In this document: positions 1-64,000 of the stretch, piece by piece | Numbering within the stretch: position 1 is the first letter of the stretch | How the letters are laid out: each line of letters opens with the position of its first letter | Origin: Paraburkholderia flava | GTDB taxonomy: Bacteria; Pseudomonadota; Gammaproteobacteria; Burkholderiales; Burkholderiaceae | Assembly (NCBI RefSeq): GCF_004359985.1 | Contig: NZ_SMRO01000002.1 | Coordinates: forward strand, 1,936,536-2,000,535 | Direction of reading: 5' to 3' | Length of the DNA stretch: 64,000 bases | Program-made: the position numbers and the translations under genes | Notes under the pieces: generated by a model | Databases searched by the model: none | The model's input: only the letters and a program-made list of their open reading frames with translations | What the model was told of the DNA's origin: nothing

Positions 1-464
1 AGCGCCTTGCCCGCCTTCGTCACGGCCTTGGTGCCGTGCGGCGTCTGTGCCTGAAAACTTAACTGAACGTTCGCGGTGCCGTCATCGGCGACGACCGGTG
101 CGATGCGCACCTGGATCTGGCGGATCATCGCGCCGTTCGCATCGAGTGCCAGCGACGAATAATCCGGACACTGTTCGGGCGCGGCGACGGGACCACCGGG
201 CGGCGTCATCTTCCACGTGTAGTCGTCGGACTGGCCGGAGCGGATCGTGCGCGTGTCCTGCGCATTGCCGAACTGCTTCGACGTGACCTTGACGGTGTAG
301 CGGATCGGCCCGTCGGTGGCGGCCTGCGAGGTGATCTTGATGGGTGGAGCAGCCAGCGCTCCGGAGGGCGCGAGCGCGACCAGTGAGCAGGCGGTGAGCG
401 AAAACGCAAACGAAGCGGCAACGCGAACGGCGGGAGCGGCGAAAAGTCTGAAGCTGGGGCTCAT
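1..464 (-). CDS. Exported protein of unknown function, 3' end cut by window
   Basis: Reading down from an ATG at 464, the frame stays open to base 1, giving about 154 residues with no stop, so the C-terminus lies outside the window. The first 40 residues look like a Sec signal peptide: a short basic start, a hydrophobic Ala/Val/Leu core and an Ala-Leu-Ala-Ala site before residue 40. The mature part is polar, with several Thr/Lys-rich beta-like stretches. I recognise no family. A GAGGTGAC stretch just upstream is a plausible ribosome binding site. Periplasmic location is inferred from the signal peptide only. Confidence 0.6.
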   Translation of the reverse strand, partial: MSPSFRLFAAPAVRVAASFAFSLTACSLVALAPSGALAAPPIKITSQAATDGPIRYTVKVTSKQFGNAQDTRTIRSGQSDDYTWKMTPPGGPVAAPEQCPDYSSLALDANGAMIRQIQVRIAPVVADDGTANVQLSFQAQTPHGTKAVTKAGKA

Positions 465-640
465 ACTGTCACCTCGTTGTTGTGCCGCCGCGCGGTCCAT
501 CGAGGCCGCGCGGCTGTCTCGAGCATGATGCCCTGCCAGTCTACCGCGAGGCGCTGCGTTGTGCGCCTCGAGAGGCGCCAGGTGTTACCCCGCTTGCGGC
601 CGCGCGTTTTCCTGTTGCGTCGTTTGGTATCTCGTTAATG

Positions 641-705
641 AGGCTACGAAGTGGCTACGAAGTGGCTGCGCAGTTGCAGCGCAGTTACTGCGAGCTTGTT
701 GTTAC
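641..705. repeat. Degenerate 11-bp tandem repeat block A
   Basis: Consecutive 11-mers can be laid out from 641: AGGCTACGAAG, TGGCTACGAAG, TGGCTGCGCAG, TTGCAGCGCAG, TTACTGCGAGC, then a decaying copy. The first two differ at one base and later units drift. The unit resembles TTGCYACGAAG, as in block B about 50 bp further on. Confidence 0.55.
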
Positions 706-754
706 GCGAAGCCGTAGCGCCGACCAGTCACCAACCGCTCGACATCACCGGGGC

Positions 755-819
755 TGCTACGGAAGTGCCACGCCGTTGCCGCGAGCTTGCCACGAAGTTG
801 CAACGCAATCGCGACGAGC
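755..819. repeat. Degenerate 11-bp tandem repeat block B
   Basis: Units read TGCTACGGAAG, a 10-base copy TGCCACGCCG, TTGCCGCGAGC, TTGCCACGAAG, TTGCAACGCAA and TCGCGACGAGC. Period and consensus match block A, so the two look like remnants of one array split by about 50 bp of unrelated sequence. Confidence 0.55.
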
Positions 820-850
820 CCACCGCTCCGCAAAGCCGCCCCGCCGACGC

Positions 851-1867
851 TCAGAACCCGCTCAACACCAGCTTGCCGATCGCGCGCCCTTCCTCAAGCA
901 GACGATGCGCACGACGCACGTTCTCCGCATTGATCGGCCCGAGGTTCTCGCCGACCGTCGTGCGCAGCGTGCCCGCATCGACGAGCCGCGCGACTTCGGT
1001 CAGCAGCTTGTGCTGTTCGATCATGTCGGGCGTGCCGAACATCGAGCGCGTGAACATGAACTCCCAGTGGAACGCCGAGCTTTTCGCCTTCAGCAGTTCG
1101 ACCGCGACCGGCTTCGCGTTCTCGACGATCGTGCAGATGCCGCCCTGCGGTTTGATGACGGCGGCCGCCGCCGGAAAATGCGTGTCCGTGTCGTTGAAGA
1201 TCAGTACGTAATCGACCTGCTCGATGCCGAGCGCTTTCAACTGCGCGGGCATGTCGCCGAAGTGATCGACGATGTGATCCGCGCCGAGTTCGGTCGCCCA
1301 CTTCGCCGATGCGGGACGCGACGCGGTCGCGATCACCTTCAGCCTGGCGAGCTGCTTCGCGAGCTGGATGCCGATCGATCCGACACCGCCCGCTCCGCCG
1401 ATGATCAGCACCGAGCGCCCTTCGTCCGCGCCCTGCGGCGACACGCCGAGGCGATCGAACAGCGCTTCCCATGCGGTGATCGCGGTCAGCGGCAATGCGG
1501 CCGCGTGCGCGAAGTCGAGCGAGGCCGGCTTGCGTCCGACGATCCGTTCGTCGACGAGGTGATATTCGCTGTTCGCGCCCGGCCGCGTGATGCTGCCCGC
1601 GTAGAACACCGGATCGCCGACCTTGAACAGCGTCACGTCCGGACCGACCGCCGCGACCGTGCCGGCCGCGTCCCAACCGAGTACGCGCGGCGCTTTCTCG
1701 ACGGTGTCCTTCGGCGAGCGGACCTTGTAGTCGACGGGATTCACGGAGATCGCCTCCACCTTCACCAGCAGATCGCGGCCAGTGGCCTGCGGTTGCGGCA
1801 ACTCGACGTCGAGCAGCGCTTCGGGATGGTCAATGGGCAGATAACGATGCAGACCGACGGCTTTCAT
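851..1867 (-). CDS. Zinc-type alcohol dehydrogenase-like NAD(P)H oxidoreductase (MDR family)
   Basis: 338 residues, the normal length for the medium-chain dehydrogenase/reductase superfamily. An N-terminal GroES-like domain (about 1-130, with NPVDYKVR and an LGWDAAGTV stretch) is followed by a Rossmann domain with the dinucleotide motif GGAGGVGS at about 157-164. The structural and catalytic zinc cysteines of true alcohol dehydrogenases are absent, so a quinone or enone reductase using NADPH is more likely than an alcohol dehydrogenase. It is divergent from the LysR gene at 2030, which probably controls it. A GGAGTCATC sequence precedes the ATG. Substrate unknown. Confidence 0.85.
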   Translation of the reverse strand: MKAVGLHRYLPIDHPEALLDVELPQPQATGRDLLVKVEAISVNPVDYKVRSPKDTVEKAPRVLGWDAAGTVAAVGPDVTLFKVGDPVFYAGSITRPGANSEYHLVDERIVGRKPASLDFAHAAALPLTAITAWEALFDRLGVSPQGADEGRSVLIIGGAGGVGSIGIQLAKQLARLKVIATASRPASAKWATELGADHIVDHFGDMPAQLKALGIEQVDYVLIFNDTDTHFPAAAAVIKPQGGICTIVENAKPVAVELLKAKSSAFHWEFMFTRSMFGTPDMIEQHKLLTEVARLVDAGTLRTTVGENLGPINAENVRRAHRLLEEGRAIGKLVLSGF

Positions 1868-1889
1868 GATGACTCCTGGTTCGTGATGC

Positions 1890-1981
1890 GAATAACGGAA
1901 TGGATAGCTGGACCCTTGGCCGGCGTATGTCTGCGTCCATGCGCCGACCGGATGACCGTCATCGTAGGCCGTTCGTTATTC
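1890..1981. promoter_or_regulatory. Divergent control region between reductase and LysR genes
   Basis: Inverted arms GAATAACG (1890-1897) and CGTTATTC (1974-1981) lie 76 bp apart in the 160-bp divergent gap. LysR regulators commonly bind such paired sites beside their own gene. The assignment is inferred from position and symmetry only. Confidence 0.3.
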
Positions 1982-2029
1982 TTTTAAAACCGTCATAATC
2001 GCTAAAACATCTTTTTGGTTTTCAGAAGA

Positions 2030-2995
2030 ATGGCGACTTCCTCTTCCTCTGTATCGTCCGCTGCCTCGGGCCGTATCGAGCGCGATCGGCTCGATCTGCT
2101 GGATGTCGCGCTGTTCGTGCGCGCGGCGCTGCTCGCGAACGTGTCGGCGGCGGGACGCGAGTTCGGGCTGTCGGCGGCGGTCGCAAGCGCGCGGATCGCG
2201 CAGCTCGAAAAACTGCTCGGCGCGCGGCTGCTGCATCGGACCACCCGCCGCATCAGTCTCACGCAGGACGGCGAAGTCTTCATGACGCAGGCGCAGACGC
2301 TGCTCGACACCGCCGACGCCGCGCGCGCGTCGGTCGGACGCGGACGGGCCGAACCGCAGGGACGGTTGCGGGTTGCGATGTCGTCGTCGTTCGGGCGGCA
2401 GCATGTGTCGCCGGTGATCCCCGAATTCCTGCGGCAGCATCCGGGCGTCAGCGTCGATCTGCGCATCACCGATCAACTGGTCGATCTCGTCGACGCGGGC
2501 ATCGACGTCGCGATCCGGCTCGGCGCGATGAAGGACTCATCGCTGGTCGCGCGACGGCTCGCGACGAATCGACGCGTGATCTGCTGCTCGCCCGCGTATC
2601 TCGCCGAGCATGGGACGCCACGTCATCCGTCGGATCTCGCCTCGCACGAATGCATCGTGCTGTCGAATCAACGCGACTGGTCGTTCGTCACGCCGGCGGG
2701 CACGGTCGGCGTGCGCGTCGGCGGGCGGCTCGACGTCGACAACGGCGAGGTGATCCGCGACGCGTTGCTCGCGGGCTTCGGCATCGCGCTCAAATCAACG
2801 TGGGACGTCGCGCCGTATCTGCGCAGCGGCGAACTGGTGAGCGTGCTCGACAGCTATCCGCTCGCGGACATCGTCGCGATCTGGGCGGTCTATCCGAGCC
2901 GCGCATTCGTGCCGCCGAAGACGGTCGCGTTCGTCGATTTCCTTGCCGCGCATTTTGGCGATCCGCCGTATTGGGATCGCGAGCCGTCGAGCTGA
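2030..2995 (+). CDS. LysR-family transcriptional regulator
   Basis: 321 residues from the ATG at 2030; the frame also has a TTG at 2015, but the ATG gives the usual family start. A winged helix-turn-helix occupies about residues 15-75 (VSAAGREFGLSAAVASARI, then LGARLLHRTTR). A type 2 periplasmic-binding-like effector domain follows, with the signatures VDLRITDQLVDLVDAGIDVA and a DVAIRLG strand. It is divergent from the MDR reductase at 851-1867, the classic arrangement of a LysR gene and its target. Its stop touches the stop of the convergent small gene, with no gap. Effector unknown. Confidence 0.88.
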   Translation: MATSSSSVSSAASGRIERDRLDLLDVALFVRAALLANVSAAGREFGLSAAVASARIAQLEKLLGARLLHRTTRRISLTQDGEVFMTQAQTLLDTADAARASVGRGRAEPQGRLRVAMSSSFGRQHVSPVIPEFLRQHPGVSVDLRITDQLVDLVDAGIDVAIRLGAMKDSSLVARRLATNRRVICCSPAYLAEHGTPRHPSDLASHECIVLSNQRDWSFVTPAGTVGVRVGGRLDVDNGEVIRDALLAGFGIALKSTWDVAPYLRSGELVSVLDSYPLADIVAIWAVYPSRAFVPPKTVAFVDFLAAHFGDPPYWDREPSS

Positions 2996-3295
2996 TCATT
3001 TCCGCTGCGGTTTCTTTTCCGGCTTCTTCTCCGCTGTGTTCGCATGTGCGTCGTTCTGCGTGCGCGTCTGATAGTCGTCGCCGCCACGACGGTCCGTATC
3101 CTCCAGGCCGCGCTCGATATCCTCGTGCGCCTGCCTGCCGACGTCGCGCGGATTGCCCTCATGTTGCGACTCCGGCTGCTGATCGGTTTCATGCGGCAGC
3201 GGCGCCGATTCGTCCTTCGATGAACGCGACGGTTCGCCGTCACGCTGCGGACGTTTAGCATCACTGCCTGTCGATACTTCGGTCGATGATTTCAT
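2996..3295 (-). CDS. Small highly charged protein behind ligD
   Basis: 99 residues, very hydrophilic (Asp, Glu, Lys, Arg, Gln, His), with no membrane segment, cysteine or recognisable domain; probably largely disordered. It starts 31 bases after the ligD stop with a near-perfect ribosome binding site (AGGAGG, 7 bases before the ATG), which argues for real translation. Its position suggests co-expression with Ku and LigD. A link to end joining is inference only; it could equally be a stress-type small protein. The last codons (KKPQRK) end exactly against the convergent LysR stop. Confidence 0.6.
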   Translation of the reverse strand: MKSSTEVSTGSDAKRPQRDGEPSRSSKDESAPLPHETDQQPESQHEGNPRDVGRQAHEDIERGLEDTDRRGGDDYQTRTQNDAHANTAEKKPEKKPQRK

Positions 3296-3326
3296 TGGTT
3301 CCTCCTGTTCGGGTTCGGACGTTCAT

Positions 3327-6300
3327 CTAAGGCTTCAGGCCGAGCCGTTTGCGCATCTCCGTGGTAATCCGCTGACGCGTCTTCGCATACGCGGCCCACG
3401 GGTCGCGCTTCAACGCAGCGAGCCTTTCATGCAGGTTTGCGACCGTCCATTGATCGCCACGTTGCGTCTGTTCGAGTTCGTCCCACGCGATCGGCACCGA
3501 CACACCAAGGCCCGGCCGCGCCCGCACCGAATACGCAGCAACCGTGCTCGACCCACGGCCATTACGCAGATAGTCGACGAAGATCTTGCGACGCCGGTTC
3601 TGCTTGCCCATCTTCGCGGAGAAGTGCTGCGGCAACGTCGCGGCCATGTGCTGCGCGACCGCCTGCGAAAACGCTTTCACGTCGTCCCAGCCCGCGTGCT
3701 TCACGAGCGGCACGACGACGTGCAGCCCTCGCCCGCCGCTCGTCTTGCAGAACGATACGAGACCGAGTTCGTCGAGCAGCGTGCGCGTCAGCTGCGCGGC
3801 TTCGATCATCCGTTCCCAGCCGAGCGCCGGGTCCGGGTCGAGGTCGAACACCACGCGGTCAGGCTTCTCGATGTTCGACGCGACTGCATTCCACGTATGC
3901 AGCTCGACGGTGCCCATCTGTGCGGCGCCGATCAATGCGTCGACGCTTTCGATCGTGATCAGCGGTGGATGCTCCGGGTCGAGCCCGGGGTGCTGCGTCA
4001 CGTGCGGGATCGCGAGCTTCTGGCTGTGCTTCTGGAAGAACAGCTCGCCGCCGATGTCTTCGGGCGCTCGCACCAGAGCAACCGGGCGATCGCGCAGATG
4101 CGGCAGCATCTGCTTAGCCACCGATTCGTAGTAGCGCACGAGATCGAGCTTCGTCGTATGCGTGGTTTTGTCGATCACGCGATCGGGGTGCGAGATGCGG
4201 ACGCCGGCGATGGTGGTCGGTGTTGGGGTGGATTGGCGTGGGGTTTTTGCGGGCGCTTTCACAGGCGCTTGTGCTGACGTCTTTGTTGGGGTCCTAGTAG
4301 ACCTTTTCGCTGGCGTCTTCGTTGACGTTTTTGCTGACGTCTTCGCTGGGGCTTTCGCAGTCCCTTTCGCTGCTGTCTTCGCCGATGTTTTAGCTGACGT
4401 CTTCACCGATTTCTTCGCCGACGTCTTCGAAGCTCCCCGCGCAGCCCCTTTCGACGACACCTTCGATGACTCCTTCACGGATTCCCGCGTCGAGGTCCTT
4501 CGCTTCGTCGCTTTTGCTCGGGGCGACGTTGCGTCACGTGAACCCATATCGGCTTCTTCAGTAGCGCTTTCCTGCTGCACGTCGGCTCCTTTGCGCGGTG
4601 CTTCCCTGACGATCTGCCGCGCGGGTTTATCGTCGCGCAGGCTAACGAACGACGCCTGACGCACGATGCGTTCATCGGTCCATTCCGCGAAGTTGCATTC
4701 CGCGACGAGTTCCGGCTTCACCCAGTGAACCGGCGTGCGACTGCGTTCGCGCGGCGCCTCGGCGAACGGCATCTTTGCAGCCGTACGGGCATCGAGTTCA
4801 CGTTTGACCGAACGCAACAACGCCGCATCGAAACCGGTACCGACGCGGCCGGCATAACGCAGTTTGCCCTTCGCGTCGTACACGCCGAGCAGCAACGCAC
4901 CGAAACCACTACGACTCCCCGCCGGCTCGGTATAGCCGCCGATCACAAACTCCTGACGCCGTCGACACTTCAGCTTGATCCACGACGGCGAGCGTCCAGA
5001 CCGGTACACGCTATCCGTGCGCTTGCCGATGATCCCTTCGAGCGCCATGTCGCAGGCGCTTTTCAGCAATGCGTCGGCAGTGAAACCGAAGTCGTCGGAG
5101 AAACGCAGCGCGTCTCCATGTTTCGAATCACGCGACGCAAGCGGCTCCAGCAACGCACGCAGAATCGCGCGACGCTGCACGAGCGGCACATGACGCAGGT
5201 CATAGCCATTCAGATAGGGCACGTCGAACAGATACAGCACGATGTCCTGCGGACGATTCGCATCGAGTGCGTTCTGCAGCTTCTGGAAGCTCGGCACGCC
5301 GTCGGCATCGAGCACCACTGCCTCTCCATCGAGCCACGCGCTGTCGACGTCGAGTTGTTCGAGCGCTTTCGCCTGGCGGGAGAACTTCGCGGTCCAGTCG
5401 TTTCCCGCGCGCGTATGCAACGCGATGCGACCGGCCGCGCGCTTTGCGTGCCGGTCGATCCGCGCGAGCACGCGATAGCCGTCGAACTTGATCTCATACG
5501 CCCAGGCTTCGCCGGCGGGCGGCGCATCGACGAGCGTGGCGAGCTGCGGCGCGAGCGTCGCGGGCAACACGGCCTTACGTGCGCCTTCGATTGCCGGTTC
5601 GACAGCGAGCGTGCGCAGCGATTCCGTCGTGCGGTTCGCGACGATGTCGGTTTGATGGGCGGCGGTCGTGCTGCGGGTTTTCTTCGTCGACGGATGCGTG
5701 ACGTCGGTTCCGTGGGCGGCAGCAGTGCTGCGGGTTTTCTTCGTCGATGAATACGCAATGTCCACATCACGCGCCGTGCGTTTTGCGGCCTTTTTTACGC
5801 GCTCCGAACTCTCGCCCTCTCCCTCCATCACACTGCCCGGCAGCGCGTCGAGCACATCGAACTCGCTTTCGCTGCGCGCGTCGTCGTCGCGTTCCTTGAT
5901 CAGCAGCCATTGCTCCTTGTCGCCGCTGCCGCGCATCGTGCTGCGCACCAGTGCCCAACCGCCGTGCAGCTTGTCGCCGTCGAGCCGGAACTTGAGCTTG
6001 CCCGCGCGGTACGCATCGCGTGCAGCATCGACGCCGCCTACCGGTTCCCACGTGCCGCGATCCCAGACGATCACCGTGCCCGCACCGTAATTGCCTTCGG
6101 GAATCTCGCCTTCGAACGATCCGTATTCGAGCGGATGGTCCTCGACGTGGACCGCGAGCCGTTTCACCGACGGGTCAACGCTCGGCCCCTTCGGAATCGC
6201 CCACGATTTCAACGCCCCATCGAGTTCAAGCCGGAAATCGTAGTGCAGGCGCCGCGCGTGATGCTCCTGGATCACGTACGCGAGTGCGTGCGTGGCTGCG

Positions 6301-6404
6301 CGTTTTCCCGACGAGCCGCGTCTACGACGCGTAGCAGCACCCGACGGCTCCGGTGTCTCGTCGAAACGACGCTTGCGCTGATAGGTATCGAGTCGGTCCG
6401 CCAT
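3327..6404 (-). CDS. ligD: Multifunctional DNA ligase D (phosphoesterase-ligase-polymerase)
   Basis: 1025 residues. LigD seals double-strand breaks with Ku in bacterial non-homologous end joining. The domain order follows the Pseudomonas type. A 3'-phosphoesterase spans about 40-195, with metal and catalytic residues H48, H54, D56, R58, H90 and Y94 lining up with the known site. An ATP-dependent ligase follows, with the adenylated lysine K306 in EIKFDGYR, to about 600. A Lys/Ala/Thr-rich linker then leads to an archaeo-eukaryotic-primase-type polymerase from about 735 (SHPDRVIDK, DLDPD) to the end. Residues about 219-254 are a tandem duplication around STKKTRST. The ATG is 28 bases after the Ku stop, so the two are co-transcribed. 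Confidence 0.95.
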   Translation of the reverse strand: MADRLDTYQRKRRFDETPEPSGAATRRRRGSSGKRAATHALAYVIQEHHARRLHYDFRLELDGALKSWAIPKGPSVDPSVKRLAVHVEDHPLEYGSFEGEIPEGNYGAGTVIVWDRGTWEPVGGVDAARDAYRAGKLKFRLDGDKLHGGWALVRSTMRGSGDKEQWLLIKERDDDARSESEFDVLDALPGSVMEGEGESSERVKKAAKRTARDVDIAYSSTKKTRSTAAAHGTDVTHPSTKKTRSTTAAHQTDIVANRTTESLRTLAVEPAIEGARKAVLPATLAPQLATLVDAPPAGEAWAYEIKFDGYRVLARIDRHAKRAAGRIALHTRAGNDWTAKFSRQAKALEQLDVDSAWLDGEAVVLDADGVPSFQKLQNALDANRPQDIVLYLFDVPYLNGYDLRHVPLVQRRAILRALLEPLASRDSKHGDALRFSDDFGFTADALLKSACDMALEGIIGKRTDSVYRSGRSPSWIKLKCRRRQEFVIGGYTEPAGSRSGFGALLLGVYDAKGKLRYAGRVGTGFDAALLRSVKRELDARTAAKMPFAEAPRERSRTPVHWVKPELVAECNFAEWTDERIVRQASFVSLRDDKPARQIVREAPRKGADVQQESATEEADMGSRDATSPRAKATKRRTSTRESVKESSKVSSKGAARGASKTSAKKSVKTSAKTSAKTAAKGTAKAPAKTSAKTSTKTPAKRSTRTPTKTSAQAPVKAPAKTPRQSTPTPTTIAGVRISHPDRVIDKTTHTTKLDLVRYYESVAKQMLPHLRDRPVALVRAPEDIGGELFFQKHSQKLAIPHVTQHPGLDPEHPPLITIESVDALIGAAQMGTVELHTWNAVASNIEKPDRVVFDLDPDPALGWERMIEAAQLTRTLLDELGLVSFCKTSGGRGLHVVVPLVKHAGWDDVKAFSQAVAQHMAATLPQHFSAKMGKQNRRRKIFVDYLRNGRGSSTVAAYSVRARPGLGVSVPIAWDELEQTQRGDQWTVANLHERLAALKRDPWAAYAKTRQRITTEMRKRLGLKP
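4236..4425. repeat. Low-complexity repeat encoding LigD lysine-rich linker
   Basis: On the minus strand this stretch encodes many copies of a KTSAK/KTPAK-like pentapeptide, so the DNA has a rough 15-base periodicity. Such linkers often vary in length between strains through replication slippage. Confidence 0.6.
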
Positions 6405-6432
6405 GTCAGTTCGCTAAAGAGAGTCCGCCCGC

Positions 6433-7437
6433 TCACGCCGCGCGGCGTTTGCGATGCGACGTTTCTCGCGATGGGCTCGCTGCAGGGCTTTTGCGTTTCG
6501 CGGGTTTTGCCCGGGACGTGGTCTTGCGAGCGGCGACCTTACGGGAAGTGCTGCGACCACTGCCTCCCTCTTCGTCCTCATCATCGGACTCAACCGACGC
6601 GGATGCGTTGCGTCCATGCCCGTTCGCGGCCGCTTTGCCCCGCCCCCGCCCAAGACTCCGCTTCAACAGATCCGACAGATCGAGAATCTCCGCCGACCGA
6701 CGCGTCTCGCGCGGCTCGTCCACCTCCGATATTTCCTCGGTCTTGCCCGCCTTTATCTTCCGTTCGACCAGCGCCATGATGTCGTCGCGGAACGTGTCGT
6801 GATACTGCGCGGGGTCCCACGTATCGCTCATGTCGTCGATCAGCTTCTTCGCCATCGCGAGTTCGCGTGCGGTGACGCCGGCCTTGCGATCGCTTTCGGG
6901 CGGCAGTTTCAGTTCGTCGACGTCGCGCACTTCGTCGACCCAGCGCAGCGTATTCAGCGCAAGCACCGGACCGACCGCGATCAGCGCCGCGAGATGCTGC
7001 TTGTTGTGCAGCACGACGTTCGCGATACCGATCTTGCCCGACGCCTTCAGCGCCTCGCGCAGCAGCGCGTAGACCTTCTCGCCCTTGCGGTCCGGCGCGA
7101 GGTAGTACGGCGTATCGAGGTACAGGAACGACACGTCGGGCGCATCGACGAACGCGAGGATGTCGACGGTTTGCGTCGACTCCGGATTCGCCGAGCGGAT
7201 CTCGGCATCGGACAGCACGACGTAATGGTCCTTCTCGTACTCGAAGCCGCGCACGATGTTCTCGCGCGTGACTTCCTTGCCGGTGCGCTTGTTGATCTGC
7301 CGGTAGCCGATCGGATCGATCGAGCGCTTGTCGAGCAGATTGAAACCGACCTTCTCCGACTGCGTCGCCGGATAGAGCTGCACCGGCACGTGCACGAGGC
7401 CGAAACTGATTGCGCCTCTCCAGATCATGTGAGCCAT
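6433..7437 (-). CDS. ku: Ku protein, non-homologous end joining
   Basis: 334 residues from the ATG at 7437. The frame is open to 7500, but the Ku fold begins at MIWRGAISFGLVHVPVQLYP, and a GGAG lies 8 bases before this ATG. Bacterial Ku is a homodimeric ring that binds broken DNA ends and recruits LigD. The Ku core occupies about 1-260 (SEKVGFNLLD, GYEYEKDHYVVL-type segment, DTPYYLAPDRKGEKVY). A Lys/Arg/Ser-rich C-terminal tail follows, the part that contacts DNA and ligase in other Ku proteins. It is first in an operon with ligD. Confidence 0.94.
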   Translation of the reverse strand: MAHMIWRGAISFGLVHVPVQLYPATQSEKVGFNLLDKRSIDPIGYRQINKRTGKEVTRENIVRGFEYEKDHYVVLSDAEIRSANPESTQTVDILAFVDAPDVSFLYLDTPYYLAPDRKGEKVYALLREALKASGKIGIANVVLHNKQHLAALIAVGPVLALNTLRWVDEVRDVDELKLPPESDRKAGVTARELAMAKKLIDDMSDTWDPAQYHDTFRDDIMALVERKIKAGKTEEISEVDEPRETRRSAEILDLSDLLKRSLGRGRGKAAANGHGRNASASVESDDEDEEGGSGRSTSRKVAARKTTSRAKPAKRKSPAASPSRETSHRKRRAA

Positions 7438-7728
7438 CGCGAGTGCTCCGGGGTGCGGGACCTGTAGCGCAGCAGCAAGCGTGCCAAGGCTGCGCGCCAT
7501 GCCGCGTGCGCGTGGCGCGCAGCGTTACGCGCCAGTCCTGTAACTCTTGCGACGGTGGAGGAAAAATCTACGGCTGCTGCGAGAAAACGGCGGGCTTTGC
7601 GGCGTACGCAAAACGGGTTTGCAAATCAGACGATTGTTCCGTCCTTCTCCTTTTATGAAAATCGACGCGCTACCCGGGATATCGCTTCCACGGTCAAGCA
7701 ACGCAAACCCCTTAACTTCCCAATCGAC

Positions 7729-8436
7729 ATGACCATGAAAAATCCCACTGTCGTTCTCGTGCACGGCGCACTCTCCGATGCTTCAATATGGACGTCGGTC
7801 ATCGCGCAATTGCAGCTACAAAACTATCGCGTGCTCGCTCCGGCACTGCCGATGCGCAGCTTGACCACCGATATCGCCTACCTCGACAGTTTTCTCGCCA
7901 GCATCGACGGTGAGGTCGTGCTGGTCGGTCACTCGTACGCAGGCTCGGTGATCTCTCATGCACCGCGTCGCGAGAATCAGATACGGGCACTGGTCTATGT
8001 CGCCGCATTTCAACCCGACACGGGAGAGAGCGCAGGCGAACTCAATGGCCGCTTTCCGGGTAGCAAACTGGGACCGGATACCCTTGCATTCGTGCCAACG
8101 CCGACCGGCACGGATCTGTATCTGAAACCCGAGTGCTTTCACGATGTCTATGCCGGCGATCTGTCGCCGGCGACCATTGCGATCATGGCTTCAGCACAGC
8201 GACCGGTCGATGCCCTCGCGATGGAAGAAAAGCTGGAAGGCGAACCCGCATGGCGCGGCATCCCGTCGTGGGCCATCGTTGCCACCGACGATCAGTCCAT
8301 TCCCCCTGCCGCCCTACGTTTCATGGCCGCGCGCGCGCAGTCGACCGTGCGCGAGGTCAGATCCTCTCACGCCGTACCGGTGTCTCACCCACACGACGTG
8401 GTGAACTGCATCGTCGAGGCAGCGCGAACGCATTGA
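7729..8436 (+). CDS. Alpha/beta hydrolase
   Basis: 235 residues from the ATG at 7729. The frame is open further upstream, but that stretch is not protein-like and a second ATG follows at 7735. It has the alpha/beta-hydrolase core: the oxyanion strand VVLVHGALSDASIW near the N-terminus, the nucleophile elbow GHSYAG at about residue 66 (Ser nucleophile), a late acid in ATDDQSIP and a C-terminal His in SHAVPVSHP. It resembles the salicylate-esterase-like or haloperoxidase-like small hydrolases common in proteobacteria. Substrate cannot be inferred. The LysR gene at 8545 follows on the same strand. Confidence 0.8.
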   Translation: MTMKNPTVVLVHGALSDASIWTSVIAQLQLQNYRVLAPALPMRSLTTDIAYLDSFLASIDGEVVLVGHSYAGSVISHAPRRENQIRALVYVAAFQPDTGESAGELNGRFPGSKLGPDTLAFVPTPTGTDLYLKPECFHDVYAGDLSPATIAIMASAQRPVDALAMEEKLEGEPAWRGIPSWAIVATDDQSIPPAALRFMAARAQSTVREVRSSHAVPVSHPHDVVNCIVEAARTH

Positions 8437-8544
8437 CTGGAGCGTCGACGACGGCCGCGGCCGCGCAAAGGATGGCTGCTAACATGAGCATGGAACGCAG
8501 CGCCCTCGCACATCCCAACCCGCAGCCCCGGGGCACACCTCAGC

Positions 8545-9519
8545 ATGGAAACCGACGCACTCGAGATCTTTTTGTCTGTCGCGACGCTCGGCAATTTTTC
8601 GCGGGTGGCCAGATCGCGCAACGTCGTGGTTTCGTCGGTGACGCGGAAGATCGATCTGCTGGAACAGGAGATCGGGCTCGCACTCTTCAATCGCGGTTCG
8701 CGTCACGTACATCTGACCGACGCGGGGCTGCAGTTCGTCGGTGCGGCCCGCCGGATACTTGCCGAGCTGTCCGATGTCCGCGACGCCATCGAGTCGATCC
8801 AGACCGAGCCCAAGGGTCTCCTTACGATCACGGTGCCGGCCACCTTTGGCCGCAAGCACGTCGCACCTGCTGTCGCAACATTCCTGCTTCGCTATCCGCA
8901 GATTCAGATCGATCTGCATGTCAGCGACGAGATGGTCGACCTGGTCAATCAACGCGTCGATGTTGCCATTCGCATCGGCGTGCTGGACGATAGCGATATG
9001 CTCGCCGTCCAGCTGGCGCCGCAGCGCAGGGTGGCCGTCGCGAGCCCGGAATATCTGGCACGCGCGGGCCGACCGGCTTCGCCCATCGATCTGATGACGC
9101 ACAACTGTCTGTCGCACGGCCTCAATGGTGCACGCGCCGGATGGTGGCAGTTCGCCGGTGTGAACGACGGAAAGCCACTCGATGTCGGCGGTAATCTGCG
9201 TACCGACGACAGCGAATCGCTGCTGAAAGCGGTGCTGGCCGGCGTTGGCGTTGCGCATCTGGCGACATGGCTGGTCGGCGACGAAATTGCTGCGGGACGC
9301 CTCGTCGTGTTGTTCGACAGCGAGCTTCGCGAACCGTCTGTTTCGATGTCAGGTATTCATGCTGTGCGAATGCCGGGGCGTGGTGTGCGCAAAGCCAGAC
9401 TGTTCATCGATCACCTTCGCGAGCAGTTCACCTCTGCGGACAAACATGTTCCCTACTGGGAGCGACCGTTCGATCAAAAGCGCGCTGGCTTGCGCGAGAA
9501 CCCATCATCGCCGGCTTAG
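8545..9519 (+). CDS. LysR-family transcriptional regulator
   Basis: 324 residues. A helix-turn-helix lies at about residues 5-60 (FLSVATLGNFSRVARSRNVVVSSVTRKIDLLEQ region) and the effector domain from about 90 (LTITVPATFGRKHVAPA, VDVAIRIGVLDDSDML). It belongs to the CrgA/DsdC-like branch in which the first effector strand reads GRKHVAP; the LysR at 2030 is of similar type. It is 108 bases downstream of the hydrolase on the same strand, and its stop is one base from the stop of the convergent P450 gene. Target unknown; the hydrolase is the nearest candidate. Confidence 0.87.
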   Translation: METDALEIFLSVATLGNFSRVARSRNVVVSSVTRKIDLLEQEIGLALFNRGSRHVHLTDAGLQFVGAARRILAELSDVRDAIESIQTEPKGLLTITVPATFGRKHVAPAVATFLLRYPQIQIDLHVSDEMVDLVNQRVDVAIRIGVLDDSDMLAVQLAPQRRVAVASPEYLARAGRPASPIDLMTHNCLSHGLNGARAGWWQFAGVNDGKPLDVGGNLRTDDSESLLKAVLAGVGVAHLATWLVGDEIAAGRLVVLFDSELREPSVSMSGIHAVRMPGRGVRKARLFIDHLREQFTSADKHVPYWERPFDQKRAGLRENPSSPA

Positions 9520-9520
9520 C

Positions 9521-10786
9521 CTACCTCACCTCGCAACGCACCTCGGCAAACCCACGAAACCGCACGCGCCCACCGCGCACCGGCTCGCCGCTCACGCGAT
9601 ACGACGGAAAGCGTCTGACGAAACGCCCGATCGCGATCCGCGCTTCGAGCCGCGCAAGCGACAGTCCCGCGCATTGATGCACGCCGAAGCCGAACGCGAG
9701 ATGCCGGTTCGGTTCGCGACGGATGTCGAAGCAGTCGGGGTCCGCGAACTGTTCGGGATCGCGATTCGCCGCACCGATGCACAGCGTCACCGGCGTGCCG
9801 CGCGCGACGTCGATCTCGCCGATCCGCGTGTCGACGCTCGCCATCCGGTTGCCGAGCTGGTTCGAGCTTTCGAAGCGCAGGCACTCCTCGATCGTACCGT
9901 CGATCAGCGCGGGATCGGCGAGCAACGCGGCGCGCGCGGGCTCCCATGCGGCCAGCGTGACGAGGCCGTTGCCGATCAGATTGGTCGTCGTCTCGTGACC
10001 TGCGTTGAGGATGAAGATGCAGTTGTGCAGCAGCTCCATTTCGGAGAGCCGTTCGCCGTCGACCTCGCCTTCGATCAGACGCGTCAGTACGTCGTGCTGT
10101 GGATCGCCGGGCGCACGCCGACGCCGCGCGACGAGATCGCGCAGATACGCGATAAACCCATCGACCGCGCGATTGCCGCGTTCGAGCTGCTGCGCGTCGA
10201 GCGTCGGTTCGAGCGCGCCGAGAATCGCGAGCGACCAGTCGCGCAACGGCGCGCGTTCGTCGTGCGGCACCGCGAGCAGATTGCCGATGACCTCGACCGG
10301 AATCGCCGCCGAGAAACCGGCGATCAGATCGAGATGCCCTTGTGCATCGGCTGCGTCGAGCAGGCCATCGACGAGCCGCACCAGACCCGCCTCCATCGCC
10401 GCGATCGCGCGCGCGGTCAGCGCACCGGCGATCAGTTTGCGCACCCTCGTGTGCAGCGGCGGATCGTTGAAGACAAGGCTCGTCGTGTGATGCTCGTAGA
10501 GCGGCGAGGCACCGTACTTCGGTTTGAACTCGACAGTCTTGTCGGACGTGAATGTCTTCGGATCGCGATACACCGCCTGCACGTCGCGGTAGCGGGTCAG
10601 GAAGAGTGAGCCGTCAGGCATCCGCTTGATGGGCTCGTGTGTGCGCAGCGCCCGGTACACCGGGTAGGGGTCAGCGTGAAACGACGGGCTCAGATGACGC
10701 AGATCGAAATCGCGTGCGAGCATGCGGTCGTCGCTGTTGTCTCGCGCATCGGTCTGCGCGGCTCCGGCGGTGGGTTGCGCGGTCAT
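9521..10786 (-). CDS. Cytochrome P450
   Basis: 421 residues from the ATG at 10786, chosen because GGAGA sits 5 bases upstream and the typical bacterial P450 start follows; the frame runs on to 11482 only as an artefact. Soluble heme monooxygenase. The I-helix motif is NAGHETTTN, the K-helix ExxR is ECLRF, and the heme-binding loop FGFGVHQCAG holds the axial Cys near residue 365. It has no membrane anchor, and no ferredoxin or reductase gene is adjacent, so redox partners must be elsewhere. Substrate unknown. Divergent from serB. Confidence 0.93.
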   Translation of the reverse strand: MTAQPTAGAAQTDARDNSDDRMLARDFDLRHLSPSFHADPYPVYRALRTHEPIKRMPDGSLFLTRYRDVQAVYRDPKTFTSDKTVEFKPKYGASPLYEHHTTSLVFNDPPLHTRVRKLIAGALTARAIAAMEAGLVRLVDGLLDAADAQGHLDLIAGFSAAIPVEVIGNLLAVPHDERAPLRDWSLAILGALEPTLDAQQLERGNRAVDGFIAYLRDLVARRRRAPGDPQHDVLTRLIEGEVDGERLSEMELLHNCIFILNAGHETTTNLIGNGLVTLAAWEPARAALLADPALIDGTIEECLRFESSNQLGNRMASVDTRIGEIDVARGTPVTLCIGAANRDPEQFADPDCFDIRREPNRHLAFGFGVHQCAGLSLARLEARIAIGRFVRRFPSYRVSGEPVRGGRVRFRGFAEVRCEVR

Positions 10787-10927
10787 ACGTGTCTCCGTCG
10801 TGCATGTCGTGGCATGCGTCGTGTTTGTATCGTGTGTCGTCACGCGCGCGCTGTCTTCATCGGCGGCGCCTTTCGATGCGCCAGTATGAACCGGCCGCGC
10901 GGGTCGCGCATCGGTGGTCCGGTCCGC

Positions 10928-10957
10928 TTCGGCCTGCCGCTCCGCACCCGGTACAAT
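10928..10957 (+). promoter_or_regulatory. Candidate serB promoter
   Basis: TTCGGC (10928-10933) and TACAAT (10952-10957) are separated by 18 bp, about 85 bp upstream of the serB ATG. The -10 matches the consensus at five of six positions and the -35 is weak. Similarity and position only. Confidence 0.35.
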
Positions 10958-11047
10958 AGCCGGACCTTCCGCGCATCCCGCGTCGGTTTCCCGGCTTCCA
11001 GGTTTATGGCCTGCACTGCCGGTCGCTCCGGTCTCTTTCGCTCCTTC

Positions 11048-11887
11048 ATGAATCTCGTCATCCAGAGTCCCGCTCCCCTCGCCGACGAACATCGCCGACC
11101 GCTCGTCGGACTCGCGCGCGGCACCCGCGTCACACCGCTCGACGACCGCGCCTGGCGCATCGAAGGCGCGGACCCGGCGCAGCGCGGCGACCTCGACGTG
11201 TACTGCGGCACGCATTCGCTCGACTACGCGTTCGTCGAGCCGGGCCGGCAGTTGCGCGACTTCGGCCTCGTCGCGATGGACATGGACTCGACGCTGATCA
11301 CGATCGAATGCATCGACGAGATCGCCGATTTCTGCGGACTCAAGGCGGAAGTCGCGGCGATCACCGAGGCATCGATGCGCGGCGAGATCAAGGACTTCAA
11401 CGAAAGTTTGACGCGACGTGTCGCGCTGCTCGCCGGGCTCGACGCATCCGCGCTCGAGCGCGTGTACGACGAACGCTTGCAACTGTCGCCGGGTGCCGAA
11501 AAGATGCTCGCGGGCGTACAGGCTGCGGGCATCAAGACGCTGCTCGTATCCGGCGGCTTCACGTTCTTCACCGAGAAGCTGCGCGCGCGCCTGAACCTCG
11601 ATTTCGCGCTCGCGAATACGCTGGAGATCGTCGACGGCAAATTGACCGGCCGCGTGACCGGCGAGATCGTCAATGCAGAGGTGAAAGCGCGCACGCTGCG
11701 CGAGACCTGTGCGCAGCTCGGCATCGAGCCTTCGCGTGCGATTGCGATGGGCGATGGGTCGAACGATCTGAAGATGATGGCCGCGGCGGGCCTTTCCGTG
11801 GCGTTCCGTGCGAAGCCGGTGGTGCGCGAGGCGGCGAGCGTCGCGTTTAACTACGTGGGACTGGATGGGTTGTTGAGGTTGTTCTAA
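11048..11887 (+). CDS. serB: Phosphoserine phosphatase
   Basis: 279 residues from the ATG at 11048; the frame is open upstream but family similarity starts here. SerB dephosphorylates O-phospho-L-serine, the last step of serine synthesis, in the cytoplasm. It is a HAD-superfamily phosphatase: motif I DMDSTL (about residue 80, first Asp nucleophile), motif II LLVSGGFTFF, and motif III GDGSNDLKMM with the Mg-binding Asp. A poorly conserved N-terminal 75 residues precede the HAD core, as in other SerB proteins. Convergent with metC. Confidence 0.95.
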   Translation: MNLVIQSPAPLADEHRRPLVGLARGTRVTPLDDRAWRIEGADPAQRGDLDVYCGTHSLDYAFVEPGRQLRDFGLVAMDMDSTLITIECIDEIADFCGLKAEVAAITEASMRGEIKDFNESLTRRVALLAGLDASALERVYDERLQLSPGAEKMLAGVQAAGIKTLLVSGGFTFFTEKLRARLNLDFALANTLEIVDGKLTGRVTGEIVNAEVKARTLRETCAQLGIEPSRAIAMGDGSNDLKMMAAAGLSVAFRAKPVVREAASVAFNYVGLDGLLRLF

Positions 11888-12037
11888 AACGCGGAAGACG
11901 ATCCGGTGGCCGACCTGGTGGTCACCGGTTGCAGGCTGCAGTGAGAAGTACCACGAGGAACACCACCGGCGGCAACCGTGGACCGCAACGCGAGCTCCAC
12001 GTCCACGGCCCTACGCTGCTGCCGCCAAACTACATCG

Positions 12038-13222
12038 TTACGCCAGCGCCGTCAGACACCGCTCGATATCCGCGCGCAAATCCGCTTCCGTCTCCAACCC
12101 GATGTAGAACCGCACCAGTGTGCCGCGATGCGGCCATTGCGCCTCGGTGCGCATCGAAGTGATGTCGTACGGCATCGCGAGGCTCTGTGCACCGCCCCAG
12201 CTCCAGCCGAGCGCAAACAGATCGAGTGACTCGCAGAACGTATCGATCTGCGCCGGGCTATAGCGCGCATCGAACACCACCGAGAACAACCCACCCGCGC
12301 CGGTGAAATCGCGCTTGAAGTTCTCGTGTCCCGGACAATCGGACAGCGCCGGATGCAGCACGGCGGCGATTTCCGGACGCGTCTTCAGCCACTGCGCGAG
12401 TGCGAGCGCGCTGCGGTCGTGCTGCTCGAAGCGCACCTTCATCGAAGGCAGGCTACGCAGTACGAGCGAGCAGTCGTCGGCCGAGACGCCGATACCCAGG
12501 CGCATCCGAGCGAGCTTCAACTTCAGATGGATCTCGCGATCGACGGTGATCGTCGCGCCCATCAGGATGTCCGCGCCGCCGGATTGATATTTCGTCAGCG
12601 CCTGCACCGAGATGTCGATGCCGTGATCGAACGGCCGGAACGCCAAGCCTGCCGACCACGTGTTGTCGATTGCCGTAATGACGCCGTGCGCACGAGCGAC
12701 CGTCGTGATCGCGGGAACGTCGGGCACTTCCATCGTCACCGAGCCCGGGGCCTCGACCCAGATCAGCCGCGTGTTCGGCAGGATCAGGTCGGCGATGCCT
12801 GCGCCGATCATCGGATCGTAGTAACGCGCGGTGATGCCGAAATCGCGCGCGAGCCAGTCGCCGTGATCGCGGTTCGGCGAATAGACGTTGTCAGGAATCA
12901 GCACGTCGTCACCGGCTTTCACGAGGCCGAAGTACACGTTCGAGATCGCCGACAACCCGGACGGTTGCAGCAACGCATGCTCACCGCCTTCGAGCGCGGC
13001 GAGGCGCTGCGCGAGCGACATCGACGTCGGCGTCGCGTGCAGGCCGTAGCGCCACGCGGCGTCGTTGCGCCAGTCGAGCGCGCGCTGCGTCGCGAGATCC
13101 GGAAAGACGACCGTCGACGCACGCGCCACCGGCACCGAGAACGATTCGAAGCCCGGCGGCAGATCGTCTTCGGGATGCACGATACGGGTCTGCAGGTCGC
13201 GGGGAGAAGAAGGTTTCGTCAT
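12038..13222 (-). CDS. metC: Cystathionine beta-lyase
   Basis: 394 residues. A PLP enzyme of the Cys/Met metabolism family that cleaves cystathionine to homocysteine, pyruvate and ammonia in methionine synthesis. Features: substrate and cofactor segments YGLHATPT and LQPSGLSAIS, the DNTWSAG strand with the Asp that contacts the PLP ring nitrogen, and the Schiff-base lysine in SVQALTKYQSGG at about residue 205. The motif after the lysine (QSGGADILMG) differs from the GHSD form of cystathionine gamma-synthases and fits MetC. Gamma-lyase activity cannot be excluded. The 150 bp to the convergent serB show no clear hairpin. Confidence 0.9.
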   Translation of the reverse strand: MTKPSSPRDLQTRIVHPEDDLPPGFESFSVPVARASTVVFPDLATQRALDWRNDAAWRYGLHATPTSMSLAQRLAALEGGEHALLQPSGLSAISNVYFGLVKAGDDVLIPDNVYSPNRDHGDWLARDFGITARYYDPMIGAGIADLILPNTRLIWVEAPGSVTMEVPDVPAITTVARAHGVITAIDNTWSAGLAFRPFDHGIDISVQALTKYQSGGADILMGATITVDREIHLKLKLARMRLGIGVSADDCSLVLRSLPSMKVRFEQHDRSALALAQWLKTRPEIAAVLHPALSDCPGHENFKRDFTGAGGLFSVVFDARYSPAQIDTFCESLDLFALGWSWGGAQSLAMPYDITSMRTEAQWPHRGTLVRFYIGLETEADLRADIERCLTALA

Positions 13223-13274
13223 GGTGAGTTCGGTATGAAAAATTCCGGTGGTGGCGGGACGTGCGCTGTGCCGG

Positions 13275-13871
13275 TCAATCGCCGGTAGTCAGGTTGCTGA
13301 CGCCGCCGACGGCGTGGCCTGTCGGCGCGGGGCTGACTGCTTTTGCCGCAGGAGCTATGGTCGAGGACGAAGCGGAAGCGGCCGGCACCGGCTGTCCGGC
13401 CGCAAGCGGACGCAGATCGAACGGCTTCGGATCGGAATCGTCGACGTTCATCCGGTCGCCCGCGAGCGAGCCGTCCGGCGCGAACTTGCCGACCCAGTTG
13501 CCGGTGATATGCGTGCCGTCGTTCGACTCTTCGACTTCGAGCGTATCGTCGACGCGATCGCCGGCGATCAGCGTGACCTCGCCGGTATCGGTGTATTGAT
13601 ACTCGCCGTGCACGCCCGATGGATCGTCGCTCTTCGGACCGATCCGCAGCACGATCTGCCGGCCGCCGAGCGTGCCCGCGTAGCGCGGGAACCTGGCAAA
13701 CTCGGCGCTCGGTTTCAGCGGCAACTGAATCGGCGCAGGCGCGGCGAGTTCTTTCACCGCGTCGCTCTGCGCGTGAACGGGCGCGGTAGCAAACGCAACG
13801 CACGATGCGATACTCAACGCTGCAACGACGCGCACTACCTTCCCACGATTAATCGACTTCCGATCCTGCAT
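13275..13871 (-). CDS. Exported protein of unknown function
   Basis: 198 residues with a signal peptide: basic MQDRKSINRGK start, hydrophobic core to about residue 30 and a predicted cut after APVHA. The mature part begins with a beta-rich stretch (RYAGTLGGRQIVLRIG, GVHGEYQYTDTGEVTLI) that looks like a small antiparallel domain, and ends in a Pro/Ala/Ser-rich tail. No family recognised. It lies between bktB and metC on the same strand, 52 bases before the metC start. Confidence 0.65.
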   Translation of the reverse strand: MQDRKSINRGKVVRVVAALSIASCVAFATAPVHAQSDAVKELAAPAPIQLPLKPSAEFARFPRYAGTLGGRQIVLRIGPKSDDPSGVHGEYQYTDTGEVTLIAGDRVDDTLEVEESNDGTHITGNWVGKFAPDGSLAGDRMNVDDSDPKPFDLRPLAAGQPVPAASASSSTIAPAAKAVSPAPTGHAVGGVSNLTTGD

Positions 13872-13931
13872 GTCTGGCTTTCCTCGCTTGGATTCAACCG
13901 TGCGCGTGCATCGCGCACGGCCGTACGTCGT

Positions 13932-15116
13932 TCAGATCCGTTCGAAGATCGCCGCGATACCCTGCCCGCCACCGATGCACATCGTGACGAGCGCATAGCG
14001 TCCGCCGATGCGTTGCAGTTCGTACAGTGCCTTCACGGTGATCAACGCGCCGGTCGCGCCGATCGGATGGCCGAGCGAAATGCCCGAACCGTTCGGATTG
14101 ACCTTCGCCGGATCGAGACCGAGTTCCTGCGTGACCGCACACGCCTGCGCGGCGAACGCTTCGTTGGCTTCGATCACGTCGAGATCGGCGACCGTCAGCC
14201 CCGCGCGTTCGAGCACCTTGCGCGTAGCCGGCACCGGACCGATGCCCATGTACGCCGGGTCCACACCCGCATGCGCGTACGCGACGAGCCGCGCGAGCGG
14301 CCGCACGCCGCGCTGCTCGGCGACGCTGCGCTCCATCAGCACGACGGCCGCGGCTGCGTCGTTGATACCCGACGCGTTGCCGGCCGTCACCGTGCCGTTC
14401 TCTTTCGCGAACACGGGCTTGAGCTTCGAAAAGTCGTCGACGGTTGCGCCGATACGGACGTGCTCGTCGGTGTCGAACACCGTGTCGCCCTTCTTCGATG
14501 CGATCGTGATCGGGAGGATCTGTTCCTTGAAGTAGCCGGACTTGAGCGCGTGCTCCGCGCGCCGGTGCGATTCGAGCGCGAGCGCGTCCTGCGCGTCGCG
14601 GCCGATGCCGTACTGCTTCGCGACGTTCTCGGCGGTGACGCCCATGTGGATCGACTGGAACGGATCGTTCAGCGCGCCGAGCATCATGTCGACGATCTTC
14701 GCGTCGCCCATGCGTTGCCCGAAGCGCGCGGCCGGCATCGTGTACGGCGCGCGGCTCATGTTCTCCACGCCGCCGCCGATCGCGATGTCCGCATCGCCGA
14801 GCAGGATGCCCTGCGCCGCCGATACGATCGCCTGCAGCCCCGAGCCGCACAGCCGGTTCACCGTCAGCGCGGGCGCGTGCTGCGCGACGCCGCCGTTCAG
14901 CGCGGCGACGCGCGCGAGGTACATGTCCTTCGGTTCGGTATGCACGACGTTGCCGAACACGACGTGGCCGACTTCGTCGCCGGCGACGTTCGCACGCGCC
15001 AGCACCTCGCGCACGATGCGCGCGCCGAGGTCCGTCGGACAGAAATCCTTCAGGCTGCCGCCGAAGTCGCCGATCGCGGTGCGTACACCGCTTGCCACCA
15101 CCACTTCACGTTGCAT
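13932..15116 (-). CDS. bktB: Beta-ketothiolase BktB (acetyl-CoA C-acyltransferase)
   Basis: 394 residues. Thiolase that condenses acetyl-CoA with acetyl- or propionyl-CoA. The sequence closely resembles Cupriavidus BktB, which supplies C4 and C5 monomers for polyhydroxyalkanoates: MQREVVVASGVRTAIGDFGGSLKD at the start and [15 protein letters not shown] in the middle. The acyl-accepting Cys is in NRLCGSG at about 90, the His in GHPIGATGA, and the second Cys in MCIGGGQG near the C-terminus. Not adjacent to phaA but in the same 10-kb neighbourhood, which fits a role in PHA supply. RBS AGGGAGAAA precedes the ATG. Confidence 0.92.
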   Translation of the reverse strand: MQREVVVASGVRTAIGDFGGSLKDFCPTDLGARIVREVLARANVAGDEVGHVVFGNVVHTEPKDMYLARVAALNGGVAQHAPALTVNRLCGSGLQAIVSAAQGILLGDADIAIGGGVENMSRAPYTMPAARFGQRMGDAKIVDMMLGALNDPFQSIHMGVTAENVAKQYGIGRDAQDALALESHRRAEHALKSGYFKEQILPITIASKKGDTVFDTDEHVRIGATVDDFSKLKPVFAKENGTVTAGNASGINDAAAAVVLMERSVAEQRGVRPLARLVAYAHAGVDPAYMGIGPVPATRKVLERAGLTVADLDVIEANEAFAAQACAVTQELGLDPAKVNPNGSGISLGHPIGATGALITVKALYELQRIGGRYALVTMCIGGGQGIAAIFERI

Positions 15117-15217
15117 CGTTTTTCTCCCTGTTGATCTCTGGTTTCTCAGCGCTTATACGAACCCATACAAGATAGCCGCGATTCGCAGATCGTTCCGGAC
15201 AGTGCGCACATCCCGCG

Positions 15218-16174
15218 TCAGCGCATCAGTACTTCATTGACCTCATCATGCAGCGGAATCGGCGCGACCGCGCCGAAACCACGAGTCGACAGCGCAGCGG
15301 CGACGTTTGCATAGCGTGCGGCTGCGAACGGATCATCGCCCGCGACGATCCGCGCGATGAACGCGCCGCCGAAGCAGTCACCGGCGCCGGTCGCATCGAC
15401 TGCATTCACCGGATAGCCCGACACCACGCGACGCTCGTCCGGCGTCGCGACATACGCGCCTTCCTTGCCAAGTTTCAACGCGACGACGCGCGGACCCTGT
15501 GCGAGCAGAAAATCGACGATCTCGTCGCGGCCCGTGAGGCCGGTCAATTCAGTCACGTCGTCCCAGCTCGGCAGACAGATGTCGGTCTGGCGAATCGCTT
15601 CGAGCATCACCGCGCGCGCCCGCGCGAGCGGCCACAGCTTGAGCCGCAGATTCGTATCGAAGCTCACGCGCGCGCCGTTCGCCCGGGCATGCGCGATCGC
15701 GGCGAACGCTGCATCGCAGGCGCTCACGCTGATCGCAAGGCTGATGCCCGACAGATGCACGACCTGCGCGGACGCGAGTGCGTCGAGCGGCAGGTCAGCG
15801 GGCGCGTAGCGACTCGCGGCCGAGCCGGCGCGCAGATAGTCGAACTGGTGCCCATTCGGGCCGTGCGAAACGAAATAGACGCCGGTCGGCGCAGCGGTAT
15901 CGACGCGCACGAACGACGTTTGCACCCGCTCGCGGCTCCACAGATCGAGCAACAGACGGCCAAACGGATCGGCGCCGACAGCAGACACGAAGCCCGTCGA
16001 CGCACCCTGCCGCGACGCGGCGATGCAGAAATTCGACGTGTCACCGCCGAAGCCTTGCAGATAAGTGGGTTCGTCTTTCGACGCCTGGTTGAATTCGATC
16101 ATCGCCTCGCCGAGCGCGAGGATCTGCGGCAATGCTTCGGCTTCGGCTGATTGCGGATTAACCGTCGACGCCAT
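15218..16174 (-). CDS. PfkB-family sugar kinase, likely 2-dehydro-3-deoxygluconokinase
   Basis: 318 residues of the ribokinase/PfkB fold. The N-terminal sugar-binding strand ILALGEAMIEFNQ and GGDTSNFCIAASRQGA match 2-keto-3-deoxygluconate kinases. The C-terminal signature DATGAGDCFGGAF holds the catalytic Asp and the anion hole. Predicted reaction: ATP-dependent phosphorylation of 2-dehydro-3-deoxy-D-gluconate. The exact sugar is inferred from resemblance only. It starts 3 bases after the rimO stop, so it is probably co-transcribed with rimO despite no obvious functional link. Confidence 0.78.
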   Translation of the reverse strand: MASTVNPQSAEAEALPQILALGEAMIEFNQASKDEPTYLQGFGGDTSNFCIAASRQGASTGFVSAVGADPFGRLLLDLWSRERVQTSFVRVDTAAPTGVYFVSHGPNGHQFDYLRAGSAASRYAPADLPLDALASAQVVHLSGISLAISVSACDAAFAAIAHARANGARVSFDTNLRLKLWPLARARAVMLEAIRQTDICLPSWDDVTELTGLTGRDEIVDFLLAQGPRVVALKLGKEGAYVATPDERRVVSGYPVNAVDATGAGDCFGGAFIARIVAGDDPFAAARYANVAAALSTRGFGAVAPIPLHDEVNEVLMR

Positions 16175-16177
16175 CGA

Positions 16178-17569
16178 TCAGACCTCGCCCCACAGATCGT
16201 GGCCGTCCGCGCCGGTGATCTTCACCGACACGAAGTCGCCGACCTTGTAGCGCTTCGATGCTTTCTTCGCCGGGTCGATATAAACGACGCCGTCGATCTC
16301 CGGCGCGTCGGCCGCTGTGCGTCCGACGCCGCCGTTCTCGTTGATCTCGTCGACCAGCACTTTCAGCGTGCGGCCGACCTTGCGTTGCATGCGGGCCGCC
16401 GATACTTCCTCCGCGACTTCCATGAAGCGCGCGCGACGGTCTTCGCGGACGTCGTCAGGCAACGCGCCGTCGAGTTCGTTCGCGCTCGCGCCCTCGACCG
16501 GCGAATACGCAAAGCAGCCCACGCGATCCAGATCCGCCTCGCGGATGAAATCGAGCAGCGTTTCGAACTGCGCTTCGGTTTCGCCCGGGAAGCCCGCGAT
16601 GAACGTGCTGCGAATGGTCAAGTCCGGACAGATCTCGCGCCATGCGCGTACCCGCTCAAGCACCTTCTCCGCGTTCGCAGGACGCTTCATCCGCTTCAAC
16701 ACCTCCGGATGCGCGTGCTGGAACGGCACGTCGAGATACGGCAGCACGTGGCCCTTCAACGGACCTTCGGCCATCATTGGAATCACTTCGTCGACGCTCG
16801 GGTACGGGTACACATAGTGCAGCCGGACCCACGCGCCGTACTGCGCGGCGAGTTCGCCGAGCGCGGCGACGAGGTCGGTCATCCGAGTCTTGATCGGCTT
16901 GCCGTTCCAGAAACCGGTGCGATATTTGACGTCGACGCCGTATGCGCTCGTGTCCTGCGAAATGACTAGCAGTTCCTTCACGCCGGAGCGGAACAGGTTC
17001 TCCGCTTCGAGCATCACTTCCGCGACCGGGCGCGACACGAGGTCGCCGCGCATCGAAGGGATGATGCAGAACGTGCAGCGGTGATTGCAGCCTTCGGAGA
17101 TTTTCAGATACGCGTAGTGGCGCGGCGTGAGCTTGATGCCGGCGGGCGGCACGAGATCGACGAACGGATCGTGCGGTTTCGGCAGATGGCTGTGCACCGC
17201 CTGCATCACTTCGCCTAGCGCGTGCGGGCCGGTCACGGCGAGCACCTTCGGATGCACTTCCTCGATCAGCCCCGTGCCGCTCGCGCTCTTCTTCGCGCCA
17301 AGGCAGCCGGTGACGATCACCTTGCCGTTCTCGGTCAGCGCTTCGCCGATTGCGTCGAGGCTTTCCTGCACGGCCTCGTCGATAAAGCCGCAGGTGTTGA
17401 CGACGACGAGGTCGGCGCCGTCGTATGTGCCGGAGATTTCATAGCCTTCGGCGCGCAGCTGCGTGATGATCTGCTCGGAATCGACGAGCGCTTTCGGGCA
17501 GCCAAGACTGACGAAACCCACTTTCGGCGGCGAAGCGGGTTTGGCATTTGATTCGAGTTGGGTTTTCAA
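16178..17569 (-). CDS. rimO: Ribosomal protein uS12 methylthiotransferase RimO
   Basis: 463 residues. RimO adds a methylthio group to a conserved Asp of ribosomal protein S12 using two iron-sulfur clusters. Three parts are visible: an N-terminal UPF0004 domain ([25 protein letters not shown]) with three cluster Cys; a radical-SAM core with CNHRCTFC (CxxxCxxC); and a C-terminal TRAM domain ([11 protein letters not shown]). The Pro after GC in SLGCPKA and the length distinguish it from MiaB. First gene of a run with the sugar kinase. Confidence 0.94.
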
Positions 17570-17722
17570 CGGTCACATCCAGTTCTGTACGGGGGGCCGT
17601 GCGGCGACGCCGACGGCTTGTGAATTCCCGCTATTTTACCTTCGCGGCGCACAGAGACCGTCGAATCGGGAAAAGCGCCCCTCAAGATTTTTTGACCGGT
17701 AGGGTGTAGCGGCGGTGCCGCC

Positions 17723-18013
17723 CTATGCCGCGTGCTCTACCTTCATCACGACATGCAGCCCCGCTGCCGCTGCCATATTCACCAGCGCATCGAGTCCGAA
17801 CAGATTGATCTTGCCGCGCACCAGATCCGACACCCGTGGCTGGGTCACGCCGAACAGCTTCGCGGCATCCGACTGGCTCATGCCCGCAGCCTCGATCTGC
17901 CGCTTCAGCGCGATCATCAGTTCCGAGCGCAGCCGCATGTTCTCTGCCTCGGCGGGCGAGTCTTCGATCGCATCCCAGACGCTGGCAAATTGTTTGTTGC
18001 GTTCGTTGCTCAC
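17723..18013 (-). CDS. HigA-type antitoxin, XRE-family DNA-binding protein
   Basis: 96 residues from a GTG start. A helix-turn-helix lies at about 45-75 (MSQSDAAKLFGVTQPRVSDLVRGKINLF), the form typical of HigA-like antitoxins paired with phage Gp49-like toxins. It neutralises the toxin and represses the pair. The GTG overlaps the toxin stop (GTGA), so the pair is translationally coupled, with the toxin encoded first as in classical higBA. The dyad over the toxin promoter at 18377-18392 is the likely binding site. Confidence 0.85.
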   Translation of the reverse strand: MSNERNKQFASVWDAIEDSPAEAENMRLRSELMIALKRQIEAAGMSQSDAAKLFGVTQPRVSDLVRGKINLFGLDALVNMAAAAGLHVVMKVEHAA

Positions 18014-18366
18014 GGACTCACCTCATACAGTTTGATTATTTTCCTGCGTAATTCGCGAAAGCGCTGCGAGGCAAGTTCGATGTCCTGCTGTGCGGTCTTC
18101 TGCGATTTCTTCTGGAAACAATGCAACACGTAGACCGCGCGCTCGAACTTCGCGACATAAACCACACGGAACGCGCCGGTCTTGTCGCGAATGCGAATTT
18201 CGCGGACACCCTCTCCGATAGTCGGCATCGGCTTCCAGTCGTCCGGTTCGAACCCACGCTGCACCTGGTCCAGTTGATGGCCCGCCTCTCGACGCGCGTT
18301 TTCAGGAAAGGCACGCAGGTCTTCAAGCGAAGAACCCGTGAAAACAACCGGCTTAGGTTCGACCAT
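18010..18366 (-). CDS. HigB/Gp49-like toxin, RelE-superfamily mRNA interferase
   Basis: 118 residues from the ATG at 18366. The frame runs on to 18432, but the promoter -10 lies inside that extension, so the shorter start is right. Sequence FTGSSLEDLRAFPENARREAG, then IREIRIRDKTGAFRVVYVAKF and VLHCFQKKSQKT, matches the HigB/Gp49 family of ribosome-dependent RNA-cutting toxins; a late Lys-rich KKSQKT segment is typical. No Shine-Dalgarno sequence precedes the ATG. Followed by the overlapping antitoxin gene. Confidence 0.85.
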   Translation of the reverse strand: MVEPKPVVFTGSSLEDLRAFPENARREAGHQLDQVQRGFEPDDWKPMPTIGEGVREIRIRDKTGAFRVVYVAKFERAVYVLHCFQKKSQKTAQQDIELASQRFRELRRKIIKLYEVSP

Positions 18367-18373
18367 AAGGGAA

Positions 18374-18403
18374 ATTATACAGAATTTTGTATTGACGTGA
18401 CAA
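18374..18403 (-). promoter_or_regulatory. Strong promoter of the HigBA-type pair
   Basis: Minus-strand TTGTCA (18403-18398) and a perfect TATAAT (18379-18374) are 18 bp apart. The expected +1 falls at about 18367, next to the toxin ATG at 18366, so the mRNA would be leaderless or nearly so. Confidence 0.7.
18377..18392. promoter_or_regulatory. Operator-like dyad over the HigBA promoter
   Basis: The 16-bp sequence ATACAGAATTTTGTAT is palindromic at 14 of 16 positions (arms ATACA and TGTAT). It overlaps the -10 and the spacer, so bound antitoxin would block RNA polymerase. The assignment to HigA is inference. Confidence 0.6.
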
Positions 18404-18735
18404 CTGCCCGTCACGTGTAGGGCGCTCCCCAATATATCTGCGCTACTTCAAGGATGGCCGCGCGAAACCGGATCCGCGGTCGGCAACGAGGCGGGGTTGT
18501 CACGCTGTTCTTCTGTCGATACGAACAGCTTTTTGCCCGGCAGAAAAAGCAAACGCCGAACGTATCGTTAGACCGATACGTTCGGCGTTCCGGGCGAAAT
18601 TCGGAAGAGCGGAAGAGGCGGCGACGCGCAATCCGTCTCGCACGCACAGGCATCCGCGCACGCTGATCGCGCGCCGGCAATACCCGTCACCTCATGTCAA
18701 ACCGTCAAACCAGACAACCCATAGACAGCGCCCTG
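18404..18735. other. Gene-free stretch between HigBA promoter and phaR
   Basis: About 330 bases with no credible gene in any frame. The only structure found is the long hairpin at 18552-18589, listed as a terminator. Confidence 0.5.
18545..18589 (-). terminator. Probable phaR terminator, 16-bp perfect stem
   Basis: AACGCCGAACGTATCG (18552-18567) and its exact complement (18574-18589) flank a 6-base loop. On the minus strand the stem is followed by TTGCTTTTTC, giving an intrinsic terminator about 150 bp beyond the phaR stop. The stem is unusually long. Confidence 0.65.
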
Positions 18736-19311
18736 CTACTTCTTCTCCGGCTCCGCCGCATTCGGCCCCTGCGGTGTGAACGGGAAGTTGCTGAACATGT
18801 TCTTCGCCTGGCTCTGCATCTGTTCCTGCATCTGCACGAACATGTTCTTCGACTGCTCGATGTAGCTGGTCATCATGCCCTGCATCATCGGCGCCTGCAT
18901 GTTCATGAACTGCGACCAGATCTCGGGGTTCATCGCCTTGCCTTCGTACAGATTCTTCGACTGGTCGGCGAGCTTGTTCTGGATGTCGATGAACGCCTGG
19001 ATGTTCTTTTCCAGGTACGTGCCCATCATGCCCTGCATCGCGTGTCCGTAGAAACGGATGATCTGCGACAGCATCGACGACGAGAACATCGGCAGGCCGC
19101 CGCTTTCCTCTTCGAGAATGATCTGCAGCAGGATTGCGCGCGTCAGATCTTCGTTGCTCTTCGCATCGATGACCTTGAAGTCCTCCTGATCGAGCACCAG
19201 CTGCTTGACGTCGGCCAGCGTGATGTAGGTGCTCGTTTCGGTATCGTACAGCCGACGGTTCGGATATTTCTTGATGAGTCGTTCGGCCGTCTTCTTTGTA
19301 GTAGTCGTCAT
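18736..19311 (-). CDS. phaR: Polyhydroxyalkanoate synthesis repressor PhaR
   Basis: 191 residues. PhaR binds DNA near phasin and phaR promoters and also binds PHA granules, releasing repression when polymer accumulates. The N-terminal DNA-binding domain (RLIKKYPNRRLYDTETSTYITLADVKQLV) and the following PHB-accumulation regulatory domain (LTRAILLQIILEEE, MLSQIIRFYGHAMQGMM) are intact. The C-terminal 80 residues are Met/Gln-rich amphipathic helices (MQAPMMQGMM, MQEQMQSQAKNMF) suited to granule binding. It is the last gene of the phaC-A-B-R cluster, 124 bases after phaB. Confidence 0.95.
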   Translation of the reverse strand: MTTTTKKTAERLIKKYPNRRLYDTETSTYITLADVKQLVLDQEDFKVIDAKSNEDLTRAILLQIILEEESGGLPMFSSSMLSQIIRFYGHAMQGMMGTYLEKNIQAFIDIQNKLADQSKNLYEGKAMNPEIWSQFMNMQAPMMQGMMTSYIEQSKNMFVQMQEQMQSQAKNMFSNFPFTPQGPNAAEPEKK

Positions 19312-19410
19312 TTAACGCCCTTGAGCGCCGATAAAGCGCAATGACGGCGCCCCGCCACACACGACCGATCGTCGTGCGTGCGAAACGCCGCCGGAAACAT
19401 CTGAACCACC

Positions 19411-19429
19411 CGGCGCCCGTTGGGCGCCG
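19411..19429 (-). terminator. Hairpin just after phaB
   Basis: CGGCGCCC and GGGCGCCG (8 bp, loop GTT) lie immediately downstream of the phaB stop on the minus strand. No U-tract follows, so it may stabilise or attenuate the message before phaR rather than terminate it. Confidence 0.4.
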
Positions 19430-19435
19430 CATGGA

Positions 19436-20176
19436 TCAGCCCATGTGCAGGCCGCCGTTCAGCGAGAAATCGGCGCCGGTCGAGAAACCCGACTCATCCG
19501 ACGCGAGCCACGCGACGATCGAGCCGATTTCTTCCGGCTGGCCGAGACGGCGCACCGGAATCGTCGCGACGATCTTCTCGAGCACGTCGGGGCGGATCGA
19601 CTTGACCATGTCCGTCCCGATGTAGCCCGGCGACACGGTGTTCACGGTGACGCCCTTCGTCGCGACTTCCTGCGCGAGCGACATCGAGAAGCCGTGAATG
19701 CCGGCCTTCGCGGTCGAATAGTTGGTCTGGCCGAACTGCCCTTTCTGGCCGTTCACCGACGAGATATTGATGACGCGCCCCCAGCCCCGCTCCACCATCC
19801 CGTCGATCACCTGCTTCGTCACGTTGAACAGGCTCGTGAGGTTCGTATCGATCACCGCGGTCCAGTCTTCGCGCGTCATCTTGCGGAACACGACGTCGCG
19901 CGTGATGCCCGCGTTGTTGACCAGCACGTCGACTTCGCCGACTTCGGACTTGACCTTGTCGAACGCTTCCTTGGTCGAATCCCAGTCGCCGACGTTGCCT
20001 TCCGACGCGACGAAATCGTAGCCGAGCGCCTTCTGCTCTTCGATCCACTTCACGCGTCGCGGGCTGTTCGGTCCGCAGCCGGCCACCACCTTGAAGCCCT
20101 GTTTGTGCAGGCGCTGGCAGATGCTCGTGCCGATGCCGCCCATGCCGCCCGTTACGTACGCAATTCGCTGAGACAT
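19436..20176 (-). CDS. phaB: Acetoacetyl-CoA reductase PhaB
   Basis: 246 residues from the ATG at 20176; a longer frame to 20185 is rejected because GGAGTGAGG sits just upstream of this ATG. PhaB reduces acetoacetyl-CoA with NADPH to (R)-3-hydroxybutyryl-CoA, the monomer for PHB synthesis. Short-chain dehydrogenase fold: cofactor motif TGGMGGIGTSI at about 8-18, NNAG at about 88, and catalytic Ser (ISSVNG), Tyr and Lys in the YSTAKAG motif at about 150. The segment after NG (QKGQFGQTNYS) is the PhaB-type active-site loop. Middle of the pha cluster. Confidence 0.95.
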   Translation of the reverse strand: MSQRIAYVTGGMGGIGTSICQRLHKQGFKVVAGCGPNSPRRVKWIEEQKALGYDFVASEGNVGDWDSTKEAFDKVKSEVGEVDVLVNNAGITRDVVFRKMTREDWTAVIDTNLTSLFNVTKQVIDGMVERGWGRVINISSVNGQKGQFGQTNYSTAKAGIHGFSMSLAQEVATKGVTVNTVSPGYIGTDMVKSIRPDVLEKIVATIPVRRLGQPEEIGSIVAWLASDESGFSTGADFSLNGGLHMG

Positions 20177-20201
20177 AAACCTCACTCCATTATCGTTTTG
20201 C

Positions 20202-20223
20202 GGGGTTGCCGCCCGGCAACCCC
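20202..20223 (-). other. Intercistronic hairpin between phaA and phaB
   Basis: GGGGTTGCC and GGCAACCCC form a 9-bp perfect stem with a GCCC loop, about 26 bases before the phaB ATG. No U-run follows, so it more likely affects mRNA processing or stability than termination. Confidence 0.45.
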
Positions 20224-20329
20224 TGTCCTCACCTTTACTGCTCCGGCTACTGCACCGGCGGTCTTCCTGCTACCCAGACCGCCGCCTCCTGCCGGATGAA
20301 TGCGCCCGAGGCCACCGGACGCACTACGA

Positions 20330-21511
20330 TCACGCGCGTTCGAGCGCGAGCGCGACACCCATGCCGCCGCCGATACACAGCGACGCCAGGCCGCGCTTCG
20401 CATCGCGCTTCTGCATTTCGTGCAGCAGCGTCACCAGGATCCGGCAGCCGGACGCGCCGATCGGGTGACCGATCGCGATCGCGCCGCCGTTCACGTTGAC
20501 CTTCGACGTGTCCCAGCCCATCTGTTGATGCACGGCCAGCGCCTGCGCGGCGAACGCTTCGTTGATTTCCATCAGGTCGAGATCGCCCGGCGTCCAGCCC
20601 GCGCGTTCGAGGCAGCGGCGCGATGCCGGCACCGGACCCATGCCCATCACCTTCGGATCGACGCCGGCGCTTGCATAGGCCTTGACCCGCGCGAGCGGCG
20701 TGAGACCGAGCGCTTCCGCCTTCTTCGCCGACATCACGAGGACCGCAGCGGCACCGTCGTTGAGGCCCGACGCGTTCGCTGCCGTCACCGTGCCTTCCTT
20801 CGAGAACGCCGGCTTCAGACCCGCGAGCGATTCGGCGGTGACGCCATGACGCACGAACTCGTCGGTTGCGAAGCGCAGCGGTTCGCCCTTACGTTGCGGG
20901 ATTTCGACCGGCACGATTTCGGCGTCGAAACGACCTGCTTTCTGCGCGGCTTCCGCCTTGTTCTGCGACAGCGCGGCGAATGCATCCTGCTGCTCGCGCG
21001 TGATGCCGTATTCCTTCGCGACGTTCTCGGCGGTCACGCCCATGTGGTACTGGTTGTATACGTCCCACAGGCCGTCGACGATCATGCTGTCGATCAGCTT
21101 CGCATCGCCCATCCGGAAGCCGTCGCGCGAACCCGGCAGCACGTGCGGTGCCGCGCTCATGTTTTCCTGACCGCCGGCGATCACGATGTCCGCGTCGCCC
21201 GCGATGATCGCGTTCGCCGCGAGCATCACAGCCTTCAGACCGGAACCGCACACCTTGTTGATCGTCATGCCCGGAACTGCCGACGGCAGCCCGGCCTTGA
21301 TCAGCGACTGGCGCGCGGGATTCTGGCCGGAACCCGCGGTCAGCACCTGACCGAGAATGACTTCGCTAACCTGCTCGGGCTTCATGCCCGCACGTTCGAG
21401 GACTGCACGGATAACCGTGGCGCCGAGTTCGGGTGCGGGAATCTTCGCAAGCGACCCGCCGAATTTGCCGACTGCCGTACGGGCTGCCGATACGATCACT
21501 ACATCAGTCAT
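20330..21511 (-). CDS. phaA: Acetyl-CoA acetyltransferase PhaA
   Basis: 393 residues. Biosynthetic thiolase joining two acetyl-CoA into acetoacetyl-CoA, the first step of PHB synthesis. Catalytic Cys in INKVCGSG at about 88, His in GHPIGASG near 348, and the second Cys in LCIGGGMG near 378. The loop [15 protein letters not shown] is typical. It is a paralogue of bktB in this window (same motifs, clearly diverged). 125 bases after the phaC stop; the 153 bases before phaB contain a hairpin. Confidence 0.95.
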
Positions 21512-21636
21512 TTCCGTTTCCTCCGGATGCCGCGGCTGGTTGCTCCGCCACCCGTCAAGTTAAAAAACCACACCCTGTCACTTACTTCTCCGTCGTGCCG
21601 GTGTTGCCACCCGCACGCGCGGTTGATGCTCATGCG

Positions 21637-23559
21637 TCAGTCGCGCTTCAACACGTAGCGGCCGGGCGCGGGTTCGATCGCCGGATAATCGGCCGAGCCG
21701 GGTTCCGCGCGCGGCTTCACTTTCTTGCCGCCGTACTGGTCGAGCCAGTTCGTCCATTCGGGCCACCAGCTGCCCGGCACTTCTTCCGCGACGTCGAACC
21801 AGTCGTCCGCCGTTTCGGGAAGCGCGTTGTGTTCGCCCTTTGCACCCTCTTTCACGACCCAGTAGCTGCGCTTGTTCTTCGCCGGCGGATTGATCACGCC
21901 CGCGATGTGGCCCGACGCACCCAGCACGAATTTCAACGGCCCAGCGAGCAGCGGCACCGATGCATACGCGGTCTTCCACGGCACGATGTGATCTTCGCGC
22001 GATCCGTAGACGAACGTCGGCACGTCAATACGCGACAGGTCGACCGCTTCGCCGCACACGGTGAGCGCGCCCGGCTTGCGCAGCTTGTTCTCGAGATACG
22101 TGTTGCGCAGATACCAGACGTACATCGGACCAGGCAGCCCGGTCGAATCGCTGTTCCAGTACAACAGGTCGAACGGCACCGGCGTGCGACCCTTTAGATA
22201 GTTATCGACGACGTAGTTCCATACGAGATCGTTCGGACGCAGGAACGAGAACGTGTTCGCGAATTCGATGCCGCGCATCAAGCCGGGCTGCGTGCCGTTC
22301 TTGCCGCCGATGGTCTGCTCGCGCATCTGCACGTGCGACTCGTCGACGAAGACGTCGAGCACGCCGGTATCGCAGAAGTCGAGCATCGCGGTGAGTAACG
22401 TCATCGACGCGGCCGGATGTTCGCCACGCGCGACCGCCACCGACAGCGCCGTCGCGAGCATCGTGCCGCCGACGCAGAAGCCGAGCGTATTGATCTGCTC
22501 GCGGCCGCTGATCGCGCGCACCGTGGCGATCGCGGTGAGCACGCCTTCGTCGACGTAGTCGTCCCACGTCTTATGAGCAATCGACGTATCCGCGTTGCGC
22601 CACGAAATCATGTACACCTGATGCCCCGAATCGAGCCCATGCGCGACGAGCGAATTTTCGGGCTGCAGATCGAGGATGTAGAACTTGTTGATGCACGGCG
22701 GCACGATCAGCAGCGGCCGTTCGCGCACGGTCGCCGTGCGCGGCTTGTATTGAATCAGCTGGATCAGCTCGTTCTCGAAGACGACCGTGCCTTCGGTATT
22801 CGCGAGATTCTTGCCGACGACGAAACCCGATTCGTCGGTCTGCGAAATCTTGCCGCGCTGCAAGTCACCGAGCAGATTCATCACGCCCTGCTTCAGGCTT
22901 TCGCCGCGACTCTCGAGCAACGTTTTCTGCGCTTCCGGATTGAGCGCTAAGAAGTTGCTCGGCGACGCTGCCGCCGTCCATTGCTGCACCGAGAAACGGA
23001 TGCGCTCGCGGGTCTTCGGATCGGTGTCGAGCGCGTCGACCAGTTCGTGCAGATAGCGCGCGTTCAGCAGATACCATGCAGCGGTGAACGCATAGGCGGG
23101 CGTCTCGCTCCAGGCCTGCGCGGCGAAGCGTCGATCCTTCAGTTCGGGAGCGGCAGGCTTCGTGTTGGATGCCTGCTGGATCAGTTGCATCGCTTCACGC
23201 GAATAGTCCTGTTGCAACTGCTGAAGACGTTCCGGCGGAATCGATGCGCCCGGCAGCTTCATGCCCGCGAGCGGTTGCGCAAGCGATTGCATGAAGGGCT
23301 GTGTAAAAGATTGCGGAAAAGGTTGCGCGAAGGGTTGTGCGAAAGACTGGAATGCGCTGGCGTCAGGTGCGCCCGGCATCGTTGCGAACGGTGCGGCGCC
23401 GGCCGGGATAACCGAACGCCATGCATTCATCCACGCATCGAACCATTGCTGAGCGCCTGCAGCCGCAGCATTCGCGGACTGGGGCTGGGCCTGGGCCTTA
23501 GTATCGCGTTCCGTTTTATCTGCACGGGAAGAAGACGGGGATCGTTGTGATGCAGCCAT
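21637..23559 (-). CDS. phaC: Class I polyhydroxyalkanoate synthase PhaC
   Basis: 640 residues from the ATG at 23559; the frame extends to 23694, but that part includes the promoter region. PhaC polymerises (R)-3-hydroxyacyl-CoA on the granule surface. The catalytic Cys is in the lipase-like box GFCVGG, with the partner Asp in YGSREDHIVPW and His in GASGHIAGVINPP. The C-terminal catalytic domain matches class I synthases. The N-terminal 100 residues are poorly conserved; about 70-100 form a Phe-x-Gln-Pro/Ser repeat (SFAQPFAQPFPQSFTQPF). The start codon has only a weak RBS (GCAGGT). Confidence 0.94.
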   Translation of the reverse strand: MAASQRSPSSSRADKTERDTKAQAQPQSANAAAAGAQQWFDAWMNAWRSVIPAGAAPFATMPGAPDASAFQSFAQPFAQPFPQSFTQPFMQSLAQPLAGMKLPGASIPPERLQQLQQDYSREAMQLIQQASNTKPAAPELKDRRFAAQAWSETPAYAFTAAWYLLNARYLHELVDALDTDPKTRERIRFSVQQWTAAASPSNFLALNPEAQKTLLESRGESLKQGVMNLLGDLQRGKISQTDESGFVVGKNLANTEGTVVFENELIQLIQYKPRTATVRERPLLIVPPCINKFYILDLQPENSLVAHGLDSGHQVYMISWRNADTSIAHKTWDDYVDEGVLTAIATVRAISGREQINTLGFCVGGTMLATALSVAVARGEHPAASMTLLTAMLDFCDTGVLDVFVDESHVQMREQTIGGKNGTQPGLMRGIEFANTFSFLRPNDLVWNYVVDNYLKGRTPVPFDLLYWNSDSTGLPGPMYVWYLRNTYLENKLRKPGALTVCGEAVDLSRIDVPTFVYGSREDHIVPWKTAYASVPLLAGPLKFVLGASGHIAGVINPPAKNKRSYWVVKEGAKGEHNALPETADDWFDVAEEVPGSWWPEWTNWLDQYGGKKVKPRAEPGSADYPAIEPAPGRYVLKRD

Positions 23560-23669
23560 ACCTGCTTTTGACCGGTGAGTCCTTGCGGACGGTTGAGAGG
23601 CAGGTTTCTTGCGCACGTGGTGGGCGATTGCTCGCAACCTCGTCACGCCCTGTCCCGTGTGTGGGAAAC

Positions 23670-23699
23670 ATTCTTGCTCCCCATCGCAAGGCATGTCAA
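23670..23699 (-). promoter_or_regulatory. Candidate phaC promoter
   Basis: A perfect TTGACA (minus strand, 23699-23694) and AAGAAT (23675-23670) are 18 bp apart, about 110 bp before the phaC ATG. TGC-rich words around it (TGCACTGCGGCAA-like, minus strand) could be PhaR contacts, but that is only a guess. Confidence 0.5.
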
Positions 23700-23939
23700 T
23701 GCTTGTGCCCGATTTTGCCGCAGTGCGATATTTTTATAATTATCGTTTTCCCGATGTACGGCTTGTGGCGCGGCTTTGCAGCCGATCGCAGCACTGAAAA
23801 TGTAAAGTCAAAACGCACGATTCGGTGCACAAAATGCTCGCCGAACGAGGGTGTCGTGCGTCATGTGACGACGGTGCCGGGTCTTTCGCCACAACGATGA
23901 AATGCGTGGGTTGCAACGCGAGTTTCCTTCGTTGCATGA

Positions 23940-23972
23940 CGTGTCGACGCCGTGTCGACGCCGCGTCGTTTG
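23940..23972. repeat. 11-bp tandem repeat
   Basis: CGTGTCGACGC occurs twice in tandem (23940-23950 and 23951-23961), followed by a decayed third copy. Non-coding. Confidence 0.55.
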
Positions 23973-24021
23973 TCGCGCGAATCACGCGGTATTGGTGCTT
24001 GCAACGAGCCAGCGTCCACGA

Positions 24022-24864
24022 TTATTCGGTCAGCCAGATCAGCGCGGCCATGCGCCCGGTCTCGCGATCGCGCCGGTACGAATAGAAATGCTCGCGTTCG
24101 GTCACCGTGCAGCGATCGCCGCCGCTCACCTGAGCCTGCGCGATGCCCAGACGCTGCAACCGGATGCGCGCGAGTGCGCGCAGATCGGCGAGATACTTGT
24201 CGCCTGCTGTCGGATGCTCAACGAACGCCTGCGCCGTCGCTTCGCGTTCCGCGGATGCAGCCGCATTCATGAACGCGTCACGCACATCTGCACCGACTTC
24301 GAAGGTACGCGGACCGATCGACGGACCGAGATACGCATGCAATGCGGACGTATCGATATGCGCGAGTTCCGCGACACGCTGCGCGGTCCGTTCGACGACA
24401 CCGCCGGCGAGTCCGCGCCAGCCCGCATGCGCGGCGCCCACCGCTCGGCCGTCGGGATCGCACAGCAGCACCGGCATGCAATCGGCGATCATCACGACGC
24501 ACACGGTGCCCGGTGTGTCGGTGACGCTTGCGTCGGCGAGCGTCGATGTATCGTCGGCACGCTGACGCGCGAGCACGTCGTCCGCGCGCACGACGTCTGC
24601 ACCGTGCACCTGCTGCAGCCACGCGACGTTATCGATATCCGCGAAGCGCAACAGCCGCGCGCGGTTTTCCTGCACGGCGGCGAGATCGTCGCCCGAACGC
24701 TTGCCGAGGTTCAAACCGCCCGGTCGATCCTCACCCTCTTGCCAGCGGCCGAACGGCGGCAGACTCACCCCGCCGTTACGCGTCGTCACGAGCGAGCGCA
24801 CGCGCGGCGATACGCGCCATCCGGGTTCGAGCACGTCGGTCTTCATCAGGTCGGGGAAAGTCAT
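24022..24864 (-). CDS. pgeF: Peptidoglycan editing factor PgeF (YfiH family)
   Basis: 280 residues of the multicopper-polyphenol-oxidoreductase-like YfiH family. E. coli members keep L-Ser out of the stem peptide of peptidoglycan precursors, and purine nucleoside phosphorylase activity is reported for homologues. Motifs: [19 protein letters not shown] (metal Cys) and AAHAGWRGL (metal His). Its ATG overlaps the rluD stop by ATGA (24864-24861), so it is translationally coupled to rluD, an order also seen in enterobacteria. Confidence 0.9.
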
Positions 24865-26174
24865 CCGCGCTTGTCCTTCGGATCGTGTTCATCATCGTCG
24901 TCATGACCGGACGATGCGTCGTGTTCATCGTCGTATCCGTCGTCGCCGTCTTCGATATATTCGCCGTATCCGTCGTCGTCGAACTCACCCATCTCGTCGT
25001 AGTCGCTCGCGTCGCCTTGCCCGAAGCCGAGCGCTTCCGACAGCGCCGCCATGTCGTCCGGTACAGCCGCGCGCCACTGCATCGTGCGGCCCGTAACAGG
25101 ATGGATCAGCCCGAGACGCCATGCATGCAACGCCTGGCGCGCGAAGTCGCCCGGCAGCGGCGCCACCGACCGCTTGCCGCGCGCACGGCCATACACCGGA
25201 TCGCCGAGCAGCGGATGGCCGATATGCGCGCAATGCACGCGGATCTGATGCGTGCGTCCGGTTTCGAGATCGCAGTGAATCGCCGACACCGGCTGACGCT
25301 CCCACACCACGCTGTCGACCCGCCGGAAATGCGTGCGCGCCGGCTTGCCCGCTGCGCTGGTCACGACCGCCATGCGCGTACGCTCGCGCGGATCGCGGCC
25401 GATCGGCGCATCGATCGTGCCCTCTTCCGGCATCCCGCCCCACACCAGCGCGAGATAACGACGCTTCACGGTACGCGCCTGCAGTTGCCGCACGAGATCG
25501 GTCTGCGCCTCGAGCGTGCGCGCGACCACCATCAAACCCGACGTTTCCTTGTCGAGCCGATGCACGATACCCGCGCGCGGTAGCCCGGCCGCCGCGTCGC
25601 CATAGCGATGCAGCAGACCGTTGAGCACCGTGCCACTCCAGTTGCCGGCCGCCGGATGCACGACCATTCCGGCCGGCTTGTCGATCACGACCAGCGCATC
25701 GTCTTCGTAGACGATCGACAGCGGGACTGGCTCCGGCGTGAACGCGAGCTGTTCGGGAAGCAGATCGGGGACGAGCTCGATCGTCGCATCGAGCGGCACC
25801 GGCTGGCGGATTTTCGCGGGCACGCCGTCGACGCGCACGCGCTGCGCTTCGATCCAGCTTTGCAGCCGGCTGCGCGAAAACTCGGGGAAGATTTTGGCGA
25901 GCACCTTGTCGAGCCGTTCGCCGGCGAGTTCCGGCGGCACCGTGACGACGCGCGGCGGCTCCGCGTCTACGGCGGCGCGCGCACGCGATGCAACGCTCAG
26001 CGCGGCCGGCGCGAGCGCATCGCCGGTGAGGTCGTCGTCGAGCGGGTCGCCCGCGGCGAGGTCGTCCCGCACCGGTTCACCGGCCGTAGCGTCGGCGGGC
26101 TCTTTGCTTGGGCTATAATCTTTGTTGCTGTTCCGGACGCCGGCAGCGGCAACCGGAGTATGAGAGCGGGTCAT
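24861..26174 (-). CDS. rluD: 23S rRNA pseudouridine synthase RluD, with long tails
   Basis: 437 residues against about 325 in E. coli RluD. RluD converts uridines 1911, 1915 and 1917 of 23S rRNA to pseudouridine. The S4 RNA-binding domain begins at about 75 ([23 protein letters not shown]), and the catalytic Asp is in [18 protein letters not shown] at about 205. The first 70 residues are an Asp/Ala-rich extension, and the last 40 (after about 395) are extremely acidic with Tyr and Gly ([20 protein letters not shown]). AGGTGA lies 10 bases before the ATG, and no other Met precedes the S4 domain. Divergent from bamD, coupled to pgeF. Confidence 0.92.
26114..26119 (+). promoter_or_regulatory. 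Candidate -10 for bamD inside rluD
   Basis: A perfect TATAAT on the plus strand lies within the 5' coding part of the divergent rluD gene, about 230 bp upstream of the chosen bamD start. No good -35 is visible. Confidence 0.35.
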
Positions 26175-26347
26175 CGAGTCTGGGTCACCTGGACGTAAAG
26201 CTAGACTGGGAAATGCGAGCCTTGAACACCATTATGAATGCGGGCAGAGACACGGCGGGCAGCGACATGGCAGGCAAAGAAATGGCGGACGGGGAGATGT
26301 CGACCGCACTGCAGGCCGCCCGCGCAACGACCGCCCGAAAGACGATC

Positions 26348-27145
26348 ATGAAAATGGCCCGCCATATCGCGTGCACTGCGGCCGTCCTGCTGATCGCGGC
26401 CTGCCACGGTTTGCCGCAGAAGACCGACGAAACCGCCGCGTGGCCGAACGCCAAATTATATACGGAGGCGCAGGACGCGCTGAACGGCAGCGACTGGGGC
26501 AAGTGCGCGAAATACTTCGAAGCGCTCGAAGGCCGCGATCCGTTCGGTCACTTCGCGCAGCAGGCACAGATCAACGTCGCGTACTGCAACTGGAAAGACA
26601 GCGAAACTGCCGCAGCCGATCAAGCCGTGGACCGCTTCATCCAGCTGCACCCGGATCATCCGGACATCCCTTACGCGTACTACCTGAAGGGGATGATCCA
26701 CTTCAACGACGACCTCGGTCTGTTCGGCCGCTTCTCCGGGCAGGACATGAGCGAACGCGATCCGAAGTCGCTGCGCGAATCGTATGACGCGTTCAAGGTC
26801 GTCGTCGACAAGTACCCGAACAGCAAGTACGCGCCGGATGCCGCGCAGCGGATGCGCTACATCGTCAACGCGCTCGCTTCGCACGAAGTGCACGCTGCCG
26901 ATTACTACTACCGGCGCGGTGCATACGTTGCGGCGATCAACCGCGCGCAACTGGCTATCAAGGAATACAAGAACGCACCCGCGATCGAAGACGCACTGCA
27001 CATCATGGTGCTGTCGTATCAGAAGCTGAATGAACCGCAGCTCGCCGACGATACGAAACGCGTGCTCGCCGGTACCTTCCCGGACAGCCCGTACATCACG
27101 GGCCATGCGCGACCGGGTAAGGAAAAATCGTGGTGGCAGTTCTAG
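26348..27145 (+). CDS. bamD: Outer membrane assembly lipoprotein BamD
   Basis: 265 residues from the ATG at 26348; the frame is open back to 26108 with several in-frame ATGs. This start puts a lipoprotein signal first: MKMARHIACTAAVLLIAAC, lipobox Cys at residue 19. BamD is the essential lipoprotein partner of BamA in inserting beta-barrel proteins. The mature part is tetratricopeptide-like helical pairs (AQDALNGSDWGKCAKYFEALE, HPDHPDIPYAYYLKGMIHF, YPNSKYAPDAAQRM), matching the E. coli length of 245. A strong terminator follows. Divergent from rluD, a common arrangement. Confidence 0.92.
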   Translation: MKMARHIACTAAVLLIAACHGLPQKTDETAAWPNAKLYTEAQDALNGSDWGKCAKYFEALEGRDPFGHFAQQAQINVAYCNWKDSETAAADQAVDRFIQLHPDHPDIPYAYYLKGMIHFNDDLGLFGRFSGQDMSERDPKSLRESYDAFKVVVDKYPNSKYAPDAAQRMRYIVNALASHEVHAADYYYRRGAYVAAINRAQLAIKEYKNAPAIEDALHIMVLSYQKLNEPQLADDTKRVLAGTFPDSPYITGHARPGKEKSWWQF

Positions 27146-27171
27146 GCCGCACACGTTCAGCTGCACGATAA

Positions 27172-27206
27172 AAAAACGCCACGACTCTGTCGTGGCGTTT
27201 TTGTTT
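27172..27206. terminator. Bidirectional terminator between bamD and rlmD
   Basis: The stem AAAAACGCCACGAC / GTCGTGGCGTTTTT has a 3-base loop. A-runs on the left and T-runs on the right make it work in both directions for two convergent genes. Confidence 0.88.
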
Positions 27207-27226
27207 GTACCTGCTGCAGATATCGA

Positions 27227-28660
27227 TCAGTCGCGCTCGAACAGCGCAATCGATTCGACGTGCGACGTATGCGGGAACATGTTCACGACGCCCGCGCCCT
27301 TCAACCGGTAGCCGGCTTCGTGAACGAGCAGACCTGCGTCGCGAGCGAGCGTCGCCGGGTTGCACGACACATAGACGATCCGCTTCGGCAATACACCGTC
27401 GGCATCGCCGCTTTGCGCGATCTCGGCGAGCGCCTTCGAAACCGCGAGCGCGCCTTCGCGCGGCGGATCGATCAGGTACTTGTCGAATGCGCCGAGCGCG
27501 CGGATGTCGTCGGCGCTGACTTCGAACAGATTGCGGCACGCGAACGACGTATGCGCGTCGACACCGTTTTCCCGCGCATTCTCGAGCGCGCGCGTGGTCA
27601 GCACCTCGCTGCCTTCGATCCCGACCACCTCACGCGCAACCCGCGCGAGCGGCAGCGTGAAGTTGCCGATCCCGCAGAACAGATCGAGCACGCGGTCCGT
27701 ACGCGAGGGCGCAAGCAACCGCAGCGCGCGCCCCACCAGCACACGGTTAATCTGATGATTGACCTGCGTGAAATCGGTCGGCTTGAACGGCATCCGGATC
27801 GCGAATTCCGGCAGCGTGTAGTCAAGCACTGCGTCGAGCGGATAGAACGGCACGACCGAATCCGGGCCCTTCGACTGCAGCCAGAACTGCACGTTGTGCG
27901 CATCGGCGAAATCGCGGAGCAATTGCTCGTCGTCTGCATTGATCGGTTCGAGCACGCGCAGCACCAGCGCCGTCACCGAGCCACCTTCCGCGAGTTCGAT
28001 CTGCGGCATGCGATCGCGAATCGACAACCCTTCGACCAGTCGACGCAGCGGCACCAGCATCGCCGACACATGCGGCGGCAGCACCTCGCAGCTCGTCATG
28101 TCGGCGACGTAGCTGCTCTTGCGCTCATGGAAACCGACCAGCACGCCGCCCTTTTTCTCGACGTTGCGCACGGTCAGCCGCGCGCGATATCGATAGCCCC
28201 ACGACGGCCCGTGAATCGGCCGGAACATCGTTTCCGCGCGCAGCTTCGACAGATGCGCGAGGTTGTCTTCGAGCACGCGCTGCTTCACCGCGATCTGCGC
28301 GCGCACGTCCAGATGCTGCATCGAGCAGCCGCCGCACGTGCCGAAGAACGCGCACTTCGGCTTCGTGCGGATCACGCTTTCGCGCAGCACGTCGACGACT
28401 TCCGCCTGTTCGAAACTCGGCTTCCTGCGATAGCTCGCATACGTGACGCGCTCGCCGGGCAATGCGCCCTCGACGAAGATCACCTTGCCCGGCGCACCGT
28501 CCTCGCCGACCGTGCGACCGACGCCGCGCGCTTCCATGTCGAGCGATTCGATTTCCAGAATGGGGGCCGCACCGTCGGCGACGACAGCGTTGGCGTTGCG
28601 GTTCGTGCGAGCAGACCTTCTCTTGCCCTTGCGCACGTGATGGGGAGCAGTTTCAGACAC
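27227..28660 (-). CDS. rlmD: 23S rRNA (uracil-1939-C5)-methyltransferase RlmD
   Basis: 477 residues from a GTG at 28660, chosen because AGGA lies 8 bases upstream and similarity to RlmD N-termini begins here. RlmD methylates U1939 of 23S rRNA. A TRAM domain (about 25-85, [16 protein letters not shown]) is followed by a [4Fe-4S] site with [10 protein letters not shown], and a SAM methyltransferase domain ([16 protein letters not shown]). Catalytic Cys is in [11 protein letters not shown] and the DPPREGA motif is present. 140 bases after the exonuclease-like gene; an 8-bp GC hairpin lies in that gap. Confidence 0.93.
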
Positions 28661-28763
28661 CTGCGGCTTCCTGACAGACTGATGGGGAAGGCGAGATTGT
28701 AGACGAACGGCAACCCGCGACGGGGGATTCGGCCGCTCGATTGATCGGAGGGAACGTGCAACA

Positions 28764-28784
28764 GCGCGGGAGCCGATCCCGCGC
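28764..28784 (-). other. Hairpin between exonuclease-like gene and rlmD
   Basis: GCGCGGGA and TCCCGCGC form a perfect 8-bp stem with a 5-base loop, 17 bases after the upstream stop. No U-tract follows in the direction of transcription, so it is a weak or Rho-assisted terminator at best. Confidence 0.4.
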
Positions 28785-28800
28785 GATATGTCTACGGGGC

Positions 28801-29577
28801 CTACGCGTCGAATGCAGCCAGATACTGCGCCCAGTGCGGCGCAGGCTCGACCGCGAGCGAGTTTTTCACGAGTGCGATCTCGTCGTCGTATTCGGCTGCC
28901 GACAGTCCGCCGCGCATCAACTGGAAACGGCAGTACAGCAGGTACGTGTTGACGACGTCGGTCTCGCAGTAATTGCGGATCTCTTCGATGCGCCCTTCCT
29001 CGAACGCATGCCACACCTGGCTGCCGTCCATCCCGAGCTTGCCCGGAAAGCCGCACAGCTTCGCGAGCGCATCGAGCGGCGCGTTCGCGCGCGCCTGATA
29101 CATCGCGAGCACGTCCATCAGATCGGTATGACGCGAGTGATAGCGGCTGATGTAGTTGTTCCACTTGAACTCGCGATCGTCCTCGCCGAGATCCCAGTAG
29201 CGCGACGCGCGCACGCCGTGCAGCAGCGCGCGATAGTGCAGCACCGGCAGATCGAAGCCACCGCCGTTCCACGACACGAGCTGCGGCGTGTATTTTTCGA
29301 CTGTCCGGTAGAACGACTGGATCAGCGCGCCCTCGCCGTCTTCGAGCGTGCCAAGCGAACGGACCCGAAAGCCGCTGTTATCGCGAAACACACAGGAAAT
29401 CGCAGCGATGCGCTGCAGGTGGTGCGGCAGAAAATCGCTGCCGGTTTTCTCACGCCGCGCGGCGAACGCGTGCTCGGCGACTTCGGCGTCGGTCAGCGTC
29501 GCGGGCAGATCGTCGAGGCGGCGAATGCCGGCGACATCGGGAATCGTCTCGATGTCGAAAACAAGAATCGGTGTCAT
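28801..29577 (-). CDS. DnaQ-like DEDD 3'-5' exonuclease-domain protein
   Basis: 258 residues. The N-terminal DIETIPD is the ExoI motif of the DEDD superfamily. A later [11 protein letters not shown] (ExoII) and [13 protein letters not shown] (ExoIII-type) complete the acidic set. This matches the PolB-related predicted 3'-5' exonuclease family often annotated beside polysaccharide genes; the nucleic-acid substrate is unknown. Its ATG is 6 bases after the rpoS stop, so it is probably read from the rpoS transcript and may be elevated in stationary phase. Confidence 0.82.
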
Positions 29578-29583
29578 CGGTTT

Positions 29584-30675
29584 TTACAGAACAGCGTCCT
29601 TGCGCACGCCGTTGGACGCGAAGAAGCGCTTGAGCCGCACCAGCGCTTCCTGCTGGATCTGCCGCACGCGTTCGCGCGTGAGGCCCATTTCATCCGCCAG
29701 TTCTTCGAGCGTCGCGGGCTCGATGTGATTCAGGCCGAAGCGGCGTTCGATCACATGGCGGTGCTTGTCGGAAAGCCGCGCGAGCCACGCGCGCGTCAGC
29801 GTTTCGAGTTCGCGATGCTGCACTTCCGCGTCGGGCGACTGACTCTGGTCGTCGGACAGCAGATCGAGCAGGCTGCTCGCCGGGTCGAGATCGAGCGGCG
29901 CGTCGAGCGACGCGGTGTGCTCGTTCAGCGCGAGGATGTCGGTGACTTCCTCGGTGGTCTTGCCGGTGAGATACGCGATGTCGTCGATGCTCGCGTCGCG
30001 GCGATCCGCCGCTTCACCCGCATTCATCGAATTCTTTTCGAGATGCCGCTTGGCGCGCAGCACCTGGTTCAGTTCGCGAATGACGTGAACCGGCAGCCGG
30101 ACCGTGCGCGCCTGATTCATGATCGCGCGCTCGATGCTCTGACGAATCCACCACGTCGCGTAGGTCGAAAAACGGAAGCCGCGCGTCGGATCGAATTTCT
30201 CGATCGCGTGCATCAACCCGAGGTTGCCTTCTTCGATCAGATCGAGCAGCGGCACGCCGCGATTCAGATAACCCTTCGCGATGCTCACGACGAGCCGCAG
30301 ATTGCGCTCGATCATCACCTGCCGCGCCTCGAATTCGCCCGCCTTGGCGAGCCGCGAATAGCGCTGCTCTTCCTCGACGGTGAGCAGCGGCTTCACGCTG
30401 ATGCGATTCAAATAGTGCTGGATCGTATCGGCCGTGAGTTCGGCCTGCAAAATCGCGCGGAAATCGTCTGCATCGGCGGGCGCGGCGCTGCGGCTTTCGC
30501 TCGCCTCGTCCGCGTCGTCGGCGACTGCTGCCGCATCGTCCTGATCGTGTGTATCGAGATCGTCGACGTTCTCTTCATCCGGTTCCGAAACGGCTTCGCC
30601 CTCCACCGGCACACGCGTTGCGCGGCGGACCTTCTCAGTCTCTGCTTGCTGCGAACGGCGCTTCGGTTTCGGCAT
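29584..30675 (-). CDS. rpoS: RNA polymerase sigma factor RpoS
   Basis: 363 residues. General stress and stationary-phase sigma factor. After a very acidic 70-residue N-terminus (EENVDDLDTHDQDDAAAVADD) come region 1.2 (DTIQHYLNRISVKPLLTVEEE), region 2 (RNLRLVVSIAKGYLNRGVPLLDLIEEGNLGL, FSTYATWWIRQSIERA), region 3 and region 4 with a helix-turn-helix (TLEELADEMGLTRERVRQI). It follows nlpD by 12 bases, the conserved nlpD-rpoS arrangement in which rpoS is often also read from a promoter inside nlpD. I could not identify that promoter. Confidence 0.96.
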   Translation of the reverse strand: MPKPKRRSQQAETEKVRRATRVPVEGEAVSEPDEENVDDLDTHDQDDAAAVADDADEASESRSAAPADADDFRAILQAELTADTIQHYLNRISVKPLLTVEEEQRYSRLAKAGEFEARQVMIERNLRLVVSIAKGYLNRGVPLLDLIEEGNLGLMHAIEKFDPTRGFRFSTYATWWIRQSIERAIMNQARTVRLPVHVIRELNQVLRAKRHLEKNSMNAGEAADRRDASIDDIAYLTGKTTEEVTDILALNEHTASLDAPLDLDPASSLLDLLSDDQSQSPDAEVQHRELETLTRAWLARLSDKHRHVIERRFGLNHIEPATLEELADEMGLTRERVRQIQQEALVRLKRFFASNGVRKDAVL

Positions 30676-30687
30676 GGTCGTAATCGA

Positions 30688-31617
30688 TTAGCGAGGCGGC
30701 AGGTACTTCAGCGGGTCGACAGGTTTGCCCTGCCGGCGAACTTCGAAGTGCAACATCACGCGGTCGGAATCGGTGTTGCCCATTTCGGCGATCTTCTGCC
30801 CTTTGGTCACCGCGTCACCCTCTTTTACCATCAAAGCGCGGTTATGTGCATACGCCGTGAGATAAGTCGCGTCATGCTTGATGATAATGAGATTGCCGTA
30901 TCCGCGCAGCCCGTTTCCGGCATAAACGACACGACCATCGGCCGATGCCGTCACCGGATCGCCTGCCGCGCCGCCGATATTCACACCCTTGTTCTTCGCG
31001 TCGTCGAACGTACCGAGGATCGGACCGCGCGCAGGCCATGCGAATGCGATCGGACCGCCCGCTGCTGCCGTATCGCTGCCGGCTGCTGCGCCCGTCTGCG
31101 GCGAAACCGTCGTCGCGCCCGTACCCGAGCCGTAGACCGGCGGTGCCGGCATGACGCCGGTTGCGGCGCCCGTCGTTGCCGGCGCCGTGCTCGACCCGAG
31201 CGGTGCGCTCTGCACGCCGCCCGCACCGACCGGCGACGTCGCGACACCCGGCGTCAGCCCGGCCACGTTTGCACCCGGCGGCGCGACACGCAACAGCTGA
31301 TCGACTTCGATCTGGTTCGGGTTGGTCAGGTTATTCCACGTCGCAATATCGCGATAATTCTGGCCGTTCTCGAGCGCGATGCGATAGAGCGTATCGCCTG
31401 GCTTCACGCGGTAGTAGCCCGGCGGCGGCGGACCGAGCGGCACGGGAGGCTGCGTCGCCTGCGTGCCGAGCGTGCCGGAGCGGTCGACGACTGGCGCTTG
31501 ATCGAGCCGTGTCGCGCAGGCCGTCAACAGCGAGAGCGCGACCACGCACACGCAACGCTGGGCTACGGTCAGGCGGACATCGAGGCGGGTTCTTGTCATC
31601 GAGCTCAACATACTCAT
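30688..31617 (-). CDS. nlpD: NlpD-like lipoprotein, LysM and degenerate LytM/M23 domains
   Basis: 309 residues from the ATG at 31617; a TTG at 31626 in frame is closer to the GGAG. The lipobox LLTAC puts Cys at about 34. A LysM domain (YYRVKPGDTLYRIALENGQNYRDIATWN) binds peptidoglycan. After a Pro/Thr/Ala-rich linker comes an M23 domain in which the zinc ligands are replaced: NKGVNIGG where His and Asp are expected, and MLHFEVR where HLHFE is usual. The domain is therefore probably non-catalytic, as in NlpD proteins that activate the amidase AmiC during division. Upstream neighbour pcm overlaps its start region. Confidence 0.9.
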   Translation of the reverse strand: MSMLSSMTRTRLDVRLTVAQRCVCVVALSLLTACATRLDQAPVVDRSGTLGTQATQPPVPLGPPPPGYYRVKPGDTLYRIALENGQNYRDIATWNNLTNPNQIEVDQLLRVAPPGANVAGLTPGVATSPVGAGGVQSAPLGSSTAPATTGAATGVMPAPPVYGSGTGATTVSPQTGAAAGSDTAAAGGPIAFAWPARGPILGTFDDAKNKGVNIGGAAGDPVTASADGRVVYAGNGLRGYGNLIIIKHDATYLTAYAHNRALMVKEGDAVTKGQKIAEMGNTDSDRVMLHFEVRRQGKPVDPLKYLPPR

Positions 31618-31622
31618 CGGTT

Positions 31623-32585
31623 TCAAATCACTCCGGATTTTAAGGGTACAAAGAAAACGCGATCAAGCCGCGACTCGCGCCATTGCGCGGGCCCCGTGCG
31701 CTCGACCAGCGTCAGCACCTGCGTCTGACCATCCTGCGCGCCGACTGGTGCAACGAGCCGCCCACCGATCGCGAGCTGTTCAAGCAACGCGTGCGGCACG
31801 TCGAGACCGGCGGCCGCGATCACGATCGCATCGAACGGCGCGGTCGACGGCAGACCGAGCCGCCCGTCGCCGTAATGCAACCGGATGTTCGGAATGCGCA
31901 GCGGACGCAGATTGATCTTCGCGCGTTCGTATAACGGCTTGACCCGCTCGATCGAATACACGTCGCGCGCAACCTGGCTCAGCACGGCCGCCTGATAGCC
32001 GCAACCCGTGCCGATCTCCAACACGTTCGAGAGCGTGCGGCCGGCCGCGGCCAGTTCGATCATCCGCGCGACCACCGACGGTTTCGAGATAGTCTGGTGA
32101 TGACCGATCGGCAGCGCCGCATCTTCATAGGCTTGAGTGGCGAGCCCCGGGTCGATGAACATGTGGCGCGGCACGACGGACATCGCATGCAGCACGCGCG
32201 GATCGGTCACGCCGTTCGTACGCAGGCGTTCGACCATCCGTTCGCGAACCCGTTCCGACGTCAGCGCCATTGCGCCGTTCAACGCGACGTTGGGTGCGCC
32301 GGCGCGCTCGGTAGTCTTGACTGTGGCGGCCTTGCCGACGCCGTTCGCCGGCTGACGCGCGGCGCGATAACCGGTCGCGTCGCCGCGTGCGGATACGGAT
32401 GCCGACGCGGGTGCGGTCGTACGGGAGAGGCCTTTGCGTGTGTCCGTGCCTGCATGACCCGCTGCGCCCGTCCCGCTCGACACGTTCGCCGCGCGCAGCT
32501 CGCCTGCCCGGCCTTCGGCCTTGCGCGGCTCGCGTACCAGATCCTCGAGCCCGAGCGGAAAGCGCTTGGCGCGCTCGCCGGTCAT
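31623..32585 (-). CDS. pcm: Protein-L-isoaspartate O-methyltransferase
   Basis: 320 residues from the ATG at 32585, which overlaps the surE stop (ATGA), so translation is coupled. Pcm methylates abnormal isoaspartyl residues to start their repair. The catalytic core is the C-terminal 215 residues: substrate loop [32 protein letters not shown] and SAM motif [16 protein letters not shown]. The first 105 residues are an unusual basic, Ala/Thr/Gly-rich extension absent from the roughly 210-residue E. coli enzyme, probably disordered. The C-terminus overlaps the nlpD translation start region. Member of surE-pcm-nlpD-rpoS. Confidence 0.93.
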
Positions 32586-33340
32586 GAAGCGCCGCTCCCG
32601 GCGCGCGCCCATTCGCGCGCCGCGGGCAGCATGTGTGTGTGAGTCAGATCGAGTTGCAGCGGCGTAATCGACACGTGACCGTTCGCGACAGCATGGAAAT
32701 CGGTGCCTTCGCTTGCATCGCGAGCGCTGCCCGACGGACCGATCCAGTAGATCGGTTCGCCGCGCGGATTGGTCTGCCGGATCACCGGCTGCGACGGATG
32801 GCGTTTGCCGAGCCGTGTAACTTGCCAGTCGCGCAGTTGTGCGTACGGCAGATTCGGAATGTTGACGTTCAGCAGCGGATGGCCTGGCAGCGGATGCTCG
32901 AGATAATGCGCGACGATCTCGGCGGCGACGCGCGTCGCGTCTTCGAGATGTCCCCAGTCCTTGTCGACGAGCGAAAACGCGATGGCCGGCACACCGAACA
33001 TGATGCCCTCGGTCGCGGCGGCGACGGTGCCCGAATACAGCGTGTCCTCGCCCATGTTCTGGCCGTTGTTGATGCCCGATACGACGAGGTCCGGCGTGTG
33101 GTCCAGCATGCCGGTCAGTGCGACGTGGACGGAATCGGTGGGCGTGCCGTTCACGTAGTAGAAGCCGTTCGACGAGCGCAGTACCGACAGCGGCCGCGAC
33201 AGCGTCAGCGAGTTCGATGCGCCGCTGCAATTCTGTTCGGGCGCCATCACGGTGACGTCGGCGAGCGGCTTCAGCGCTTCGTAGAGCGCGGCGAGGCCGG
33301 GTGCCAGATAACCGTCGTCGTTGCTGAGTAGGATTCGCAT
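32582..33340 (-). CDS. surE: 5'/3'-nucleotidase SurE
   Basis: 252 residues from the ATG at 33340, where the family start [15 protein letters not shown] begins; a longer frame to 33439 lacks similarity. SurE is a divalent-metal-dependent nucleoside monophosphatase used in stationary-phase survival. Metal site residues are in LLSNDDG (two Asp), the Ser in SGASNSLT and Asn in [19 protein letters not shown]. First gene of the surE-pcm-nlpD-rpoS operon, divergent from the quinone oxidoreductase at 33550. RBS is weak (GTCGG). Confidence 0.95.
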
Positions 33341-33475
33341 CCGACGATTGTAACCGAGGAAGGAAGGCACGCGAACGACACTCCGGGACGCGTTCGCGCG
33401 ATCGTATTTTTGCGATCGAAACGGACGGTCGTTCGGCATGTTTTACACTGCGTTAAATGCCTGGCGAACTGGGGC

Positions 33476-33508
33476 GCTGCTTCATTGCTGCTTCATTGCT
33501 GCTTCATC
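33476..33508. repeat. Three tandem 11-bp repeats
   Basis: GCTGCTTCATT occurs at 33476-33486 and 33487-33497, then GCTGCTTCATC at 33498-33508. The array sits 40 bp before the oxidoreductase start codon, in the leader or promoter region. Confidence 0.8.
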
Positions 33509-33549
33509 GCTCCACCATCCCATCACCTTTGCCCGCTCACGGAGACAGC

Positions 33550-34524
33550 ATGCGTGCGATTCGTTGCAATCAATACGGCCCACCCGAAACCCTGACCGTC
33601 GAAGACCTGCCCGATCTGCAACCGAAGGCCGGCGAAGTCGTGATCGACGTGCGCGCGGCAAGCGTCAACTTCCCCGATGTCCTGATCATCGAGAACAAAT
33701 ACCAGTTCAAGCCGCCGCTGCCGTTCACGCCGGGCTCCGAAGTCGCGGGCATCGTGCGCGCGGTGGGCGAAGGCGTCACGGCATTGCAGCCGGGGGCGCG
33801 CGTCGTCGCGTTCACGGGCTCGGGTGGCTTCGCCGAACAGGTCGCCGCGCCCGTCGCCGCCTGCGTGCCACTCGACGACGATGTCGACTTCGCGCTCGCA
33901 GCGTCGTTCCAGCTTGCGTACGGTACGTCGCATCACGCGGTGGTCGATCGCGCGGCGCTGAAGGCCGGCGAAACGATGCTCGTGCTCGGCGCCGCGGGCG
34001 GCGTCGGTCTGGCTGCGGTACAGATCGGCAAGGCGCTCGGTGCGCGCGTGATCGCGGCCGCGTCGTCCGACGACAAGCTCGCCATCTGCGTCGAAAACGG
34101 CGCCGACGCGACGATCAACTACACACGCGACGATCTGCGCGAACGCATCAAGACACTGACCGACGGCAAGGGACCCGACGTGATCTACGACCCGGTCGGC
34201 GGCGTCTACGCGGAGCCGGCGTTTCGCAGCATCGGCTGGCGTGGGCGCTATCTGGTCGTCGGCTTTGCGAACGGCGAGATTCCGAAGCTGCCGCTGAACC
34301 TCGCGCTGCTGAAAGGCGCGAGCATCGTCGGCGTTTTCTGGGGCGATTTTGCGAAGCGCGAACCGGAGCGCAATCTGGCCGCGTTCAAGGAACTGATGGG
34401 CTGGATCAAGCAGGGCAAACTGCGTCCGTATGTGTCGGCACGCTATCCGCTCGCCGACACGGGGCGAGCGCTGCGCGACATGGCCGAGCGGCGCGTGACG
34501 GGAAAGATCGTGATCGAGCCTTGA
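33550..34524 (+). CDS. NADPH:quinone oxidoreductase family protein
   Basis: 324 residues from the ATG at 33550 (GGAG 5 bases upstream); the frame from 33457 covers the repeats and is rejected. Medium-chain dehydrogenase fold: GroES-like half (ASVNFPDVLIIENKYQFKPPLPFTPGSEVAGIV) and Rossmann half with LGAAGGVGLAAVQIGKALGA at about 146-165. No zinc ligands. It resembles zeta-crystallin-like quinone or acyl-CoA reductases. Divergent from surE, convergent with the ABC permease gene; a long palindrome separates the two. Substrate unknown. Confidence 0.88.
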   Translation: MRAIRCNQYGPPETLTVEDLPDLQPKAGEVVIDVRAASVNFPDVLIIENKYQFKPPLPFTPGSEVAGIVRAVGEGVTALQPGARVVAFTGSGGFAEQVAAPVAACVPLDDDVDFALAASFQLAYGTSHHAVVDRAALKAGETMLVLGAAGGVGLAAVQIGKALGARVIAAASSDDKLAICVENGADATINYTRDDLRERIKTLTDGKGPDVIYDPVGGVYAEPAFRSIGWRGRYLVVGFANGEIPKLPLNLALLKGASIVGVFWGDFAKREPERNLAAFKELMGWIKQGKLRPYVSARYPLADTGRALRDMAERRVTGKIVIEP

Positions 34525-34533
34525 GCGTGTTTC

Positions 34534-34574
34534 GTTTCATGCGGCGCGCGGTGCACCGACGCGCCGCATGAAAC
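34534..34574. terminator. Long palindrome between convergent genes
   Basis: GTTTCATGCGGCGCG (34534-34548) pairs perfectly with 34560-34574. The loop contains a smaller palindrome, CGGTGCACCG. It fills the 54-bp gap between two stops and probably terminates both, although U-tracts are short. Confidence 0.6.
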
Positions 34575-34578
34575 GCGC

Positions 34579-35403
34579 TTACATCTTTTCGGTATCGCCG
34601 CTCTTCGGCTGCCACTTCATCAAACGCCGCTCGATCAATCCGACGAGCGCATCGAGCACCAGCGCGAACGCGGTCAGCACGAGAATGCCGGCGAACACGG
34701 TATTGATATCGAACGTGCCTTCGGCCTGCAGGATCAGATAGCCGACGCCGCGCGCGGAACCGAGATACTCGCCGACCACCGAGCCGACGAACGCGAGCCC
34801 CACCGACGTATGCAGGCTCGAGAACACCCAGCTCGTCGCGCTCGGCAGGTACACGTGACGCAGCAACTGCTTGCGGTTCGCGCCGAGCATCCGCGCGTTC
34901 GCGAGCACGACGGGGCTCACTTCCTTCACGCCCTGGTACACGTTGAAGAACACGATGAAGAACACCAGCGTGACGCCGAGCGCGACCTTCGACCAGATCC
35001 CGAGTCCGAACCACACGCCGAAGATCGGCGCGAGGATCACGCGCGGCATCGAGTTCGCGGCCTTCACGTATGGGTCGAACAGCGCGCTCGCGATCGGCGA
35101 CAACGCAAGCCACAGCCCGAAGCCGAGCCCCAGCGCCGTGCCGATGACGAACGCGAGCACCGTCTCGATCAGCGTGATCCACAGGTGCAGATAGATTTCG
35201 CCGGACGTGAACCATTGCCAGATCTGCACCAGCACTTTCTGCGGCTCGCCGAAGAAGAACGCGGCCTTGTTCGGATCGTCGAAATAGAACGCGGGCAGCA
35301 GCGTCGGACTCGTCAGCACGTACCAGAGCACGAAGCACAGCACGAGCAGCGCCCACTGCCAGATCACCAGATTTGCGCGGTTCGGGCGCAGTGTTTTCCA
35401 CAT
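34579..35403 (-). CDS. ABC transporter permease (nitrate/sulfonate/taurine type)
   Basis: 274 residues from the ATG at 35403 (AAGGGGG 10 bases upstream). About six membrane helices; a binding-protein-dependent transport signature lies in the middle (AANSMPRVILAPIFGVWFGLGIWSKV and the EAA-like loop LANARMLGANRKQLLRHVYLPSA). Pairs with the ATPase at 35496 and the binding protein at 36374. Such systems import small anions, sulfonates, aromatic acids or pyrimidine-like compounds. Last gene of the CoA-transferase/importer run. Confidence 0.9.
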   Translation of the reverse strand: MWKTLRPNRANLVIWQWALLVLCFVLWYVLTSPTLLPAFYFDDPNKAAFFFGEPQKVLVQIWQWFTSGEIYLHLWITLIETVLAFVIGTALGLGFGLWLALSPIASALFDPYVKAANSMPRVILAPIFGVWFGLGIWSKVALGVTLVFFIVFFNVYQGVKEVSPVVLANARMLGANRKQLLRHVYLPSATSWVFSSLHTSVGLAFVGSVVGEYLGSARGVGYLILQAEGTFDINTVFAGILVLTAFALVLDALVGLIERRLMKWQPKSGDTEKM

Positions 35404-35495
35404 GGAACGGTTACCCCCTTCCCTTCTTATCTCTTGTCGACCGCGGTCGGTGCTTTGGTTGTCGGTCAGCCTCGCGCTCACGCGAAGCACGACAC

Positions 35496-36308
35496 TCACA
35501 CTGCAGTCAGTTGCTGCTGATAACCCTTGAGCACTTCATCGCGCAGCACGCTCCAGATCTGCGCATGCAGTTCGACGAAGCGCGGATGCGCGCGAATCTC
35601 GGCGACGTCGCGCGGGCGCGGCAGGTCGATCGCGAATTCGCCGATCGGTCGCGTGCCCGGTCCCGCCGACAGCACGACGACGCGGTCCGACATCGCGATC
35701 GCCTCGTCGAGATCGTGCGTGATGAACAGCACCGCCTTGCGTTTCGCGACCCACAGATCGAGCAGCTCGTTTTCCATCAGCTGACGCGTCTGGATATCGA
35801 GCGCGGAGAACGGCTCGTCCATCAGGATGATGTCGGGGTCGAGAATCAGCGTCTGCGCCATCGCGACCCGCTTGCGCATCCCGCCGGACAACTGATGCGG
35901 ATAGCGATCTCCGAAGCCGCCGAGCCCGACGCGCTTCAACCACTCGTCGCCACGGGCGCGCGCTTCGTCGCGCGGCACATTGTGGAATGACAGGCCTGCC
36001 GTGACGTTGTCGATTGCCGAGCGCCACGGCATCAGCGCGTCGGCCTGGAACATGTAGCCAGCGCGACGATTCAATCCGGTGAGCGGTTCGCCGAACACGC
36101 TGACCGTGCCCGACGACGGTTGCAGCAGTCCCGCGCCGACATTGAGCAGCGTCGACTTGCCGCAGCCCGTCGGACCGACGACCGACACGAATTCGCCGGG
36201 CGCGATGTGCAGCGTGGTGTCCCTGACGGCGGTGTAGCGCTGCGAGCGGTCATCACGCGCTGCGAATGTGCAGGTAATGTTGTCGAGCGCGAGAGCGGCA
36301 ACGGTCAT
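35496..36308 (-). CDS. ABC transporter ATP-binding protein
   Basis: 270 residues from the ATG at 36308 (AGGA 9 bases upstream). Walker A GPTGCGKSTLL at about 48-58, Q-loop near MFQADALMPW, signature LSGGMRKRVAMAQ, Walker B IILMDEPFSALD and switch His in FITHDLDEAI. Closest in type to the SsuB/TauB/NrtD group. Drives the permease encoded 92 bases downstream. The gap upstream to the binding-protein gene carries four 10-bp repeats. Confidence 0.93.
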   Translation of the reverse strand: MTVAALALDNITCTFAARDDRSQRYTAVRDTTLHIAPGEFVSVVGPTGCGKSTLLNVGAGLLQPSSGTVSVFGEPLTGLNRRAGYMFQADALMPWRSAIDNVTAGLSFHNVPRDEARARGDEWLKRVGLGGFGDRYPHQLSGGMRKRVAMAQTLILDPDIILMDEPFSALDIQTRQLMENELLDLWVAKRKAVLFITHDLDEAIAMSDRVVVLSAGPGTRPIGEFAIDLPRPRDVAEIRAHPRFVELHAQIWSVLRDEVLKGYQQQLTAV

Positions 36309-36320
36309 CGTTCGGCTTCC

Positions 36321-36360
36321 TTCGGATAGCTTCAGGTAGCTTTGGGTAGCTTCGGGTAGC
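36321..36360. repeat. Four tandem 10-bp repeats
   Basis: TTCGGATAGC, TTCAGGTAGC, TTTGGGTAGC and TTCGGGTAGC lie head to tail between the binding-protein and ATPase genes. It may be a slippage product, and it is in the transcribed spacer just upstream of the ATPase RBS. Confidence 0.8.
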
Positions 36361-36373
36361 AGACGGCGGGACG

Positions 36374-37420
36374 CTATGCCTTGACGGTCGCGAGCGCTTT
36401 CTTCACGAAGTCGTTGGTCCATGCCTTCGACAGATCGATCGTCTTGCCCTTCACGGACTCGTCGAATGCCTGCAGCGTTTTCAGCGACGTCGCGGGGCCG
36501 TCGGCGGGCATCAGACCGTCCGGCGACATCGCCTCTTTCACGTGCTCCCATGCCGCCAGATACAGCGCGCGATCGCCGAGCAGATACGACTCGGGCACCG
36601 TGTTGATCAGCTCACTGCCAGTCGCGACCTGCAGCCACTTCAGCGCGCGCACCATCGCGTTGGTCAGTGCCTGCGTGGTGTTCGGATTCTTCGTGATGAA
36701 CGACTGCGATGCGTACAGGCAGCCGGCCGGCATGTTGCCGCCGAACACCGTGTGCGTATCGGCGAGCGTGCGCGTGTCGGACACGACGCGGACGTCGCCC
36801 GAGCGTTCGAGCTTCGTCATCACCGGATCGAGATTCGCGAGCGCATCGATCTGCCCGGACTGCAGCGCGGCGATCGCACCGGCGCCCGCGCCGACGCCGA
36901 CGAACGCGACGTCCTTCGCGCTCAAACCGGCTTTCGCGAGCACGAAACTCGCCATGATCGACGTCGACGAACCGGGCGCCGTCACACCGATCTTCTTGCC
37001 CTTCAGATCGGCGATCGACTTGTAGTTCGGCATCGTCTTCTTCGACACCGCGAGCACGATCTGCGGCGCACGGCCCTGCAGCACGAATTCACGGAACGAC
37101 TGGTTCTTCGCCTGCAGCAGCAGCGTATGTTCGAATGCGCCCGATACCACGTCAGCGCTACCGCCGACTGCAGCCTTCAGCGCCTGCGAGCCGCCCGCGA
37201 AATCGGAGATCTCGACGTCGAGCCCTTCGTCCTTGAAGTAATTGCGCCGCTCGGCGATCGTCAGCGGCAGGTAGTAGAAGAGGTTCTTGCCGCCCACCGC
37301 GATCGCGACCTTCTGCGTTTCGGGTTTGCCCTGTGTGCCTTGTGCAAAGGTCAAAGGCGTACCGGCGAAAGCCGCGCCCGCGACCGCGGCTGTACCGGCG
37401 AGAAAGCGTCTGCGTTGCAT
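36374..37420 (-). CDS. ABC transporter substrate-binding protein, Tat-type signal
   Basis: 348 residues. The start MQRRRFLAGTAAVAGAAFAG has a twin-arginine-like motif (RRRFLAG), so export may use the Tat pathway. The mature protein is an NMT1/THI5-like type 2 periplasmic binding protein (AERRNYFKDEGLDVEISDFAGGSQ, GKKIGVTAPGSSTSIMA, VGVGAGAGAIAALQSGQIDAL). These bind sulfonates, nitrate, pyrimidine precursors or aromatic acids; ligand unknown. RBS CAGGAGA precedes the ATG. Encoded between the CoA-transferase and the ATPase. Confidence 0.9.
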   Translation of the reverse strand: MQRRRFLAGTAAVAGAAFAGTPLTFAQGTQGKPETQKVAIAVGGKNLFYYLPLTIAERRNYFKDEGLDVEISDFAGGSQALKAAVGGSADVVSGAFEHTLLLQAKNQSFREFVLQGRAPQIVLAVSKKTMPNYKSIADLKGKKIGVTAPGSSTSIMASFVLAKAGLSAKDVAFVGVGAGAGAIAALQSGQIDALANLDPVMTKLERSGDVRVVSDTRTLADTHTVFGGNMPAGCLYASQSFITKNPNTTQALTNAMVRALKWLQVATGSELINTVPESYLLGDRALYLAAWEHVKEAMSPDGLMPADGPATSLKTLQAFDESVKGKTIDLSKAWTNDFVKKALATVKA

Positions 37421-37510
37421 CGTCGAAGTCTCCTGTCGTTGTTGTTCGTGTGCGCGATGAAACCGGCACGCGTCGCGCCTGCCGTTGCTGCCAGCCGCCG
37501 TCGTTAGTAA

Positions 37511-38734
37511 TCAGACGATCTGTTGTTCGTGCAGCCGCGCGATGTGCTGTGCATCATAACCTAGCGATTGCAGGACTTCATCGGTATGTTCACCCAGTTC
37601 CGGACCGAGCCAGCGCGTGTCGCCAGGCGTGTCGGACAGCTTCGGCGTGACCGCCGGCAACGCGATCTCGCGGCCGTCCTGCCACTTGAAGCGCTGGATC
37701 ATCTGGCGCGCGAGATACTGCGGATCGGTGAACATGTCCGCGACGCTGTAGATGCGCCCGACCGGCACGTCCGCTGCGTTGAGCACCGCAAGCGCCTCGT
37801 CGATCGTGCGGCTGGCGAGCCACGCGGCGATCGCGCCGTCGATCTCCGCGGTGCGCGGCACGCGGCCGTCGTTGTGCGCGAGCGAGGGATCGTCGGCGAG
37901 ATCGGCGCGGTCAATGGCGAGCATCAGCCGGCGGAAGATCGGATCGCTGTTGCCGCCGATCACGATACTGCCGTCGCGGCACGGGTACGTATTCGACGGC
38001 ACGATGCCCGGCAGCGATGCGCCGGTGCGCTCGCGCACCATCCCGTACACGCCGTACTCGGGCACGACGCTTTCCATCATGTTGAACACGGCCTCGTACA
38101 GCGCGACGTCGACGATCTGCCCTTTGCCGCCATTCGTGTTCTTGTGATGCAGCGCCATCAATGCGCCGATCACGCCGTGCAGCGCGGCGATCGAGTCGCC
38201 GATCGAGATACCGATGCGCGGCGGCGGCAAGTCCGGATAGCCGGTGATATGCCGCAACCCGCCCATCGATTCGGCGATCGCGCCGAAGCCCGGCCGGTCG
38301 CGATACGGGCCGGTCTGGCCGTAGCCGGACAGACGCACCATCACGAGACCGGGGTTCTCGGCGGACAGCACGTCGTAGCCCAGGCCGAGTTTTTCGAGCA
38401 GCCCGGGCCGGAAATTCTCGACGACGATATCGGCTTCGCGCGCAAGACGCCGGACGATCTCCTTGCCCTCTTCCGCTTTCAGATTGATCGTCACCGATTT
38501 CTTGTTGCGCGCCTGCACGGCCCACCACAGCGACGTGCCGCCCGCTTCCGGATAGAGCTTGCGCCACTTGCGCAGAGGGTCGCCGCCTTTCGGATCTTCG
38601 ATCTTGATCACGTCCGCGCCGAACTCGCCGAGAAAGCGCGCGGCGAACGGGCCGGCGATCAGCGTGCCGAGTTCGAGCACCTTGACGCCCGCAAGCGGGC
38701 CGGCCGCTTTGGCGGTGGGGGTCGTCGTGTTCAT
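37511..38734 (-). CDS. Class III CoA-transferase (CaiB/BaiF family)
   Basis: 407 residues. Transfers CoA between carboxylic acids through an aspartyl anhydride. N-terminal GVKVLELGTLIAGPFAARFLGEFGADVIKIEDPKGGDP is diagnostic, and the catalytic Asp is in ISIGDSIAALHG at about 177. Family members act on formate/oxalate, carnitine, bile acids, aromatic or alpha-methyl acids. Its place at the head of an ABC importer operon suggests that the imported acid is activated to its CoA ester; the compound is not identifiable. 90 bases before the binding-protein gene. Confidence 0.9.
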   Translation of the reverse strand: MNTTTPTAKAAGPLAGVKVLELGTLIAGPFAARFLGEFGADVIKIEDPKGGDPLRKWRKLYPEAGGTSLWWAVQARNKKSVTINLKAEEGKEIVRRLAREADIVVENFRPGLLEKLGLGYDVLSAENPGLVMVRLSGYGQTGPYRDRPGFGAIAESMGGLRHITGYPDLPPPRIGISIGDSIAALHGVIGALMALHHKNTNGGKGQIVDVALYEAVFNMMESVVPEYGVYGMVRERTGASLPGIVPSNTYPCRDGSIVIGGNSDPIFRRLMLAIDRADLADDPSLAHNDGRVPRTAEIDGAIAAWLASRTIDEALAVLNAADVPVGRIYSVADMFTDPQYLARQMIQRFKWQDGREIALPAVTPKLSDTPGDTRWLGPELGEHTDEVLQSLGYDAQHIARLHEQQIV

Positions 38735-38826
38735 CTGTCTCCTTCGGTTTTTCGCGTGGGTTCGCCGGGCTGCGATGTGCTCGACATGAACTGCGTCCGC
38801 CGACGCATCGCGCGACGCGGTTGCCG

Positions 38827-39423
38827 CTACAGCGAGCGACGGTCGAGCATCGCGCGGGCGATGGTGCCCGCGTCCACGTATTCGAGTTCGCCGCCGACCG
38901 GCACGCCGCGCGCAAGCCGCGTCACCGCGAGACCGCGCGCCTTCAGCGTCTGACCGAGGTAATGCGCGGTCGCTTCGCCTTCGTTCGTGAAATTGGTCGC
39001 GAGCACGACTTCCTTGACGATCCCGTCCGACGCACGCTTCACAAGCCGGTCGAAATGGATCTCCTTCGGACCGATGCCGTCGAGCGGACTCAGACGACCC
39101 ATCAGCACGAAGTAGAGACCGCGGTAGGTCATCGTCTGCTCGAGCATGATCTGGTCAGCGGGTGTTTCGACGACGCACAGCAGCGTCGGATCGCGCTCTT
39201 CATCGCTGCAGACTTCGCAGATCTGCGCTTCGGTGAAGGTGTTGCACTTCTCGCAGTGCTGCAGATGCTCGGTCGCGAACAGCAGCGAACGGCCGAGCTT
39301 TTCGGCGCCCTCGCGATCGTGCTGCATCAGGTGATACGCCATGCGCTGCGCGGATTTCGGCCCGACACCGGGCAGGATGCGCAGCGCTTCCACGAGTGCC
39401 GACAGGGCGGACGGTTGTTTCAT
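38827..39423 (-). CDS. recR: Recombination protein RecR
   Basis: 198 residues. RecR works with RecF/RecO to load RecA at gaps. N-terminal helix-hairpin-helix ([19 protein letters not shown]), a Cys4 zinc finger ([16 protein letters not shown]), a Toprim domain ([16 protein letters not shown]) and a C-terminal Walker B-like segment ([17 protein letters not shown]). Last gene of dnaX-ybaB-recR, the order conserved in many bacteria; 82 bases after ybaB. Confidence 0.96.
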
Positions 39424-39505
39424 GCGATGACGGCGACGGCGCGGAAGAGGATCGAATGGAGAGTGGACGGCGATGCTCGATGCAGGCCGCCGTCCGGGTG
39501 CGGGT

Positions 39506-39832
39506 TCAGAACGGCAGCTTGAATCCCGGCGGCAGCGGCAGACCCGACGTCATGCCGCCCATCTTTTCCTGCGCGGTGGCTTCTGCCTTACGCACGGCGT
39601 CGTTGAACGCAGCGGCGACCAGATCTTCGAGCATGTCCTTGTCGTCGGCGAGCAGGCTCGGGTCGATCGACACGCGACGCACGTCGTTCTTGCAGGTCAT
39701 CGTCACCTTCACGAGACCGGCGCCGGACTGGCCCTCGACCTCGATCAGCGCGAGCTGGTCCTGCATCTTCTTCATGTTTTCCTGCATCTGCTGGGCCTGT
39801 TTCATCAGGCCGGCGAGTTGACCTTTCATCAT
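39506..39832 (-). CDS. ybaB: YbaB/EbfC nucleoid-associated protein
   Basis: 108 residues. Small dimeric DNA-binding protein; homologues act as nucleoid proteins. Sequence [28 protein letters not shown] forms the long N-terminal helix, followed by the strand region [25 protein letters not shown] and the helix [19 protein letters not shown], ending with [16 protein letters not shown]. Standard length. 74 bases after dnaX and upstream of recR in the same operon. Confidence 0.95.
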
Positions 39833-39906
39833 GGATGTACTCCTTGTGGATCGTGATCGTTAAAGCGGTGGTGTTTTATGGGGTGACGTGCCGACTGCGC
39901 TCGATG

Positions 39907-42417
39907 TCAGTGCGCTGATGCTGCGCCATCCTGTGCGATCGGCCGGATCGAACCCGGCACGATGCTCGCGCCGAATTCGCGGATCAGCGACTGCACGAAC
40001 GGATCGGCGCCGATCTCGCGCTCGGCTTCCTTCTGACGCTGCGCGCGCGTGGCGGCATCGAGCGCAGCGGCCGTGCGGCGCGCGGGGCCGACTTCCACCT
40101 GCACGTCGACGTCCCGGCCAAGGCGCTCCGCAAGCGCGGTCTTCAGCTTCGCGACCTGCGACGCTTCCGCGTATTGCGGCACCGGCACGTTGAGCCGCAG
40201 CGTCGCGCCGTCGAGCGCCATCAGTTCGCTGTTGAATGCCAGCTGGTACGAAATGCCCTTCAACGGCAAGCCGGCGGCAAGCGCCGGCCAGTCGCCTTCA
40301 AAGCCGAGCGGATTGAGCGGCACGGCCGGCGGCAGCGGACGCGTATCGACGACCACCGGCGCTTCGGTGCGTGCGGACGCTGCGCCGCCGTTGACGCGGA
40401 CGTCGTCGGGGCCGCTGTCGAAGACCGGTACGAAGCCGTCGTCGGGGCCGGCGAAGAATGCATCGTCGCCTGAGACGGGGATGTAGTCGTCGGGCGGTAT
40501 GTCGTCCCATGGCGGGGTCGATGCGGCGCTTTGTTCGCGCTTGTCCTGGGCGGGCTTCGGACGGGCCGCCGGTTCGCTCTGCGCAGCGCGGCGTGCCTCG
40601 GACGGTACCGGCACTGGCACGGCGACACGCGGTGCGGCCGTTTTGGGCGCAGCGGTCGATGCCGCTTGAGGCGCGGCAGCCACCCGGTCACGCGTCGACG
40701 AAACCTTGAGCCCCGCGTTGCGCAGTACGTCGAGCGCAGCGCTTGCACCGCCTGCCGGGCGACGCGAGTCGACTGCTGGTGCGCGCTCGGCGCTTTCCGC
40801 TTTATCGGTTGCTGCCGCTCCGGTTGGGACCGGCGCTTCGCTAACGGGCTTGTTGTGGACTGCAGGTTCGATGGCCGCAGGCTGTGATTCGGCCTCAGCT
40901 TCCGCCGCTAGCAGCGCGGTCGTTTCGGCGAGCTGCGATTGCGCTTCGACCGCACCATCATCGCGCGATGCGTTGATGGTGTCGGCTTGCGACTCGGCTT
41001 TCGCCTCGATCGGCGTAGCGGTTTCCGGCAAAGTCGCAGCCTTCGGTTCGACGATCGCGTCACCGGAAGTCGCGCTCCGGGGAATCTGAGGCGCTACGCT
41101 CGCGGACAGGGCATCGTCGATCTTGCCGACTCGCACGTTCTGCGTTTCGGCACTCGCCTGCGGCACGACTGCGGCCGGCGCCGGCTGCACCGTTTTCGCC
41201 GCCGGCATCGCTTGCGTCTGCGCGGCATTGCCCGCAGCTTGCACCGGCGCGGACGCACGCCGCGCGTCGGCGGATGAAGATGTCGACGGCCGCGCGGCCG
41301 GCACCGTGCCACCACCGTTACCACCGCCATTCGGCGCGGGCTCGAATGCGAGCATCCGCAGCAGCGTCATCGTGAAGCCCGCGTATTCGTCCGGCGCGAG
41401 ACCGAGTTCGCTGCGGCCGATCGTGGCGATCTGATAATAAAGCTGCACCTGCTCCGGACTCAGCGCATCGGCGAAGCGGCGCAGATCGCCGGCCTCCGGC
41501 CATTCGTCAAGCACCGACGCCGGCGCGAACTGCGCCCACGCGACACGGTGCAGCAGACTCGCCAGATCCTGCAGCGCGGTCGAAAACGACAGGCTGCGCA
41601 GTGCCATCTCGTCGGCAATCGCGAGCACTGCGGCGCCGTCGCCTGCCGCCAGCGCGTCGAGCAGACGCACCAGATAACTTTGATCGAGCGCGCCGAGCAT
41701 GCCGCGCACGGCCTCCTCGGTCACCTGATTAGCCGAATAGGCGATCGCCTGATCGGTCAGCGAAAGCGCGTCGCGCATCGAGCCGTCTGCGGCACGCGCG
41801 AGCAGCCGCAGCGCCTGCGCTTCGAAACTGATCTGTTCCTCGCCGAGGATGTGCTCCAGGTGCGACACGATGTGCCCCGCCGGCATCTGCTTCAGATTGA
41901 ACTGCAGGCAGCGCGACAGCACGGTGACCGGGATTTTCTGCGGATCGGTAGTGGCGAGAATGAATTTGACGTGCGGCGGCGGTTCTTCCAGCGTCTTCAA
42001 CATCGCGTTGAACGCGTGGTTGGTCAGCATGTGCACTTCGTCGATCATGTAGACCTTGAAGCGCGCATCGACCGGCGCGTAGACCGCACGTTCGAGCAGC
42101 GCCGCCATCTCGTCGACGCCGCGGTTGCTCGCCGCGTCCATTTCGACGTAATCGACGAACCGCCCTTCATCGATCTCGCGACACGCGCGGCACACGCCGC
42201 ACGGTGTCGACGTGATGCCGGTCTCGCAGTTCAGCGCCTTCGCGAAGATGCGCGACAGCGTCGTCTTGCCGACGCCGCGCGTGCCGGTAAACAGATAGGC
42301 GTGGTGCAGACGGCCGCCGTCGAGGGCGTGCGTGAGCGCGCGCACCACGTGCTCCTGTCCGACGAGCGAAGCGAAATCCTTCGGCCGCCATTTGCGTGCG
42401 AGAACTTGATAGGTCAT
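39907..42417 (-). CDS. dnaX: DNA polymerase III subunits tau/gamma
   Basis: 836 residues. Clamp-loader ATPase. Walker A GTRGVGKTTLSR at about 45, zinc site CETGITSTPCGVCRAC (four Cys), Walker B VYMIDEVHML and sensor motifs ATTDPQKIPVTVLSRCLQF. After the collar domain comes a long Ala/Pro/Glu-rich insertion (about 360-640), larger than in E. coli tau, before the C-terminal polymerase- and helicase-binding region. I see no run of six A that would give an E. coli-type programmed frameshift. Upstream of ybaB-recR; ffs lies 213 bases ahead on the same strand. Confidence 0.96.
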   Translation of the reverse strand: MTYQVLARKWRPKDFASLVGQEHVVRALTHALDGGRLHHAYLFTGTRGVGKTTLSRIFAKALNCETGITSTPCGVCRACREIDEGRFVDYVEMDAASNRGVDEMAALLERAVYAPVDARFKVYMIDEVHMLTNHAFNAMLKTLEEPPPHVKFILATTDPQKIPVTVLSRCLQFNLKQMPAGHIVSHLEHILGEEQISFEAQALRLLARAADGSMRDALSLTDQAIAYSANQVTEEAVRGMLGALDQSYLVRLLDALAAGDGAAVLAIADEMALRSLSFSTALQDLASLLHRVAWAQFAPASVLDEWPEAGDLRRFADALSPEQVQLYYQIATIGRSELGLAPDEYAGFTMTLLRMLAFEPAPNGGGNGGGTVPAARPSTSSSADARRASAPVQAAGNAAQTQAMPAAKTVQPAPAAVVPQASAETQNVRVGKIDDALSASVAPQIPRSATSGDAIVEPKAATLPETATPIEAKAESQADTINASRDDGAVEAQSQLAETTALLAAEAEAESQPAAIEPAVHNKPVSEAPVPTGAAATDKAESAERAPAVDSRRPAGGASAALDVLRNAGLKVSSTRDRVAAAPQAASTAAPKTAAPRVAVPVPVPSEARRAAQSEPAARPKPAQDKREQSAASTPPWDDIPPDDYIPVSGDDAFFAGPDDGFVPVFDSGPDDVRVNGGAASARTEAPVVVDTRPLPPAVPLNPLGFEGDWPALAAGLPLKGISYQLAFNSELMALDGATLRLNVPVPQYAEASQVAKLKTALAERLGRDVDVQVEVGPARRTAAALDAATRAQRQKEAEREIGADPFVQSLIREFGASIVPGSIRPIAQDGAASAH

Positions 42418-42629
42418 CCGGAAATTGTATCAGCAACGTCGTCCCATACAGACGAATCGAAAGCGTCGGACCGGACGGTACGAACCCGTGGCCGCACGAT
42501 AGAAATTTCGTCGATTGGGTGTAGCTGAAATTGGAAAACTGATGTGCTGAAAATGAGCAGTAAGCTGAGCAACAAGCGAAATTGCGCAACTCAAACCAGC
42601 GGAAGAACAGCGGAGAAAAAGTGGAAGGT

Positions 42630-42725
42630 GACGAGCCTGACCCTCGGCACTGGTGGAAAACGGCTGTGGCTGCTTCGTTCCCGACCTGACCAGGTTGACC
42701 GCCCCTCCATGCGAGGAGGCCCGTC
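42630..42725 (-). ncRNA. ffs: 4.5S signal recognition particle RNA (bacterial small type)
   Basis: About 96 nt. Read on the minus strand, the tip contains GGTCAGGTCGGGAACGAAGCAGCC, split here as the conserved GGTCAGGT, a GGAA-type tetraloop (GGGAAC) and GAAGCAGCC, all hallmarks of SRP RNA helix 8. The ends GACGGGCCT and AGGCTCGTC pair. Downstream on the minus strand CACTTTTTCTC supplies a U-run for termination, and a TAGAAT -10 sits 7 bases before the predicted 5' end. The RNA partners with Ffh in membrane protein targeting. Confidence 0.9.
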
Positions 42726-43130
42726 ACGTCGCATTCTATCATCGGTGCTGCTGCAGCGCGACAGTTAAAGTGAACGACCTTCGCGTAACGCCCACCCGCA
42801 AAGGCGTCGCGCGCCTGGTAGTGCCTCTTGTGTTTACCGTTAAAACCACCAGATACGTGTCGTGGAAATTCCCGCGCGAGGATAAAGCCCCACTGTCCTG
42901 ATGACTACTATCGCGGCGGGCAACGCATAGCGAATTAAGCTAAACTGGCGGCCAGATGTCCCGCAATACAGGTCCCCATAGCGCCCTTCCGAGGCTGCCT
43001 TCGCAGGTACTCGAACGGGTTCGACCGGGGCTCGGCGTGCGGCTACACGAACAGAAGTTTTTCCGGTTTTGGTGTATCGTGGCGAGCAATTAATTCAGGC
43101 CGGCCTCGACCCTAAAGAGGTATTCATACA
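42726..43130. other. Gene-free region between ffs and trxA
   Basis: About 400 bases without a credible gene. The left end holds the ffs -10 (minus-strand TAGAAT, 42738-42733). The right end must contain the trxA promoter, but I see no convincing -35/-10 pair. A GAGG lies 10 bases before the trxA ATG. Confidence 0.5.
42733..42738 (-). promoter_or_regulatory. Probable ffs -10 element
   Basis: Minus-strand TAGAAT lies 7 bases before the predicted 5' end of the SRP RNA at 42725. The -35 is not clear. Confidence 0.5.
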
Positions 43131-43457
43131 ATGAGCGAACAAATCAAGCACATCAGCGACGCATCGTTCGAAACGGACGTCGTGAAATCCGATAAACCCG
43201 TACTGCTCGACTTCTGGGCCGAATGGTGCGGTCCCTGCAAGATGATCGCCCCGATCCTCGACGAAGTCGCGAAGGAATACGACGGTCGCGTGCAGATCGC
43301 GAAGATCAACGTGGACGAGCATCAATCGACGCCGGTCAAGTTTGGCGTGCGTGGTATCCCGACGCTGATCCTGTTCAAGAACGGCGCGGTCGCTGCACAG
43401 AAAGTGGGCGCCCTGTCGAAATCGCAACTGACCGCGTTCCTCGACGGCAACCTGTAA
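43131..43457 (+). CDS. trxA: Thioredoxin
   Basis: 108 residues, the standard length of thioredoxin 1. Cytoplasmic dithiol reductant. Active site [13 protein letters not shown] with the two Cys at about 33 and 36; the structural cis-Pro is in [13 protein letters not shown]. The N-terminus ([24 protein letters not shown]) is typical. It lies upstream of rho, a frequent arrangement. A long hairpin follows the stop. Confidence 0.96.
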
Positions 43458-43482
43458 AGCATCCGGCTCCTCGTGAGTCGCA

Positions 43483-43514
43483 CCGGTCGTGTTGTCCACC
43501 GACAACACGACCGG
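43483..43514. terminator. Perfect 14-bp hairpin after trxA
   Basis: CCGGTCGTGTTGTC pairs exactly with GACAACACGACCGG, loop CACC, 26 bases after the trxA stop. No U-tract follows, so it is a Rho-type or stability hairpin rather than a classical intrinsic terminator. Confidence 0.55.
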
Positions 43515-43555
43515 CTCGCAGATGCACTTGCCTCACGTCGGCGGAATCCGGCGTG

Positions 43556-43564
43556 TGCTATGCT
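43556..43564 (+). promoter_or_regulatory. Candidate extended -10 for rho
   Basis: TGC-TATGCT fits an extended -10 (TGnTAnnnT) about 100 bp before the rho ATG. No clear -35 is visible. Confidence 0.35.
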
Positions 43565-43599
43565 AGAATCCACAAAACGTCGAAAAGACGTGTAAGTCC

Positions 43600-43617
43600 T
43601 TGAGCGGTTCCGCTCAA
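43600..43617 (+). other. Hairpin in rho leader
   Basis: TTGAGCGG and CCGCTCAA form an 8-bp stem with a two-base spacer, followed by TTCTCCTCCC. It sits about 50 bases before the rho ATG; rho leaders often carry autoregulatory attenuation signals. The function is inference. Confidence 0.4.
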
Positions 43618-43667
43618 TTCTCCTCCCAGATTTCATTTCGTCGCACCTTCTCCCGCGGGTTCTCCGT

Positions 43668-44933
43668 ATGCATTTATCCGAGCTCAAGACACTGCACGTG
43701 TCTGAATTGATCGAGATGGCCAATGGCCTCGAGATCGAAAGTGCGAACCGCCTGCGCAAGCAGGAACTGATGTTCGCCATTCTTAAAAAACGCGCCAAAA
43801 CTGGCGAAACGATTTTCGGCGACGGCACGCTCGAAGTATTGCCGGACGGCTTCGGCTTCCTGCGTTCGCCGGAAACCTCTTACCTCGCGAGCACGGACGA
43901 CATCTACATCAGTCCATCGCAGATCCGCCGCTTCAACCTGCACACCGGCGACACGATCGAAGGCGAAGTGCGCACGCCGAAAGACGGCGAACGCTATTTC
44001 GCGCTGGTGAAGGTCGACAAGGTCAACGGCCAGCCGCCGGAGGCGTCGAAGCACAAGATCATGTTCGAAAACCTCACGCCGCTGCACCCGAACAAGGTGC
44101 TACTGCTGGAGCGCGAAATGCGCGGCGAGGAGAACGTGACGGGCCGGATCATCGACATGATCGCGCCGATCGGCAAGGGCCAGCGCGGCCTGCTGGTCGC
44201 GTCGCCGAAGTCCGGCAAGACGGTGATGCTGCAGCACATCGCGCACGCCATCAAACAGAATCATCCGGACGTCATCCTGTTCGTGCTTCTGATCGACGAA
44301 CGTCCTGAAGAAGTGACGGAAATGCAGCGCTCGGTCGCAGGCGAAGTGATCGCGTCGACGTTCGACGAACCCGCCGCGCGTCACGTGCAGGTCGCCGAAA
44401 TGGTGATCGAGAAAGCCAAGCGCCTCGTCGAAATGAAGAACGACGTCGTGATTCTGCTCGACTCGATCACGCGTCTCGCCCGTGCATACAACACCGTCGT
44501 CCCGGCATCGGGCAAGGTGTTGACGGGCGGTGTCGATGCGAACGCGCTGCAACGCCCGAAGCGCTTCTTCGGCGCGGCACGTAACATCGAGGAAGGCGGT
44601 TCGCTGACGATCATCGGCACCGCGCTGATCGAAACCGGCAGCCGCATGGACGACGTGATCTACGAAGAGTTCAAGGGCACCGGCAACATGGAAGTGCACT
44701 TGGAGCGCCGCCTCGCGGAAAAGCGCGTCTATCCGTCGATCAACCTGAACAAGTCCGGCACGCGCCGCGAAGAACTGCTGATCAAGCCGGAAATCCTGCA
44801 AAAGATCTGGGTGCTGCGCAAGTTCATCCACGACATGGACGAAGTCGAAGCCATGGAATTCCTGCTCGACAAGGTTCGCCAGACCAAGAGCAACTCCGAG
44901 TTCTTCGACATGATGCGTCGCGGCAACAACTGA
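43668..44933 (+). CDS. rho: Transcription termination factor Rho
   Basis: 421 residues. Hexameric RNA-dependent ATPase. N-terminal Rho domain ([38 protein letters not shown]), cold-shock RNA-binding domain ([32 protein letters not shown]), P-loop [18 protein letters not shown], Walker [17 protein letters not shown]-loop and R-loop segments ([31 protein letters not shown]). Standard length, no insert. No clear Shine-Dalgarno sequence precedes the ATG. A strong terminator follows. Confidence 0.97.
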
Positions 44934-44971
44934 TACGCCGCGCTGTATCGCTCGAATCAGAGCTGCAATAC

Positions 44972-45003
44972 AAACCGTCCGCCTCGTGCGGACGGTTTTT
45001 TTT
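44972..45003 (+). terminator. rho terminator
   Basis: AAACCGTCCGC / GCGGACGGTTT forms an 11-bp stem with a 5-base loop, followed by a run of T, 39 bases after the rho stop. Classical intrinsic terminator. Confidence 0.92.
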
Positions 45004-45050
45004 CGTCCATCGCAACCGTATCGTGCACCTGCACGTTCGCCCGAACCTGT

Positions 45051-45077
45051 ACGTGAACGTCCACGTTGATCTACAAT
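45051..45077 (+). promoter_or_regulatory. Candidate MerR-type operator/promoter
   Basis: An ACGTG/CACGT dyad (45051-45055, 45062-45066) lies just before a TACAAT -10 (45072-45077). MerR-family proteins bind dyads in promoter spacers, so this may be the autoregulated promoter of the merR-MFS operon. The -35 is weak. Confidence 0.35.
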
Positions 45078-45107
45078 GACGACCATCTGCTCACGATACA
45101 AGCCGCC

Positions 45108-45635
45108 ATGGCCAAAGATCCCGTCGATCCACCGTTGCTCACCGTGCAGGACGCCGCGAAGCGTCTGCACGTCACGCCACGCACGCTCAAGTACTACGAG
45201 GAACGCGGGCTCGTCACGCCGACCCGCAGCGAAGGCCGCTACCGGCTCTACGACAGCGACGATCTCGAACGCTTCGCGCGGATTCTGCGGCTGCGTTCGC
45301 TCGGCTTCTCGCTGCAGGGCATTACCGAAATGCTCAAGCGACCGTTCGAACGACACGAAGGCGGCCGCAGCCGGTTGTCGGACGCGTCGCTGCGCGAAAT
45401 CCGCGATGCGCTGACACAGCAGATCGACGCACTCGACGCACGCATCGAATCCGTCAGTCGCGAGTTAAAGGAAGCGCGCACGCTGCGCACGGAACTGAGC
45501 CACGACCTCGATTACGTCGCGCGACGCGTCGCCGGCGAAAGCGCCGACACGCTGCTCGAACAGCGGCGCGATGAACTCGTGCGCAAGCGGACCGCCGCCG
45601 CAAAACGCGCGAAGCCCAAGGCTCCATCGGCATGA
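45108..45635 (+). CDS. MerR-family transcriptional regulator
   Basis: 175 residues from the ATG at 45108; a TTG at 45066 in frame would place coding sequence over the promoter. Winged helix at about 9-75 (LLTVQDAAKRLHVTPRTLKYYEERGLVTPTRSEGRYRLYDSDDLERF), then a long dimerising coiled coil (about 100-160). No clustered Cys for metal sensing, so an organic effector is more likely. Its stop overlaps the MFS start (ATGA), so regulator and exporter are coupled; a drug- or metabolite-responsive switch is inferred. Confidence 0.87.
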   Translation: MAKDPVDPPLLTVQDAAKRLHVTPRTLKYYEERGLVTPTRSEGRYRLYDSDDLERFARILRLRSLGFSLQGITEMLKRPFERHEGGRSRLSDASLREIRDALTQQIDALDARIESVSRELKEARTLRTELSHDLDYVARRVAGESADTLLEQRRDELVRKRTAAAKRAKPKAPSA

Positions 45636-47188
45636 ACGTCGCATCGTCCCGCGTCCCGCTTTTCAGCGTCGACAAGCTGCGCGGCGACTTCTTCCCGTGG
45701 GTGCTGGCGGTCGTCACCGGTCTCGATTACTTCGACAACGCGATCTTCTCGTTCTTCGCCAGCTACATCGCCGGCGGCATCAACGCGTCGCCGGACGAGC
45801 TCGTCTGGTCGTCGAGTGCTTACGCGGTCGCTGCGGTGCTCGGCATCCTGCAGCAGCAATGGTGGGTCGAGCGGTTCGGCTACCGGCGCTATGTGGCCGG
45901 GTGCATGCTGCTCTACTCGGCCGGCGCGGTCGCGGCCGCGCTCTGCGAGACGTCGGTCGAACTCGCATTCGCGCGCGGCTTTCAGGGCTACTTCATCGGC
46001 CCGATGATGGGCACGTGCCGGATCCTGATCCAGATCAGCTTCAAGCCGCAGCAGCGCCCTGTCGCGACGCGCGCGTTCCTGATCCTGATTCTGCTCGGCA
46101 GCGCGCTTGCGCCGTTGCTCGGCGGCTTGCTGGTCGCGCATTTCGACTGGCGCGCGTTGTTCGCCTGCACCGCGCCCGTCGGCGTGCTGTTCGCGATTCT
46201 CGCGCTGCTCGCCCTTCCCGATTCCGGCGGCCTGCAGCCCGAAGAGCGCGGCGCGACACACTTCTGGCCGTACCTGATCTTCGCGTTCGCACAGGGCGCG
46301 CTGCAGATCGTGATGCAGCAGGTGCGCTTCCAGCTCTTCACGACGTCGCCCGCACTGGTCGTGCTCACCGTGTCCGGGGTCGGCGCGCTCGTGTGGTTCA
46401 TCTACCAGCAGTGGCATCACCCGTCCCCGCTGGTGCGGCTGCACGCGCTGCGCGAAAAGACCTTCCAGATGGGGCTCGTGCTGTACATGTTCTACTACTA
46501 CGAGTCGACGGCATTCAGCTATCTGATCTCGCGTTTTCTCGAAGGCGGACTCGGCTATCCGGTCGAGAACACCGGCCGACTCGTCGGCGTGACGTCGCTG
46601 ATTTCCGGAAGCGCGCTCTTCATCTACCTGCGTTACGCGAAACTGCTGCCGCGCAAGAAATGGATCATCGTGCCCGGCTTCGCGATCGCCGCGTTCGCCG
46701 CCGCGTGGATGACACGGATGTCGCCCGCCGTCGGCGAAACGGCGCTAATCGTGCCGCTATTGCTGCGCGGGCTGCTGTTGCTGTTCATCGTGTTGCCCGT
46801 CGCGAATCTGACGTTCAGAATCTTCGCGATCGAGGAATTCACGCACGGCTACCGGCTGAAGAACATCGTGCGCCAGTTGACGATCTCGTTCGCGACCGCC
46901 TCTGTAATCATCGTCGAGCAGCATCGTCAGGCGCTGCACCAGTCGCGGCTCGCGGAATTCGCGAATGCGTTCAATCCCGCGTTCCAGAGTACGATCGCGG
47001 CACTGACGAACGGCTTCGCGGCGACCGGCCGTCCGCCCGCGGAAGCACGCGCGCTCGCGACGGTCGAAGTCGCCAGAATGGTCGCGCAGCAGGCGAGCTT
47101 CCTGACGTCGCTCGACGGCTTCTATTTCCTGATCGGCGTCGCCGTGTGCGGCGGTATTTTCGCCGCGTGGCAAAAACAGATCGATTGA
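45632..47188 (+). CDS. MFS transporter, DHA2-like
   Basis: 518 residues, the length of 14-helix drug/H+ antiporters. Many hydrophobic segments; an early acidic residue in TGLDYFDNAIFSFFASYIAGG, and motif C-like LILLGSALAPLLGGLLVAHFDWRALF. A long soluble stretch (about 410-480) precedes the last helix. Coupled to the MerR regulator by overlap and 3 bases before the peptidase gene. Probable efflux of a small organic compound; substrate unknown. Confidence 0.88.
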   Translation: MNVASSRVPLFSVDKLRGDFFPWVLAVVTGLDYFDNAIFSFFASYIAGGINASPDELVWSSSAYAVAAVLGILQQQWWVERFGYRRYVAGCMLLYSAGAVAAALCETSVELAFARGFQGYFIGPMMGTCRILIQISFKPQQRPVATRAFLILILLGSALAPLLGGLLVAHFDWRALFACTAPVGVLFAILALLALPDSGGLQPEERGATHFWPYLIFAFAQGALQIVMQQVRFQLFTTSPALVVLTVSGVGALVWFIYQQWHHPSPLVRLHALREKTFQMGLVLYMFYYYESTAFSYLISRFLEGGLGYPVENTGRLVGVTSLISGSALFIYLRYAKLLPRKKWIIVPGFAIAAFAAAWMTRMSPAVGETALIVPLLLRGLLLLFIVLPVANLTFRIFAIEEFTHGYRLKNIVRQLTISFATASVIIVEQHRQALHQSRLAEFANAFNPAFQSTIAALTNGFAATGRPPAEARALATVEVARMVAQQASFLTSLDGFYFLIGVAVCGGIFAAWQKQID

Positions 47189-47191
47189 CCG

Positions 47192-48037
47192 ATGCTCTCG
47201 AAACTCACTCACTGGCTCGACACCCGCCGCCGCGACCGCGCGCTGCGCACTCACGCGATCTCCGACGCGCTGTGGCAGTCAACACTCGACGGCCTGCCTT
47301 TTTTCTCCTATCTGAATGCGACGGACCTCGCGCGGCTGCGCGAAACGACCAGCCTGTTTCTCGCGCAGAAGCAGTTCTCGACCGCCCACGATCTCGAACT
47401 CACCGACGCAATGACCGTCGCGATCGCCGCGCAGGCGAGCCTGCCCGTGTTGAATCTCGGTCTCGACCTGTATCGCGGCTGGGTCGGCGTGACCGTCTAT
47501 CCAGGCGAATTCGTGATCCGCAAGACCGTCGAGGACGAGGACGGCGTGGTCCATGAGGTCGAGCACGACGCGAGCGGCGAGGCATGGGAGGGCGGCCCGG
47601 TGGTGCTGTCGTGGGAAGACGTGCAGATGACCGACGGCAGCGACGCGTACAACGTCGTGATCCACGAGTTCGCGCACAAGATCGACATGCTGAACGGCGA
47701 AGCGGACGGCCATCCGCCGCTCTTTCGCCGACTGCACGCACCGCTCGATTCGCAGGCGTGGGCCGATGTGTTCGACCACGCGTACGACCGCTTCTGCGCG
47801 CGCGTGGATGCGGTGCCGGAGCGTCGCTGGGCGCGCTTCGAACGCGAATCGCTGATCGACCCGTATGCGGCGGACCACCCATCGGAATTCTTCGCGGTCT
47901 GCAGCGAAGCGCTGTTCGTCAGGCCAAAGGCGTTCGAGGCCGAATATCCCGAGCTGTACCGGCTACTGGCCCGCTATTACCGGCAGGATCCCGCCGGCAC
48001 CGGTGCGCTCGCTGAAAGTGCGACAGGCACGCGCTGA
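47192..48037 (+). CDS. M90-family zinc peptidase, MtfA-like
   Basis: 281 residues. Contains [10 protein letters not shown] (HExxH at 158-162) and a later acidic ligand in [14 protein letters not shown], the arrangement of MtfA (Mlc titration factor A), a zinc aminopeptidase that in E. coli interacts with the glucose regulator Mlc. The N-terminal half (about 1-110) is the family-specific non-catalytic part. It starts 3 bases after the MFS stop, so it is probably co-transcribed with merR and the exporter. A link to sugar regulation is not shown here. Confidence 0.88.
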
Positions 48038-48073
48038 AAGGGTTGCGGGCCTGTGAAAGGCCCTGCGAAAAAG

Positions 48074-48102
48074 TCGCCAACCGACTGATTTTCTGGCATA
48101 AT
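48074..48102 (+). promoter_or_regulatory. Candidate rpmE2 promoter with extended -10
   Basis: TCGCCA (48074-48079) and CATAAT (48097-48102) are 17 bp apart, with TGG directly before the -10, making an extended -10. About 70 bp before the rpmE2 ATG. Confidence 0.45.
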
Positions 48103-48174
48103 CGCCGTTTTTCGACCGTAGGCAAGTGGCTCGCGCTAACGCGGGTTGGCTACCGCCAGATTAAAGGAAAGACC

Positions 48175-48438
48175 ATGAAAGAAGGCATCCACCCCGATTA
48201 CCGCGAAGTCCTGTTCATCGATATGTCGAACGACTTCAAGTTTGTGACCCGCTCGACCATCCATACGCGCGAAACCGCCGAATTCAACGGCAAGACGTAC
48301 CCGCTCGCGAAGATCGAAGTGTCGTCGGAATCGCACCCGTTCTACACGGGTCAGCAAAAGATCATGGACACGGCCGGCCGTGTCGAGAAGTTCAACAAGA
48401 AGTTCGGCACGCGTGCCACCGGCAAGGCAGTGAAGTAA
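48175..48438 (+). CDS. rpmE2: Ribosomal protein bL31, type B (zinc-independent)
   Basis: 87 residues from the ATG at 48175 (AGGAAAGACC upstream); a longer frame from 48043 lacks similarity. Protein of the large ribosomal subunit. The sequence [29 protein letters not shown] contains no Cys, so this is the C-minus form that does not hold zinc; in other bacteria this form often replaces the zinc form under zinc limitation. I found no clear Zur box upstream. A good terminator follows. Confidence 0.95.
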
Positions 48439-48486
48439 AAGCCGCGTTCCCGGGGCCTCGATCGATGGCGACCGGAACGAAGCACG

Positions 48487-48512
48487 AAGGGCAGCGCAAG
48501 CTGCCCTTTTTT
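48487..48512 (+). terminator. rpmE2 terminator
   Basis: AAGGGCAGC / GCTGCCCTT with a GCAA tetraloop, followed by T-residues, 48 bases after the rpmE2 stop. Classical intrinsic terminator. Confidence 0.92.
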
Positions 48513-48644
48513 ATCGCCGGCTATTTTCGGTGCTGTCCTCTGACGATGGTTTCGGCCGGTGCCCGGCGCGATCTCCCACTCCACCGTACGCGCGACACCT
48601 GCAACGCCCGTAAGCACCCGCAAGACTCAAGGTCATACGCGACC

Positions 48645-48674
48645 GTGACGCGCGGCGCAGCGCCCGTCTACAAT
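48645..48674 (+). promoter_or_regulatory. Candidate promoter of the glycosyltransferase gene
   Basis: GTGACG and TACAAT are separated by 18 bp. The expected start near 48681 lies after the ATG at 48680, which supports the downstream ATG at 48758 as the real start. Confidence 0.4.
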
Positions 48675-48757
48675 GCCGGATGCTCCAGACCGGCCACCGT
48701 CCCGGTCATCGTTTCTCGCGGCTTACCGCCCTGCCTTTCCGCTATCCAGACATCTGC

Positions 48758-50512
48758 ATGAGACCTGTCGTTCGCCTCACCGCCTCCGCGACCAGCGCAC
48801 TACCGCGCTGGTTGCTGCTGACCATCTGTATCGTCTACGCGTCGTTCGGTCTGTTCGGCCGCGACCCGTGGAAGAACGAGGACGCAGCCGGTTTCGGCGT
48901 GATGTGGACGATGGCGACGGGCCACGTGCGCGACTGGCTGCTGCCGAACCTCGTCGGCAAATACATCACGTCGGAAGGCCCGCTCGGCTACTGGCTCGGT
49001 GCCGGCTCGATCCGCGCGCTCGCGCCGTGGGTCGACGCGAGCAACGCGTCGCGCGTGTTCACCGGGCTCCTGTTCTGCACGGCGTGCGCGTTCGTCTGGT
49101 ATGCCGCGTATCTGCTCGGCCGCCGTCCCGAAGTGCAGCCGTTCAAATATGCGTTCGGCGGCGAACCGGAACCGCGCGACTTCGGCCGCACGCTCGCCGA
49201 CGGCGCACTGCTGATCCTGCTCGCGTGCTTCGGCCTCGCCGAGCGAGGCCACGAAACGACGCCGCAGATCATGCAGTTCGTCTGCGTCGCGATGCTCGTC
49301 TACGGCCTCGTGCGGATGATCGACAAGCCCATCCAGGGGGCTCTCGTCTGGGGGTTCGCGCTCGGACTCGTGACGTTGTCGAGCAGTCCCGTGCTGGTCA
49401 TCGCGCTGCTGGTCGGCACGCTGGCGATGACCGTGATCGTGCGCGAGACGCGCTCGCGCTGGCTGCTGCTCGCCGGACTGCCGGTCGCGCTCGCGCTGTC
49501 GGTGTCGTGGCCGCTCGTCGCGCTTTCGATGTTCCCCGACGACGCCGTATGGTTCCTCAACCAGTGGATGCACAGCAGCATCAACTCGTTCGGCGGCTCG
49601 CCCGAACCGGTGCTGCGCTATGCGCTGAAGAACCTGCCGCTGTTCACGTGGCCGGCGTGGCCGCTCGCGCTGTGGGCGTTCTTCAGCTGGGCCGGATTGC
49701 GGCGCGCGCCGCACGTCGCGATTCCGCTGTCGGTGATCGCGCCGCTGCTGATTCTCGTTGTGCTGCAAAGCCATCAGTCGAACCGGCTCTACATGCTGCT
49801 GCTGCCCGCGCTCGCGGTACTCGCCACGTTCGCACTGCCGACGTTGAAGCGCGGCGCGATCAACGCGATCGACTGGTTCGCGATGCTGAGCTTCACGATC
49901 ATCGGCTCGGCCGTCTGGCTGTTCTGGCTCGCGGGCCTCACCGGTTTCCCCGCGCCGCTCGCGCGCAACCTCGCGCGCTACGCGCCGGGCTTCACGCCGC
50001 AGTTCAAGATCCTGTCCTTCGTCTGCGCGGTTGCGGTGACTGTCTGCTGGTTCGCGCTCGCGCGCTGGCGGCTGTCGCGCCATCCGAAGGTGCTGTGGCG
50101 CAGCGTCGTGCTGTCGAGCGCCGGCACGACACTGATGTGGGTGCTGCTGATGACGCTGTGGCTGCCGCTCGTCAACTACAGCCGGACCTATAAGGACGTC
50201 GCCGAACAGATCGCAAGCCATCTGCCGGACGACTACAGCTGCATCTCGCCGGTCCGGCTCGGTAACGCGCAGATCGCGACCTTCGCGTATTTCGGCGACA
50301 TGCACTTCTCGTTCAACGAAGACTGCGACGTGATCCTCCGCCAGGACACGCAGGACTTCGGTGAACCGAGTTCGATGCCGGCGTATATCTGGAAGCTGGT
50401 CTGGGAAGGCCGCCGTGTCGCCGACCGCGACGAGCGCTTCCGGCTGTACGTCCGCATCGATCGTCCGAAGCCACCGGTCAAACGCCGTCCGCCGCGCCGC
50501 CAGCCCGACTGA
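48758..50512 (+). CDS. GT-C family glycosyltransferase (ArnT/PMT-like), membrane protein
   Basis: 584 residues from the ATG at 48758. About 11-13 membrane helices. The first periplasmic loop carries GRDPWKNEDAAGFGVMW and ITSEGPLGYWLGAG, matching the acidic catalytic loop of ArnT-like and protein-mannosyltransferase-like enzymes that use undecaprenyl- or dolichyl-phosphate sugars. The C-terminal 100 residues form a soluble periplasmic part with two Cys (SCISPVRL, NEDCDVIL). The basic tail KPPVKRRPPRRQP ends two bases before the MATE gene. Substrate unknown; lipid A or another envelope glycan is plausible. Confidence 0.82.
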   Translation: MRPVVRLTASATSALPRWLLLTICIVYASFGLFGRDPWKNEDAAGFGVMWTMATGHVRDWLLPNLVGKYITSEGPLGYWLGAGSIRALAPWVDASNASRVFTGLLFCTACAFVWYAAYLLGRRPEVQPFKYAFGGEPEPRDFGRTLADGALLILLACFGLAERGHETTPQIMQFVCVAMLVYGLVRMIDKPIQGALVWGFALGLVTLSSSPVLVIALLVGTLAMTVIVRETRSRWLLLAGLPVALALSVSWPLVALSMFPDDAVWFLNQWMHSSINSFGGSPEPVLRYALKNLPLFTWPAWPLALWAFFSWAGLRRAPHVAIPLSVIAPLLILVVLQSHQSNRLYMLLLPALAVLATFALPTLKRGAINAIDWFAMLSFTIIGSAVWLFWLAGLTGFPAPLARNLARYAPGFTPQFKILSFVCAVAVTVCWFALARWRLSRHPKVLWRSVVLSSAGTTLMWVLLMTLWLPLVNYSRTYKDVAEQIASHLPDDYSCISPVRLGNAQIATFAYFGDMHFSFNEDCDVILRQDTQDFGEPSSMPAYIWKLVWEGRRVADRDERFRLYVRIDRPKPPVKRRPPRRQPD

Positions 50513-50514
50513 CG

Positions 50515-51891
50515 ATGTTCGAGGACGTACGGAAAATCGCCGGGCTCGCGTGGCCCGTGCTGATCGGCCAGCTCGCGATCATCGCGTTCGGCGTGATCGA
50601 TACGGCGATGGTCGGCCGCTATTCGGCCGTCGATCTGGCCGCGCTCGGCCTCGGTTCGTCGATCTACGTTTCCGTCTATATCGGCCTGACCGGCATCGTC
50701 ACCGCGTTGCAACCAATCGCCGCGCAACTGCACGGTGCGCGACGCTACGACGAAATCGGTGAAGAGGTGCGCCAGTCGCTGTGGCTCGCAGTCGTGCTCG
50801 CGGCGCTCGGCTTCACGCTGCTGTATTTTCCAGGGCCGCTGCTGCGGCTCGCGCACGTGCCCGACACGCTGCGCGAACTGACCGTCTCGTATCTGCGCAT
50901 CCTGTCGTTCGGGTTGCCCGCGAGCCTCGCGTTTCGCGTCTACAGTTCGCTCACCAATGCGGTCGGCCAGCCACGGCTCGTGATGATCCTGCAGATCGGC
51001 GGGCTGCTGATCAAGGTTCCGCTGAACACATGGCTGATCTTCGGCGGCCTCGGCGTACCGGCGCTTGGCGGCCCCGGCTGCGCGCTCGCAAGCACACTGA
51101 TCAACTGGACGCTCGCGGCCGTCGGCATGACCGTGCTGGCGAGGCTCGATGTGTTCCGGCCATTCGCGATCTTCTCGCGCTTCTGCTGGCCGGTGTGGCA
51201 ACGACAGCTCGCTCAACTGCGGCTCGGTATTCCGATGGGACTGTCGTACCTGATCGAGGTCACGTCGTACACGTTCATGGCCCTCTTCATCGCGCGCTTC
51301 GGTACGACGACGCTCGCCGGGCATCAGATCGCGGGGAACGTCAGCGCGGTGCTGTACATGACGCCGCTGTCGATCGGCGTTGCTGCGTCCACGCTCGTCG
51401 CGCGGGCACTCGGCGCGCATCGCTACGACGCCGCGCGCACACTCGCGCGACACGGCATCCTGATGGCAGTCACGCTTGCATGCGGCTACGGTCTGATCGT
51501 GCTTGCGCTGCGACCGTTCATCGTCGCCGGCTACACACCCAACCCGCAGGTGGTCGCCGCCGCGATGCCGCTCGTGCTGATCGTCGTGTTCTATCACCTG
51601 TTCGATGCGCTGCAGGTCACGACCGCGTTCGTGCTGCGTGCATACCGCGTCGCGGTGGTGCCGACCGTGATCTATGCGATCGCGCTGTGGGGCGTCGGCC
51701 TCGGCGGCGGCTATCTGCTCGGTTACGACGTCGGCGGCGGTGTGCCGACATGGCTCACCGGCGCGCACGGCTTCTGGGTCGCGAATGCCACGAGCCTCGC
51801 GATAGCCGGTACGGGGCTGCTGCTGTACTGGCGCGTCGTCAGTACGCGCTATGGGCGCTCGCGCGTTGCGCAGCCGGACCCTGCCGCCTGA
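50515..51891 (+). CDS. MATE-family efflux transporter
   Basis: 458 residues with about 12 membrane helices in two pseudo-repeats, the normal MATE size. N-terminal half LAWPVLIGQLAIIAFGVIDTAMVGRYSAVDLAALGLGSSI is the family signature (NorM-like); the second half repeats it (SYLIEVTSYTFMALFIARFGTTTLAGHQIAGN). Exports cationic organic compounds using Na+ or H+. It begins 2 bases after the glycosyltransferase stop, so the two are co-transcribed. Confidence 0.93.
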   Translation: MFEDVRKIAGLAWPVLIGQLAIIAFGVIDTAMVGRYSAVDLAALGLGSSIYVSVYIGLTGIVTALQPIAAQLHGARRYDEIGEEVRQSLWLAVVLAALGFTLLYFPGPLLRLAHVPDTLRELTVSYLRILSFGLPASLAFRVYSSLTNAVGQPRLVMILQIGGLLIKVPLNTWLIFGGLGVPALGGPGCALASTLINWTLAAVGMTVLARLDVFRPFAIFSRFCWPVWQRQLAQLRLGIPMGLSYLIEVTSYTFMALFIARFGTTTLAGHQIAGNVSAVLYMTPLSIGVAASTLVARALGAHRYDAARTLARHGILMAVTLACGYGLIVLALRPFIVAGYTPNPQVVAAAMPLVLIVVFYHLFDALQVTTAFVLRAYRVAVVPTVIYAIALWGVGLGGGYLLGYDVGGGVPTWLTGAHGFWVANATSLAIAGTGLLLYWRVVSTRYGRSRVAQPDPAA

Positions 51892-51988
51892 GCACATCGA
51901 AGCCGTCGCTCTCCGCGCAACCCGTTTCGCATCGAATCGCCCTCGCACAACCCGCGCGCCAACGCCCTTCCACTCACAGACCGTCAAA

Positions 51989-52025
51989 GATTTAACCAGT
52001 GTTAAATCACCTCTCCGGTGATTTA
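51989..52025. promoter_or_regulatory. Overlapping dyads upstream of comEA-like gene
   Basis: Three arms alternate: GATTTAAC (51989-51996), GTTAAATCACC (52001-52011) and GGTGATTTA (52017-52025). The middle arm is complementary to both neighbours, giving two overlapping palindromes. The last arm reaches the candidate -35 at 52022. Confidence 0.55.
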
Positions 52026-52050
52026 CTTGCGACAAATCGATCGGTATAAA
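52022..52050 (+). promoter_or_regulatory. Candidate comEA-like gene promoter
   Basis: TTTACT (52022-52027) and TATAAA (52045-52050) are 17 bp apart, about 120 bp before the ATG at 52172. The overlap with the upstream dyad suggests regulation. Confidence 0.45.
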
Positions 52051-52171
52051 TCGAAAGCCTTTCATAAAAAGGGCGCGCAATTTGTCCTATGCTTAAGCCC
52101 AGCGCCTGCTGACTGGATGCGCGCGATCCGTTCCCGGCTTACTTTTTCTTGCCCTCAATGGAGTGCCTGCC

Positions 52172-52795
52172 ATGCTGAAGAAGCTGTTGATGCTGTGCGT
52201 TGCCCTCGTGCTGTCGATCTCCGCCGGCTTTGCCGCCGCCGCGGTCGAAGTCAATACCGCCGATCAGACGGCGCTCGAATCGGTCAAGGGCATCGGTCCC
52301 GTCCATGCCAAAGCGATCATCGACGAACGGACGAAAAACGGCCCGTTCAAAGATGCCGCCGACCTCGCGACCCGCGTCAAGGGAATCGGTACGAAGTCCG
52401 TGACGAATCTCGAAGCCGCCGGCCTGACCATCAACGGTTCATCCACGCCGCCGCCAGCCGGCACGGCAAAGCCAGCTGCATCGGCTAACACCAAGGCCGC
52501 GACGAAGTCGACGACGACCGCAGCAGCGCCGGCCGCCGCTCCCGCTACTCCGACGCCTGCGCCCGCAGCCACGACGACGGCCACCGCCAACGCGCCGGCA
52601 GATGCGTCGGGCGGCAAAGCCACGAAGACGAAGAAGTCGAAGAAGAGCAAGGCTGCGTCCGATGCAGCCGCCGCGTCGTCGGCGGCACCGGCTGCCGCTG
52701 CGCCGGCTGCTGCAACGTCGGACGGCAAGGCCACGAAGACGAAGAAGTCGAAGAAGAGCAAGGCCGCTTCCGCGGCAGCGGCTTCAGGCGGCTAA
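52172..52795 (+). CDS. ComEA-like helix-hairpin-helix exported DNA-binding protein
   Basis: 207 residues from the ATG at 52172 (GGAG 8 bases upstream). A signal peptide (MLKKLLMLCVALVLSISAGFAAA) is followed by a helix-hairpin-helix pair (VEVNTADQTALESVKGIGPVHAKAIIDERTKNGPFKDAADLATRVKGIGTKSVTNL region) that binds DNA in ComEA proteins, and then an Ala/Pro/Thr-rich tail with a duplicated basic block GKATKTKKSKKSKAAS. Periplasmic DNA binding in transformation is inferred. The two basic blocks are near-identical at DNA level. A GC hairpin with T-run follows. Confidence 0.88.
   Translation: MLKKLLMLCVALVLSISAGFAAAAVEVNTADQTALESVKGIGPVHAKAIIDERTKNGPFKDAADLATRVKGIGTKSVTNLEAAGLTINGSSTPPPAGTAKPAASANTKAATKSTTTAAAPAAAPATPTPAPAATTTATANAPADASGGKATKTKKSKKSKAASDAAAASSAAPAAAAPAAATSDGKATKTKKSKKSKAASAAAASGG
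52613..52771. repeat. Direct repeat encoding basic block of ComEA-like protein
   Basis: Two copies of about 48 bp start near 52613 and 52723 and encode GKATKTKKSKKSKAAS. They differ at a few third positions, so this is an internal duplication kept in frame. Confidence 0.75.
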
Positions 52796-52814
52796 CGCAT
52801 CGAGATTTATCCGT

Positions 52815-52837
52815 GCCGCGCCCCTGCGCGGCGTTTT
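52815..52837 (+). terminator. Terminator after comEA-like gene
   Basis: GCCGCGC / GCGCGGC with a CCCT loop, followed by GTTTT, 20 bases after the stop. The U-run is short. Confidence 0.6.
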
Positions 52838-52899
52838 CCCCCGCCGGTCCGCGCCTCGCAACTGCGAAACCCGCAGGCCGGCTCTCCAGTGAGACCGCC

Positions 52900-53343
52900 A
52901 TGAGCCTACTCGACACTCTCGGTTCCCTGCTTGGCAAGTCGCCCGAAGGCGGCGGCGGCCAGACAGCCCTGATTTCCGCCGCTCTCGAATTCGTCAACAA
53001 CCAGCCGGGCGGCCTGAACGGCCTGATCCAGAAATTCCAGGAAAAAGGCGCCGGCGACGTCATCAGTTCGTGGGTCGGCAACGGCGAGAATCAGGCGATC
53101 TCGCCGGACACGCTGCATAGCGTGCTCGGTTCGGACGCGGTGAGCGGCCTCGCCGCGAAAATCGGCGTCGATCCGCAGCAGGCGGCAGGTTTGCTGTCGC
53201 AAGTGCTGCCGCACGTGATCAACACCGCAACGCCGCAAGGCGAAGTGCCCGCCGACGGCAAGGTGAACAGCGAAAGCGTGCTCGGCGCATTGGGCGGCCT
53301 CGCGTCGCTGCTCGGCAAGGGCGGCGGCACGCCGACCGCTTAA
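52900..53343 (+). CDS. YidB-family (DUF937) protein
   Basis: 147 residues from the ATG at 52900; a longer frame from 52813 covers the upstream hairpin. The sequence MSLLDTLGSLLGKSPEGGGGQTALISAALEFVNNQPGGLNGLIQKFQEKGAGDVISSWVGNG matches the small, Gly-rich helical YidB family; the segment ISPDTLHSVLGSDAVSGLAAKIGVDPQQAAGLLSQVLPHVI is its conserved core. Biochemical role unknown. No signal peptide or membrane helix. Confidence 0.88.
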   Translation: MSLLDTLGSLLGKSPEGGGGQTALISAALEFVNNQPGGLNGLIQKFQEKGAGDVISSWVGNGENQAISPDTLHSVLGSDAVSGLAAKIGVDPQQAAGLLSQVLPHVINTATPQGEVPADGKVNSESVLGALGGLASLLGKGGGTPTA

Positions 53344-53393
53344 CGCTGCAAAAAGGGAGCGTCTCGTGCTCCCTGTATCACCTCTGCAGCCTC

Positions 53394-53418
53394 AAGGGCC
53401 GTCCTCGCGACGGCCCTT
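53394..53418. terminator. Hairpin between YidB-like gene and hipA
   Basis: AAGGGCCGTC / GACGGCCCTT forms a 10-bp stem between two convergent genes; CGTCTTC follows on the plus strand. Weak U-run but a stable stem. Confidence 0.6.
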
Positions 53419-53438
53419 CGTCTTCTGTACGCCCCCGC

Positions 53439-54806
53439 TCAAGCACCCGCTGCCGACAGCTTCCTCACCATGTCGGCAATGATCGTGTGCCGGATGACCC
53501 GCATGCACATCGCTTCACCACCCAGTGTCGCGGCAAGCACAGAAGCGCCAGCGGCAAGCCGCGCGTTCTCCGCTTCGACTTCGGCGTAAAGGTCGTCGGC
53601 AGCGCGACCGATCGCGTTCACCTGCGCATCGAGCAGACGCACCGCAGTGCCTCGTGCGATGCCGAGTACGTCGGCGGAACGCAGCATCAACTCGCGGTTC
53701 ATGTCCGCGTAATAGCGCACGCCGAGCACGTCCCACGCGAACGACACGCGCTCCGGCCAGTCGCGCTTCTGATACGTCGGCGTGCTCCACGCTGCGACGC
53801 TCAGCAGATCGTAGAACGGCGCGAGCTGAACGCCTTCATGCGACACGAAGAAGCTGAGATTCTTCAGATGCGCATCCGAGTTGCCGATCAGCACGTTGAA
53901 CACCAGCCACGAAAACAGCCGCGTTCTCGCCGCCGCGCGATTGCGGCACGCGTGCGCAATCGCGGCGAGTTGCTCGACGCTGCCCTGCTCGTACTTGAAC
54001 GTGCGCGCGAGATCGAGCAGTTGGCACGCATCGATCGTATGGAGGCGTTGCCACTCACCATCGCGCTCGGTCCGGTCGAAACGATCGACCAGATACACCG
54101 GCGCGGGCACATAGCGCCGATGCACGGGTGGCACCTCCAGCTTCAGCCGCGCGGCAAGCGTCATCACGAACCATTCGTCGATGACCGAATGCGGATAGTC
54201 GCCCTCTTCCTGATGATTCGGCTTGAGGATGTGCGTCGACGGCGTTGCACCGGCCGGCTCGAACAGCTGGTCGTCTTGCAGGACGACCGCCAGCTTGTGC
54301 TGCGCGCCGGCCAGCGACATGCGCTTCAACGCAGCGTGCGTGAGCGGCACGCGTGGCAGCGCGTCGATCCGCGCGGCGAGATCCGCGTCGGCGAGTGGCC
54401 GCAGTCCTTCGCTTTGAGTCGTGCGAGCGCCTGCGGGATCCGGCGGCAACAGCGTGACCGATCCCGCCGACTCGGCACCGTAGTGCGCGAGCAGCGCGAA
54501 CGCATCGGCTTCGTTGCGGATATTCGCATCGCGCGCAAGCAGTGCACGCTGTCCTTCTTCGGGCAACAGATTGTCGAAATACCATTGCACCGACCGACGG
54601 CTGCTGCCGTCGCGCAGCGCTTCGGACTGAAGCGGCAGCGCGGGGCTCAGCGGATAACTGTCCGCGCGCGCGAGCCAGTCGGCGGCATAGGTGAAGCTCC
54701 AGATATCGCCGTCGTCGCGCAGCACGCCGACGTCGATACCGTTGATGCTCGCGACAAGGCTACGCGCCAGCGGAGCATTCTCCGTTGTGTGTTCGTCCGC
54801 CGTCAT
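53439..54806 (-). CDS. hipA: HipA-type serine/threonine kinase toxin
   Basis: 455 residues. HipA phosphorylates aminoacyl-tRNA synthetases such as GltX, arresting growth and promoting persistence. N-terminal couple_hipA-like domain (about 20-120) and kinase domain: SLAGAQHKLAVV, STHILKPNHQEEG, catalytic loop NVLIGNSDAHLKNLSFF with Asp, and metal Asp in APFYDLLSV. All kinase residues appear intact. The ATG overlaps the hipB stop (ATGA), so antitoxin precedes toxin. Convergent with the YidB-like gene. Confidence 0.92.
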   Translation of the reverse strand: MTADEHTTENAPLARSLVASINGIDVGVLRDDGDIWSFTYAADWLARADSYPLSPALPLQSEALRDGSSRRSVQWYFDNLLPEEGQRALLARDANIRNEADAFALLAHYGAESAGSVTLLPPDPAGARTTQSEGLRPLADADLAARIDALPRVPLTHAALKRMSLAGAQHKLAVVLQDDQLFEPAGATPSTHILKPNHQEEGDYPHSVIDEWFVMTLAARLKLEVPPVHRRYVPAPVYLVDRFDRTERDGEWQRLHTIDACQLLDLARTFKYEQGSVEQLAAIAHACRNRAAARTRLFSWLVFNVLIGNSDAHLKNLSFFVSHEGVQLAPFYDLLSVAAWSTPTYQKRDWPERVSFAWDVLGVRYYADMNRELMLRSADVLGIARGTAVRLLDAQVNAIGRAADDLYAEVEAENARLAAGASVLAATLGGEAMCMRVIRHTIIADMVRKLSAAGA

Positions 54807-55108
54807 GCCGCATCCCCGGAAGGACGTCGCCGTGCACGCGCCTCGCGCTTCGCGAGCTTATCGCGTTCGTGCGCGAGCAACGCAGCCGCCGCGTCCGGCA
54901 GATCGACGCTCACCTTCACGCCCAACGATTCGAGCACGCGAAAGAGCTTGCCCCAGTGCACGCCTTCCGCACCGTTTTCGACCTTGCCGAGGAAGCTCTC
55001 GCTCACGCCGATACTGCCCGCCGCATCGTCCTGACGCAGGCGCTGCGCCTTGCGGGCCGCGCGAATCGCGATGCCGAGATCGCGTGGTGTTTCAATGTCC
55101 GTTTTCAT
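54803..55108 (-). CDS. hipB: HipB-type antitoxin, XRE-family repressor
   Basis: 101 residues from the ATG at 55108 (AAGGA 6 bases upstream); an upstream Met at 55123 is not needed. Helix-turn-helix at about 15-65 (LGIAIRAARKAQRLRQDDAAGSIGVSESFLGKVENG), then a Lys/Arg/Ala-rich C-terminal tail. HipB neutralises HipA and represses the operon by binding palindromes; four such sites are visible upstream, the first covering its own ribosome binding site. Overlaps hipA by 4 bases. Confidence 0.9.
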   Translation of the reverse strand: MKTDIETPRDLGIAIRAARKAQRLRQDDAAGSIGVSESFLGKVENGAEGVHWGKLFRVLESLGVKVSVDLPDAAAALLAHERDKLAKREARARRRPSGDAA

Positions 55109-55112
55109 CGTG

Positions 55113-55134
55113 AATCCTTGCATTTACACGGATT
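55113..55134. promoter_or_regulatory. hip operator O1 (AATCC-N12-GGATT)
   Basis: Palindromic arms AATCC (55113-55117) and GGATT (55130-55134) flank 12 bases. It overlaps the hipB ribosome binding site. Centre 55123.5. Confidence 0.7.
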
Positions 55135-55139
55135 TTTCT

Positions 55140-55145
55140 ATTTTA
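55140..55145 (-). promoter_or_regulatory. Candidate hipBA -10
   Basis: Minus-strand TAAAAT lies between O1 and O2, about 32 bp before the hipB ATG. No clear -35, but the place where it should be falls inside O2. Confidence 0.4.
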
Positions 55146-55162
55146 GCAGACCGAAAACCAAT

Positions 55163-55184
55163 AATCCGTACGATTGCACGGATT
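55163..55184. promoter_or_regulatory. hip operator O2 (AATCC-N12-GGATT)
   Basis: Arms AATCC (55163-55167) and GGATT (55180-55184), extended to ATAATCC and GGATTAT. Its 22 bp are almost identical to O3 in inverted orientation. Centre 55173.5, 50 bp from O1. Confidence 0.8.
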
Positions 55185-55212
55185 ATCGATCCAAGCCGTG
55201 TGCCTATAGAAA

Positions 55213-55234
55213 AATCCATGCAATCGTACGGATT
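55213..55234. promoter_or_regulatory. hip operator O3 (AATCC-N12-GGATT)
   Basis: Arms AATCC (55213-55217) and GGATT (55230-55234), extended to AAAATCC and GGATTTT. It matches the reverse complement of O2 at 21 of 22 positions. Centre 55223.5, 50 bp from O2. Confidence 0.8.
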
Positions 55235-55263
55235 TTCAATCAACAATAGGCCATATGATCCAT

Positions 55264-55285
55264 TATCCTTGCAATCACAAGGATA
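55264..55285. promoter_or_regulatory. hip operator O4 (TATCC-N12-GGATA)
   Basis: Arms TTATCCTTG (55263-55271) and CAAGGATAA (55278-55286), 9 bp perfect, with CAATCA between. TATCC/GGATA ends resemble E. coli HipB operators, which have a shorter N8 spacer. Centre 55274.5, 51 bp from O3. Confidence 0.75.
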
Positions 55286-55290
55286 AATTT

Positions 55291-55325
55291 AAAGAAAAAG
55301 GGCAACGAATCGCTTCGTTGCCCTT
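55291..55325 (-). terminator. clpB terminator
   Basis: AAGGGCAACGAA / TTCGTTGCCCTT is a 12-bp perfect stem with a 4-base loop; on the minus strand TTTCTTT follows. It lies between clpB and hip operator O4. Confidence 0.88.
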
Positions 55326-55362
55326 CCAGGTCATACCGGCGCCGCAGCGCCGCTCAATGCAC

Positions 55363-57960
<2,598 letters not shown>

Positions 57961-57988
57961 TAAGCAGCTCCGATTTCGAATATCACCA

Positions 57989-58016
57989 AAATGAGGTGTT
58001 TCGTGCGAGTTTCAAG
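57989..58016 (-). promoter_or_regulatory. Sigma-32 (heat-shock) promoter of clpB
   Basis: Minus-strand CTTGAA (58016-58011) and CCTCATTT (57996-57989) are 14 bp apart, close to the RpoH consensus CTTGAA-N13-17-CCCCATNT. Located 29 bp before the ATG. Confidence 0.75.
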
Positions 58017-58078
58017 CGCTTTTTCGAGTTTTCAGGCGAATTTTACGATGACACGCGGCAGCGGCGCCGCCGGCGTGC

Positions 58079-58558
58079 CTAGCCGCCGCTTTGCGCGGGC
58101 ACGATCTGAATGACCTGCCCGAGACCCAGCAATGCCGCGAGCGGCGACGCCGGCTGGGAGATTTCATCGATCGTATGACGGTCGAGTTCGGCCATAAACG
58201 CGTCGCGAGCGGCGCCGAACACGTGTCGCAATTGGCACTCCGCCTGGATCGCGCAGCTGCGGTGCGCGGCATCCTCGCTGGACAGGCAGCTGACCAGTCC
58301 AAAATCGTTCTCGGTCGCGCGCACCACCTGACCGACCGTCAACGCTCGCGAGCGTCCCGAGAGCCGCAGCCCGCCGTTGCGGCCGCGCACCGTGTCGACC
58401 CAACCGAGATCGCCGAGTCGCTGGACGATCTTCATCAGATGGTTGCGCGAAATGCCGTACGCGTCGGAGATGTCCTGGATCGTCGAGAGCCCTTCGCCGC
58501 AGACGGCGAGGTACAGCATCACGCGCAGCGAGTAGTCGGTATAGTCGGTTAGTCTCAT
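58079..58558 (-). CDS. nsrR: Rrf2-family iron-sulfur regulator, NsrR-like
   Basis: 159 residues from the ATG at 58558; the longer frame to 58657 would cover the operator. Winged helix at the start (MRLTDYTDYSLRVMLYLAV, ISDAYGISRNHLMKIVQRLGDLGWVDTVRGRNGGL) and three Cys in the second half, spaced C-x10-C-x5-C (CLSSEDAAHRSCAIQAEC), the ligand layout of Rrf2 cluster sensors. The divergent globin and the NsrR-like palindrome between them support nitric oxide sensing. An IscR-like role is less likely. RBS not obvious. Confidence 0.82.
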   Translation of the reverse strand: MRLTDYTDYSLRVMLYLAVCGEGLSTIQDISDAYGISRNHLMKIVQRLGDLGWVDTVRGRNGGLRLSGRSRALTVGQVVRATENDFGLVSCLSSEDAAHRSCAIQAECQLRHVFGAARDAFMAELDRHTIDEISQPASPLAALLGLGQVIQIVPAQSGG

Positions 58559-58648
58559 GGCGCTGTGGCTCGCGAAAAACAATCGGTGACGCGCGGTTGG
58601 TCTATGACCGCGACGCTGCAAGGGTTGCCGGTCCGTGGATTGGGTTCT

Positions 58649-58671
58649 AACATGCACGGCTTGAGCATGTT
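58649..58671. promoter_or_regulatory. NsrR-like 23-bp palindrome
   Basis: Arms AACATGC (58649-58655) and GCATGTT (58665-58671) with 9 bases between, total 23 bp. It matches the published E. coli NsrR consensus (two 11-bp halves with AAnATGCA) at 13 of 23 positions, including both outer arms. Confidence 0.7.
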
Positions 58672-58840
58672 TGACCGTTCAGCAGTCGGCAATTGTGGAG
58701 CACTTTAAGACACCCCGGTTTTGTCGCCGACCGGCATGCGAAAAGCTGGCCGGCGATGCGTACCGGATACGGGCTCACCTCGTGGCCTGCCCCAAACATC
58801 GCCCGCTTTAGTCATATCAAACGAACGTCGAGTCTTCCGA

Positions 58841-59371
58841 ATGAATTCGCCCGCCTCCCATCCCCGCCATGCCGAACCGACCGAGGCGAATATCCGCGAA
58901 CTGGTCTACGCGTTCTACGACCGCGTGCGCGCCGACGCGTTGCTCGGTCCGGTTTTCGAGCAGAAGCTCGGCGGGAAGTGGGACGAGCATCTGCCGAAGA
59001 TGTGCGCGTTCTGGTCCGGCATCGTGCTTGGCGCGAAGACGTATCGCGGCAATGTGCAGCAGGCGCACCAACCGTTGCCCGGCATCGAGCCGAAGCATTT
59101 CAGCCACTGGCTGTATCTGTTCCTCGATACCGTCGAGTCGCGCTACGAGCCTGCGGCAGCCGTGCGCTTCATGGAGCCCGCGCTGCGGATCGCGCAGAGC
59201 CTGCAATTGAGCCGCTTCGGATGGGACTACCAGGTGCCGGCCGAGCAGCAGGCGCTGCTCGATCGCGTTGCGCCGAAGCGCGGGCGGGAAAATGCACTGG
59301 ACGCCCGCGAGGCGAATCACAAACCCGGTGAGCCGTTTCCGGTGCCGATTATCGGTCGCTCGGGCGATTAG
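58841..59371 (+). CDS. Group III truncated hemoglobin
   Basis: 176 residues from the ATG at 58841, where the globin start MNSPASHPRHAEPTEANIRELVYAFYDRVRADALLGPVFEQKLGGKW begins. 2-on-2 globin; the proximal His is probably in KHFSHWLYLF at about 89 and a Trp (FSHW) is typical of group III. A C-terminal extension of about 30 residues (RGRENALDAREANHKPGEPF) is unusual. Divergent from the nsrR-like gene with an NsrR-like site between, so NO detoxification or sensing is likely. Confidence 0.85.
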   Translation: MNSPASHPRHAEPTEANIRELVYAFYDRVRADALLGPVFEQKLGGKWDEHLPKMCAFWSGIVLGAKTYRGNVQQAHQPLPGIEPKHFSHWLYLFLDTVESRYEPAAAVRFMEPALRIAQSLQLSRFGWDYQVPAEQQALLDRVAPKRGRENALDAREANHKPGEPFPVPIIGRSGD

Positions 59372-59410
59372 CCGGCAACGCTCGGGCGCGCAGCCCGGCG
59401 AACATCGCTG

Positions 59411-59887
59411 TCACTGCGAGTTCGTATCGTCTGGTTTGATACCCCAGCGCGCCAGTGCCGCATCGTCGGTCGTGCGGGCATCGACCCAGCGCTCGCCGTG
59501 TTCGGTCTTTTCCTTCTTCCAGAACGGCGCCTGGGTCTTCAGATAATCCATCACGAACTCGCACGACGCGAACGCGTCGCCGCGATGCGCAGACGTTGTC
59601 GCAACGAGCACGATCTGGTCGAGCGGATACAGCTTGCCGATGCGATGCACGATCAGCACGTCGATTCCCGGCCAGCGCTCGCGCGCCGCATCGACGATCT
59701 GCTCGAGCGACTTCTCGGTCATCCCCGGATAGTGCTCGAGCTCCATTGTCTCGACCGCGCTGCCGTCGTTCAGATCGCGCACCATTCCGACGAAGCACGC
59801 AACCGCGCCGACCTTCGGATCGCGCGCGCGCAACGCGGCGACTTCCGTGGTCAGGTCGAAATCTTCGGTCTGCACGCGTACGGTCAT
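59411..59887 (-). CDS. moaE: Molybdopterin synthase catalytic subunit MoaE
   Basis: 158 residues from the ATG at 59887; the longer upstream frame overlaps moaD and is rejected. MoaE with MoaD adds two sulfurs to precursor Z (cPMP) to make molybdopterin. Motifs: VGAVACFVGMVRDLNDG, LELEHYPGMTEK, VHRIGKLYPLDQIVLVATTSAHRGDAFASCEFVMDYLKTQAPFWKKE. Two conserved Lys in the last motif form the active site. 17 bases after moaD in the same operon. Confidence 0.94.
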   Translation of the reverse strand: MTVRVQTEDFDLTTEVAALRARDPKVGAVACFVGMVRDLNDGSAVETMELEHYPGMTEKSLEQIVDAARERWPGIDVLIVHRIGKLYPLDQIVLVATTSAHRGDAFASCEFVMDYLKTQAPFWKKEKTEHGERWVDARTTDDAALARWGIKPDDTNSQ

Positions 59888-59904
59888 TGCTCGTCCCCGG
59901 TCCC

Positions 59905-60162
59905 TCAGCCGCCCGTCACCGGCGGAAAGAACGCGACTTCGCAGCCGTCGGTGATGCGCGTGCCGGCGTCGGTCATCACGTGATTGCAGGCCATCCGTAG
60001 CGCACGGCCTTCGGTCAAGGTTTCGGCCCACACGCCGCCGCGTGCGCGCAGCCATCCGCGCACGTCGCCGACGGTCGCAATACCATCCGGCAGATCGACC
60101 GATTCGTCCGCGAGACCGAGCGCTTCGCGCACGCTCGCAAAATACTTCAACTGGATCTTCAT
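59905..60162 (-). CDS. moaD: Molybdopterin synthase sulfur carrier subunit MoaD
   Basis: 85 residues of the beta-grasp ThiS/MoaD fold (MKIQLKYFASVREALGLADESVDLPDG). It ends in PVTGG, whose terminal Gly-Gly carries the thiocarboxylate that donates sulfur to MoaE. 25 bases after moeA and 17 before moaE. Confidence 0.94.
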   Translation of the reverse strand: MKIQLKYFASVREALGLADESVDLPDGIATVGDVRGWLRARGGVWAETLTEGRALRMACNHVMTDAGTRITDGCEVAFFPPVTGG

Positions 60163-60187
60163 CTATACGTCCACCGGATCGTCCGGT

Positions 60188-61450
60188 TCAGTTCAGCAAT
60201 TCGGAAAACGGAATGAAGCGCACGGTCTCGCCGGCGCTGATCGCGTGATTCGGCGGATTGTCGATCAGCCCGTCGCCCCACACGGTCGATGTCAGCACGG
60301 CGGAACTCTGGTTCGGAAACAGATCGAGGCCGCCCGCCGGATTGACCCGTGCGCGCAGGAATTCGTTGCGCCGGTCGCCCTTCTGCTGCGAGAAATCGGC
60401 GCGCAGCGACAGCGCGTGCGGTGCGACGTGGCGCACACCCGCGAGCCGCAACACAAACGGCCGCACGAACAGCAGAAACGTGACGAAACTCGACACCGGG
60501 TTGCCCGGCAAGCCGATGAAAAACGTCTCGCTCGCCGCGTTAGCATCCGCATCTGCACCCCGGCGCACCGCGCCGAACGCGAGCGGCTTGCCCGGCTTCA
60601 TCGCGATCTGCCACATCGACAGCCGGCCTTCCGCTTCGACGGCCGGCTTCACATGATCTTCCTCGCCCACCGACACGCCGCCGCACGTCAGGATCAGATC
60701 GTGCGCGCGAGCCGCTTCGCTCAGCGTCGCGCGCGTCGCGTCGAGCTGGTCGGGCACGATGCCGTAATCGGTAACGTCGCAGCCGAGCTTTTCCAGCAAC
60801 CCGCAGAGTGTGAAGCGATTCGAGTTATAGATCGCGCCGGGTTTCAGCGGCTCGCCGGGCATCGTCAGTTCGTCGCCGGTGAAGAACACCGCGACCTTCA
60901 CGCGACGTACGACATCAAGCGTCGCGCAGCCGACCGATGCCGCGAGCCCAAGCGCCTGCGGCGTGAGCCGCGTACCTGCCGGCAGGATCACCGCATCGCG
61001 ATGAATATCCGCGCCCTGCATCGTGATCCACTCGCCGGCCTTCGGCGCGTGCAGGATCGTCACTTCGTCGCCGGCGGCCTCGGTCTGCTCCTGCATCACG
61101 ATCGCGTCGGCACCGGGCGGCACCGTCGCGCCGGTGAAAATGCGCGCGGCCGTGCCGGCTGCAAGCGGTTGCGGCGCATGGCCAGCAGGAATGCGCTGCG
61201 ACACCGGCAGACGACGATCGCCATGCGACAGGTCGGCGATACGGACCGCGTAGCCGTCCATCGCGCTCGTGTTCATCGGCGGCACGTCGAGCGGCGAAAC
61301 GACGTCGGCGGCCAGCACGCGGTTCAGCGCGTCGAGCGTGGGCAGCGATTCGGTACCCGCGACCGGTGCAGCCGCGCCAAGCAACGTGGCAAGGGCGTCG
61401 GCAGTCGAGAGCATCGGCGCACGAGGCGCGGAAGACAGAGGCGTGGACAT
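60188..61450 (-). CDS. moeA: Molybdopterin molybdenumtransferase MoeA
   Basis: 420 residues. Inserts molybdate into adenylylated molybdopterin to make molybdenum cofactor. MDGYAVR lies in domain I, the molybdate-binding stretch contains CGGVSVGEEDHVKP, and the C-terminal region has GLPGNPVSSFVTF. Length matches family. First gene of moeA-moaD-moaE; terminator-like hairpin of thrC ends 130 bases upstream. Confidence 0.95.
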   Translation of the reverse strand: MSTPLSSAPRAPMLSTADALATLLGAAAPVAGTESLPTLDALNRVLAADVVSPLDVPPMNTSAMDGYAVRIADLSHGDRRLPVSQRIPAGHAPQPLAAGTAARIFTGATVPPGADAIVMQEQTEAAGDEVTILHAPKAGEWITMQGADIHRDAVILPAGTRLTPQALGLAASVGCATLDVVRRVKVAVFFTGDELTMPGEPLKPGAIYNSNRFTLCGLLEKLGCDVTDYGIVPDQLDATRATLSEAARAHDLILTCGGVSVGEEDHVKPAVEAEGRLSMWQIAMKPGKPLAFGAVRRGADADANAASETFFIGLPGNPVSSFVTFLLFVRPFVLRLAGVRHVAPHALSLRADFSQQKGDRRNEFLRARVNPAGGLDLFPNQSSAVLTSTVWGDGLIDNPPNHAISAGETVRFIPFSELLN

Positions 61451-61580
61451 CGATCGGGGCGGCGTGTGGGGTCGAGAGAACTATTGTAGCGGCCGGACGC
61501 GAGCGACGGGCGCGCACCGCACTTATGGTCGTCTTAGGCGCTCTGGACAGCCTGCAGCCGCACGCGCAGACATCCCCATG

Positions 61581-61614
61581 AAAAACGGCCGTGACGCGCG
61601 CTGCGTCACGGCCG
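61581..61614 (-). terminator. thrC terminator
   Basis: CGGCCGTGACGC / GCGTCACGGCCG is a 12-bp perfect stem with a 5-base loop; TTTTT follows on the minus strand. It separates hom-thrC from moeA. Confidence 0.88.
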
Positions 61615-61636
61615 CGAACATGCCCCGGCGCCGGTG

Positions 61637-63103
61637 TCAGTCCGCCGAATGTGCGGCGACGAAGTCCTTCACGCGCTGCGCGTCGGCGGGCAGCACCTCG
61701 AAACGCTGCGGCAGCGCTTCGAGACCCGCGAACGCCGCAGGCCGCTCGGGTTCGCGATGTAGCGCTTCGCGGATCGTCTCGCCGAACTTGATCGGCTGCG
61801 CAGTCTCCAGCACGATCATCGGGACACCCGGCTGCAGATGTTCACGTGCGACCTTCAGACCATCGGCGGTATGCGTGTCGATCATCGTGTCGTAACGCTC
61901 GAACACATCGCGGATCGCATCGACGCGGTCAGCATGACTGCTGCGCCCCGACACGAAACCGAACGCCTGCACGCGCGCGAAATCGCCGCTCGCGGCGAGA
62001 TCGAAACCGCCCTTCTCCTCGACGTCGCGGAACAGCTGCAACACGCGCGCCGGATCGCGGCCCAGCAGATCGAACACGAAGCGCTCGAAGTTCGACGCCT
62101 TCGAGATGTCCATGCTAGGGCTGCTCGTGTGATATGTCTCGGCCGCCTTGCGCACGCGGTAGATACCGGTGCGGAAGAACTCGTCGAGTACGTCGTTCTC
62201 GTTGGTCGCGACGACGAGCTTTTCGATCGGCAAGCCCATCATCCGCGCGATGTGTCCCGCGCAGACATTGCCGAAGTTGCCCGACGGCACCGCGAACGAC
62301 ACGCGCTCATCGTTCGACTTCGTCGCAGCAAAATAGCCCTTGAAGTAGTAGACCACCTGCGCGACGACACGCGCCCAGTTGATCGAATTGACGGTGCCGA
62401 TGCGATGCTGCGCCTTGAACGCGTGATCGTTCGACACGGCCTTCACGATGTCCTGGCAGTCGTCGAACACGCCTTCGACCGCGACGTTGAAGATGTTCGG
62501 ATCCTGCAGGCTGTACATCTGCGCGGTCTGGAACGCACTCATCTTCTTGTGCGGCGACAGCATGAACACGCGCACGCCGTGCTTGCCGCGCATCGCGTAT
62601 TCGGCCGCGCTGCCGGTGTCGCCCGACGTCGCGCCGAGGATGTTCAGCGTTTCACCGTGCTTCTCGAGCGCGTACTCGAACAGGTTGCCGAGCAGTTGCA
62701 TCGCCATGTCCTTGAACGCGAGCGTCGGACCGTTCGACAGTTCGAGTAGCGACAGCGGCGCACCGTTCTCGACGCCGAGCGTCTTCAGCGGCGTGATCTG
62801 CGCGGCGAGCGGGGCCGCCGAGGCGTCGTCACCGCGTACGTTGCAGTACGTCTGCGCGGTGTACGTGCGGCGCGTCAGCGCGCGGAGGTCTTCAGCGGGA
62901 ATGTCGTCGCTGAATTTCGACAGGATCTCGAATGCGAGATCGGCGTACGGCAGCGTGCGCCAGCGCGCGAGTTCGTCCGCCGACACACGCGGATACTCGG
63001 CCGGCAGATACAGACCGCCGTCTTTCGCGAGACCGCCGAGCAGGATGTCCGAAAACGAATGGCGTTCGCTGATGCCAGCGCCGCGAGTGGAAATGTAGTT
63101 CAT
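61637..63103 (-). CDS. thrC: Threonine synthase
   Basis: 488 residues, the length of the proteobacterial (class II) form. PLP enzyme converting O-phospho-L-homoserine to L-threonine. N-terminal MNYISTRGAGISERHSFSDILLGGLAKDGGLYLP is diagnostic, and the Schiff-base Lys is in NGPTLAFKDMAMQ at about 135; SGDTGSAAEYAM binds the phosphate. Ends close to a strong terminator. Nine bases after the hom stop, so hom-thrC form an operon. Confidence 0.96.
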   Translation of the reverse strand: MNYISTRGAGISERHSFSDILLGGLAKDGGLYLPAEYPRVSADELARWRTLPYADLAFEILSKFSDDIPAEDLRALTRRTYTAQTYCNVRGDDASAAPLAAQITPLKTLGVENGAPLSLLELSNGPTLAFKDMAMQLLGNLFEYALEKHGETLNILGATSGDTGSAAEYAMRGKHGVRVFMLSPHKKMSAFQTAQMYSLQDPNIFNVAVEGVFDDCQDIVKAVSNDHAFKAQHRIGTVNSINWARVVAQVVYYFKGYFAATKSNDERVSFAVPSGNFGNVCAGHIARMMGLPIEKLVVATNENDVLDEFFRTGIYRVRKAAETYHTSSPSMDISKASNFERFVFDLLGRDPARVLQLFRDVEEKGGFDLAASGDFARVQAFGFVSGRSSHADRVDAIRDVFERYDTMIDTHTADGLKVAREHLQPGVPMIVLETAQPIKFGETIREALHREPERPAAFAGLEALPQRFEVLPADAQRVKDFVAAHSAD

Positions 63104-63112
63104 CAGTCTCGC

Positions 63113-64000
63113 CTAGTTCAGTGCTTCCATCCGGAGCTTCGTCACCTTCGACACCACGGTCTGCAGTGCCTCGATGCGCTCGATCGCCGCGTTCACGTGT
63201 TTCTCGACTGTCTCGTGCGTGATCAGGATGATGTCCGTCTCGCCCTTGCGCGACACGTCGACCTGCTCCGATTCCTTCTGCAGCAGCGCGTCGATCGAGA
63301 TACCGCCGTCGGCGAGAATGCGCGTGATGTCGGCCAGCACGCCGGTCACGTCGGCGACGCGCAGCCGCAGGTAGTAGCCGCTCGTCACTTCGTCGATCGG
63401 CAGGATCGGCGTGCTCGACAGGCTGTCCGGCTGGAACGCGAGATGCGGAACGCGATGTTCCGGATCGGCCGTATGCAGACGGGTCACGTCGACCAGATCG
63501 GCGACCACCGCCGATGCGGTCGGCTCCGCGCCCGCGCCCTTGCCGTAGTACAGCGTCGTGCCGACCGCGTCGCCGTGCACGACGACCGCGTTCATCGGCC
63601 CTTCCACGTTCGCGAGCAGCCGCTTGGCCGGAATCAGCGTCGGATGGACGCGCAGTTCGATGCCCTTGTCGGAGCGCCGCGTGATGCCGAGCAGCTTGAT
63701 CCGGTAGCCGAGTTCTTCCGCGTAGCGGATATCGATCGCGGCCAGCTTGCTGATCCCCTCGACGTACGCCTTATCGAACTGCACCGGCACGCCGAACGCG
63801 ATCGCGCTCATGATCGTCGCCTTGTGCGCGGCGTCGACGCCTTCGATGTCGAACGTCGGGTCCGCTTCCGCGTAACCGAGTTCCTGCGCGGCCTTCAACG
63901 CGGTCGCGAAGTCGAGACCGCGGTCGCGCATCTCCGACAGGATGTAGTTGGTCGTGCCGTTGATGATGCCGGCGATGTACTGGATGCGGTTCGCCGTCAG
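63113..64000 (-). CDS. hom: Homoserine dehydrogenase, 5' part outside window
   Basis: The frame is open from the window edge, and the visible 295 residues cover the C-terminal two-thirds of a protein of about 440. The first visible residues (LTANRIQYIAGIINGTTNYILSEM) hold the family motif GIINGTTNYIL. Lysine in FDKAYVEGISKL and the ACT regulatory domain (YLRLRVADVTGVLADITRILADGGISIDAL) follow. It makes homoserine from aspartate semialdehyde; the ACT domain suggests feedback by threonine. Operon with thrC. Confidence 0.94.
   Translation of the reverse strand: MTANRIQYIAGIINGTTNYILSEMRDRGLDFATALKAAQELGYAEADPTFDIEGVDAAHKATIMSAIAFGVPVQFDKAYVEGISKLAAIDIRYAEELGYRIKLLGITRRSDKGIELRVHPTLIPAKRLLANVEGPMNAVVVHGDAVGTTLYYGKGAGAEPTASAVVADLVDVTRLHTADPEHRVPHLAFQPDSLSSTPILPIDEVTSGYYLRLRVADVTGVLADITRILADGGISIDALLQKESEQVDVSRKGETDIILITHETVEKHVNAAIERIEALQTVVSKVTKLRMEALN

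What the first reader, a model, noticed from the sequence alone, without database searches (positions are those of the whole stretch)
55113..55285. Four regularly spaced operators upstream of hipBA
Four palindromes with 5-bp arms and 12-bp spacers occur with centres at 55123.5, 55173.5, 55223.5 and 55274.5, that is 50, 50 and 51 bp apart. O2 and O3 are near-identical but inverted, O1 covers the hipB ribosome binding site, and O4 has the TATCC/GGATA arms of E. coli HipB sites. E. coli operators use an N8 spacer, so an N12 spacer with this even spacing may mark a different geometry. Even phasing suggests a repressor array or looped complex, possibly giving a steep on/off switch.
Basis: partly seen in the sequence, partly recalled or inferred. 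Interest (0 to 1): 0.72.

Follow-up and report, generated by a model that had tools for sequence, protein, structure and literature searches.

The report
Fixed 50-bp operator array before hipBA
Four likely repressor-binding palindromes sit almost exactly 50 bases apart in front of a bacterial toxin-antitoxin gene pair, and over a hundred related stretches of DNA keep this distance even where the letters between the sites have changed, which points to a protein assembly of fixed size that controls the pair.

Summary
Four 22-bp palindromes lie at 55113-55134, 55163-55184, 55213-55234 and 55264-55285 (steps 50, 50, 51) between clpB and hipBA, and are the only four close matches in the 6.97-Mb genome. 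The 'N12 spacer' holds a core conserved in relatives: AATCCnTGCRATYGCAnGGATT.

The spacing is conserved far beyond this window. In 97 of 100 homologous upstream windows the strongest repeat has a lag of 49-51 or 98-102, against 17 of 277 control windows. In 62 non-redundant 50-class loci, 117 of 118 adjacent steps are 49-51, while spacers are 29% identical between loci. Loci with other operator sequences keep the step. E. coli has 28, 39, 28, and its HipA clade mostly 26-28. Pitch follows HipA phylogeny.

Operator sequence goes with the HipB recognition helix, so HipB is the likely binder. Most likely this is an autorepression array of HipB or HipA-HipB units, O1 over start site and RBS, O2 over the -35, the step set by contact between neighbours. 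Binding, repression and contact are inferred. Site number (2-4) is not conserved. New variant of a known kind.

The parts
55113..55134 (-). O1: operator palindrome AATCCGTGTAAATGCAAGGATT; holds the hipB ribosome-binding AAGGA and lies where transcription should start
55163..55184 (-). O2: operator palindrome; its hipB-proximal arm falls on the -35 position
55213..55234 (-). O3: operator palindrome, 95% identical to O2 inverted
55264..55285 (-). O4: operator palindrome with TATCC/GGATA arms
55140..55148 (-). possible extended -10 element TGCTAAAAT in the O2-O1 gap
   Evidence: position, read by eye; the consensus promoter scan reported none
54803..55108 (-). hipB, 101 aa, HTH antitoxin and presumed repressor
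   Evidence: HTH_31 and HTH_3 over the Pfam cut-off, TIGR03070 below its cut-off; AlphaFold2 model with recognition helix at residues 37-44
53439..54806 (-). hipA, 455 aa, kinase toxin
   Evidence: HipA_C and HipA N-terminal domain over the Pfam cut-offs; E. coli S150, D309 and D332 equivalents present
55296..55327 (-). terminator-like hairpin between clpB and O4
55363..57960 (-). clpB, upstream neighbour on the same strand
   Evidence: TIGR03346 over its cut-off

Best explanation
O1-O4 are operators of the downstream HipB and form an autorepression array of fixed pitch. Each palindrome takes one HipB dimer, alone or as a HipA2-HipB2 complex. O1 lies over the expected start site and the ribosome-binding site and O2 reaches the -35, so filling O1 and O2 shuts the promoter that lies between them; O3 and O4 extend the array upstream. 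The 50-bp step is kept because neighbouring complexes touch at one fixed distance. Shown here: the sites, their confinement to this promoter, conservation of the step across diverged spacers, and the association of operator with recognition helix. Inferred: binding, repression, cooperativity and the contact itself.
For: Best-pair lag 49-51 or 98-102 in 97 of 100 operator windows and 17 of 277 control windows. The HipA clade that holds the window, defined by sequence alone, has 55 of 57 non-redundant rows of step class 50. In 62 50-class loci 117 of 118 steps below 80 are 49-51, spacer identity between loci 0.29, site identity 0.59. A sample chosen by likeness to S. oneidensis HipA: 26 of 28 loci with hipB show steps of 48-51, one of them as 99. 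O1-O2, O2-O3 and O3-O4 share the step. HipB VSESF goes with TG in 12 of 12, VSENF/LSENF with CA in 32 of 34; other helices have other operators. Only four close sites in the genome. -35/-10 pair at -37/-14 from the O1 centre in 27 of 61 loci. In E. coli HipB represses by cooperative binding to four operators (PMC3376134, passages).
Against: No binding or repression data. Only 3 independent pairs for helix/operator covariation, 2 agreeing, 1 not differing, and 2 of 34 Asn loci do not fit. 25 of 277 control windows also pass the 24.4 threshold, so single weak arrays may be chance. 50-class loci were labelled by these steps. The -10 match overlaps the conserved O1 arm, so it is partly built in; the window's own promoter is weak. 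L073, L218, L264 and L267 depart from the rule. HipB is below the TIGR03070 cut-off.
Confidence: 0.7

Rival explanations
1. DNA looping between phased operators: only helical phase matters, and outer sites loop onto inner ones.
For: The step is nearly constant, about 4.76-4.82 turns at 10.5 bp per turn, so phase is constant too. The E. coli-like subclade has mixed steps of 28 and 37-39.
Against: Looping should tolerate changes of one helical turn; 0 of 118 short steps of 50-class loci lie at 38-41 or 59-62.
Confidence: 0.12
2. The step is set by the promoter alone: O1 and O2 must flank the -35/-10 region, and the outer sites are passive.
For: The gap between sites is 28 bp, about the size of -35 plus 17 plus -10; the best hexamer pair lies between O2 and O1 in many loci.
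Against: O2-O3 has the same step (39 of 50 are 50 bp, all within 48-51) with no promoter there to fix it.
Confidence: 0.1
3. Relic of tandem duplication of a 50-bp unit.
For: Regular step and similar sites.
Against: Spacers within one locus are unrelated: identity 0.273 in 63 pairs against 0.257 shuffled, while sites are 0.79 identical.
Confidence: 0.02
4. The sites bind a regulator other than HipB.
For: No binding has been shown; HipB is below one family cut-off.
Against: Close sites occur only here in the genome; such arrays stay with hipB in loci with other neighbours (the ClpB end was found in 14 of the loci held); operators go with the HipB helix.
Confidence: 0.04

Closest known systems
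E. coli K-12 hipBA operators O1-O4 (TATCCN8GGATA)
   Same: Four palindromes before hipBA bound by HipB, cooperative autorepression (PMC3376134, PMC3920265, passages); similar ATCC/GGAT arms.
   Different: E. coli arms are 8 bp apart, steps 28, 39, 28; here 12 bp with a conserved core and steps 50, 50, 51. E. coli HipA is in another clade of the tree.
Legionella HipBST operators
   Same: Three evenly spaced operators before a HipB gene, bound by HipB in EMSA (PMC10653801, passages).
   Different: [quoted passage not shown] three-gene HipB-HipS-HipT system. Here 22-bp sites with 28-bp gaps and a two-gene system.
Caulobacter hipBA1 and hipBA2 promoter repeats
   Same: Series of palindromes before hipBA proposed as operators (PMC7029023, PMC8545095, passages).
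   Different: Described there as spaced consistently with the E. coli complexes; their HipAs are in Hip Tree clade I with E. coli (PMC8262856, passage). Their steps were not measured here.
Shewanella oneidensis HipBA (PDB 4pu3, 4pu4, 4pu7)
   Same: Nearest solved relatives by sequence of both HipA and HipB; 26 of 28 loci found with its HipA have steps of 48-51.
   Different: The S. oneidensis promoter itself was not seen and Wen 2014 is not held, so its own step is unknown here.

Membership tests
hipBA type II toxin-antitoxin module | HipA kinase with N-terminal and C-terminal HipA domains | tested here: met
   HipA_C 171.5 bits (cut-off 30.5), Couple_hipA 73.3 (22.5); catalytic equivalents of S150, D309, D332 present
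hipBA type II toxin-antitoxin module | HTH antitoxin gene directly upstream | tested here: met
   HTH_31 34.6 bits (cut-off 27); but TIGR03070 couple_hipB 56.2 bits is under its cut-off 71.65; genes overlap by 4 bp
hipBA type II toxin-antitoxin module | toxicity of HipA and neutralisation by HipB | not testable with these tools
   needs expression assays
E. coli-type hipBA operator array | TATCC-N8-GGATA sites | tested here: not met
   no N8 site in the window; arms are 12 bp apart; only O4 has TATCC/GGATA arms
E. coli-type hipBA operator array | centre steps 28, 39, 28 | tested here: not met
   50, 50, 51 against 28, 39, 28
E. coli-type hipBA operator array | cooperative HipB binding and autorepression | not testable with these tools
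   needs EMSA, footprinting and reporters
Legionella HipBST operators | separate hipS gene, 18-nt sites with 53-bp gaps | tested here: not met
   HipA has its N-terminal domain fused; 22-bp sites with 28-29 bp between them

The most novel reading that the evidence does not exclude
HipA-HipB proteins build a nucleoprotein array whose pitch is a quantised structural constant of each HipA clade (about 27, about 50, and a 31/45/31 class), independent of operator sequence. In the 50-bp class each HipA2-HipB2 unit would occupy one 50-bp step side by side; in the 27-bp class a second row could interleave on the other side of the helix (2 x 27 = 54). Repression and toxin storage would then rest on HipA-HipA contacts of a geometry other than the one behind E. 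coli persistence mutants, which fits the different residues at the E. coli D88 and D291 positions in 50-class HipAs.
Probability: 0.35. Interest if true: 0.75.

Novelty: new variant of a known kind. Interest (0 to 1): 0.62.

Why it matters
The operator work found in print here concerns E. coli (28, 39, 28), Caulobacter and Legionella HipBST. A widespread second array with a stricter step, in loci from beta-, gamma- and alphaproteobacteria, suggests that E. coli is not the model for all HipBA systems and gives a direct spacing test of how neighbouring HipA-HipB complexes touch. The pitch is also a DNA signature with which HipBA systems can be classed and their operators found without knowing the site sequence.

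Tried and rejected
Considered and rejected or disfavoured: tandem duplication, phase-only looping, pitch set by the promoter alone. A four-site rule was rejected. An idea that E. coli's 28 and 39 and this 50 differ by whole helical turns was not kept: the 27-bp clade and the 31/45 class do not fit one rule. The phylogenetic test of helix/operator covariation was underpowered. Foldseek with the HipB model gave no match at E 0.001 or better, although HipB structures rank 2-4. Schumacher 2015 and Wen 2014 are not held (also Schumacher 2009), so what they say of other species' spacing is unknown to me. No report of a conserved 50-bp step was seen in the listings and passages of the literature searches (open-licence library only; 9 of 10 searches used).

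Rows dropped before counts: hipB not found next to hipA in 5 of L001-L105 (L020, L065, L088, L091, L099), leaving 100, and in 13 of 131 loci; L009 left out of the tree as a copy of L082 and L106 in favour of the intact L237; HipAs cut from 211 to 137 rows at 85% identity. L120, called 50-class by one lag of 102, was judged an artefact and left out of the 50-class counts. Of the places listed, 30 came as loci and 100 more were fetched; the others were not looked at. The 100 windows include near copies. The 24.4 threshold passes 25 of 277 control windows.

Full report
What is there. The minus strand reads clpB (57960-55363), a terminator-like hairpin (55327-55296), four palindromes, then hipB (55108-54803) and hipA (54806-53439). 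The four 22-bp sites lie at 55285-55264 (O4), 55234-55213 (O3), 55184-55163 (O2) and 55134-55113 (O1), steps 51, 50, 50. WATCC-N12-GGATW occurs four times in the window, all here; the other spacers from 4 to 19 give none; 20,000 dinucleotide shuffles of the region never gave more than one. In the 6.97-Mb genome the consensus with up to three mismatches hits these four places only.

The genes. HipA passes the Pfam cut-offs for HipA_C and the HipA N-terminal domain; HipB passes HTH_31 and HTH_3 but not TIGR03070. The best sequence matches among solved structures are S. oneidensis proteins for both (organism name). AlphaFold2 gives HipB five helices and two strands (mean pLDDT 88.6); the helix at residues 37-44 is the recognition helix by its place in the HTH (assignment mine). 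Genus: L082, from the window's genus, looks like the same genome as L009, titled Paraburkholderia phosphatilytica (equal match values, equal upstream DNA printed), so the window is probably from that GTDB genus; this is inference.

Conservation of the step. One search gave 80 HipA loci (the best 80 of 255 stretches that encode a relative) and one search found HipA in 25 of 144 genomes of the genus. A site matrix trained on the closest loci found sites 49-51 bp apart in most of the others. To do without a motif I scored every pair of 22-mers for direct identity plus palindromy. The best pair had a lag of 49-51 or 98-102 in 97 of 100 operator windows and in 17 of 277 control windows from the same loci; the other three were L056, L073 and L105 (lags 41, 32, 48). 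In 18 paralogous loci of the genus the trained matrix finds nothing. Seventeen of them (L084-L104) have another operator (type TTCGTACCCGATCGGGTACGAA) with steps of 50-51 or 101-102, and L105 has a third with 48-49.

Pitch classes. A phylum-wide search found HipA_C in 156 of 398 genomes. From it and one E. coli locus 131 loci were examined; hipB was found in 118, and 68 of these passed the 99% shuffle threshold. Their steps: 71 at 26-28 (nine of them from one locus, L191), 19 at 30-31, 24 at 49-51, and 25 elsewhere. On a FastTree of 137 non-redundant HipAs the clade that holds the window has 57 rows: 55 of class 50, one below threshold (L218, steps 51, 29, 50) and one other (L073). The E. coli clade has 44 rows: 30 of class 27, 11 below threshold, 2 other and one called 50 (L120, judged an artefact); the E. 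coli row was labelled by hand from its 28, 39, 28. Seven further 50-class rows (L108, L109, L127, L141, L143, L186, L197) lie outside the main clade, so 50 may be the older state; the deep forks are drawn open and FastTree warns of long branches. A second sample, chosen by likeness to S. oneidensis HipA, gave steps of 48-51 (L239: 99) in 26 of 28 loci with hipB, two of them (L244, L262) below threshold; L264 and L267 departed; L261 is the window itself and L254 the locus of L152.

Selection on length. In 62 non-redundant 50-class loci there are 118 adjacent steps below 80: 48 once, 49 eight times, 50 eighty-three, 51 twenty-six; four more are 101, as if a site were skipped. None is at 38-41 or 59-62. 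The spacers are 29% identical between loci, the sites 59%. These loci were labelled by their steps, so the tight spread is in part by choice of rows; the 55-of-57 clade count is not. Spacers within a locus are unrelated (0.273 against 0.257 shuffled).

Who binds. In 46 loci of the AATCC type, HipB with Ser at the second position of the recognition helix goes with TG in the operator core in 12 of 12, and Asn with CA in 32 of 34; the exceptions are L012 and L039, both Cupriavidus. Fisher's test gives 2e-9 but ignores kinship; only three independent pairs exist, two agreeing, one not differing. More distant helices go with quite different operators. With the confinement of close sites to this promoter this makes HipB the likely binder.

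Mechanism. In 27 of 61 50-class loci the best hexamer pair sits at exactly -37 and -14 from the O1 centre, that is between O2 and O1. The -10 match overlaps the conserved O1 arm and so is partly built in; the TTG at -37 to -35 lies outside the sites and is enriched (T 35, T 35, G 32 of 61). In the window a possible extended -10, TGCTAAAAT, lies at 55148-55140 and the -35 position falls on the O2 arm; the consensus scan reported no promoter. O1 and O2 can thus block the promoter and O1 also the RBS. O2-O3 and O3-O4 share the step, which asks for a cause beyond the promoter; contact between neighbouring complexes is the simplest. The absence of one-turn slips speaks against phase-only looping. 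For E. coli, HipA dimerisation within operator complexes is thought to matter for hipA7 (PMC7029023, passage). At the E. coli D88 position 59 of 61 50-class HipAs have Gly or Ala (27-class: Asp in 16 of 30); at D291 51 of 61 have Ala (27-class: Asp in 29 of 30). At G22 the classes do not differ clearly (Gly in 44 of 61 and 21 of 30). This fits a different contact surface but does not prove it.

Known or new. Several HipB operators per promoter are known (E. coli), evenly spaced ones too (Legionella HipBST, PMC10653801, passages), and Caulobacter repeats were noted (PMC7029023, PMC8545095, passages). I saw no report of a conserved 50-bp step or of pitch classes in the searches of the held library; two key structural papers are not held. 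I rate it a new variant of a known kind.

Noticed in passing
L181 (G000:C1:614107-616393): The window's genome has three HipA_C matches. A second HipA falls in the E. coli-like 27-bp clade; its own array is below threshold, lag 52. One genome may hold both geometries.
   Followed up: partly
window 55363-57960; L001-L011, L082: hipBA lies directly downstream of clpB in the window and in 11 further distinct Caballeronia/Paraburkholderia-type loci, so the insertion point is shared although HipA of this subfamily is rare in the genus.
   Followed up: partly
L191: Ten sites in a row at 27-bp steps before hipB, the longest array seen.
   Followed up: no
L201, L206, L225, L223, L171: A third geometry: steps 31, 44-47, 31.
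   Followed up: no
L116, L149, L163: Loci with weak HipA scores show steps 40, 46-48, 40 or 86; perhaps HipBST-like systems with yet another spacing.
   Followed up: no
L267: A hipBA-like locus whose strongest repeat is a pair of palindromes 40 bp apart about 250-280 bp upstream, unlike its kin.
   Followed up: no
window about 53393-53418: A G+C-rich inverted repeat follows hipA (seen by eye; not scanned).
   Followed up: no
L106: In one E. coli strain hipA is annotated with an internal stop while hipB and the operators are present.
   Followed up: no
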